In this document: positions 1-36,556 of the stretch, one piece after another
Layout of the letters: each line of letters opens with the position of its first letter
Numbering within the stretch: position 1 is the first letter of the stretch
Assembly: GCA_009838965.1 (NCBI GenBank)
Contig: VXQP01000010.1
Location: forward strand, 1 to 36,556
DNA length: 36,556 nt
Reading direction: 5' to 3'
Source of the DNA: Chloroflexota bacterium
Lineage (GTDB): Bacteria > Chloroflexota > Dehalococcoidia > Lucifugimonadales > Australimonadaceae
The notes under the pieces: model-generated
The model's input: only the letters and a program-made list of their open reading frames with translations
Told to the model about the DNA's origin: nothing
The model's database searches: none
Made by a program: the position numbers and the translations under genes

Positions 1-100
1 GGGTTGTTTCGCGCCCCCCCCCCCCCACCCCACCACCCCCCCCCCCCGCCGCCGCCCGCGCGGCCGCCCCCCCCCGCCGGGGGGGCCCCCCCCGACGCCG
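1..100. other. Poly-C low-complexity contig edge
   Basis: The first ~100 bases are almost entirely C runs with a few G, A and T, unlike the rest of the window. The cysS reading frame stays open through it but stops resembling the family. This looks like an assembly or sequencing artefact at a contig end rather than biology. Confidence 0.75.
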
Positions 101-1058
101 CCTGCCGGAGCCGTCCGGCTGCGCGTTCGGACCCGGCAAGCGCCTCGTCCGAGTAGTAACCGGGGCTGCGGTAGTGCGCGTTGAGCACGGAGAGCCGGAT
201 GGCATCGGCGGAGTAGCGCTCGAGCGCGTCGCTGATGGTGACGAGGTTGCCGAGCGACTTGCTCATCTTCTGCGCGTCCATGTTCAGCAGGCCGTTGTGC
301 AGCCAGAACCGCGCGAACGGGCGTGTGCCAGTGAAGGCTTCGCTCTGGGCGATCTCGTTCTCGTGGTGGGGGAAGATCAGGTCCTGCCCGCCACCGTGGA
401 TATCGATGCTCTCGCCAAGGTAGCGCAGGGCCATCGCAGAGCACTCGATGTGCCACCCGGGGCGTCCGCCGCCCCACGGGCTCTCCCACGACGGCTCGCC
501 GGGCTTGGCGGACTTCCAGAGCGCGAAGTCCATGGGGTGCTCTTTCTGTAGGCCCGGTTCGATGCGCGCTCCCGCCCGCATCGCATCCAGCGAGCGGTGG
601 CTGAGCTTGCCATACTGCTCGTCGCTGCGTACGCGGAAGTAGACGTCGCCGTTGGACTCGTAGGCATGGCCGGAATCGATGAGGCCGGAGATGAGCTCGA
701 TGATCTTGGGTACTTCCTGCGTGGCGCGGGGGTACTCGTCGGCCTCGCGGATGTTGAGGGCAGCCATGTTCGCGAAGTAGTCAGCGATGTGCTGCTCGGC
801 GAGCGCCTCGACCGTTGTGCCCTCCTCGGCGGCGCGGTCGATGAGCTTGTCGTCTATGTCGGTGAAGTTCTGGACGCGGCGGACCTTGAAGCCCCGGAAC
901 TCCAGGTAGCGGTGGAGGATGTCGAAGACGATGTAGCTCATCGCGTGCCCGACGTGCGCCGAGGAGTAGGGGGTGACACCGCAGACGTAGATACGGACCT
1001 CGTCGCCGGCGGGTTGGAAATCGCGCTTCTCGCCGGTGAGGGTGTCGGAGAGTCTCAT
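1..1058 (-). CDS. cysS: Cysteinyl-tRNA synthetase, 3' end missing
   Basis: Class I aminoacyl-tRNA synthetase that charges tRNA-Cys in the cytoplasm. Reading the minus strand from the ATG at 1058-1056 gives a start [14 protein letters not shown], the zinc-ligand region [16 protein letters not shown] containing the HIGH-type signature (HVGH), the NFTDIDDK block, the second zinc region (GWHIECSAM, then [10 protein letters not shown]) and the KMSKS loop ([10 protein letters not shown]). About 320 residues are recognisable; the anticodon-binding C-terminus is lost in the poly-C edge. The start ATG overlaps the ispF stop by 4 nt (ATGA), implying translational coupling. Function is certain; the 3' ~100 bases are unreliable. 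Confidence 0.93.
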
Positions 1059-1543
1059 GGATTGCCGTCTGTGATGGATGCCACGGCCATGGCCGCTACG
1101 CCCGTTTCCGAGCCGGTGAACCCGAGGCCGTCCTCAGTGGTGGCCTTGATGCTCACGGCGGAGAGCCCCACTCCAAGCGAGGCAGCGATAGCCCACCGCA
1201 TGGCCGGAACGTACTCGGAGAGACGAGGACGCTGAAGAACGATTGTAGCATCGACGTTGACCGCGCTCCATCCGGCCCTGCGCAGCATCGCGGTGGTGCG
1301 CTCCAGCAGCGACGTGCTCGTGACGCCCTTCGGGACGGAGGGGTCGTCCGGCTTGAAGTGCGTGCCGATGTCGCCGAGGGCCGCCGCGCCGAGCAGGGCG
1401 TCGATGATGGCGTGTGCGACGACGTCGCCGTCGCTGTGGCCGGCGAGTCCGCGCTCCGACGGGATGCGGACGCCGCCAAGCGTGAGCGGCACGCCTGCCT
1501 CCAGTGCGTGTGCGTCATAGCCTATGCCGAACCGCGTGGTCAT
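1055..1543 (-). CDS. ispF: 2-C-methyl-D-erythritol 2,4-cyclodiphosphate synthase
   Basis: Fifth step of the MEP isoprenoid pathway: cyclises CDP-ME 2-phosphate to MEcPP with release of CMP. The 162-residue length is normal for the family. Visible motifs are GIGYDAHAL (metal-binding Asp and His), [20 protein letters not shown] (third metal His), [11 protein letters not shown], and the C-terminal [14 protein letters not shown]. It precedes cysS with a 4-nt overlap. In many bacteria ispD sits directly before it; here a 446-bp gap intervenes. A GGAGGGATGACGCG stretch precedes the ATG and supports the start. Confidence 0.95.
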
Positions 1544-1750
1544 CGCGTCATCCCTCCGTCGCGGTGTCCCGTGAGTTTAGCAGCGGGGCGGCGTTACCGC
1601 CTCACCCTGCGCCCGGATGAGCAACGAGCGGCCACGAATGAGCACGGGCTGCGCGCCTCCGAGCACGGATGACCTCGGAATGCACATGCCTCCTTACTCC
1701 TGCGGTAGAGGCCAGCAGAGGTCACCAGAGAAGCGTGCTCAAAAGTTATG

Positions 1751-1780
1751 GCTCATTTCTGCTCATTCAGGCTCATTCAC
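1751..1780. repeat. Three tandem 10-bp repeats (GCTCATTNNN)
   Basis: Three consecutive 10-mers begin with GCTCATT: GCTCATTTCT, GCTCATTCAG, GCTCATTCAC. The 10-bp period places each copy on the same helix face, as in iterons or arrayed regulator sites. Two ATGAGCA words in opposite orientation lie ~110-130 bp away. Function unknown. Confidence 0.7.
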
Positions 1781-1850
1781 CTCCGAGGGCGCCGCTGCGC
1801 CAGTGGGACACCTGCCAGTATCCGGGTGAACGCCCCTCTACCCTGCAATG

Positions 1851-1879
1851 GTGTGCAAGGTGTGCCAAAGTGTGCCATT
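1851..1879. repeat. Three GTGTGCMA repeats, 9-10 bp period
   Basis: GTGTGCAAG, GTGTGCCAAA and GTGTGCCATT follow one another without a break. This is a second short iteron-like cluster in the ispD-ispF gap, with a sequence distinct from the GCTCATT cluster. Function unknown. Confidence 0.65.
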
Positions 1880-1989
1880 AAGCGCCACTGCGCTCCTGAG
1901 CGCGCCGAGCAGCCCGCGGCTGACGCATGGCCTCGCAGCCGGAACCATCGTAGGCGAGGACGGGGTGATGGCGGAAGGGGTCGGTGTCA

Positions 1990-2670
1990 CTAAGTTGGGG
2001 TCCGGCCCAGCATAGCGCACGCGATCACCAGGTCCTCGGGCGTCGTGACCTTGATGTTGCTGCGCGCACCGTCGAAGGTGCGCACCTCGACGCCGATGCG
2101 CTCCACCATCGCAGCGTCGTCGGTTACGTCGTCAGCGACCTCAGTATGGGCGCGTTCGAGGAGGTCGCGACGGAAGACTTGCGGTGTCTGCACCATTGCC
2201 AGTTGGCTGCGGTCGAGCGTCTCAACGACGCGCCCGTCATCTGCGACGCGCTTCACGGTATCGAACGCGGGCACGACGGCGATGGCTGCGCCAGTCGCGG
2301 AGGCAGCAGCGAGCCCTTCCTCGATCATGCGGGGAGTGACGAACGGACGCGCGCCGTCGTGGACGAGTACCCAGTCGCACTCCGCCGGCAGCGCGTCGAT
2401 CCCGACTCGGACGCTGTCCTGCCGCCGTGCACCGCCAACGCGGGGAGGCAGCGTCCTGGCCCAACCCTTCGCGTCGCGCAGCGCAGTGATGGCGTCCAGG
2501 TTGCGCTCCGAAACGACGAGCACGATCGCAGTGACGGCATCGCACCGCTCGAAGACATCCACGGTGCGGGCGATGAGCGGCTCTCCGCCGATGTCGGCGA
2601 GCGTTTTGTCGCCTGCGTCGCCCATGCGGGTGCTCGCGCCAGCGGCGACGATGACGGCGCCCGCGTTCAC
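1990..2670 (-). CDS. ispD: 2-C-methyl-D-erythritol 4-phosphate cytidylyltransferase
   Basis: Third step of the MEP pathway: transfers CMP from CTP to MEP. Motifs of the nucleotidyltransferase fold are visible: AVIVAAGASTRMG (nucleotide-binding loop), RQDSVRVGID, WVLVHDGARPFV (metal and substrate site), and NIKVTTPEDLVIA at the C-terminus. The GTG at 2670 is chosen because it sits one base after the stop of the upstream aldo/keto reductase and puts the conserved loop near the N-terminus, as in the family. A GTG at 2703 inside the upstream gene would add 11 residues. About 226 residues, normal length. The adjacent reductase implies co-transcription. Confidence 0.94.
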   Translation of the reverse strand: MNAGAVIVAAGASTRMGDAGDKTLADIGGEPLIARTVDVFERCDAVTAIVLVVSERNLDAITALRDAKGWARTLPPRVGGARRQDSVRVGIDALPAECDWVLVHDGARPFVTPRMIEEGLAAASATGAAIAVVPAFDTVKRVADDGRVVETLDRSQLAMVQTPQVFRRDLLERAHTEVADDVTDDAAMVERIGVEVRTFDGARSNIKVTTPEDLVIACAMLGRTPT

Positions 2671-2671
2671 G

Positions 2672-3499
2672 CTAGCGCCACCAGTAGGAGGAGCGCGTCG
2701 CACCTGCGGCGTCGGTCAGCGCGTGCCACTGAGCGTCGGTCAGCCGCCAGCCGGACGCGGCGCAGTTCTCGTCCACGCGGGAGAGCGTGTTGGTCTTGGG
2801 GATAGTGATGACGACGGGCGAGCGGAGCGTCCAGTTCAACAGCACCTGCGCAGCGGTCCTTCCTGTCTCCGCACAGACGCTCCGCATCGTCTCGACGAGC
2901 CGCGCGTTGCCGCGCATCTCGCGCTCGAACGTGCCCTGCTCCAGCGAGCTGTACGCCAGCACCATGATGCCGCGCTCCTCGCAGTACGGGATCACGGTAT
3001 CGGCGAACTGGTGGTCGAACAGGCTGTATTTGATCTGGTTCTCGACGATGAGGTCTGTGCCGAGCGCCGCCTCAGCAGCCTTCATCTCCCGGACGGAGAA
3101 GTTGCTGACGCCGACGTGGCGTACCTTGCCCGCCGCGACGAGGTCGGCCATCGCGCCCATCGTTTCCTCAATGGGGACGTCGGCAGACGGCGCGTGCAGC
3201 TGGTAGAGGTCTATCGTATCGATGCCCAGCTCCTTCAGGCTACGGTCGCACGCCGTGAGCACGTCCTGGTGGCGGAAGTGCCAGGGCGAGACCTTCGTGG
3301 CAAGGAAGACCTCGTCCCGACGACCTGCGATAGCCCTGCCCACGCGCCCCTCGGTGCCATAGGACTCGGCGGTGTCGATGAGGAACGAGCCGAGCTCTAT
3401 GGCGCGGTGGATGACGGCAGCCTCGCCGCTGAACTCCCACGTGCCTAGGCCGATCTCCGGCAACGCAACGCCGCTCTTTCCCAATGGTTTCGTGTCCAT
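2672..3499 (-). CDS. Aldo/keto reductase
   Basis: NAD(P)H-dependent carbonyl reductase with a TIM-barrel fold, 275 residues. The catalytic tetrad is visible: Asp and Tyr in LIDTAESYGTEG, Lys in VFLATKVSP, His in LYQLHAPSAD. The cofactor phosphate region near the C-terminus reads VVITIPKTNTLSRVDEN. It is probably the first gene of a run into ispD (one base apart). The substrate cannot be told from sequence. A second, different aldo/keto reductase lies at 30.5-31.5 kb. Confidence 0.92.
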   Translation of the reverse strand: MDTKPLGKSGVALPEIGLGTWEFSGEAAVIHRAIELGSFLIDTAESYGTEGRVGRAIAGRRDEVFLATKVSPWHFRHQDVLTACDRSLKELGIDTIDLYQLHAPSADVPIEETMGAMADLVAAGKVRHVGVSNFSVREMKAAEAALGTDLIVENQIKYSLFDHQFADTVIPYCEERGIMVLAYSSLEQGTFEREMRGNARLVETMRSVCAETGRTAAQVLLNWTLRSPVVITIPKTNTLSRVDENCAASGWRLTDAQWHALTDAAGATRSSYWWR

Positions 3500-3534
3500 G
3501 CGGCGCAGGTTACCACGAGTCAGGCACGCCAGAG

Positions 3535-3573
3535 AGATTCCTCGACTCCGCCGCGCTCCGCTCGGAATGACAG
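3535..3573. repeat. Intergenic imperfect palindrome
   Basis: The element starts AGATTCC and ends GGAATGACAG; its ATTCC and GGAAT ends pair around a GC-rich centre. It resembles the 'GAGATTCCTCG...CGGAATGACA' elements scattered between genes in many environmental bacterial genomes (recalled, not searched). One copy in this window, between the aldo/keto reductase start and the bicupin stop. Confidence 0.5.
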
Positions 3574-3578
3574 GAAGC

Positions 3579-4715
3579 CTAAGTGTCCCTGGCGCGGGTG
3601 GGGCCGACCTCGCCAGTGCACCACGGGATGAAGGCCTTCATGCGGCAGGGCGCGCCGTTCTTCGCCAACTCCGCCTCGAATATCTCGTGGACGCGGGGCG
3701 ACTCGTCTTCGTACTCGATCTGGCCGCCGCCCTCGTTCACGCTCAGGTCGGAGGAGCGCGGCCCGTTGACGAGCCCGGTGCCCGGGCGGAGCGCGAGGTA
3801 GCGCGCCCGCGTCGGGCCGCCGTTGAAGTGCTGGTGGAACGTGCGGTCAGCCGGGACGATGACCATACCGCCGGTCTTCCAGTCCGCCTTCCGGAGGTCG
3901 GACTGCTCGTCGCCGTTCCAGAGCAGAGAGAAGCCCTCGCCGCTGAGGATGACGAGGTGCGCGCCGGGGCCGTGGCGGTGCGCCTTCTTGTAGGTGCCGA
4001 CGGGGAACTCGGAGATGTGGGCCTTGGTGACGTTGCCCGCCATCTCCAAACTGGCGTTCACCCCGCCCGCGCCGCGGGTGAGGTAGTCGTACAGCTGCAT
4101 GTCGGGCGCGTTGGGGATGAAGTTGCTCGCCCACTTGCGGCGCTGGTAGAGGGTGCCACTGCCGCTGAAGTAGTCACCGTCCCCGCCGAAACGGTCGGTG
4201 AAGCGGAAGTCGTTGTTGAAGACGAACTCGCGGTTGCGCCACCAGCGGAGCACGGGCGGGGCGTTCGTCACGCCGAGGTAGCGCGCGGGCTCCGTGCCGC
4301 TGGCGTTGAAGTGGCGGTACCACGCGTTGAGCGGAATGGAGAAGAGGCTGCCTGCGTGCCATTCGAACGTCTGCTCCGCGCCGCCCTCCAGCCAGACGCT
4401 CGTCGCGCCACGGCCGGAGACGATGTAGACCATCTCCTCGTAGAGGTGATGCTCCGGCTCCGAGCTGCCACCGGGGCTGATCTCAACGATGTGGGAGTCG
4501 TTGAGGAGGAGCGGATTGGGGATGTTGATGATGGCGCCCCTGCCGCCCTTGCGCTCCCAGTCGCCGAGCTCGATACGGGTCAGGTCCTCGAAGGCGTAGT
4601 CGACGATCACCTTGACGCCCTCGTCGCGCTGCCAGTCCAGGTAGGCGTCCGGTTCCGGGAAGACCTCCAGGTTGTCCGGCGTCTCCGCACGTCTGATCTC
4701 GGCGTCGGTCGTCAT
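3579..4715 (-). CDS. Bicupin (double cupin-domain) protein
   Basis: 378 residues with two cupin beta-barrels. Cupin 1 is marked by EPEHHLYEEMVYIVSGRG (about residues 85-105), cupin 2 by KKAHRHGPGAHLVILSGEG (about 243-262), with downstream half-motifs SIPLNAWYRHFN and IVPADRTFHQHFN. The His/Glu sets suggest a bound metal (Fe or Mn). Overall layout recalls gentisate-dioxygenase-type bicupins, but the substrate is unknown. It lies 24 bp after the ABC permease on the same strand with a strong GAGGAGG ribosome site, so it may act on whatever the transporter imports. No signal peptide is seen. Confidence 0.85.
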   Translation of the reverse strand: MTTDAEIRRAETPDNLEVFPEPDAYLDWQRDEGVKVIVDYAFEDLTRIELGDWERKGGRGAIINIPNPLLLNDSHIVEISPGGSSEPEHHLYEEMVYIVSGRGATSVWLEGGAEQTFEWHAGSLFSIPLNAWYRHFNASGTEPARYLGVTNAPPVLRWWRNREFVFNNDFRFTDRFGGDGDYFSGSGTLYQRRKWASNFIPNAPDMQLYDYLTRGAGGVNASLEMAGNVTKAHISEFPVGTYKKAHRHGPGAHLVILSGEGFSLLWNGDEQSDLRKADWKTGGMVIVPADRTFHQHFNGGPTRARYLALRPGTGLVNGPRSSDLSVNEGGGQIEYEDESPRVHEIFEAELAKNGAPCRMKAFIPWCTGEVGPTRARDT

Positions 4716-4739
4716 GGCGCCTCCTCGTACCGCGTCCGG

Positions 4740-6545
4740 CTACGGGCGCGACGGCGCGGACGCGCCTGCCTGGCTCTGGCTCGCCTCGACCTGCCTCGCA
4801 TTCGCCTGCTGTTCGTGTCGCACGCCGAGACGCAGACCGAACGCTCGGGCAAGGCTTGCAAGTCCCACAGTGAGGAGGATGATGAACAGGCCGACGATGC
4901 TCGCCTCTTCGCGCTGCCCGATGCCGGGCGACGCGAACTCCAGCGCGAGGAGCGAGAGCGTGATGGTGTCGCGGGAGGCGAGCAGGACGATGCTGCTGGT
5001 GGTGCCGGCGGCGATGACGAAGTTGAGCGTCGCGAGCAGGATCAGCGTCGGCATCAGGAGCGGTATCCAGATGCGGAAGTAGGTCCGTATCCACCCGGCA
5101 CCGGAGACGCGCGCGGCTTCCTCCATGTCCGCACCAATCTGGACGAATACACCCTTCATGATGTTCGTCCCTGTAGTGTTGCCCTGGATGATGACGACGA
5201 GCAGCAGCGCGTAGATGGTGCCGAAGAGCGCGCTGAGCAGGGGGGTGCCCAGGAAGAGCCACAGCAGGCCGAGGCCGGACAGGATGCCGGGAATGGCGCC
5301 GGAACCCCAGATGATGAAGTCTAACGCCCACCTGCCCACCCAGCGCGTGCGGACGAGGATGTAGGCGATGAGCGAGAAGAGCAGCGGACTGAGTATGGCG
5401 GCGGTGATGGCGAGGATGAGGGTCGTGCGCATCGCTTTCAGGAAGAGGTTGTCCGTGAGGACGAGCTGCCAGTGCTCCAGCGTGTAGGTGGGGGTAAGGT
5501 AGAAGTAGCCCGCCCGGGTCATGAAGCTGCCGAACAGGAGCGATATCGCCGGGCCTATGGTCAGCATAAAGATCAGGAAGCCGATGATGCCGAAGACAGG
5601 GAGCCTCCAGGGGCCGAGGTCGATCAGCCCCGGCTTGAAGCTGCCGGTGATAGTGGTGTAGCGCCTGCGCTGGATGATCCAGCGCTGCATCGGGATGATG
5701 AACGCGATCACCAGCAGCGTGAGGCTCGCGAGCACCGTCGCGACACCGTAGTTCGGCACAGGCTGCCGGACGAGTTCGAATATCTTGGTGGAGTAGACGA
5801 AGAAGTCGAACGGAAGGCCCAGCAGCAGCTCGGTCTCGAACGACTGGAAGATTCGGAGCAGCTGCAGGGCGAACACGAGCGCCATCGGGGAGATCATGAG
5901 CGGCAGTGTCACGCGCATCATCGTGAGGACGCTGGAGGCGCCACTCACCCGGGCGGCCTCCTCCATGCTGGCGTCCATGTTGCGGAAGGCGGGCGTGAGC
6001 AGCATGACCTTGATGGAGATGCCGTTCGCCATGAGGTGCGCCCAGACGATGCCCGGCACACTGAAGATATTGAACGGAGAATCATCGATGAACGGCAGCT
6101 TCTCCAGGCCGATATTGATGAGTCCGATGTCCGGGTCCAGGAGCGTGATCCAGGCGATGGTCGTGGCGATGCCCGGCATCATGAAGGAGATCCAGAAGAG
6201 GAACTCGATGGAGTGGCTGAACGGGATGTTCGTCCGCGCCAGCACCCATGAGATGACGACCGCGATGGGGAAGCTGATGCCGACGACGAACGCCCAGATC
6301 ATGATGCTGTTGCCGAGCGAGACAACGAGCCCCGGCGTCGCCCAGGCGTCCCGCCAGTGCTGGAGTCCCCACTGGCGCTCACCCACGAACCAGTCGGCCC
6401 GTGCGTCAAAGCTGTTGATGACGAGCAGAAGGACTGGCCAGATCAGGTAGAAGCCCAGCACAAGGAGGACGATCGCCATGATGTAGGCGTTCGTCGGGGG
6501 CATCCTGAAGCCGCGACTCCGCAGCCGCGGCTTTGCCAACTGCAT
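4740..6545 (-). CDS. ABC transporter permease, double-length (Fe3+/polyamine type)
   Basis: 601 residues forming two fused six-helix permease halves, as in FbpB/SfuB-type importers. Each half has an EAA loop for contact with the ATPase: EEAARVSGASSVLTMMRVTL in the first and EEAARVSGAGWIRTYFRIWI in the second. Hydrophobic segments occur throughout, starting near residue 20. A strong GAGAGGAGG ribosome site precedes the ATG. It lies between the binding lipoprotein (upstream) and the bicupin (downstream). No ATPase gene is in this window; it may be elsewhere or shared. The ligand could be iron or a small organic anion and is not settled by sequence. Confidence 0.92.
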   Translation of the reverse strand: MQLAKPRLRSRGFRMPPTNAYIMAIVLLVLGFYLIWPVLLLVINSFDARADWFVGERQWGLQHWRDAWATPGLVVSLGNSIMIWAFVVGISFPIAVVISWVLARTNIPFSHSIEFLFWISFMMPGIATTIAWITLLDPDIGLINIGLEKLPFIDDSPFNIFSVPGIVWAHLMANGISIKVMLLTPAFRNMDASMEEAARVSGASSVLTMMRVTLPLMISPMALVFALQLLRIFQSFETELLLGLPFDFFVYSTKIFELVRQPVPNYGVATVLASLTLLVIAFIIPMQRWIIQRRRYTTITGSFKPGLIDLGPWRLPVFGIIGFLIFMLTIGPAISLLFGSFMTRAGYFYLTPTYTLEHWQLVLTDNLFLKAMRTTLILAITAAILSPLLFSLIAYILVRTRWVGRWALDFIIWGSGAIPGILSGLGLLWLFLGTPLLSALFGTIYALLLVVIIQGNTTGTNIMKGVFVQIGADMEEAARVSGAGWIRTYFRIWIPLLMPTLILLATLNFVIAAGTTSSIVLLASRDTITLSLLALEFASPGIGQREEASIVGLFIILLTVGLASLARAFGLRLGVRHEQQANARQVEASQSQAGASAPSRP

Positions 6546-6567
6546 GCCCTGCCTCCTCTCACCGAAG

Positions 6568-6599
6568 ACTGGGGCGCTCCGTCATCGAAGCGCCCCAGT
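6568..6599 (-). terminator. Intercistronic hairpin between binding protein and permease
   Basis: A perfect 11-bp inverted repeat, ACTGGGGCGCT / AGCGCCCCAGT, with a 10-nt loop lies in the 64-bp gap between the lipoprotein stop and the permease start. No T-run follows on the minus strand. It is more likely an attenuator or mRNA-stabilising hairpin that keeps binding protein in excess than a full terminator. Confidence 0.7.
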
Positions 6600-6609
6600 T
6601 GCTTGTCCA

Positions 6610-7911
6610 TTACCCGCCGCGTGCGGCGCGGTAGATCTCCCTGGCTCGCTCCAGGCTCTCCTCAGTCCGTTGTGTGTATACAGGGTCGCCCGTGAGGTAG
6701 ATGTATGTCTTCCCCGACTCCCTGCACTCGCGCGGGTCCACTGTGCCCGTGCAGGGGATGTCGTCCCGCAGGCTCGGGTTTGGAGTGCCCTCGCTCAACT
6801 CATGCTTGGCGGTCTGGCCCTCGATGGAGAGGAACCAGTTGAGGAACAGCTTGGCTGCATTCGGATGAGGAGCATTGATAGGCATCTGCACGTTGTCGCC
6901 CGCTCCCCCGCCGCTCAGCGTGTCCGCCTCCTTGAACGGCTTGATCAGCCGGTCTGATGGACCGCCCTGCTCCGCCAGTCCGTCCAGGTCCCGCCCGGCT
7001 GAGCCGATGGCGATACCCATGGCGAACTTCCCTCCCGCGATGCTGTCCGTGATGAAGCGGAAGTCCGTGGAGAACGTGACGCCGAACTCGGGATCGACGT
7101 ACCGCTTCAAGAAGTCCTCGCCGATGTCCGGGTGACTGATGATGGTGGAGTAGGTGCCGCCGGCGCCCTCTGCGATGGGCGGGATGGAAACGATGCTGTT
7201 CGCCCACTTCGGATCGAGGTAGTCGAATACAGAGGTCATGGCGTCAATGTCTGCCTGGGTGACAATGTCGGTGTTGTACCGCATGCCGAGATTCTCAGGG
7301 GAAGCCGCTGCGCCGTGGTTCAGGACGTACTCCTGCGTCGCGGCATCCGAGTACCAGACCCGGCCCTGGAACCAGCCATCGCCGCTCGTAACCTCCGGGT
7401 GGATGAGGAGAGGAGGTATCGGGACAAGCGCCTCCGCTGCGATAAGCCGCAGGGCCGAAGTGCCGCCTATCATCATGATGTCGACGTCATAGCGACCGGC
7501 GGACTGCTCCGCAAGCACGCGGTCCGTCTGCGCGCCTCCACTGCCGGTGGAAACGGTCGTCGTGATACCGAACTTCTCCTCGAACGCCGCCGCCACCGGG
7601 CGGTAGTTGCGGCTCGCGGAGCCGCCCATCACGATGACGACCTCGCCCTCTGCCTGCGCCTCCGCGATCAAGTCCTCCCACTCCGACTCGAACATCATCA
7701 TCGCGTCGGGGGTCGGAGTAGCCGTCGGGTCAGGTGCGGGTTCAGACGGCTGCGACGGGACGGGCGTTGCCGTCGGCGGAACCGGCGTGGCAGTCGGAAC
7801 CGGCGTGGCAGTGGGGTCTGCGCCACACGCCACCCCAACCAATGCGACGAGCACACCCGTCAGGAGTAAGGCGGTCAACCGCCCGATCATCGTTCTGCTC
7901 AGGTTCCTCAT
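6610..7911 (-). CDS. Extracellular solute-binding lipoprotein of ABC importer
   Basis: 433 residues. An N-terminal signal with positive residues and hydrophobic core ends in a lipobox (LVGVAC, Cys about residue 29). A low-complexity linker PTATPVPPTATPVP follows, typical of Chloroflexota lipoproteins. The mature part (from about residue 80) has the type-2 periplasmic binding-protein look of FbpA/PotD families: EGEVVIVMGGSASRNYRPVA, FEEKFGITTTVSTGSGGA, and NAPHPNAAKLFLNWFLS near the C-terminus. GGGAGGT lies before the ATG. It captures the ligand and delivers it to the permease encoded next. Ligand unknown. Confidence 0.9.
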   Translation of the reverse strand: MRNLSRTMIGRLTALLLTGVLVALVGVACGADPTATPVPTATPVPPTATPVPSQPSEPAPDPTATPTPDAMMMFESEWEDLIAEAQAEGEVVIVMGGSASRNYRPVAAAFEEKFGITTTVSTGSGGAQTDRVLAEQSAGRYDVDIMMIGGTSALRLIAAEALVPIPPLLIHPEVTSGDGWFQGRVWYSDAATQEYVLNHGAAASPENLGMRYNTDIVTQADIDAMTSVFDYLDPKWANSIVSIPPIAEGAGGTYSTIISHPDIGEDFLKRYVDPEFGVTFSTDFRFITDSIAGGKFAMGIAIGSAGRDLDGLAEQGGPSDRLIKPFKEADTLSGGGAGDNVQMPINAPHPNAAKLFLNWFLSIEGQTAKHELSEGTPNPSLRDDIPCTGTVDPRECRESGKTYIYLTGDPVYTQRTEESLERAREIYRAARGG

Positions 7912-8081
7912 CGCAGACCTCCCTCTGCATCAGCAGGATTCCTGCGCATCGCCAAGCTCCAGCATGCTCTGTTACGGATTCCGTTTCACCTCGCGAGCGA
8001 GACGAAGGAACCGGCGATACGCACGGGCAAGCCATACCAGATGCAACCCTCAGCGTCAATCTTGGAGGCGGGATGAGGCTC

Positions 8082-10538
8082 CTACGCGCTAACACCTGCT
8101 GCCACAGGCTCGGCGGCGGGCTCTTTGGTGAAGGTCAGACCGCCGTTGGCCGCGTCGACGGTGATGGCGTCGCCATCCACGTACTCGCCAGCGAGGATGC
8201 CCCGCGCGATGACGTTCTCCACATGGCGCTCCACCGCGCGCCGCAGCGGACGCGCCCCGTAGACCGGGTCGAACCCCTCGTCCTCCAGCCAGTCCTTCGC
8301 GGCGTCGGTGAGGTGTATCGCTATCGAGCGCTCGGCGAGACGCTCCTGTACGTGACGCACCATCAGGTCGATGATCTCGTGCAACTCTTCCCGGGTCAGC
8401 GGGTGGAAGACGATGTACTCGTCGACCCGGTTGAGGAACTCCGGCGTGAAGTGCTTCTTGAGCGCCTCCATCACCGCACGGCGGTGCCGCTCCTCCTCGG
8501 TCGTGGGCTGCCCGGCGCGGAAGCCGATGCCTCCCTTGCTGAACTCCGCCGTTCCGATATTGCTGGTCATGATGATGATGGTGTGGCTGAAGTCCACCTT
8601 CCGCCCATGGCCGTCCGTCAGCCGCCCGTCCTCCAGTATCTGGAGCATGACGTTGAACACGTCCGGGTGCCCCTTCTCGATCTCGTCGAAGAGCACGACC
8701 CGGAACGGCCTGCGGCGTATCGCCTCCGTCAGTTGCCCCGCCTCGTCGTAGCCGACGTAGCCGGGCGGTGCGCCGATGAGACGGGAGACAGTGTGGCGCT
8801 CCGCGTATTCGGACATGTCCACCCGGACCATGTTCTCCTCGTCGTCGAACAGGGACTCCGCAAGCGCACGGGCCAGCTCCGTCTTCCCGACGCCCGTCGG
8901 GCCGAGGAACATGAACGAGCCCACCGGACGCTTCTCGTCGCGCAGACCGGCGCGTGCCCGGCGTATAGCATCCGCCACGGCAACGACGGCGTCGTGCTGT
9001 CCCACGACCCGCTCGTGCAGACGGTCCTCCAGGTGCAGCAAGCGTTCCGCTTCCTCTTCCATCAGGCGAGTCGCAGGAATGCCCGTCCACGTCGCGATGA
9101 GCGTAGCGATGTCCTCAGCGCGCACCACGAGGTCAGTGTGGTCGCGCCCCAGGAACTCGCTGCGGTCGCGATTGAACTCCTCTTCCAGCCGGACACGCTC
9201 CACTTTCAGGCTGGCCGCTCCCTCGTAGTCGCTCCGCTGTGCGGCCGACTCCTCCTGCTCCAGCAGGTCACGTATGTGCTGGTCCTGCGCGATGAGGTCC
9301 GGCGGCAGGCTCTCCACGTCCAGCCGCAGCCTGGCGGCAGCCTCGTCTATCAGGTCCACCGCCTTGTCCGGCATGTTCCTGCCGGAGATGTAACGCGCGC
9401 TCAGGCGCGCCGCCGCGACGAGTGCGGCGTCGTCCAACTGCACTCTGTGATGCGCCTCGAAGCGCGGGCGCAGTCCGCGGAGTATCTCGATGGTCTGATC
9501 GACCGTCGGCTCTTCCAGCCATATCGTCTGGAACCGGCGTTCGAGTGCAGCGTCCTTCTCGATGTACTTGCGGTACTCGTCAGGCGTCGTGGCGCCGATC
9601 ACCTGCAATTCGCCGCGCGCGAGGGCAGGCTTCATGATGTTCGCGGCATCCAGTCCTCCCTCACCGGCGCCCGCGCCCACGACGGTGTGCAGTTCGTCGA
9701 TGAAGAGCACCACCTCGCGGCGCGCCTCCTTCATCTCGTCGATCACCGACTTCAGCCGCTCCTCGAACTCGCCGCGGAACTTCGCTCCGGCGACCAGTCC
9801 GGCCATGTCCAGTGCGAGTACGCGCTTGTCCCGCAGCGACTCCGGAACATCGCCCGCGACGATGCGCTGTGCGAGCCCTTCGGCGATCGCCGTCTTGCCC
9901 ACGCCTGCCCCGCCGATGATGACCGGGTTGTCCTTGGTGCGGCGGATGAGCGTCTGCATCACGCGGCGTATCTCGTCCATGCGGCCTATGACCGGGTCCA
10001 GCTTCCCTTCGCGGGCGAGCTGGGTCAGGTCTATCGTGTAGCGTTCGAGCGTCTGGTAGCGGCGCTCGGCGCGCGGATCGGTGACGCGGTGTCCGCCGCG
10101 GACGTTCAGGAGGGCCTGATAGACGCGCTCCTTCGTGACGCCATGGTCCGCCAGGATGCGCGCCGCTTCACCCCGTTCGTCGGAGAGGATGGCGAGGAAG
10201 AGGTGCTCGGTTGCGATGTGCTCGTCGTGCAGTCGCTCAGCTTCATCCTTCGCCGCCTGCAACATGGCCATAGCCCGGGGCGTGGGGTGCAACTGGTTGG
10301 ACTCGTAGGCGAGCCGGGGCGTCTTCTTGAGCACGATCTCCAGTTCACCGCGAGTACGGTCCACGTTGACGCCCATTCCGGTCAGTATGCGCGCGGGCAC
10401 GGACTCGGCGCTTTCGAGCAGCGCGAGCATCACGTGCTCCACGTCCCACTGCGAGTGGCGAAACCGACGGACGATCTCGTAGCTCATCCCGATGACGGCT
10501 TGCGCCTGTTCCGTGAAATCTTCCTGCTTGAAAACCAT
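8082..10538 (-). CDS. clpC: Clp ATPase, ClpC type
   Basis: 818-residue AAA+ unfoldase. Clp_N repeats occupy about residues 1-150. AAA-1 has Walker [10 protein letters not shown] (209-217) and Walker [14 protein letters not shown]-like coiled segment ([20 protein letters not shown]) replaces the long ClpB middle domain. AAA-2 has Walker [10 protein letters not shown] and Walker [21 protein letters not shown] loop in the second module resembles the (L/I/V)GF tripeptide used for docking to ClpP, favouring a protease partner over a ClpB disaggregase role. The start [13 protein letters not shown] is typical of the family. It follows hspR by 33 bp in a dnaJ-hspR-clpC operon, so it is probably heat-inducible and HspR-repressed. 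Confidence 0.93.
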
Positions 10539-10571
10539 GACGATACTCCGATCAGCCTTCGGCGAGCCGTG

Positions 10572-10922
10572 TTAGCGGCTGCCCAGGCGTTCCTCCAAAC
10601 GGCGTACCTGGCGCTCCAGTTCGACCATCCGCGCCTGCATACGCATCAGCACCTCCACTCCAGCGAGGTTGATACCCAGGTCCTCCATGAGTGATTTGAT
10701 CCAGCGCGCCCGCGAGACGTCTGCCGGGGAGAACATGCGGATGTTTCCCCGCGAGCGTTTCGGTGCGAGCAGCCCGATGCGCTCGTACGTACGGAGCGTC
10801 TGCGCGTGCACGCCCACCATGCGGGAGGCGACGCTGATGACGTAGCACGGCTCGTCGTCGTTCACGCCGTCCGCGCTCGCGGGCCGTCCCCAAACCTCCG
10901 CAACCACCGTCCGCTCCATCAT
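10572..10922 (-). CDS. hspR: HspR-like MerR-family heat-shock repressor
   Basis: 116 residues. The MerR-type winged helix spans about 26-95: YVISVASRMVGVHAQTLRTY, ERIGLLAPKRSRGNIRMFSP, then a C-terminal coiled coil rich in Glu and Arg (VELERQVRRLEERLG). HspR binds HAIR operators and, in actinobacteria, uses DnaK as co-repressor. Its position between dnaJ and clpC is the classical arrangement and supports the name. A GGAGGAGGAG stretch precedes the tandem ATGs. An operator-like sequence lies before dnaJ, so the operon is probably autoregulated. A generic MerR regulator is the alternative. Confidence 0.9.
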   Translation of the reverse strand: MMERTVVAEVWGRPASADGVNDDEPCYVISVASRMVGVHAQTLRTYERIGLLAPKRSRGNIRMFSPADVSRARWIKSLMEDLGINLAGVEVLMRMQARMVELERQVRRLEERLGSR

Positions 10923-10934
10923 CTCCTCCTCCTC

Positions 10935-11858
10935 CTACACTCCGGCCTGCTGCGCACTGTGCTCGGCGTCACGCAGCCGCTCGAACAGCTCGCGCTGCTC
11001 TTCGGTCAATTCGACCGGCAGCACCGCCATCACCGTCACCAGCATGTCGCCGTGGCCGCCACCACGCTTCGGCATCCCCTTCCCACGCAGGCGTATCACG
11101 CGTCCGTTCTGCGTTCCGGGCGGGATGCGCACTGCAACGCTCTTTCCGCCGAGCGTGGGCGCCTGCGTCTCGCCGCCAAGCACTGCATCCAGCAGCGGTA
11201 CGCGCGCGGTGAAACGCACGTCGTCGCCCGCACGCTCGAACACGGCGTGCGGTGCAATGGTCACGACGAGGTTGAACTCGCCCACGCCGTCGCGCTTCGG
11301 GTCCACGTGTATGCGCGCCCCGCTCTCGACGCCCGGGGGTATGCGCACCTCCAGTCGCTTGCCGCCGGGGTGCTGCACGGTGCGCGTCGAGCCCGCATAC
11401 GCCTCTTCCAGCGTGACGGTTACCGGCACGTCGAGCCGACGAGGAGGCGCGGCCTGCCGGCGCGGGCCCCAGCGCGCGTCCGCGAACCCGTCGAAGAGAT
11501 TGCTGAAGTCGCCGAGGCCGTCCACGTCCGCGAAGGCGCTGAACCCCGCGGAGCCGCCCCGGCGCGTGCGCGCGTTCGTGAAGAACGTGAACGGCGACGC
11601 TCCCGACCCCTGCCCGCCGCCGTGCATCTGATCGGCGTGCCGCCAGTTCTCTCCGAACCGGTCGTACTTCTTCCGGGAGTCGGCGTCCGACAGCACCTGG
11701 TACGCCTCGTTGATCTCCTTGAACTTCGCCTCGGCGTTGCTGTCGCCAGGGTTCACGTCCGGGTGATGCTTCCGTGCGAGACGGCGGTACGCGGAGCGTA
11801 TCTCCTTCTCGGTGGCGTTCTTCGCCACCCCCAGCGTCTCGTAGTAGTTCTTCGCCAT
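10935..11858 (-). CDS. dnaJ: DnaJ-type co-chaperone without zinc fingers (CbpA-like)
   Basis: 307 residues. The J domain occupies 1-70, with YYETLGVAKNATEKEIRSAY and the HPD triad in RKHHPDVNPGD that stimulates DnaK ATPase. A Gly/Phe-rich stretch follows (about 78-130). The C-terminal substrate-binding half (about 140-285) reads LDVPVTVTLEEAYAGS and VRIPPGTQNGRVIRLRGKGM. There are no CxxCxGxG zinc repeats, so it is a type II/CbpA-like DnaJ. It is the first gene of the dnaJ-hspR-clpC operon, 12 bp before hspR. DnaK is not in the window. Confidence 0.93.
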   Translation of the reverse strand: MAKNYYETLGVAKNATEKEIRSAYRRLARKHHPDVNPGDSNAEAKFKEINEAYQVLSDADSRKKYDRFGENWRHADQMHGGGQGSGASPFTFFTNARTRRGGSAGFSAFADVDGLGDFSNLFDGFADARWGPRRQAAPPRRLDVPVTVTLEEAYAGSTRTVQHPGGKRLEVRIPPGVESGARIHVDPKRDGVGEFNLVVTIAPHAVFERAGDDVRFTARVPLLDAVLGGETQAPTLGGKSVAVRIPPGTQNGRVIRLRGKGMPKRGGGHGDMLVTVMAVLPVELTEEQRELFERLRDAEHSAQQAGV

Positions 11859-11893
11859 GACACCGCTCGATGCGAGTAGTCTGCCCTACTCAT

Positions 11894-11925
11894 AGTATAG
11901 CAAGCTTGAGTGCAGTATTATCAAC
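11894..11925 (-). promoter_or_regulatory. dnaJ promoter overlapped by a HAIR-like HspR operator
   Basis: On the minus strand, a -35 TTGATA (11924-11919) and a -10 TATACT (11899-11894) are separated by 19 nt, 35 nt before the dnaJ ATG. Between and over them lies GTTGATA-N7-ACTCAAG (11925-11905), which matches the HspR inverted repeat CTTGAGT-N7-ACTCAAG exactly in the right half and at TTGA in the left half. A repressor bound here would block the -35 and the spacer. The consensus is from known actinobacterial HspR sites. Confidence 0.6.
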
Positions 11926-11963
11926 TTTGGGTATCGACGCCTCGTATGGAGGGCACGGGGCAG

Positions 11964-12809
11964 TCACCGGCGGGTCGCCCGGCCCAGGAGCGACAGGAAG
12001 ACGCCCTCAGGCAGCACGCGAGCGGCCAGGGAGCCGAAGCGCGAGTCCATACCCACGGGGTAGCGCAGGCGGGGACGGCGGGAGCGGACTATGCCATGGA
12101 TGGCCTTCGCGACGAGGACGGGGTCTCCGCCCCGGTCGAACGCTCCGCGAACCCTGCTCCGGTACGCCCGGACATATCGGTCGTAGGGGGCTCCGTCATT
12201 CGATTCGATGTCCGCAGTCATGAGCTGGTTCTCCGGGAATGCGGTGCGGAACAGTCCCGGCTCTACCAGTACGACGCGCACGCCGAGCGGCCACACCTCC
12301 GTCCTGAGCGACTCGGTCAGCCCCTCGAGCGCAAACTTGGAGGACGCATAGGCCCCGTGGAAGGGCGCGCCGATCCGTCCCAGGATCGAACTCACGTTCA
12401 CGATCGTCCCGCCGCCCTGCTCGATCATGCCCGGCAGCACCGCGCGGATGAGACGCGCGACGGCGAAGACGTTGGTCTCGAACAGCGAGCGCAGTTCGTC
12501 GGTGGCGAGCGTCTGCACGGGCCCGAACAGGCCGTATCCGGCGTTGTTGACGAGCGCACTGACAGGACCGTGTTCCTCGACGATAGCCGTGAGCGTCTCC
12601 GTGAGACCTGCCTCGCTGTTGATGTCGAGTTCCACTCCCGCGATGGGCAGGCCGCGACCAGCGGCTTCCGTCTCCAACTCGGCGAGCCGCCCCTTCGCCC
12701 GGCTCGTCCCGATCACGCGGTACCCACGCTCCGCCATGTAGAGCGCCGTGGCCATGCCGATGCCGCTCGACGCTCCGGTTATCAGTACAACGCCGCGCCC
12801 GTCTCTCAT
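11964..12809 (-). CDS. Short-chain dehydrogenase/reductase
   Basis: 281-residue classical SDR with a Rossmann fold. TGASSGIG (about 11-18) binds the dinucleotide, SALVNNAGYG is the structural NNAG motif, and the catalytic Ser, Tyr and Lys appear in NVSSILGRIG and AYASSKFALEG. The segment after the active site (EPGLFRTAF) is typical of broad oxidoreductases of this group. Arg in GTSRAKGR suggests NADP preference. AAAGGAGG precedes the ATG. It is divergent from the small membrane protein gene, with 70 bp between starts. Substrate unknown. Confidence 0.92.
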   Translation of the reverse strand: MRDGRGVVLITGASSGIGMATALYMAERGYRVIGTSRAKGRLAELETEAAGRGLPIAGVELDINSEAGLTETLTAIVEEHGPVSALVNNAGYGLFGPVQTLATDELRSLFETNVFAVARLIRAVLPGMIEQGGGTIVNVSSILGRIGAPFHGAYASSKFALEGLTESLRTEVWPLGVRVVLVEPGLFRTAFPENQLMTADIESNDGAPYDRYVRAYRSRVRGAFDRGGDPVLVAKAIHGIVRSRRPRLRYPVGMDSRFGSLAARVLPEGVFLSLLGRATRR

Positions 12810-12879
12810 CGTCAGCCTCCTTTATCCAGCCTATACTGACGTCGTCCGGCTGCATAACGTAACGAAAGGAGCAGTTGTC

Positions 12880-13287
12880 ATGGCGATGGCCTTGCGATTG
12901 GCCGGCGGGCTGATGATGGTGTACGCGGTGCTGTACCTGGCGCAGTTCCTCTTCAGCACGCTCTACGACAATCCTCAGCCGGTCTGGGACGTGATGAACT
13001 ACGTCTCCGCGCTGGGCATCCTCGTAGCGCTCATCGTCAACTTCGGGCACATGCGCTCATACTCCGGCAGCGACGAACCGACGCTCTCCCGGCTGGGCGC
13101 ACACGTGCTGTTCTACGCCAACGCAGCGCTCGCCATCTGGTTCTTCCGCAACTGGATATATCTGCTGGCATTGGACGCGGGCGAATCTGCCAGCGTGCCC
13201 GTCGACGTTATCTGGGACTTCGTCGCCGTCATGATCCCGATCGTCCTTGCCGCCACAGGCCGCAGGCTCTGGCAAACGAACGCCTGA
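12880..13287 (+). CDS. Small integral membrane protein, unknown
   Basis: 135 residues with about four hydrophobic helices: LRLAGGLMMVYAVLYLAQFL, a second at MNYVSALGILVALIVNFG, a third around VLFYANAALAIWFFRNWIYL, and a fourth at VAVMIPIVLAAT. The start at 12880 is chosen over an upstream in-frame ATG at 12748 because AAAGGAG lies 8 bp before it and the upstream part overlaps the divergent dehydrogenase. I do not recognise the family. The C-terminus GRRLWQTNA is probably cytoplasmic. Confidence 0.8.
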   Translation: MAMALRLAGGLMMVYAVLYLAQFLFSTLYDNPQPVWDVMNYVSALGILVALIVNFGHMRSYSGSDEPTLSRLGAHVLFYANAALAIWFFRNWIYLLALDAGESASVPVDVIWDFVAVMIPIVLAATGRRLWQTNA

Positions 13288-13313
13288 CACCTCTCCGCCG
13301 CGCCATTACGCCT

Positions 13314-13343
13314 TTGACGCTCGGCTCCTTCGAATGCTACGCT
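13314..13343 (+). promoter_or_regulatory. Candidate promoter of the thrC-NIL-moaD-selenoprotein operon
   Basis: TTGACG (13314-13319) and TACGCT (13338-13343) are 18 nt apart, and the -10 is preceded by TG in the extended position (TGCTACGCT). This lies 118 bp before the threonine-synthase-like start, in the only sizeable gap before four closely packed plus-strand genes. The -10 is weak by the E. coli consensus. Confidence 0.45.
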
Positions 13344-13460
13344 GTTGTGAGTGTGCCAAGATGCGCTCCCACGCCTTGAACGGCAAACCAAACCGGGACA
13401 GCCCGCGCGGAGTAGGCGAACCGCCGCGCGCGTGATGCATCGCACGCAGGAGGTTGCCAC

Positions 13461-14687
13461 ATGGTGAACGTCGCCGCTCTGCGCTGTAAGGAATGTTCCC
13501 GCGAATACCCCATCGGCGCTTTCAACGTCTGTGATTTCTGCTTCGGACCGCTGGAAGTCGTCTACGACATGGACGCTATCGCGGACATCGCCAGCAGAGA
13601 GCGCATCATGTCCGGCCCCAACAGCCTCTGGCGCTACGCTGATTTCCTTCCGGCCGAGTACAACCCGCTCGTGGACATCAACGCCGGGTTCACCCCGCTC
13701 ATCCGCTCGCGCGCGCTCGCGGAGCGCCTCGGGCTTGAGGAACTCTGGATCAAGAACGACAGCGTTAACCCCTCCTACTCGTTCAAGGACCGCGTCGTCG
13801 CCGTCGCCGCCGCCAAGGCGCTGGAATTCGGCTTCGAGACGCTCGCCTGCGCCTCCACCGGCAACCTCGCCTGCGCCGTCGCCGCTCATGCAGCCCGGGC
13901 CGGCATGAAGGCATACGTCTTCATCCCCTCCGACCTGGAGGCCGGCAAGGTGCTGGGCGCGGCCATCTACAACCCCACCATGGTCGCCGTCAACGGCAGC
14001 TACGACGACGTCAACCGCCTCTGCAGCGAACTGGCCGACCAGTATCAGTGGGCGTTCGTGAACATCAACGTCCGCCCCTTCTACGCCGACGGCAGCAAGA
14101 CGCTCGGCTACGAAGTCGCGGAGCAACTTGGGTGGCGCGCTCCCGCGCACGTGGTTGCGCCGTCGGCGTCCGGCGCGATGTTCACGAAGATCTACCAGGG
14201 GCTCAAGGAGTTCGAGTACACCGGCATCATCGACAAGGTGGAGACGCGGATGCACTGCGCGCAGGCGCGCGGCTGCTCCCCCATCGCAACCGCTTACGAA
14301 GAGGGGCGGTTCGTGATACGCCCCGTGAAACCAGCCACCATCGCCAAGTCGCTCGGCATCGGCAACCCCGCCGACGGTTACTACGCGCTGAAGACGATCG
14401 AGGCGTCCGACGGCTCTGCGGTCATCGCGGAGGAGCATGAGGTCGCGGAGGGCATCAAGCTCCTCGCGCAGACCGAGGGCATCTTCACGGAGGGAGCGGG
14501 CGGCGTCGCGATAGCCGGGCTGAAGCGCCTCGTCGAACGTGGCGAGATCCAACCGGACGAGCCGACCGTTGTCTATATCACCGGCAACGGACTCAAGACC
14601 ACGGAGATCGTGAGCGACGTCGTGAACCCCATCCTCATCGAGAGCACCGTCTCCGCTTTCGAGCAGAGCGTGGGAGTGAAGGCCTGA
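13461..14687 (+). CDS. thrC: Threonine synthase-like PLP enzyme
   Basis: 408 residues. An N-terminal zinc ribbon (Cys9-x2-Cys12 and Cys24-x2-Cys27: LRCKECSREY, NVCDFCFGP) precedes a fold-type II PLP domain. The Schiff-base lysine is Lys109 in NPSYSFKDRV, and the phosphate-binding segment is ACASTGNLACAVAAHA. Late motifs include AQTEGIFTEGAGGVAIAGL. Classical function is O-phosphohomoserine to threonine. Co-operonic NIL and MoaD-like genes raise the possibility of a related beta- or gamma-replacement using protein-bound sulfur. A GCAGGAGG ribosome site precedes the ATG. The NIL gene follows 5 bp after the stop. Confidence 0.9.
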   Translation: MVNVAALRCKECSREYPIGAFNVCDFCFGPLEVVYDMDAIADIASRERIMSGPNSLWRYADFLPAEYNPLVDINAGFTPLIRSRALAERLGLEELWIKNDSVNPSYSFKDRVVAVAAAKALEFGFETLACASTGNLACAVAAHAARAGMKAYVFIPSDLEAGKVLGAAIYNPTMVAVNGSYDDVNRLCSELADQYQWAFVNINVRPFYADGSKTLGYEVAEQLGWRAPAHVVAPSASGAMFTKIYQGLKEFEYTGIIDKVETRMHCAQARGCSPIATAYEEGRFVIRPVKPATIAKSLGIGNPADGYYALKTIEASDGSAVIAEEHEVAEGIKLLAQTEGIFTEGAGGVAIAGLKRLVERGEIQPDEPTVVYITGNGLKTTEIVSDVVNPILIESTVSAFEQSVGVKA

Positions 14688-14692
14688 ACGCC

Positions 14693-14941
14693 ATGGCCAC
14701 AACGATGCAGCGGGTGCGCTTCACCTTCCTTGACCATATGATCAAGCAGCCTGTCATCTACCGGATGGGACACGACTTCGACGTTGTCACCAACATCCGC
14801 CGCGCCGACGTGCAGGAAGGCGTGGGTTGGGTGATCCTCGAGGTCGAGGGCGAGTTGGAAGAGATCGAGCGCGGCCTGGACTGGGTCCGCTCGCTTGGCG
14901 TCAGGGTCGACCCCGCATTGGGCGACCTGATAGAACCGTAA
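14693..14941 (+). CDS. NIL-domain protein
   Basis: 82 residues forming one NIL-type ferredoxin-like domain: VRFTFLDHMIKQPVIYRMGH at the start, VVTNIRRADVQEGVGWVILE in the middle, and a helix ending in GLDWVRSLGV. NIL domains occur at the C-terminus of methionine ABC-importer ATPases and as short proteins in sulfur-amino-acid gene clusters. It is translationally tight with thrC (5 bp) and 20 bp before the MoaD-like gene. A role in binding or sensing a sulfur amino acid, or in sulfur transfer, is an inference from neighbours. Confidence 0.85.
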   Translation: MATTMQRVRFTFLDHMIKQPVIYRMGHDFDVVTNIRRADVQEGVGWVILEVEGELEEIERGLDWVRSLGVRVDPALGDLIEP

Positions 14942-14961
14942 CCACGGAGGAACCAGGCAGG

Positions 14962-15237
14962 ATGAGCGTAACCGTACGCATACCCGGTCCGCTGCGGCGG
15001 ATCACCAACGGGACCGACAAGGCAGCAGTGACCGCCGAGACGCTCGGCGGTGTCATCGCGGAACTCGAGGCGCAGTTCCCCGGCATCCAGGAGCGCATCC
15101 TGGACGAGAACGGCGCGCTGCGCTACTTCGTCAACCTCTACCTGAACAACGAGGACGTGCGCTTCCTGGAAGGACTCGGCACCCCGGTTAAAGCCGGTGA
15201 CGAGGTCAGCATCGTCCCCGCGGTTGCGGGAGGGTAG
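14962..15237 (+). CDS. MoaD/ThiS-family sulfur-carrier protein
   Basis: 91 residues with a ubiquitin-like beta-grasp and the C-terminal Gly-Gly (VPAVAGG) that is adenylated and thiocarboxylated in this family. Visible features are VTVRIPGPLRRITNG, FVNLYLNNEDVRFLEG and VKAGDEVSIVPAVAGG. The start at 14962 has CACGGAGGAACC 6-20 bp before it. Its neighbours recall the CysO-type system, in which a carrier thiocarboxylate gives sulfur to a PLP enzyme; molybdopterin synthesis is the alternative. No E1-like or JAB-protease gene is in the window. Confidence 0.9.
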   Translation: MSVTVRIPGPLRRITNGTDKAAVTAETLGGVIAELEAQFPGIQERILDENGALRYFVNLYLNNEDVRFLEGLGTPVKAGDEVSIVPAVAGG

Positions 15238-15254
15238 GCGCAAGAGCCGTTCCG

Positions 15255-15953
15255 ATGCGCGGGCCCAGGAACAACGACGAGTACTCCGACAGAGAGCTCG
15301 CCGAGATCGAGGAGCTGAACAGCCTGCCGGAAGACCACCGCTCGTTCTTCCAGAACCCCTGGTGGCAGCGGGTCGCCATCGGCTTCGCCTTTCTCATCGT
15401 TATCTCTATGCTCTTTCCGGTCATCGCACTCTCGTGCAACGGCGAGTCCGAGCCCGGCCCGACGCAGCCCACGGGCGGCATCCCGGCGCCGGACTTCGAG
15501 CTCGCCGCCGCGCAGGGCGGGCTCGTGAGCCTCTCCGATACGCTCGCGGCCAACGAGGCCGTCGTCATCGTCTTCTACCGGGGCCACTTCTGAGGGATCT
15601 GCATCACCCAGCTCGGCGAGCTGGAACAGGCCTACGACGAGATGCGCGCGCTGGATACGGAACTCATCGCGCTGAGCACGGACGACATCCCTCGCGCGAA
15701 GCAGATGCAGGAGCGCGTCGGGGCGCGGTACCCGGTCCTCGCCGACCCGAACCACAGGGTTGCGGAGGAGTACGGCGTGTTCAACCTGCTTGGCGACGGC
15801 GTGGCGGCGCCCGCCACAATCATCATGACCTCGGACCGCATCGTTGCGATGCAGGTGGGGCAGGACATCGGCGACCGCCCGTCCACCGCCTCCATCCTCC
15901 ACACCCTCCGCCAACTCAAGGCCGGGGAACTCGAGCCCGCCGCCGCGAGCTAG
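15255..15953 (+). CDS. Selenocysteine-containing, membrane-anchored peroxiredoxin-like protein
   Basis: A single 232-residue product is inferred by reading the TGA at 15591-15593 as selenocysteine (Sec113). Residues 1-38 are charged, 39-60 form one membrane helix, and a short linker (ESEPGPTQPTGG) leads to a redoxin domain (about 74-220): APDFELAAAQGG, VVIVFYRGHF, then Sec-Gly-Ile-Cys, ITQLGELEQAY, LIALSTDD, YPVLADPNHRVAEEYGVF. In AhpC/TSA relatives the position after FYRGxW/F is the peroxidatic Cys, followed by xxC, so Sec replaces the catalytic Cys. The frame stays open and homologous after the TGA, and a SECIS-like hairpin follows. It begins 17 bp after the sulfur-carrier gene. Two separate ORFs or a TGC-to-TGA sequencing error are the alternatives. 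Confidence 0.85.
15608..15624 (+). promoter_or_regulatory. Bacterial SECIS-like hairpin
   Basis: CCAGCTC-GGC-GAGCTGG is a perfect 7-bp stem with a three-base GGC loop. The stem starts 14 nt after the TGA, and 21 nt separate the TGA from the loop. Known bacterial SECIS elements have the loop about 16-37 nt after the UGA and a G in the first two loop bases; both hold here. It lies inside the coding frame and would bind SelB-Sec-tRNA. Confidence 0.7.
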
Positions 15954-15959
15954 GCGGCG

Positions 15960-17618
15960 CTACGCCCCCAGCTCCCGCACGACTCTCGCGACGCGCTCCG
16001 GTGCAATGCCCCGGTGCGTGCGCGACGAGCCCACGCCGTCCAGCAGCACCCACGAAATCTGTCCCGCCGTCGTCTTCTTGTCACGGCTCATCGCTTCGAG
16101 GATCGCTTCCGGTTCGACGCCCATGTACGCTGACGGCAGCCCGAACCGGGCGATGAGCGACGCCTGCCGCTCGACCAGTCCCGGCGGCGTTACGCCCTCC
16201 AGCATCCCGAGTCGAGCCGCGCCCGTCATGCCGATGGCAACGGCCTCGCCGTGCAGGTAGGCATCGTAACCGGCCGCGGCCTCCAGGCCGTGCCCAATGG
16301 TGTGGCCGTAGTTCAGGAGCTGGCGCAGCCCGCTCATCTCGCGCTCGTCCGCGCTGACCATGCGCGCCTTCACCGCCGCGTTCCACGCGACGGCCCGTGT
16401 CGTCAGCTCCGGGTCGAGCGACTGCAGCGCGTCGGCGTGCTCCTCGTAGAGGTCCACCAGTCCCGCTTCCAGCGCGAGCCCGTGCTTCACCGCCTCCGCC
16501 CAGCCCTCGCGCAGTGCCCGCTCCGGCAGCGTACGCAGCGCCGACACGTCAGTCAGCACCATCGCCGGATGGTGGAACGCGCCAACCATGTTTTTGGCAA
16601 CCGGCAGGTCGACGCCCGTCTTCCCGCCGATGCTCGAATCAACCATCGCCGTCAGCGACGTCGGCACCTGCACGACCCGTATCCCGCGCAGGAACGTCGC
16701 AGCGACGTAGCCTGCGAGGTCGCCGACCACGCCCCCGCCGACAGCAACGATTGCATCGCGACGCTCCGCTCGTCGCTCGGCGAGCCACTCGTAGAGGACG
16801 GTGGCCGTCGCCAGGTTCTTGCTCGCCTCACCTGCCGGGAACGTGAACAGCCCCATCTCGATGCCGGCCGCGTGCAGCGACCGTTGCGCCGCTCGCCCGT
16901 ACGGGTGCACGACGTTGCTGTCGCACACGATGAACGCCCGTCCGGCCAGTCCCATCTGCGCGAGGCGACGCCCCAGCTGGTCCTCCAGCGAGTCCCATCC
17001 CACGAACACGGGATATGCCCCCTGCTCGAGTCGCACCGTCGCGGCGAAATCCGGGTCGTCCTCCCACGCAGACGGCGCGCCGAGCCGGCGCCACGCCCGC
17101 ACGACCTCCAGTGCAGCCTGCTCGATAGACAGGTCGTCCGTGTGCACTGTCCAATGCGCATGCGCGTAGGCCCACTGGCGCTCGCGCTTCAGCGATTCGA
17201 TGCGTCCCAACGGGTCGTCCGACTGCAGCATCGGGCGCGTCATCGCCTCCGCGCCGTCCAGCTCCGCGATGTGCGACAGCCGCCGGTACACGGTCTCCGG
17301 GCGCGCCTCCAGCGCCACCACGAGGCCGGAACTCAGCATCCCGCCGAGCGACTGGTCGTGCATGACCGACCCCGCTCCAGTCGAAACGACGACGTGCTCC
17401 TCGCGCGCGAACTCCGCGATGGTGGCGCGCTCCAGTTCGCGGAACGCGGGCTCGCCGTCTTCTGCGAAGACACGCTCGACCGGCTTGCCCGCGCGCTCGA
17501 CGATGCGCTCGTCAGCGTCCTCGAACCGCCAGCCCAGCAGGCGCGCCGTGCTGCGCCCGACGGCACTCTTCCCCGCGCCGGAGAACCCGATGAGATAGAT
17601 GCGGTTACGGGTGGTCAT
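15960..17618 (-). CDS. aroKB: Bifunctional shikimate kinase / 3-dehydroquinate synthase
   Basis: 552 residues fusing two shikimate-pathway enzymes. The AroK part (about 1-170) has the P-loop GFSGAGKS (11-18), DADERIVERAG, and STGAGSVMHD. The AroB part (about 190-552) has NAD-binding and catalytic motifs GGGVVGDLAGYVAATFLRG, QVPTSLTAMVDSSIGGKTGV, LNYGHTIGHGLEAAAGY and HGEAVAIGM; the His residues ligate the metal. The ATG at 17618 is preferred to a GTG at 17627 because GGGAGGTGGGAG lies just upstream. It follows aroC and a small membrane gene, forming an aro operon. Its stop is 6 bp from the convergent selenoprotein stop. Confidence 0.95.
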   Translation of the reverse strand: MTTRNRIYLIGFSGAGKSAVGRSTARLLGWRFEDADERIVERAGKPVERVFAEDGEPAFRELERATIAEFAREEHVVVSTGAGSVMHDQSLGGMLSSGLVVALEARPETVYRRLSHIAELDGAEAMTRPMLQSDDPLGRIESLKRERQWAYAHAHWTVHTDDLSIEQAALEVVRAWRRLGAPSAWEDDPDFAATVRLEQGAYPVFVGWDSLEDQLGRRLAQMGLAGRAFIVCDSNVVHPYGRAAQRSLHAAGIEMGLFTFPAGEASKNLATATVLYEWLAERRAERRDAIVAVGGGVVGDLAGYVAATFLRGIRVVQVPTSLTAMVDSSIGGKTGVDLPVAKNMVGAFHHPAMVLTDVSALRTLPERALREGWAEAVKHGLALEAGLVDLYEEHADALQSLDPELTTRAVAWNAAVKARMVSADEREMSGLRQLLNYGHTIGHGLEAAAGYDAYLHGEAVAIGMTGAARLGMLEGVTPPGLVERQASLIARFGLPSAYMGVEPEAILEAMSRDKKTTAGQISWVLLDGVGSSRTHRGIAPERVARVVRELGA

Positions 17619-17632
17619 TACTCCCACCTCCC

Positions 17633-17818
17633 CTAGAACGACCGCACGGATTCGATGACCGCGCCGATCAGGAACGCCAGTGCAACGCCTGCAAGGACAG
17701 TCCCACCGGCTACGAGGATGAACTTCGTCGCGCCGGAGATGTTCCTGCTATGCCTGAACATCCAACCCGCAGCAAGCAGCAACACGCCGGCAACGAGCAG
17801 CAGCCCCAGGGCTCTCAT
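17633..17818 (-). CDS. Small two-helix membrane protein, unknown
   Basis: 61 residues: a first helix LGLLLVAGVLLLAAGWMF, a basic turn RHSRNISGATK, and a second helix FILVAGGTVLAGVALAFLIG. It lies between aroC and aroKB with 21 and 14 bp gaps, in the same orientation, so it is probably translated within the operon. I do not recognise it, and no function should be inferred from the aro context alone. Confidence 0.65.
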   Translation of the reverse strand: MRALGLLLVAGVLLLAAGWMFRHSRNISGATKFILVAGGTVLAGVALAFLIGAVIESVRSF

Positions 17819-17839
17819 GCCCCCGTTCCCATCATGCGC

Positions 17840-19051
17840 CTATGACCCGTCTCGCGGCCCCACTGTAGCTATGTAGCTCTCGTGGTTGCGCAGCGTCTCG
17901 GTGATATGGTCGCCGCCGAACTTCTCCATGAACGCGTCCGCGAGCGTGATCAGCACCATCGCCTCCGCTATCACCCCGCATGTCGGCACGAACGTGATGT
18001 CGCTCCGCTCGTAGTGCGCCTGGTCCAGCTCGCCAGTCGTCAGGTCGACGGACGGCAGCGGGTTCATCATCGTGGCGATGGGCTTGACGACTGCACGGAT
18101 GATGAGCGGTTCGCCGGTCGTCATGCCGCCTTCAAGTCCGCCCGCGTTGTTCGTGCGGCGGGGCCACGGCTTCGCCCATCCGCCGTTCCCGTTCCGCTCC
18201 CACTCCTCGATGGGCTTGATGACGTCGTGCACCTTGGAGCCGCGCAGGTCGGCGAGTTCGAACCCCTTGCCGACCTCGACGCCCTTCACCGCGTTCACGC
18301 TCCCCACCGACGCCATCAGTCGCGTGCTTAGCTTCGTGTCCCACTGGATGTGGGAACCCAGCCCTATCGGCAGGCCGGCCGCGACGACCTCGACAACTCC
18401 CCCGAGGCTGTCGCCCGCTTCCTTCGCCGCGTCTATCTCGCGCACCATCAGCGCACTGGCGTCCGGGTCTGCGCAGCGCACCGGCGAGTCCTCCGCCGCA
18501 TCCCAGTCCACCGGCTCCGGCGGGTGCGCCTGCACGCCGCCGATGTTCGTGACGTGGCTGTGCACCTCGACGCCGAACTCGGATAGGAATGCGCGGCAGA
18601 TCGCGCCGACCGCGACCCGCGACGTGGACTCCCGCGCAGACGAGCGCTCCAGGATGTTCCGCGCGTCGTCCTGCAGGTACTTGCTGATGCCGGGGGTGTC
18701 CGCGTGGCCGGGGCGTAGGCGGTGGATCGGCGTCACCTCGCCCTCCACGGGCTCCTTCGCCATCGTGTGCGTCCATGGTTTGCCGTCGGGTCCGTTGCCG
18801 GTCGAGTGGTCGCGGTTCTCGATGAGCATGGCGATGGGCGCACCGGTCGTGTAACCGTGGCGCACGCCGGACTGCAGCACCGCGTAGTCGGTCTCGATCT
18901 GCATGCGTCCGCCACGCCCGTAGCCCATCTGGCGGCGTGCCAAGTCGGCGCGTATGGCGGCCTCGGATATGGCGACGCCCGCAGGCAGCCCTTCGAGCAG
19001 CGCAACGAGCCCGGGGCCGTGGGACTCGCCGGCGGTCAGGAATCGCACCAA
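17840..19051 (-). CDS. aroC: Chorismate synthase
   Basis: Last step of the shikimate pathway: FMN-dependent 1,4-elimination of phosphate from EPSP. 403 residues, normal for the longer (Gram-positive-like) form. Signatures: FLTAGESHGPGLVALLEGLP at the start, RRQMGYGRGGRMQIETD, HRLRPGHADTPGISKY, and RRTNNAGGLEGGMTTGEPL. It leads the minus-strand aroC-small membrane-aroKB run. Its start is 139 bp from the divergent Rieske oxygenase, so both promoters should lie in that gap. Confidence 0.96.
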   Translation of the reverse strand: MVRFLTAGESHGPGLVALLEGLPAGVAISEAAIRADLARRQMGYGRGGRMQIETDYAVLQSGVRHGYTTGAPIAMLIENRDHSTGNGPDGKPWTHTMAKEPVEGEVTPIHRLRPGHADTPGISKYLQDDARNILERSSARESTSRVAVGAICRAFLSEFGVEVHSHVTNIGGVQAHPPEPVDWDAAEDSPVRCADPDASALMVREIDAAKEAGDSLGGVVEVVAAGLPIGLGSHIQWDTKLSTRLMASVGSVNAVKGVEVGKGFELADLRGSKVHDVIKPIEEWERNGNGGWAKPWPRRTNNAGGLEGGMTTGEPLIIRAVVKPIATMMNPLPSVDLTTGELDQAHYERSDITFVPTCGVIAEAMVLITLADAFMEKFGGDHITETLRNHESYIATVGPRDGS

Positions 19052-19190
19052 GATAACAACCTCCCGTGCAACGTCCCTTCATTCTACCCCACGCCCTCCT
19101 CGTGCTGATGTGGATTCACACACAGAGAGAGGCGTATACTCGCGCGCAAGAGTAACTTTATGCACTCAGCGAGGGAGTTGAGGAGGAACC

Positions 19191-20528
19191 ATGCTCTCAG
19201 CGACCGATAACGAACTGCTGACGCAGGTGAGCGCCGGGACCCCGATGGGCGATCTCATACGCCGCTACTGGATACCCGCCGTCTTCTCCTCCGAGGTCGA
19301 GGCGGACGGGACCCCGCACCGCACGCGGCTCTTCGGCGAAGACCTCCTCGTCGTGCGCCTTACGAGCGGCGCAGTCGCCACGATGACCCCGTACTGCCCG
19401 CACCGCACCGCTTCGCTCTACTTCGGCCGCAACGAAGAGGAGGGCTTGCGCTGCGCCTACCACGGTTGGAAGTTCGCGGCGGATGGCACGTGCATGGATA
19501 TGCCGAGCGAGCCGCCCGAGAGCAACTTCAAGGACAAGGTGACCCTCAAGACCTACTGCACGCTCGAGCGCAACGGCGTCATCTGGACCTACATGGGCCC
19601 GGAGCAGGATTCCCCGCCGCCGCTGCCCAACATCGAGTGGAACATGGTGCCGGAGTCCCATTGCTACCTCACCAAGCGCATCGCCCAGAACAACTACTTC
19701 CAGACCATCGAGGGCGAAATCGACTCCAGCCACAGCGGCTTCCTCCACTCCAACTTCGTCGACCCCTTCCGGCTCGAATCGAAGCAGGAGCAGGGGATGA
19801 TCTACAAGATGCGGGACCGCCACCCCCGCTTCCAGGTGAAGGACACGGACTACGGCGTGCTCATCGGCGCCCGCCGCAACGCGGAAGAGGATACCTACTA
19901 CTGGCGCATCACCCAGTACATGTTCCCCTTCCACACCATCATCCCTCCCTACGGCGCTGACCCGCTCTTCAGCGGCCACGCATACATACCGATGGACGAC
20001 CACCACGTACTCGCCCTCTGCTTCACCTACAACCCCGTGCGCCCGCTCACCGAGAAGGAGCTCGACTTCCTCAAGTTCGGCCCCGGCAACGGGCAGCAGG
20101 GGCTTCACCCCACCGTGGACGGCTTCCTGCCGCCCATGGCCAACCGTCCCGAGAACGCGTGGTGGCCGAAGCACCATATCGACAACGACTTCAACGTGGA
20201 CTGGGAGCGCCAGAAGACCGTCCAGTTCTCCGGCCTGCCCGGCACCTGGCCGCAGGACTCCGGCATGCAGGAGACGATGGGCCGTGTGACCAACCGGACG
20301 ATGGAACACCTCGGCATCAGCGACACCGGCATCATCCGCACCCGCCGTGCCCTGCTCCGGGCCGCGAAGCTCCTGCGCGACTACGACATCGAGCCCGAGT
20401 CCGTCTGGGACCCGGATGTCTACTACATCAGGTCGGCTGCCGTCGTGCTCCCACGCGAGTCCGAGTGGGTAGAGGCGTCCCTCGAGTACCGTACTCCCAA
20501 GGAGAACGTGAACTACGCCGCGGTCTGA
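19191..20528 (+). CDS. Rieske non-haem iron ring-hydroxylating oxygenase, large subunit
   Basis: 445 residues. The Rieske [2Fe-2S] ligands are Cys69-x-His71 (PYCPHRTASL) and Cys88-x2-His91 (LRCAYHGWKF). The mononuclear iron site is in EGEIDSSHSGFLHS: Asp178, His181, His186. It resembles phthalate 4,5-dioxygenase/vanillate-demethylase-like oxygenases, which hydroxylate or O-demethylate aromatics with electrons from a reductase. No reductase gene is adjacent. GAGGAGGAACC precedes the ATG. The gene stands alone between divergent aroC and convergent DUF429, with a terminator-like hairpin after it. Substrate unknown. Confidence 0.93.
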   Translation: MLSATDNELLTQVSAGTPMGDLIRRYWIPAVFSSEVEADGTPHRTRLFGEDLLVVRLTSGAVATMTPYCPHRTASLYFGRNEEEGLRCAYHGWKFAADGTCMDMPSEPPESNFKDKVTLKTYCTLERNGVIWTYMGPEQDSPPPLPNIEWNMVPESHCYLTKRIAQNNYFQTIEGEIDSSHSGFLHSNFVDPFRLESKQEQGMIYKMRDRHPRFQVKDTDYGVLIGARRNAEEDTYYWRITQYMFPFHTIIPPYGADPLFSGHAYIPMDDHHVLALCFTYNPVRPLTEKELDFLKFGPGNGQQGLHPTVDGFLPPMANRPENAWWPKHHIDNDFNVDWERQKTVQFSGLPGTWPQDSGMQETMGRVTNRTMEHLGISDTGIIRTRRALLRAAKLLRDYDIEPESVWDPDVYYIRSAAVVLPRESEWVEASLEYRTPKENVNYAAV

Positions 20529-20554
20529 TTGCGCTATCGCCTCCGAAACGCATG

Positions 20555-20581
20555 ACGGGGCGCCTCTGGGAGGCGTCCCGT
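20555..20581 (+). terminator. Hairpin after the Rieske oxygenase gene
   Basis: ACGGGGCGCCT and AGGCGTCCCGT pair over 11 positions (one G-U) around a CTGGG loop, 26 bp after the stop codon. The following CTGTCTCTG is only modestly T-rich, so it is a weak intrinsic-type terminator or 3'-end stabiliser. Confidence 0.6.
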
Positions 20582-20610
20582 CTGTCTCTGAAGCCTGTCT
20601 GCGGGTGTCT

Positions 20611-20652
20611 GATCCCTTCCCTCTTGATGGGGGAGGGCTGGGATGGGGGTGA
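20611..20652 (+). repeat. Dispersed hairpin repeat, copy 1
   Basis: GATCCCTTCCCTCTTGATGG leads into GGGAGGGCTGGGATGGGGGTGA. CCCTTCCC... pairs with GGGGGAGGG around TTGAT, followed by the conserved tail GGATGGGGGTGA. It lies between the convergent Rieske and DUF429 genes. Confidence 0.75.
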
Positions 20653-20663
20653 ATCCATCAACC

Positions 20664-21539
20664 TCAGGCCGCCGCCATCCCCTCCGCACCCTCGGCCTCC
20701 GGCGCAGGCGCAGGCTGGACGACGTATCCCTCGCGGATGACTCCCGCCTCGGTGTCCCAGCGCGGCCCCTCGCCCTCGATCACCGCCTCGCCCACCCACA
20801 GCTTGTACGCAGTCCATGCCGCCATGGCCGCGTCCAACTGGTCGTCCGTGAACGAGTCCTCGGATGGCAATTGCACGCCCAGTCCGGCCAACAACTCCGC
20901 ACGGGCATGGCGTCCATCCAGCGTGCGCTTCGACGGGAGTTTCGTCCCGTTCGACACCACCTTCCACCCGCCTCCGGGGAATACCTCGATCAGCGTCGCG
21001 TTGGAGGCGGGTGTGCCGTCCATCCCCAGCAGGCGGAACCGGCTCCCGCTCTCGACCAGCCGGTGGAAAAGTCGCACTGACCCCACTATCAACCCCGAGT
21101 ATGGCTTGCCGTCTGCGGGCAGCGTGTAGGGGGTGCGCCCCGGTGCGTTCACGCGCCGCTCCGACTCCCGCATCGTCGCTTCCGGCGAACCGGCCAGCCC
21201 CTGCGGGCCGTCTATGGCAAGGATGAAGGAGCGCCCGATAGCGCGGTCCGGGATGATGTGCGAAGCGTCCTCGCGATAGTCCCACTGGCCGAACGTGCAC
21301 ACCAGCTCGGTATCGAGCACCGCGTAGTCACACGGACGCTTCTGCGCCGCCGTCGGGTCCGACAGGTCGAGTCCGATGAAGCAGCGCCCGCCGCCGATCT
21401 CGCGTCCGCCGCCCGGCCCCCGCGTCGTGCGGCGCTGCCTCCACTTGGCGATATAGCGCGCCGTGACGGCAGCCGCCAGCACTGAAGCGCCTGCGGCTCC
21501 ATACACCCGGGGGTTCCCTCGCATCCGCATACCGGGCAT
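20664..21539 (-). CDS. DUF429-family protein with N-terminal membrane anchor
   Basis: 291 residues. A hydrophobic stretch (about 12-30: VYGAAGASVLAAAVTARYIA) followed by basic residues suggests an anchor. The DUF429 domain starts at about 53 (CFIGLDLSDPTAAQKRPCDY) and includes SFILAIDGPQGLAGSPE, NATLIEVFPGGGW and FTDDQLDAAMAAWTAY. DUF429 has an RNase H-like fold and is a predicted nuclease; GLDLS, AIDGP and the terminal DQLDA hold the conserved acidic residues. The anchor is unusual and could be a wrong start, as the domain alone is typical. No partner is evident. Confidence 0.8.
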   Translation of the reverse strand: MPGMRMRGNPRVYGAAGASVLAAAVTARYIAKWRQRRTTRGPGGGREIGGGRCFIGLDLSDPTAAQKRPCDYAVLDTELVCTFGQWDYREDASHIIPDRAIGRSFILAIDGPQGLAGSPEATMRESERRVNAPGRTPYTLPADGKPYSGLIVGSVRLFHRLVESGSRFRLLGMDGTPASNATLIEVFPGGGWKVVSNGTKLPSKRTLDGRHARAELLAGLGVQLPSEDSFTDDQLDAAMAAWTAYKLWVGEAVIEGEGPRWDTEAGVIREGYVVQPAPAPEAEGAEGMAAA

Positions 21540-21581
21540 TCTATCAAGCCCCGACCGGGCGTTGCCCCGCCTCTCATGCCC

Positions 21582-21621
21582 GATTCCGTTCCCCTCGATG
21601 GGGGAGGCTAGGATGGGGGTG
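21582..21621 (+). repeat. Dispersed hairpin repeat, copy 2, overlapping the ruvX 3' end
   Basis: GATTCCGTTCCCCTCGATGG then GGGAGGCTAGGATGGGGGTG. The stem is shorter than in other copies (TTCCCC/GGGGGA), but the tail CTAGGATGGGGGTG is conserved. It covers the ruvX stop codon, so the last RuvX residues (EDTPPS) are encoded by repeat sequence. Confidence 0.75.
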
Positions 21622-22045
21622 TGTCCTCCGGCCTCCTTCTACCGTCCAGCCACGCCTGCAGGATCACCACCGCAGCAGCAGCGTCCACTGTGCCCCTCTC
21701 CGGCCTGCGCCGACCCCGGCCCTCCGTACGGCCCGCCGCCAGGGCGCGTTCCGCCTCCGCGGACGAGAGCCGCTCGTCCACAGTCTCGACCGTGAGCCCT
21801 GCCTCTTCCAGCCCGCGCACGAACTCCTGCACGACCAGTGCCTGCGGCCCCACGCGTCCGGACATCGAGTACGGTATCCCCACGACGACAACCTCTGCGT
21901 CCCGCGCGTGCGCCTCCCGCACCACGTCCTCAGTCGCCTTCGGTGAATTCTTGATCACTCCTGCTGGAACCGCGATGCCTGAATCCGTGTCGCCCGACGC
22001 AACGCCGATGCGGCGTTCGCCAACGTCGAGACCCAGCGCGCGCAT
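21608..22045 (-). CDS. ruvX: Putative pre-16S rRNA nuclease / Holliday junction resolvase-like RuvX (YqgF)
   Basis: 145 residues with an RNase H-like fold. Motifs: ALGLDVGERRIGVASGD at the N-terminus (first catalytic Asp), VVVVGIPYSMSGRVGPQA, TVETVDERLSSAEAERAL (Glu), and TVDAAAAVVILQAWLDG (last Asp). It shares TGATG with the alaS stop (1-nt overlap), a common alaS-ruvX pairing that gives coupled translation. The C-terminal tail (RRRPEDTPPS) runs into a dispersed repeat, so it is probably not functionally conserved. Confidence 0.93.
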   Translation of the reverse strand: MRALGLDVGERRIGVASGDTDSGIAVPAGVIKNSPKATEDVVREAHARDAEVVVVGIPYSMSGRVGPQALVVQEFVRGLEEAGLTVETVDERLSSAEAERALAAGRTEGRGRRRPERGTVDAAAAVVILQAWLDGRRRPEDTPPS

Positions 22046-24666
22046 CAGCCCGTCTGCCGCGTGACGATGTCCGCGACCGCCGCAAGCGCGTCGTCCAGCT
22101 TCGAGGCGTCCTTGCCGCCCGCCTGCGCAAGTCGCGGCTGACCGCCGCCGCCGCCGCCCATCACTCGCGCCGCCTCGTTTACGATGGCTCCTGCATCGAG
22201 GCCGCGCTCCACCAGGTCGGGCGTCACCATCGCCAGCAAGCCCGGGCGTCCATTGAATACGCTGCCGAGCACGACCACGCCGGAGCCGAGTTTGTCACGA
22301 AGCCGGTCGCCCATCTCGCGGAGAGACTGCGCGTCCGGAGCGTCGCTCCGCACCGCCAGCACCTGCACGCCGCCCACGTCGCGCGCCTCGTCGAGGAGCG
22401 TCTCCGCCTCCTGGCGCGACGCCTCACGCTGCCCCGCGCGCAGCGAACGCCGAGCCTCCTCCGCCTGCGCCAGCAACCCCTCGATACGCTGCGGAAGTTC
22501 GGCGGGAGCCGAGCGCAGCAGCGCCGCCGCTTCGTCCAGTTGTCGCAGCCGTTGGCTGACCCACTCCTCGCCGCCGCGGCCGGTCACCGCCTCGATGCGG
22601 CGTATGCCTGTACCCACGCTGCTCTCGCCCACGACGCGGAACGTGCCTATCTGCCCCGTTCGCTCCAGGTGCGTGCCGCCGCACACCTCGAAACTCACCG
22701 GCTGCGTCTCGCCTATCTGCACCGTACGCACGCGGTCGCCGTACCGCTCACCGAAGAACGCAAGCGCGCCTTTGGCCGTCGCCTCACGGTAGGTGCGCTC
22801 GTCCTTCACCAGCGGCAGGTCTCCGCGCACCGATTCGTTGATGCGGCGCTCGATCTCGCCCAGCTCGTCGCGGCTCACCGCGGAGACGTGCGTGAAGTCG
22901 AACCGCAGCCGGTCCGGAGCAACGAGCGAGCCCGCTTGCCGCACATGCGAGCCGAGCACGTCCCGGAGGGCGGCATGCAGCAGATGTGTCGCGGTGTGGT
23001 TACGCGCCACGTCCAGCCTGCGGTCGCCATCCACCGACGCATGTGCAGCGTCGCCAACAGCGACCGAGCCCTCGACGACTTCCGCCGCGTGGACGATGAG
23101 CTCGCCGATCGGCTTTTGGGTGTCGCTCACGCGGGCCGAGCCGCCGGATGCGGCGATGAGGCCCGTATCGCCGACCTGACCGCCACCCTCGGCGTAGAAG
23201 GGCGTCTCGCGCAACACGATCTCGACGCGCTCTCCGGCGTCGGCGCGCTGCACCGGCTCGCCGTCCTTGAGGATGGCCGCAACCACGGTATCGGTCTGGA
23301 TGCGGTCGTAGCCGAGAAACGCTGTCTCGCGGACGTCGAGCGCCTCGTAGGCGCGTATCTCCTCGCGCCCTCCGCCGAAGCGTGCCGCGGCCCGTCCGCG
23401 CTCGCGCTGCTCCTCCATCGCACGCTCGAACCCCCCGATGTCCACGTCCAGACCCTGCTCCCGTGCGATCTCTTGCGTGAGTTCCAGAGGGAAGCCGTAG
23501 GTGTCGTACAGGCGGAACGCGTCAGCGCCGTCTATCGTTCCTCCTCGCGCGATGCACTCCTCCAGCACCGGCATGCCGAGCGCGATGGCCTCGTAGAAGC
23601 GCTCCTCCTCCGACTCCAGCGTCTTGAGGACGAACCGCTCATGCTCGCGCAGTTCGGGATAGAGGGCACCGAACCGCTCGATCACGGTCGCGGCCACGTC
23701 AGGCAGGAAACCGGCCTCGATGCCGAGCTTCCGCGCGAAGCGGATGCCGCGCCGTATCACGCGGCGCAGCACGTAGCCCCGCCCTTCGTTCGCTGGCACG
23801 ACGCCGTCGGCGATGAGGAACGCCGCGCTCCGGGCATGCTCCGTCACGACGTGGATGGCGAAGTCGTCGTCGGGGTCTTGTCGATACGTCCTGCCCGCAA
23901 GCTGCTCCACGCGCCGGCGTACCGGCGCGAGCAGGTCGGTCTCGTACGCAGAGGCCACGCCCTGCATGATGGCGGTCATGCGCTCCAGCCCCATGCCGGT
24001 GTCTATGCCCGGCGCGGGCAGGTCCGTCCGCGTGCCGTCCGCCGCCTGGTAGAACTGCGGAAAGACGAGGTTCCAGTACTCGAGAAACCGGCTCGTGTCG
24101 TCCCCGGGTTTCGTACCCGGCCCGTGCTCCTCGCCGAAGTCGTAGTAGAGCTCGCTGGACGGGCCGCACGCGCCCTCGTCGCCCGCCGGGCCCCAGAAGT
24201 TGTCCTTGTCACCCAGGGTGACGATGCGCTCGTCAGGCACCCCGACCTCGTCGCGCCATATCGCGCGCGCCTCATCGTCGGTGTAGTGCACCGTGACCCA
24301 GATACGTTCCGGGGACAGCAGCAGCACGCCGGTGGTGAACTCCCACGCCCAGGAGATGGCCTCGCGCTTGAAGTAGTCGCCGATGCTGAAGTTGCCCAGC
24401 ATCTCGAACATCGTGTGGTGGGTGAAGTCGCCCACCTCGTCTATGTCGGTGGTGCGGAAGCACTTCTGCACAGACGCGAGGCGAGGGTTCGGTGGCGTCT
24501 CGTCGCCCGCGTAGTAGGGTTTGAAAGGCGCCATACCCGCAGATGTCAGAAGCAGTGTGGGGTCGCCTGCGGGGATTAGCGACGCGCTCGGCATCACCAG
24601 ATGGCCGCGCTCCTCGAAGAATCGCAGATATGCAGCGCGGATCTCGTCGCTGGTCGTCGGGGGCAT
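22045..24666 (-). CDS. alaS: Alanyl-tRNA synthetase
   Basis: Class II aminoacyl-tRNA synthetase of 873 residues. The catalytic core has LRFFEERGHLVMPSASLIP, SAGMAPFKPYYAG, QKCFRTTDIDEVGDFTHHT and MFEMLGNFSIGDYFKREAI. The editing domain has the zinc ligands HTATHLLH and CGGTHLERTG. The C-Ala region carries the DHHA1-like segment GGGGGGQPRLAQAGGKDASK. The ATG at 24666 is preferred to a TTG at 24675. It is the first gene of alaS-ruvX. Confidence 0.96.
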   Translation of the reverse strand: MPPTTSDEIRAAYLRFFEERGHLVMPSASLIPAGDPTLLLTSAGMAPFKPYYAGDETPPNPRLASVQKCFRTTDIDEVGDFTHHTMFEMLGNFSIGDYFKREAISWAWEFTTGVLLLSPERIWVTVHYTDDEARAIWRDEVGVPDERIVTLGDKDNFWGPAGDEGACGPSSELYYDFGEEHGPGTKPGDDTSRFLEYWNLVFPQFYQAADGTRTDLPAPGIDTGMGLERMTAIMQGVASAYETDLLAPVRRRVEQLAGRTYRQDPDDDFAIHVVTEHARSAAFLIADGVVPANEGRGYVLRRVIRRGIRFARKLGIEAGFLPDVAATVIERFGALYPELREHERFVLKTLESEEERFYEAIALGMPVLEECIARGGTIDGADAFRLYDTYGFPLELTQEIAREQGLDVDIGGFERAMEEQRERGRAAARFGGGREEIRAYEALDVRETAFLGYDRIQTDTVVAAILKDGEPVQRADAGERVEIVLRETPFYAEGGGQVGDTGLIAASGGSARVSDTQKPIGELIVHAAEVVEGSVAVGDAAHASVDGDRRLDVARNHTATHLLHAALRDVLGSHVRQAGSLVAPDRLRFDFTHVSAVSRDELGEIERRINESVRGDLPLVKDERTYREATAKGALAFFGERYGDRVRTVQIGETQPVSFEVCGGTHLERTGQIGTFRVVGESSVGTGIRRIEAVTGRGGEEWVSQRLRQLDEAAALLRSAPAELPQRIEGLLAQAEEARRSLRAGQREASRQEAETLLDEARDVGGVQVLAVRSDAPDAQSLREMGDRLRDKLGSGVVVLGSVFNGRPGLLAMVTPDLVERGLDAGAIVNEAARVMGGGGGGQPRLAQAGGKDASKLDDALAAVADIVTRQTG

Positions 24667-24770
24667 GTCAGGCAAGGGCGTACAGTCCTCTGGGAAGGCG
24701 CTGTGTGAGAGCGCCGTGCACTGGAAAAGTCTACGAACGGCTCCGCGAGCGTGTCAACGCGCCGTTGATT

Positions 24771-24814
24771 GATCCCCCTTCCCCCTTGATGGGGGAAGGC
24801 CAGGATGGGGGTGA
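24771..24814 (+). repeat. Dispersed hairpin repeat, copy 3
   Basis: CCTTCCCCC-TTGAT-GGGGGAAGG is a perfect 9-bp stem with a 5-nt loop, followed by the tail CAGGATGGGGGTGA. It lies in the 212-bp gap between the divergent alaS and MFS genes, so it cannot be acting only as a 3' terminator here. Confidence 0.8.
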
Positions 24815-24878
24815 ATGGGCCAGACGCGCACCCGTCCCGGCGATTGACGGCGCCTTGCGGCGGGCGTAGGTTGCGGGC

Positions 24879-26117
24879 GTGAACGCGCTCCCCAACCTCG
24901 CGCTCCTTGGGGCTTTCGCCCGTCATCCGCGCCGTCACCCCACCTACCTCGGGTACGTGAACGGCCTCATCTACGGGTTCGGGATGGGCGCATCGACCAT
25001 CCTCTTCCCGCTCTACGCCATCGACCAGGGCTTCTCCCTCTCGAGCCAGGGCTTCATCGTCGCCGCGCCCGGCATCGTCATGATCATGCTGCGGCTCGTG
25101 GGAGGGGCACTCTCGGACCGGTTCGGCGAGAAGTTCATCCTCTGGTTCAGCTTCAGCACCGTTACCATCGCCTCGATGGTCCCTGTCTTCACCGCTACCT
25201 TCATCTCGCTCACCGTGGCGCAACTGTTCAACGGTGCGTCCCGCTCGGTCTACTGGTCGGCGGCGCAGTCGTACATCAGCCGCAGTGCCGAGGGCGAGGC
25301 AGGGAAGGTGATGGGGCGGCAGCTGGCTTTCGAGTCGAGCGGCGGCATCATCGGCGGTGTCGTCGCCGGGTTCATCGCGGAGGGCGTCGGCTACCCGGAG
25401 GCCTTCCTGATGACCGCGATAGCGACGTTCATCGGCTTCATCGTCACGTCCTCGTTGCCGAGGCTGCCGCGGAAGGACCAGGTGCGCAGCTTCGCCGCCA
25501 GCCTCGCTCCTGCGAAGACGATGCTGGTGAAGCGCACGCTGCTGCACGCTCACATGGTGGCGTTCACGAGCGCGGCGTACATCGGCCTCGTGATGGGGCT
25601 GTTCGTCGCATTCTTCCGCGAGGTCGACTACAGCGAGAGCGAGACCGCACTGGTCATCCGACTCAACAGCATCGGCGTCAGCGTCCTCGCTTACTTCTTC
25701 GGGATGATCCTCGGACGACTCGGCAGCCGTCGTACCGCCGCGCTCGGCATCACCATCACCGGTGTACTCGCTGCGGGCGTTGGCCTGACCGGCCACGTGC
25801 CGATCGTTCCCGTGGTCTTCATGGCCATCACAGGGATGACGTTCGGCAGCCTGCGCTCGCTCTACCCGACGCTTGCGGCGGAGAACAGCGAACCGAACCA
25901 GCGCGCGATGGCCCTCTCCGTCGTGGGCCTCTACTGGGCTATCGGCATCTTCCTCTCGCCGCTGCTGTTCGGGTTCCTCGCGGAGGAGACGAGCATCGCG
26001 ACTTCCATCTACATCTTCAGCGGGTTCGCCGTCGCCGCAGGTCTGCTCTCGCCGCTGCTCTACGCCTACGGTCGCGCAGGCATTGAGGATCAATCGGAGG
26101 AGGTTGCGCGAAGTTAG
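24879..26117 (+). CDS. Major facilitator superfamily transporter
   Basis: 412 residues with about 12 hydrophobic helices. The loop between helices 2 and 3 has the MFS signature GGALSDRFGEKFILW. Helix 1 begins YLGYVNGLIYGFGMGASTIL; a second-half relative is FFGMILGRLGSRRTAALG. The start is a GTG at 24879. No substrate can be assigned; drug- or metabolite-efflux MFS is likely from the pattern. Its stop (26115-26117) overlaps the end of a minus-strand open frame by 3 bp. Confidence 0.88.
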   Translation: MNALPNLALLGAFARHPRRHPTYLGYVNGLIYGFGMGASTILFPLYAIDQGFSLSSQGFIVAAPGIVMIMLRLVGGALSDRFGEKFILWFSFSTVTIASMVPVFTATFISLTVAQLFNGASRSVYWSAAQSYISRSAEGEAGKVMGRQLAFESSGGIIGGVVAGFIAEGVGYPEAFLMTAIATFIGFIVTSSLPRLPRKDQVRSFAASLAPAKTMLVKRTLLHAHMVAFTSAAYIGLVMGLFVAFFREVDYSESETALVIRLNSIGVSVLAYFFGMILGRLGSRRTAALGITITGVLAAGVGLTGHVPIVPVVFMAITGMTFGSLRSLYPTLAAENSEPNQRAMALSVVGLYWAIGIFLSPLLFGFLAEETSIATSIYIFSGFAVAAGLLSPLLYAYGRAGIEDQSEEVARS

Positions 26118-26314
26118 TAGTCTTTCGCCAACCGGTCGATTTCGCCCCAGCTCAACACGTTGGCTTCCTCGATCCAGCACCGTCGGACCATAAACCGAAC
26201 CTTATGTTCCCTAAGTAGTTTCCCGGTATCCCAAAGTCCGCTGAGTCTGATTGGCCACGTGTGAAAAGGACATTGGTTACAGCGGGTTCCATTTATCGCT
26301 GTCCCATCGGAATA
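26114..26314 (-). other. Open frame downstream of the low-GC orphan gene, possible frameshifted tail
   Basis: On the minus strand a 66-codon frame with no ATG or GTG before its middle runs from 26314 to a TAA at 26116-26114. It includes RCNQCPFHTW, then LWDTGKLLREHKVRF, MVRRCWIEEA and finally WGEIDRLAKDY. It overlaps the end of the orphan gene in another frame. It looks protein-like and fills the gap to the convergent MFS stop, so it may be the original C-terminus after a frameshift or decay. Chance opening is possible. Confidence 0.3.
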
Positions 26315-26870
26315 CTACGGGAGCAGCTGGGTTTTGCTTCCATTTATTTGGATGCTCGATAAAGCACATGTACAGGTTTCCGGCACATTTTCTAGCGATG
26401 CTAGAGCACATGCTCAATATCTGCTCCTGGCGAGCACCTTGGTAGGACGATACGAACAACTTATCGTCTGAGAGTCCTATAACAAGTTTGCTAAAGTCCT
26501 TGGTGATCTCTTTGCTGTCACTATCGTTTAACTCGGACTCCACCTGCCAATAACATTTAGAGACGAACTGGAGCGTTTTCTTCTTTTCGATAGACTGAAC
26601 CTCATCGACCTTACATACCGACACATCGAACAGTAATTCACTTAATCTAAACTCGCTTTTGTTACTGTTGTTCTGCCTCCAGAACACAAGCTGATCTTCT
26701 CCTTGATATTTCTCTTGGAAGCCTTTTCCTAGACAGTCAACCCAGGCGTTGGAACGGTCACGGTGAACTTGACCGCGAGACTCTTCTCCCGTTGTCTGTA
26801 GTGCCCTGTGTAGAGCCTTCTCCCATGCTCCTGTGATGAGCGTCTTTATGTCGAGGTTCTCACTAACCAT
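26277..26870 (-). CDS. Low-GC orphan protein, unknown
   Basis: 197 residues, family not recognised. The DNA is visibly AT-richer than the rest of the window and codon use differs, a sign of transfer. TAGAGGAAAAAGAC gives a good ribosome site before the ATG. The segment CYWQVESELNDSDSKEITKD followed by FSKLVIGLSDDKLFV resembles the Glu...Lys core of restriction-like folds, only as a weak impression. The N-terminus ITGAWEKALHRALQ and NAWVDCLGKGFQEKY look helical. It lies 85 bp after the nuclease-fusion gene in the same orientation, so a joint defence or DNA-processing role is a hypothesis. Confidence 0.75.
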   Translation of the reverse strand: MVSENLDIKTLITGAWEKALHRALQTTGEESRGQVHRDRSNAWVDCLGKGFQEKYQGEDQLVFWRQNNSNKSEFRLSELLFDVSVCKVDEVQSIEKKKTLQFVSKCYWQVESELNDSDSKEITKDFSKLVIGLSDDKLFVSSYQGARQEQILSMCSSIARKCAGNLYMCFIEHPNKWKQNPAAPVVFRWDSDKWNPL

Positions 26871-26955
26871 TGTCTTTTTCCTCTATCAGTCACAATGGGC
26901 CGTAGCTTTGCCCTATTCCGGCTTCCGCCTGAACTGCCTCCTGGCTTCAACTGGC

Positions 26956-29646
26956 TTACCCACCCTCGTAGTGGCAATAGCCGTAGAAGGGGCAGCGGTA
27001 TGGCTGGTCGCAGTGGGGGCCCGTGGCGATAGTGGGAGGGTCGTCCTGTCGAAGCACGCGCCACATCGGTGCCAGATCAGTAGGAAACTCCTTGGCTAGG
27101 TACGAGCGGACGCTGTCCGTTACGTCATCGAGGATGAAGCGCGGGGGCTGTGACCGGGCCTTCTGGAAGTACTCGATGCCGGGGTGCATGACGAGCACGC
27201 GGTCCACCGCCACCCTTGAACCTTCGACTACGTAGGTCTGGATGGCGGCGTCGGTGATGAATTGGGGCCTGACTCGTGAGGACGCCTTGACCTCGATGAG
27301 GTCGAAGCCGCCTCCGGCATTGGGGGCGAGGACGTCGACGCGCACCCGGATGTTCTCGTAGGTGAAGGCTGCCTCGAAAAGCGCTGACGGCGCAGGCGCT
27401 GCGAGCAGGGCCTGCGTCGTCGCGACGGCCTGGTCGTGCTCCGTGTACGGCTCCTCGATGAGCCTGCCGTTGGGCCAGCGCTCCCTCGCAAGCTCGCCGA
27501 CGCTGTTCCCCATGTCGAACGCCGCTCGCTGGCCAACGTCGACTTGGTCGGCGAGTTCGATGTGGTATGACCCCAGATAGAGGCGCTTCAGGCACTGCAG
27601 GCCAGACTGGAAACGGGCCTTTGATAGCGTGGGCGCCGCTTGAAGCGCCCGCTTGCGGGCCAGCACCTTGAAGAACCCCAGCGAGTCCGGATTCGCCAGC
27701 GCGTCCCTGCTCACGGCCTGCTCCAGCGGCACCCCGTTCAGCATCTTCTTCACCGGCACTTCCAGCTTCTTGCCGTTGAGCGTGCGCGGCACCTCCGCTA
27801 TCTGACGCACCTCGTCCGGCACGTGGCGCGGCGAGAGGCTGGTGCGGACGGCCCCGGCGATGCGCTGCCGCATCGCGTCGTCCAGCGCGCAGCCCTCGCG
27901 CATCACGAGAAAGAGGTACAGCTTGCCCTCAACCCCGAGCTGCGTCGTGTCGATGACGAGGCTGTCCAGCACCTCCGGGATGTCCTCGACGACGCGGTAG
28001 AACTCGCTCGTCCCCATGCGGACACCGCTCCGGTTCAGCGTCGAGTCGGAGCGCCCGTAGATGACGCACGCTCCCTCGTCCGTCACCTTCAGCCAGTCGC
28101 CGTGCCGCCACACGTCCGGATAGACGTCGAAGTAGCTCTCGTGCAGGCGCGAGCCGTCCGGGTCGTTCAGGAAGCGCACGGGCATGGACGGCATCGGCTC
28201 AGTGACGACGAGTTCGCCGACCTCGCCGACAACCGGTGCGCCGTTCTCGTCGAAACTCTCCACCTTGCAGCCGAGGCACCGGCACTGTATCTCCCCGGCC
28301 CGCACCGGCAGGGCCGCGCCGCCGCCAACGAACGCGGTGAAGATGTCCGTGCCGCCGCTGATGGATGCGAGCAGCAGGTCGCTCTTGACGTGCTCGTACA
28401 CCCACGCGAAACCTTCCGGCGGCAGCGGCGCGCCCGTCGAGCCGATGGAGCGCATCGCGCTGAGATCGAGCGACGCGCCGGGTTCGATCTCAGCTTTCAT
28501 GCAGCCGAGGATGTACGGAGCGCTCACGCCGAAGGAGGTGATGCGCGTCCGCTCCGCCACCCGCCACAGCGCGTACATGTCCGGGTGGCCGGGGCTGCCG
28601 TCGTACACCACGATGGACGAGCCCAACAGCAGTCCGCTCATCAGGATGTTCCACATGATCCAGCCCGTGGTGCTGAACCAGAAGAAGCGGTCGCCCTCGC
28701 CGATGTCCATCTGCAGCGAGAGGAACTTCGCGTGCTCCAGCAGCGCGCCGCCGTGCCCGTGCACGATTGCTTTCGGCGCTCCCGTGGTGCCGGACGAGTA
28801 CGCCACGCAGAGCGGGTGGTCGAACGGCACCGGTTCGAACGACAGCTCGCCACCAGGCAAGACGAAGTCCGACCAGAGCGACGCTCCTTCCCCCAGTGGG
28901 ACCAGGTCGGGCTGCGCCTCGAGGTACGGCAGCACGACCGTCCGTTCGAGCGTCGGCAGCGCCGCCTGGATGCCCGCCACGGCTTCCCGCGAGTCGAACC
29001 TCCTGCCGTTGTACGTGTAGCCGTCCACAGCGAACAGCACCTTCGGGTCCATCTGCCGGAACCGCTCGATGACGCTCTGCGTCCCGAACTCCGGCGGGCA
29101 GCTCGACCACGACGCCCCCAGTGATGCTGCCGCGAGCGCCGCCGCGATGGCCTCCGGCACGTTCGGCATGTACGCGACCACGCCGTCGCTTCGACCGACG
29201 CCGACCGCCCGCAGCCCCGCGGCAACCTCCGCCGTCCGCGCGCGGAGGTCGTCCCACGTCCACTCCGTCGTCGCGCCGGACTCGTGTACGCCGACGATGC
29301 AGACCTCGCTCCCGTTGCGCGCGAGCACGTGCTCCGCGTAGTTGAGCGTCGCGCCCGTGAACCAGCGCGCCCCCTCTACGCGCGTCCCGTTCGGACCAGG
29401 GGCGAGCACGTCCGTGTACGGCGTGTGCGCCTTCACCCCGAAATAGTCCCAGCAGGACGCCCAGAACCGCCCGACGTCCTCCACCGACCAGCGCCACAGC
29501 GCTTCGTAGTTCTCGAAGCGGAGCCCGTGCGTCTCCGCGAGCCATCGCTCATAGTCGGCGAGCCGCGTGCCGGAGCGCCGCTCCTCGGATGGCGTCCACA
29601 GCAGCGCCCCCTCGGCGGCGCTGCCGTCTGTGTGCGGTTCGTTCAT
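26956..29646 (-). CDS. aacS: Acetoacetyl-CoA synthetase fused to a Cas4/RecB-like PD-(D/E)XK nuclease
   Basis: An 896-residue continuous frame. Residues 1-~660 are a full acetoacetyl-CoA synthetase (ATP + CoA + acetoacetate): LWTPSEERRSGTRLADYERW, the AMP-binding loop AYSSGTTGAPKAIVHGHG, IGSTGAPLPPEGF, YGRSDSTLNRSGVRMG and the catalytic-Lys segment NGKKLEVPVKK. Residues ~673-896 match the N-terminal nuclease module of DUF2779-type proteins: LSKARFQSGLQCLKRLYL (Cys685), Asp771 in VRVDVL, Glu785-x-Lys787 in DLIEVKAS, Gln803-x-Tyr805, and Cys879/885/891 in HCDQPYRCPFYGYC, suggesting a 4Fe-4S cluster. The ATG at 29646 fits the family; the open frame upstream lies in the preceding gene. The frame ends right after the last Cys. 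A deletion that removed a stop codon, or a chimeric assembly, could explain the join. Confidence 0.85.
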   Translation of the reverse strand: MNEPHTDGSAAEGALLWTPSEERRSGTRLADYERWLAETHGLRFENYEALWRWSVEDVGRFWASCWDYFGVKAHTPYTDVLAPGPNGTRVEGARWFTGATLNYAEHVLARNGSEVCIVGVHESGATTEWTWDDLRARTAEVAAGLRAVGVGRSDGVVAYMPNVPEAIAAALAAASLGASWSSCPPEFGTQSVIERFRQMDPKVLFAVDGYTYNGRRFDSREAVAGIQAALPTLERTVVLPYLEAQPDLVPLGEGASLWSDFVLPGGELSFEPVPFDHPLCVAYSSGTTGAPKAIVHGHGGALLEHAKFLSLQMDIGEGDRFFWFSTTGWIMWNILMSGLLLGSSIVVYDGSPGHPDMYALWRVAERTRITSFGVSAPYILGCMKAEIEPGASLDLSAMRSIGSTGAPLPPEGFAWVYEHVKSDLLLASISGGTDIFTAFVGGGAALPVRAGEIQCRCLGCKVESFDENGAPVVGEVGELVVTEPMPSMPVRFLNDPDGSRLHESYFDVYPDVWRHGDWLKVTDEGACVIYGRSDSTLNRSGVRMGTSEFYRVVEDIPEVLDSLVIDTTQLGVEGKLYLFLVMREGCALDDAMRQRIAGAVRTSLSPRHVPDEVRQIAEVPRTLNGKKLEVPVKKMLNGVPLEQAVSRDALANPDSLGFFKVLARKRALQAAPTLSKARFQSGLQCLKRLYLGSYHIELADQVDVGQRAAFDMGNSVGELARERWPNGRLIEEPYTEHDQAVATTQALLAAPAPSALFEAAFTYENIRVRVDVLAPNAGGGFDLIEVKASSRVRPQFITDAAIQTYVVEGSRVAVDRVLVMHPGIEYFQKARSQPPRFILDDVTDSVRSYLAKEFPTDLAPMWRVLRQDDPPTIATGPHCDQPYRCPFYGYCHYEGG

Positions 29647-29660
29647 CCTGCCTACCCCGT

Positions 29661-30542
29661 CTATCCCTGTTGATTCCCGGCCCGCGCCTGCTCCGCGAGC
29701 ACGCGCAGCATCTCCCTCAGCTCCGGGTCCGGCTCGCGCGAGGTCTGCTCGGCGAGTGCAGTCTCCCCGGTGAGGCGGAACATGTCCGCGGCGCCGAGCA
29801 GGATGCGCGGCGTCAGACCCAGGTGCTCGAACGTCGCCGCTATCTCCTCCATCTCCCCAACCCACCGGCGGGCGCGTCGCGGCATCTGGGTCGTTGCCTT
29901 GATACGGCGCGCCGGGTCAACTGCATCGCCGAACTCGGCCAGCAGCGCATCCGTCAGCCCCATCGCCTCCGCCGCAGTCAGCAGCTCCGTCCACACCGCA
30001 GTTGTGCCCTTGGTGGACGCCGCATAGACCATCTTGAGGCCTGACGCCTGCCCGAAACGCGGACCGACGCGCCGGATGTCCAGCCCGCACTCCCGCAGCG
30101 ACTCCAGCGCGGACGTATCCGGGCCTGAGCAGTAGATGCGCGTGTCGGAGCCGGGCGACGGCGGGCTGCCGATGATGCCTGCGTCGATGAACGGCGCGCC
30201 GGTGTCCAGCATGAGCGTGGCGATGCGCACCACCGTCTGCGGCGCGATGGCGTTGCACTCCGCGAACGCGGGCCTCGAGCCGGTGCGTGCCATCGCGCCG
30301 GCGACCTCCTCCGCGATGGGCACCGCCTCCGCGGGGGGGAGCACGGAGAGCAGCAGGTCGCACTCCTCCACGAGCGCGTCCGTGCTGCCCGCGTCCCGCA
30401 TGCCGGCCTCGGCGGCTCGGGTCCTCGTCAGCTCGCTCCGGCCGGTGAGGTCCGTGGCGACGTCGACGCCGCCCGACGTGAGCATCGCGCCGATGGCCGC
30501 GCCCATGTCGCCCGCGCTGATGATGCCGACGGGACCGGTCAT
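29661..30542 (-). CDS. 3-Hydroxyisobutyrate dehydrogenase-like / 6PGDH NAD-binding protein (DUF1932)
   Basis: 293 residues. The N-terminal Rossmann fold reads GIISAGDMGAAIGAMLTSGG (GxGxxG-like, with Ala-Gly-Asp instead of Gly-x-Gly). LLLSVLPPAEAVPIAEEVA and FIDAGIIGSPPSPGSDTRIY follow. The catalytic-Lys region is QASGLKMVYAASTKGTTAVW. The C-terminal half fits DUF1932-type helical domains. It reduces or oxidises a beta-hydroxyacid of unknown identity. One base after the aldo/keto reductase stop and 14 bp before the synthetase start, so the three form an operon, perhaps for short hydroxy- or keto-acid catabolism. Confidence 0.85.
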   Translation of the reverse strand: MTGPVGIISAGDMGAAIGAMLTSGGVDVATDLTGRSELTRTRAAEAGMRDAGSTDALVEECDLLLSVLPPAEAVPIAEEVAGAMARTGSRPAFAECNAIAPQTVVRIATLMLDTGAPFIDAGIIGSPPSPGSDTRIYCSGPDTSALESLRECGLDIRRVGPRFGQASGLKMVYAASTKGTTAVWTELLTAAEAMGLTDALLAEFGDAVDPARRIKATTQMPRRARRWVGEMEEIAATFEHLGLTPRILLGAADMFRLTGETALAEQTSREPDPELREMLRVLAEQARAGNQQG

Positions 30543-30543
30543 G

Positions 30544-31473
30544 CTACGCCGGGGCCGTGCCCGCTTCCGCCAGGCGGCGCTTCGCTTCCTCGTAGACGTC
30601 GTCCGGCAGGTTCCCCTTCAGCGACGCTTCCAGGTTCTGGCGCAGGTGCTCCGGGTTGATCGTGCCCACGATGTTGGTGTGCATACCGGGGTGTGTCTGC
30701 GTGAAGCGGATGACGAACTCCATGCGGGACTGTCCCTCTTCCAGCAGTTCGTCCATCTGCGCCTGCTCCCACACGTCCAGCAGCTCCGGGTTCCGGCTGG
30801 CCACGCGCTCCTCGCCGCTCGGCGCTCCCCGCGCGGCGCCGCCCCGGATGATCGTGCCCGACCCCGCGGCTGCGGCAGCGGCGACGAGGTCCTCGTGCTC
30901 ACGCTGCGACGCCGAGTACGGGATCTGGAACGCGTCGAAAGCGCCCATCTCGATGTGGTCCGCCAGGTTGGGGATGGTGCCGGACATGCCGAGGAAGCGC
31001 ACCTTCCCCTGCGCCTGCAGCTCCTGCATCGCCTCGACGGTGCCGCTCTCCTCCAGCACCTGGCGGGATGGAGTCATGTGCACCTGCAACAGGTCCATGT
31101 AGTCCGTGTTCATCCGCCGCAGGCTCTGCTCGACCCCCGCGACGATGTTCTCTTTCGTGTAGACGTGCGGACCGCCCCGGTCCCGGCTGGGATCAGGCTC
31201 CCAGCCCACCAAGCACCCGCACTTGCTCGCGAGGAAGTACTCGCCGCGCCGGTGGGCGATGTGCCGTCCGATGCGCTCCTCGCTCACGCCGTAGTCGATC
31301 GACGTGTCGATGTAGTTGATGCCCAGGTCCAGCACCGTGTTCAGGATCCGGCTCGCGTCCTCCTCGGATACTTCCCTGCCGCGCGGGACGCCCCGCAGCT
31401 CCATCGCGCCGTAGCCCAGCACGGTAACGTCCATGCCGGTGCGCCCCAGGGTTCGCCTCTCCAGATCGGCCAT
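30544..31473 (-). CDS. Aldo/keto reductase
   Basis: 309 residues. Catalytic Asp and Tyr are in INYIDTSIDYGVSEERIG, Lys in YFLASKCGC, His in LLQVHMTPSR. The N-terminus LERRTLGRTGMDVTVLGYGA is typical of the predicted oxidoreductase (COG0667/1453) branch. The ATG at 31473 is used because GGAGGAGCG lies directly before it; a TTG or GTG further up has no such site. First gene of the reductase-dehydrogenase-synthetase operon. It differs clearly from the one at 2.7-3.5 kb. Confidence 0.9.
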   Translation of the reverse strand: MADLERRTLGRTGMDVTVLGYGAMELRGVPRGREVSEEDASRILNTVLDLGINYIDTSIDYGVSEERIGRHIAHRRGEYFLASKCGCLVGWEPDPSRDRGGPHVYTKENIVAGVEQSLRRMNTDYMDLLQVHMTPSRQVLEESGTVEAMQELQAQGKVRFLGMSGTIPNLADHIEMGAFDAFQIPYSASQREHEDLVAAAAAAGSGTIIRGGAARGAPSGEERVASRNPELLDVWEQAQMDELLEEGQSRMEFVIRFTQTHPGMHTNIVGTINPEHLRQNLEASLKGNLPDDVYEEAKRRLAEAGTAPA

Positions 31474-31516
31474 CGCTCCTCCGCATCGTGTGGTGGGATG
31501 CAGGGAGTATAGCAAC

Positions 31517-31558
31517 GATCCCTTCCCCCTTGATGGGGGAAGGCTAGGATGGGGGTGA
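31517..31558 (+). repeat. Dispersed hairpin repeat, copy 4
   Basis: The best-formed copy: GATCCCTTCCCCC-TTGAT-GGGGGAAGG with a 9-bp perfect stem, then CTAGGATGGGGGTGA. It lies between the SulP stop and the aldo/keto reductase start, both minus-strand genes. Same orientation as the other three copies. Confidence 0.8.
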
Positions 31559-31596
31559 GCCCAGCAGGGTTTGCAGGGCAGGCTTGTGGAGCCTCC

Positions 31597-33225
31597 CTAC
31601 GCACCCGCCAGTATCTCCCTTGCTGCTGCCCGCGCCTCGTCGATGTTGTCGACGAAGCGGTGCTCGGGAACGCGCCGCAGCACGTTGAGCGCCTGTAGCG
31701 TGACCGCGGGCCTGCCCTTCAGGCCCATGATGATGCACACCGTGTCCTGGTCATAGGCGACGTCGATCAGCTGTTCGATCACGAGCGCCGCGCTGTCGTC
31801 CATGTGCACGGTATCCGAAAAGTTCAGGATCACGACCTCATGGTCGCGGATGTCCGCGGTGATCACCGTGGTCAGCTTGCCGGACGACGCCACCGAGAAG
31901 CTCCCGCGCATCGAGACGAGGCCGACCCGAGCGGAGAAGATATCCGCGTCGTCTGACTCGTCCTCCGGGGTGAGGAAGACGCTGTCCAGGAGCGGTATGG
32001 ACATCACACTGTCCAGTTCCAGCCGCTCCCAGTGCCGCGCGCTCGCCATGCCGGCCACGATCAGGCCGATGGCGACGGCGGTCACCAGGTCCAGAAACAC
32101 CGTCAGCCCCATGGTGAGCACCATCACCAGCAGGTGCTCCCGCTGGACGCGGTGCAGGCGCGTGACGAAACGCCAGTCGACGATGTCCCAGCCCACCTTT
32201 ATCAGGATGCCCGCAAGCACAGCTTCGGGAATCACCTTGACGTACTCGGAAAGGCCCAGCACAAGCAGCAGCACGACTCCCGCGCGTATGGCCCCCGATA
32301 CCTGGGTCCGTCCGCCGGAACGGATATTGACCACGGAGCCCGGCGTGGAACCGGCGCCGGGCAGGGCGCCGATGAGCCCCGCTATGGTGTTGCCGATGCC
32401 CTGCCCTATCAGCTCTCTGTCGGAGTCGTGGCGCGTCCGGGTCATCGAATCGGCAACAAGCGAGGTCAACAGGCTGTCTATCGAGCCGAGCAGCGCAAGG
32501 ATCAGCGCCGGTTGTATAGCGCCGGCCAGCACACTCGGAGCGAAGTCCAGCTGCTGCAATCCTGGCAGCTCGGCCGATACGTTCCCGATGACGGGAACGT
32601 CGGTCAACCACAGAACGCTCAGCAGCGTCCCGGCAAGCAGCGCCACAAGGGTCGCCGGGAAGAACCTCGAGAACCGGGCCGGCCAGCCCACCATCACCAC
32701 CAGCGTGGTCGCCCCGACCGCCAGCGCGGCGTAGTCGACGTTGGTCACCGCGTCCGGCCACCCGTTCACCGCGTCCGCAGGGCCGCCGGTGATGACCTCC
32801 GCCCCCATGAACGGCAGCGTCTGGATGAGGATGATGAGGATGCCGATCCCGGACATGAACCCGGAGACCACGGAGTAAGGGGTGTAGGAGACGTACCGCC
32901 CTACCCGCATGAGGCCGAGCGCGATCTGTATCACGCCCGCCATGACGACTATCGTGAACGCCTTGGCCAGGTCGCCCTCGGCGTGGGCGGTCACGATAAC
33001 CGCCATCGCCACGGTCATCGAGCCCGTCGGGCCCGATATCTGCGACTTCGTCCCCCCGAACACCGCCGCGAAGAACCCGACGGCGACGGCCCCGTAGATG
33101 CCCGCGGTCGCCCCGAGGCCGGATGCCACGCCGAAGGCCAGCGCCAGCGGGAGCCCCACGACTCCCGCCGTCACGCCGCCGAGAACGTCGCCCCGGAACG
33201 TTGTGAGGTTGTAGCTGATCCTCAC
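31597..33225 (-). CDS. SulP-family anion transporter with STAS domain (second of tandem pair)
   Basis: 542 residues. The membrane part (about 1-410) has the SulP signatures GVASGLGATAGIYGAVAVGF, GGTKSQISGPTGSMTVAMAV, PYSVVSGFMSGIGI and LLGSIDSLLTSLVADSMT. The STAS domain (about 440-542) has FSDTVHMDDSAALVIEQLID, with the Ser commonly phosphorylated in this fold. SulP proteins move sulfate, bicarbonate or dicarboxylates. The GTG at 33225 overlaps the stop of the upstream paralogue by 4 nt (GTGA), giving coupled translation; longer starts lie inside that gene. Ligand unknown. Confidence 0.9.
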   Translation of the reverse strand: MRISYNLTTFRGDVLGGVTAGVVGLPLALAFGVASGLGATAGIYGAVAVGFFAAVFGGTKSQISGPTGSMTVAMAVIVTAHAEGDLAKAFTIVVMAGVIQIALGLMRVGRYVSYTPYSVVSGFMSGIGILIILIQTLPFMGAEVITGGPADAVNGWPDAVTNVDYAALAVGATTLVVMVGWPARFSRFFPATLVALLAGTLLSVLWLTDVPVIGNVSAELPGLQQLDFAPSVLAGAIQPALILALLGSIDSLLTSLVADSMTRTRHDSDRELIGQGIGNTIAGLIGALPGAGSTPGSVVNIRSGGRTQVSGAIRAGVVLLLVLGLSEYVKVIPEAVLAGILIKVGWDIVDWRFVTRLHRVQREHLLVMVLTMGLTVFLDLVTAVAIGLIVAGMASARHWERLELDSVMSIPLLDSVFLTPEDESDDADIFSARVGLVSMRGSFSVASSGKLTTVITADIRDHEVVILNFSDTVHMDDSAALVIEQLIDVAYDQDTVCIIMGLKGRPAVTLQALNVLRRVPEHRFVDNIDEARAAAREILAGA

Positions 33226-34838
33226 GCGAGTATCCCCATCGCGACCTCCCGCGCCTCGTCGATATCGGCGACGAAGTGGTCCTTGGGAACGCGCCGCAGC
33301 ACGTTGAGCGCCTGCATCGTAACAGCCGGCCTGCCGCCGAGCCCCATGACGATACACTCAGTTTCCTGATCGTGCGCCACGTCGACCATCTGCTCGATCA
33401 CCAGCGCCGCGCTGTCATCCATGTGCACCGTGTCAGAAAAGTCCAGGATCACGACCTCGTGGTCGCGGATGTCGGCCCCTATCGCGTCGATCATCTTGCC
33501 GGACGATGCAACGGAGAAACTCCCGCGCATGGATACCAAGCCAACCCGCGCGGAGAAGATGTCCGCGTCGTCTGACTCGTCGTCAGGCGTGAGGAAGGTG
33601 CTGTCCAGGAGCGGCACGGAGATCACGCTGTCCAACTCCAGCCGCTCCCAGTGCCGCGCGCTCGCCATCCCGGCAACGATCAGGCCTATGGCGACGGCGG
33701 TCACCAGGTCCAGGAACACCGTCAGCCCCATGGTGAGCACCATTACCAGCAGGTGCTCCCGCTGGACGCGGTGCATGCGGGTGATGAAACGCCAGTCGAT
33801 GATGTCCCAGCCCACCTTCATCAGGATGCCCGCGAGCACCGCGTGGGGGACCTGCTCGACGAACCGGCCGAGTTCCAGCACCAGCGCCAGCAGGATCCCT
33901 GCGCAGAGCACGCCGGATACCGGCGTTCTCCCTCCGGCCCGCAGGTTCACCACGGTGCCCACCGTGGCTCCGGCGCCCGGCAGCCCGCCGATGAACCCAG
34001 CGACTGTGTTGCCGATTCCCTGCCCCACCAGTTCCCTGTTGGGGCTGTGCCGTGTGCGCGTGATCGCATCGGCCACCAGCGAGGTCAGCAGGCTGTCTAT
34101 GGACCCGAGGAGCGCAAGGATCAACGCCGGTTGAACGGCGCCCACCAGGAACCCCGCGGAGATGTCGGGCCGCTGGAGTTCCGGCAGACCGGTCGGGACC
34201 TGGCCGATCACCGGCGTGTCCGTCAGCCACAGGAGCCCAAGCGCCGATCCGGCGATCAGCGCCGCGAGCGTGGGCGGCAGGTACTTCCGGAAGCGGGCGG
34301 GCCAGACCACGCCGACCACGAGTGTCGTCGCGGCGATGGCAACCGCGCTCGGGTTCAGGTGGGTCAACGCGTCCGGCCACGCGCGGACCGCTCCCACCGG
34401 CCCGCCTGTTGCGGTATCCAACCCGAGGAACGGCAACGTCTGGATCAGGATGATGATGACGCCGATACCGGACATGAACCCGGATATCACCGAGTACGGC
34501 GTATACGCGACGAACCGACCGATCCGCAGCACGCCGAGCAGCACCTGTATCAGCCCGGCCATGATGACGATGGTGAATGCCTTCGTGAAGTCGCCGTCGG
34601 CGTGGGCGGTCACGATGACGGCCATCGCGACGGCCATCGGACCGGTGGGGCCGGATATCTGGGACTTCGTCCCGCCGAACACGGCTGCGAAGAAACCCAC
34701 GGCGACCGCGCCATACAGGCCCGCGATCGCTCCGATCCCCGACGCCACGCCGAAGGCGAGCGATACCGGCAACGCCACCACCGCCGCCGTGATGCCGCCG
34801 AAAAGGTCCCCGCGAAACGTTCGGATGCTGTAGCTCAT
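33222..34838 (-). CDS. SulP-family anion transporter with STAS domain (first of tandem pair)
   Basis: 538 residues, paralogue of the next gene. Start MSYSIRTFRGDLFGGITAAV; motifs GGTKSQISGPTGPMAVAMAV, PYSVISGFMSGIGVI, LLGSIDSLLTSLVADAIT, and STAS FSDTVHMDDSAALVIEQMVD. The region from the late helices to the STAS start (about residues 345-470) is nearly identical to the paralogue, while the 120-330 stretch (large loops and middle helices) has diverged. The pair may form a heteromer or differ in ligand. A 310-bp repeat-bearing gap lies upstream. Confidence 0.9.
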   Translation of the reverse strand: MSYSIRTFRGDLFGGITAAVVALPVSLAFGVASGIGAIAGLYGAVAVGFFAAVFGGTKSQISGPTGPMAVAMAVIVTAHADGDFTKAFTIVIMAGLIQVLLGVLRIGRFVAYTPYSVISGFMSGIGVIIILIQTLPFLGLDTATGGPVGAVRAWPDALTHLNPSAVAIAATTLVVGVVWPARFRKYLPPTLAALIAGSALGLLWLTDTPVIGQVPTGLPELQRPDISAGFLVGAVQPALILALLGSIDSLLTSLVADAITRTRHSPNRELVGQGIGNTVAGFIGGLPGAGATVGTVVNLRAGGRTPVSGVLCAGILLALVLELGRFVEQVPHAVLAGILMKVGWDIIDWRFITRMHRVQREHLLVMVLTMGLTVFLDLVTAVAIGLIVAGMASARHWERLELDSVISVPLLDSTFLTPDDESDDADIFSARVGLVSMRGSFSVASSGKMIDAIGADIRDHEVVILDFSDTVHMDDSAALVIEQMVDVAHDQETECIVMGLGGRPAVTMQALNVLRRVPKDHFVADIDEAREVAMGILA

Positions 34839-34984
34839 GCGGCACCGCCACCTGCCAACGCGTAACGCCTTGGCGGGAAGGACTTTCTCACAGCCACAGT
34901 GACTTTAGGGTGACTTTTCATTGTGATTCTTATGACGGCACGATGACGAATCTCGAGCGAGGCACCTCCGGCGCGGAAGGGGAG
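34839..34984. other. Gap upstream of the SulP pair
   Basis: No gene is seen. It contains GTGACTTT twice, 12 bp apart (34899 and 34911), and an imperfect palindrome TGCCAACGCGTAACGCCTTGGC (about 34853-34874) that echoes the TGCCAAC and CCTTGG halves of the adjacent repeat array. The SulP promoter should lie here, but no clear -35/-10 pair was found. Confidence 0.4.
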
Positions 34985-35147
34985 CAAGGATGCCAACAGA
35001 TGTCACACCTGGCATCCTTGGTCGGCATTTCACGAGTACCAAGGATGCCAACTGACCCGTGTCTGGCATCCTTGGTTTGGGGCGTTTGCAAGGCCATGGC
35101 CTGCTTCCCACGACCAAGGATGCAAGGCTGCCAACGTTTTCACGAGT
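34985..35147. repeat. Array of alternating inverted repeats (CCAAGGATGCCAAC)
   Basis: Core copies: CAAGGATGCCAAC (34985-34997, +), TGGCATCCTTGG (35010-35021, -), CCAAGGATGCCAAC (35039-35052, +), TGGCATCCTTGG (35064-35075, -), and a degenerate CCAAGGATGCAAG (35114-35126, +) followed by GCTGCCAAC. Spacing of neighbouring copies is about 25-29 bp, then 50. Adjacent copies form perfect 10-12-bp hairpins. TTTCACGAGT occurs twice (35028 and 35138). The array lies just past the 3' end of the primase-like gene, a place for a replication origin, attachment region or partner-protein site. Confidence 0.8.
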
Positions 35148-35148
35148 T

Positions 35149-36556
35149 TCAACGTTCATTGGGGGTCTCATATTGTTGCAAAGTGTCGCCCGGCGGTAAC
35201 GACCAGTGCCATGCGCCTGCGCCATTCGGTCCACCGGACAGGCTGGCGCGAGTAGACCTGACGCCGCAGAGGGCGCGGGCACGGGCAAGCGTGCGCCTGG
35301 CGATGCCGAGAAGGGCGGCCTCGCGCTCGACGGCGGAGGCGGGGCGAGGGCCGTCCGCGAGGGCGCGCATGATGAAGGTTTGCGCGGCGCGGGTCTTGGC
35401 GTTGTCGTCACGGCTGGGGTCGGCGAGGGTCTTCATGTGTGCGGGGAAGACGGGCTTGCGCCAAGCGACGGCGAAGTCTTCGGCAGGCGGCAACACGAAC
35501 GGTATGGCGGGGGCGTCGTCGCTCATGGCGGGGCGGAGGGGGACGAGGAAGCGTCGCTCGCCGGGCTCGACGAGGGCAGTGGTGAAGACGACGGAAGCCT
35601 GAGCGAGACGCCTCTGCATGGCAGTGACAGCACGGGGGTAGTTGGGGGCTGGGTTGTGGGTGAGTGCAATGACGGCTGCGCCCGTCCGGGCGGCGAGCGC
35701 ATTGAGCATGCCGAGGACGGTGGCGGGTTGGGCACGGTGCATCGATGCAAGCCCCTCCACCTGATCAACGACGAGGAGGGCGGCGCTTCCGGCCTCGATG
35801 AGATTGGCGAGCCGCTTCATGACCTTGTTGAGGCTGGGCCATGGTGCAGTGAAGTCCGATGCAGCATTCGGCGGCTTCCAAGGAAGCGGCGGCGGAACCC
35901 TGACGCCGACCGAACGGCGGCGGGGAGCGCGTATCTCATTGCCGTCGTTATCGAACAGGTACTCGTCATTATCATCCTCTTCGTCGTCCCAGTCCTTCGC
36001 ACCCCAGTCGCGGTCCTCTTCTTCGTCGTCATCGTTAGGCGGGTCGTCAGGGTAGTAGTCGATGGGATGGGTTGGCGAGAGAAGGTCGGCAAGGTAGATG
36101 CGGTCCAGATCGGCGCCGAAGAGGCGCAGGACGGGGAGGACATCCGATCTCGGGTTACCGTTGAGAAGCGCGAGGACGACGGGCGCAGAGGGGAAAGCGG
36201 CGTCCGGCTGATCGGGGGCTGCGGCGCCGCGCGAGACGCGTGCGGCGATGTCCATAGCGATGGAGGTCTTGCCGGAGGAGGGGTAACCGGCGATGAGGGT
36301 GAGCTTGCCGAGGGGGATGCGGTTGGGCCAGAGCCAGTCCGGGGGCTGCTGGATAAGGAGGTTGAGGGGCTGGAGTCCGGCTTCCTGTGCGCCGGCGGAG
36401 GTGTAAAGCTGGGACCGGGGCATCAGGCCGCGCCTGGCAAGGGCGTCGAGTATCTGAGGCCACGAGCAGCGATAACACTCGAACGAGAAGCCGCGGCCCG
36501 AGTTACAGGTGACACTGAGCGTCGGGACATCCTCGATGTCGTGGGACTGTAACTTA
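35149..36556 (-). CDS. Primase-type zinc ribbon fused to RecA-like ATPase (AAA_25/RepA-like), 5' end outside window
   Basis: The frame is open to the window edge, so the ATG at 36423 is internal, not the start. About 468 residues are visible. Before that ATG lie TCNSGRGFSFECYRCSWPQI and LDALARRGL, the second half of a primase/TOPRIM-type zinc ribbon (Cys-x2-Cys plus the 'I-L-x-A-L' helix). The ATPase has Walker A AGYPSSGKTS (about 90-98), Walker B ALLVVDQVEG (Asp about 264) and AVIALTHNPAPNY. A highly acidic insert (about 169-204, mainly Asp/Glu) splits the core. The C-terminus SAVEREAALLGIARRTLARA is a winged-helix-like segment. Such proteins replicate plasmids, phages or integrative elements. 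Stop codon is at 35149-35151. Confidence 0.82.
   Translation of the reverse strand, partial: KLQSHDIEDVPTLSVTCNSGRGFSFECYRCSWPQILDALARRGLMPRSQLYTSAGAQEAGLQPLNLLIQQPPDWLWPNRIPLGKLTLIAGYPSSGKTSIAMDIAARVSRGAAAPDQPDAAFPSAPVVLALLNGNPRSDVLPVLRLFGADLDRIYLADLLSPTHPIDYYPDDPPNDDDEEEDRDWGAKDWDDEEDDNDEYLFDNDGNEIRAPRRRSVGVRVPPPLPWKPPNAASDFTAPWPSLNKVMKRLANLIEAGSAALLVVDQVEGLASMHRAQPATVLGMLNALAARTGAAVIALTHNPAPNYPRAVTAMQRRLAQASVVFTTALVEPGERRFLVPLRPAMSDDAPAIPFVLPPAEDFAVAWRKPVFPAHMKTLADPSRDDNAKTRAAQTFIMRALADGPRPASAVEREAALLGIARRTLARARALCGVRSTRASLSGGPNGAGAWHWSLPPGDTLQQYETPNER

Follow-up and report, generated by a model that had tools for sequence, protein, structure and literature searches.

A TGA-interrupted redoxin gene of a Chloroflexota genome predicts a membrane-anchored selenoprotein with a UxxC site

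A redoxin gene that is interrupted by a stop codon may be a broken gene or may encode a selenoprotein, and one such locus in a Chloroflexota bacterium raises this question together with that of what its product would do. The locus lies in the window, that is, the whole stretch of 36,556 nt that was analysed (contig VXQP01000010.1), and the host genome measures 3.01 Mb and is 96.6% complete. In the window sequence, a single frame runs from ATG 15255 through TGA 15591-15593, which is codon 113, to TAG 15951-15953. The features of the gene are as follows.

15255-15953, + strand: predicted Prx-like selenoprotein gene, 232 aa with TGA as Sec, from the frame and family matches
15372-15428, + strand: predicted transmembrane anchor, residues 40-58, within a modelled helix of residues 35-61; N-in/C-out orientation from the positive-inside rule, ALSC at 58-61
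15591-15593, + strand: TGA codon, predicted Sec113, in frame and kept in relatives
15600-15602, + strand: Cys116, the second active-site residue of U-G-I-C, placed by profile alignment on the peroxidatic Cys of PrxQ/Bcp
15608-15624, + strand: putative bacterial SECIS hairpin CCAGCUC-GGC-GAGCUGG, from covariation in homologues
15810-15812, + strand: Pro186, aligned both with the peroxiredoxin catalytic Arg and with the proline of ResA, which is the cis-Pro in Trx-type enzymes

The 232-aa read-through product matched AhpC-TSA (PF00578) with 94.3 bits (cut-off 26) over residues 77-198 and Redoxin with 73.2 bits, and both matches spanned the two sides of the TGA. The initial annotation had described a TGA interrupting an otherwise continuous redoxin frame and giving a UxxC motif (Sec113-Gly-Ile-Cys116); the coordinates, the AhpC-TSA match across both halves and the read-through product bear this out. 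The joint presence of PF00578 and U-x-x-C is that of Prx-like UxxC proteins, and the AhpC-TSA domain with a Prx fold is that of the peroxiredoxin family. No NCBIfam model reached its cut-off with the 232-aa protein, and the SelL-related model NF040769 scored 44 bits, below its curated cut-off of 120. A contig search for relatives, apparently with a query back-translated with Cys only, returned five weak matches of 25-30% identity.

Conservation of the TGA was then followed through the order. Homologues of the Prx-like gene were present in 67 of 147 sampled genomes, nearly all with the in-frame TGA, and the same codon was found in all four other sampled genomes of the window's genus at 62-85% protein identity. 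At the UxxC motif, 49 distinct sequences carried TGA and two carried TGC. Chance or a single error does not explain the TGA, since it recurs in every other sampled genome of the genus and in all 49 Sec-type sequences. The part 3' of the TGA gave dN/dS values of 0.23-0.57 against the same-genus copies, as under purifying selection. The initial annotation had pointed to the sel genes as a check, and the window's genome contained all of them: a tRNA-Sec with UCA anticodon (69.9 bits), SelA (432 bits), SelB (339 bits) and SelD (386 bits, with an internal in-frame TGA of its own). SelA was detected in 142 of the 147 genomes.

The two TGC sequences place Cys at column 113, which the initial annotation had likewise proposed to look for in homologues. 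They read CTGC (L054) and CKPC (L055) and come from same-family orthologues that share the syntenic locus; the tree places them inside the Sec forms with support of 100/100. One Sec-to-Cys replacement, in one sister genus and at the same locus, is the simplest reading of both.

The hairpin at 15608-15624 has 7 bp, a GGC loop 21 nt after the UGA and a folding energy of -10.0 kcal/mol, and it agrees with the published bSECIS rules (PMC13188914). Tests on a lone sequence were uninformative: 7-8% of synonymous recodings of the window sequence matched the hairpin, and single-sequence folding of 63 nt at the TGA gave z = +0.72. Covariation across homologues was therefore used. Over 30 homologues, 91.4% of cells were paired, versus 16-41% with a slid partner and 85.6% after shuffling, and three pairs showed double changes. 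The wobble base of a Gln codon and the first base of a Leu codon varied together, as CAG...CTG or CAA...TTG (8,1/2,16; Fisher p = 0.00017, an indicative value, the sequences being related). This swap from CAG/CTG to CAA/TTG is synonymous at both codons and compensatory. GC content was considered as the source of the CAA/TTG pairing and rejected on two genes from the same genus: at a GC3 near 0.9, both used CAA and TTG at the hairpin and no TTG elsewhere in the compared stretch. The SelD gene of the same genome carries AGGACCUC-GGC-GAGGUCCU, whose CUC-GGC-GAG apex is identical to that of the hairpin at 15608-15624. An Rfam scan of the TGA region gave no match. Covariance model R1 matched strongly only at the Prx-like locus in the genome (61.9 bits; next 17.5 bits, E 0.05) and is thus unfit for listing other SECIS elements. 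The case for a SECIS element rests on the family and not on the window's hairpin taken alone, and on comparative grounds SelB and tRNA-Sec almost certainly read UGA 15591-15593 as Sec, with the hairpin at 15608-15624 as the SECIS.

Other explanations of the TGA fared poorly. A 112-aa product stopping at the TGA is possible, and the assembly consists of 106 contigs, probably from a metagenome, so that a pseudogene, a sequencing error or a regulated truncation with UGA as a stop has to be weighed; but the same TGA in every sampled genome of the genus and in dozens further out, the purifying selection on the downstream half and the covariation of the hairpin make these very improbable. Several genes of the window's genome hold an in-frame TGA, as they would if UGA were reassigned genome-wide to Trp or Gly and not recoded at 15591 alone. 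Against this, the threonine-synthase-like (thrC-like) gene of the same operon ends at TGA 14685-14687 as an ordinary stop, which shows that the code is not simply reassigned; the in-frame TGAs examined fall at redox-active positions or at the catalytic position of SelD, and the UCA-anticodon tRNA-Sec, SelA and SelB are present. We regard genome-wide reassignment as having next to no chance of being correct. The selenoprotein claim of the initial annotation is thus upheld by the kept TGA, the conserved downstream coding, the sel genes and the SECIS hairpin. Judged from sequence, the seemingly stop-broken gene almost certainly encodes a real selenocysteine enzyme, and we put the probability of a bona fide selenoprotein with an exported UxxC site at about 95%, a figure that excludes the substrate.

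The placement of Sec113 proved different from that first proposed. The initial annotation had put Sec at the peroxidatic position of a peroxiredoxin, which is off by three residues. In profile alignments, FYRGxFUGxC aligned with FFPAAFSPVC of the Bcp/PrxQ protein 2cx3 and with the stretch of ResA that ends in GTWCEPC. The Sec113 column is thereby that of the Thr/Ser of PxxxT/SxxC and of the first Cys of the ResA CxxC, and Cys116 falls on the peroxidatic Cys of peroxiredoxins. Arg109 stands in place of the motif Pro, and Pro186 occupies both the catalytic Arg column and that of the ResA proline. The roles of these motif residues in peroxiredoxins and in ResA are established. Only the Cys column of PxxxT/SxxC (or U) with its catalytic Arg was kept, as Cys116. 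Of the ResA/TlpA features, UxxC at the helix start, a proline before the late strand and predicted export were found. With Sec113 on the first-Cys column, Cys116 on the peroxidatic column and Pro and Arg replaced, the protein combines a UxxC site of the thioredoxin type with the fold of a peroxiredoxin.

The predicted model (pLDDT 86) comprised a helix at residues 35-61 and a redoxin domain at 72-227. Its closest folds were those of peroxiredoxins, with Z near 22 across some 150 residues and with Bcp4, AhpC, AhpE and Prx1 as neighbours. The single hydrophobic segment, 40-58, is preceded by K/R and followed by none, which by the positive-inside rule places the redox domain outside; this supports the membrane anchor proposed in the initial annotation. 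Outside the family, short lipoprotein-like signals, for example LAGC, VLGC and LGGC, are found in many relatives. Within the window's genus, most copies have ALSC after the helix; a lipoprotein signal is doubtful there because a 39-residue N-terminal region precedes the helix. From the sequence, the model and the lipoprotein-like relatives, we infer a single-pass membrane protein with its peroxiredoxin-fold domain outside the cytoplasm. In the region before the helix (15255-15371 of the window), the motif ERELAEIEELNRL is conserved in two genera, and the N-terminal region with ERELAEIEELNRL may make a cytoplasmic contact.

Upstream of the Prx-like gene, the window contains three further genes of a conserved cluster, with intergenic gaps of 5, 20 and 17 bases.

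13461-14687, + strand: threonine-synthase-like PLP enzyme (TIGR00260), which opens the conserved cluster and has TGA as its stop
14693-14941, + strand: NIL-domain protein, a conserved neighbour
14962-15237, + strand: ThiS/MoaD family, SAMP1-like sulfur carrier or small modifier, by family match

Against TIGR00260, the thrC-like protein scored above the cut-off; the ThiS protein narrowly exceeded that of SAMP1, a ubiquitin-like small modifier (60.5 vs 60). These three genes precede the Prx-like gene in all 13 family loci besides the window, which cover the window's genus and five other genera and include the two Cys forms, and the five loci examined beyond this family lacked them. In most family loci with the downstream side covered, aroKB lies convergent downstream. 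The window also encodes, at 19191-20528, a Rieske oxygenase whose C-terminal domain is LigXa-like and whose place beside aroC is conserved in some relatives. Co-localisation with the thrC-like PLP enzyme, NIL and the ThiS/SAMP1-like protein weakly suggests a link to sulfur handling. A broader proposal, that a lineage-wide extracytoplasmic FYRGxFUGxC subfamily, fixed in one bacterial family in an operon with the thrC-like, NIL and ThiS/SAMP1-like genes, acts in a hitherto undescribed redox step of sulfur or selenium handling at the membrane, appears unlikely as a whole.

The predicted active site, Sec113-Gly-Ile-Cys116, lies where the redoxin domain's first long helix begins, in a thioredoxin/TlpA arrangement. 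Most likely, the Sec113 selenolate would attack a disulfide or hydroperoxide in the cell envelope, Cys116 would resolve the product as a selenenylsulfide, and an extracytoplasmic dithiol donor would then reduce it again. The fold is closest to peroxiredoxins but the residues are closest to ResA/TlpA, and both peroxidase and disulfide reductase are candidate functions. An envelope thiol:disulfide oxidoreductase of the ResA/TlpA type, which would reduce disulfides in exported or metal-binding proteins, has about an even chance of being the actual function: UxxC lies on the ResA CxxC, Pro186 on the ResA proline, and the anchored or lipoprotein-like form fits such a role, but the whole fold is nearer to peroxiredoxins and no DsbD_TM/CcdA-type electron donor homologue was found in the 96.6% complete genome. 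A true peroxiredoxin-type peroxidase, with an exported domain that reduces peroxides, Sec as the peroxidatic residue and Cys116 resolving, is a more tentative candidate. The structural neighbours and the Pfam AhpC-TSA and Redoxin matches speak for it; the loss of PxxxT/SxxC and Arg (Pro to Arg109, Thr/Ser to Sec113, Arg to Pro186) speaks against it, as do the classical TxxU peroxiredoxins (FPAAFTGGU and FPRAGTKGU) that already fill the peroxidase role in the same genome. The genes of these two TxxU proteins, L002 (G000:C63:1244-1624; AFTGGU) and L004 (G000:C68:47647-48015; AGTKGU), have candidate hairpins 3' of the TGA.

Proteins of this kind have been described before. A 'Prx-like protein' with UXXC was reported from the Sargasso Sea in 2005 (PMC1088965), followed by the GOS 'Prx-like 1' (pfam00578, UxxC; PMC2398784) and the 'Prx-like thiol:disulfide oxidoreductase' (PF00578, UxxC/UxxU; PMC13188914). 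The window protein shares with them PF00578, Sec in a thioredoxin-like UxxC and not TxxU, and a bacterial SECIS downstream, and it is a protein of the already described 'Prx-like, UXXC' kind. By their descriptions, it differs in the membrane anchor, the family-wide synteny with thrC-like, NIL and ThiS genes and the FYRGxFUGxC motif. Novelty, as first proposed, therefore holds only in part: the UxxC selenoprotein as such has been known since 2005. The operon context and the anchor, which the initial annotation named as possibly undescribed, are both conserved across the whole family of genomes. Sec-containing TxxU peroxiredoxins, of which the window's genome has two genes, share its fold and Pfam family, but its Sec lies three residues earlier, without PxxxT/SxxC and without the catalytic Arg. 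With ResA/TlpA it has in common the N-terminal anchor, the CxxC position and the proline before the late strand; unlike them, it has Sec as the first Cys, a fold closer to Prx and no CcdA/DsbD partner found. The SelL-related proteins (NF040769) and the UxxS selenoproteins of the cd02970 'peroxiredoxin-like family protein' are also Prx-like redoxins that may carry Sec, but the window protein has UxxC, not UxxU or UxxS, and falls below the NF040769 cut-off.

The locus thus adds a securely predicted selenoprotein to an order with SelA in nearly every sampled genome, from a gene that automatic annotation would split at the TGA. Its covarying coding hairpin offers a clean SECIS for the lineage, and the syntenic Sec-to-Cys swap inside one family a natural pair for comparing an envelope redox enzyme with and without selenium.

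Further selenoprotein candidates were met in the survey. The window's genome seems to hold many selenoproteins: redoxins of a TlpA-like or exported type with a TGA were seen at L077, L078 and L079 (G000:C76, C92 and C1), with the motifs VTUPPC, WTYIUINC and, in two tandem copies that are lipoprotein-like, FATWUPNC and FATWUPTC. In another family, L037 and L041 each hold two redoxin domains in one reading frame; neighbouring copies also occur in genomes G128, G144 and G156. Each domain of L037 and L041 has its own TGA and hairpin; with the motifs FYRGYFUGIC and FFRAWWUxxC, they are predicted double selenoproteins.
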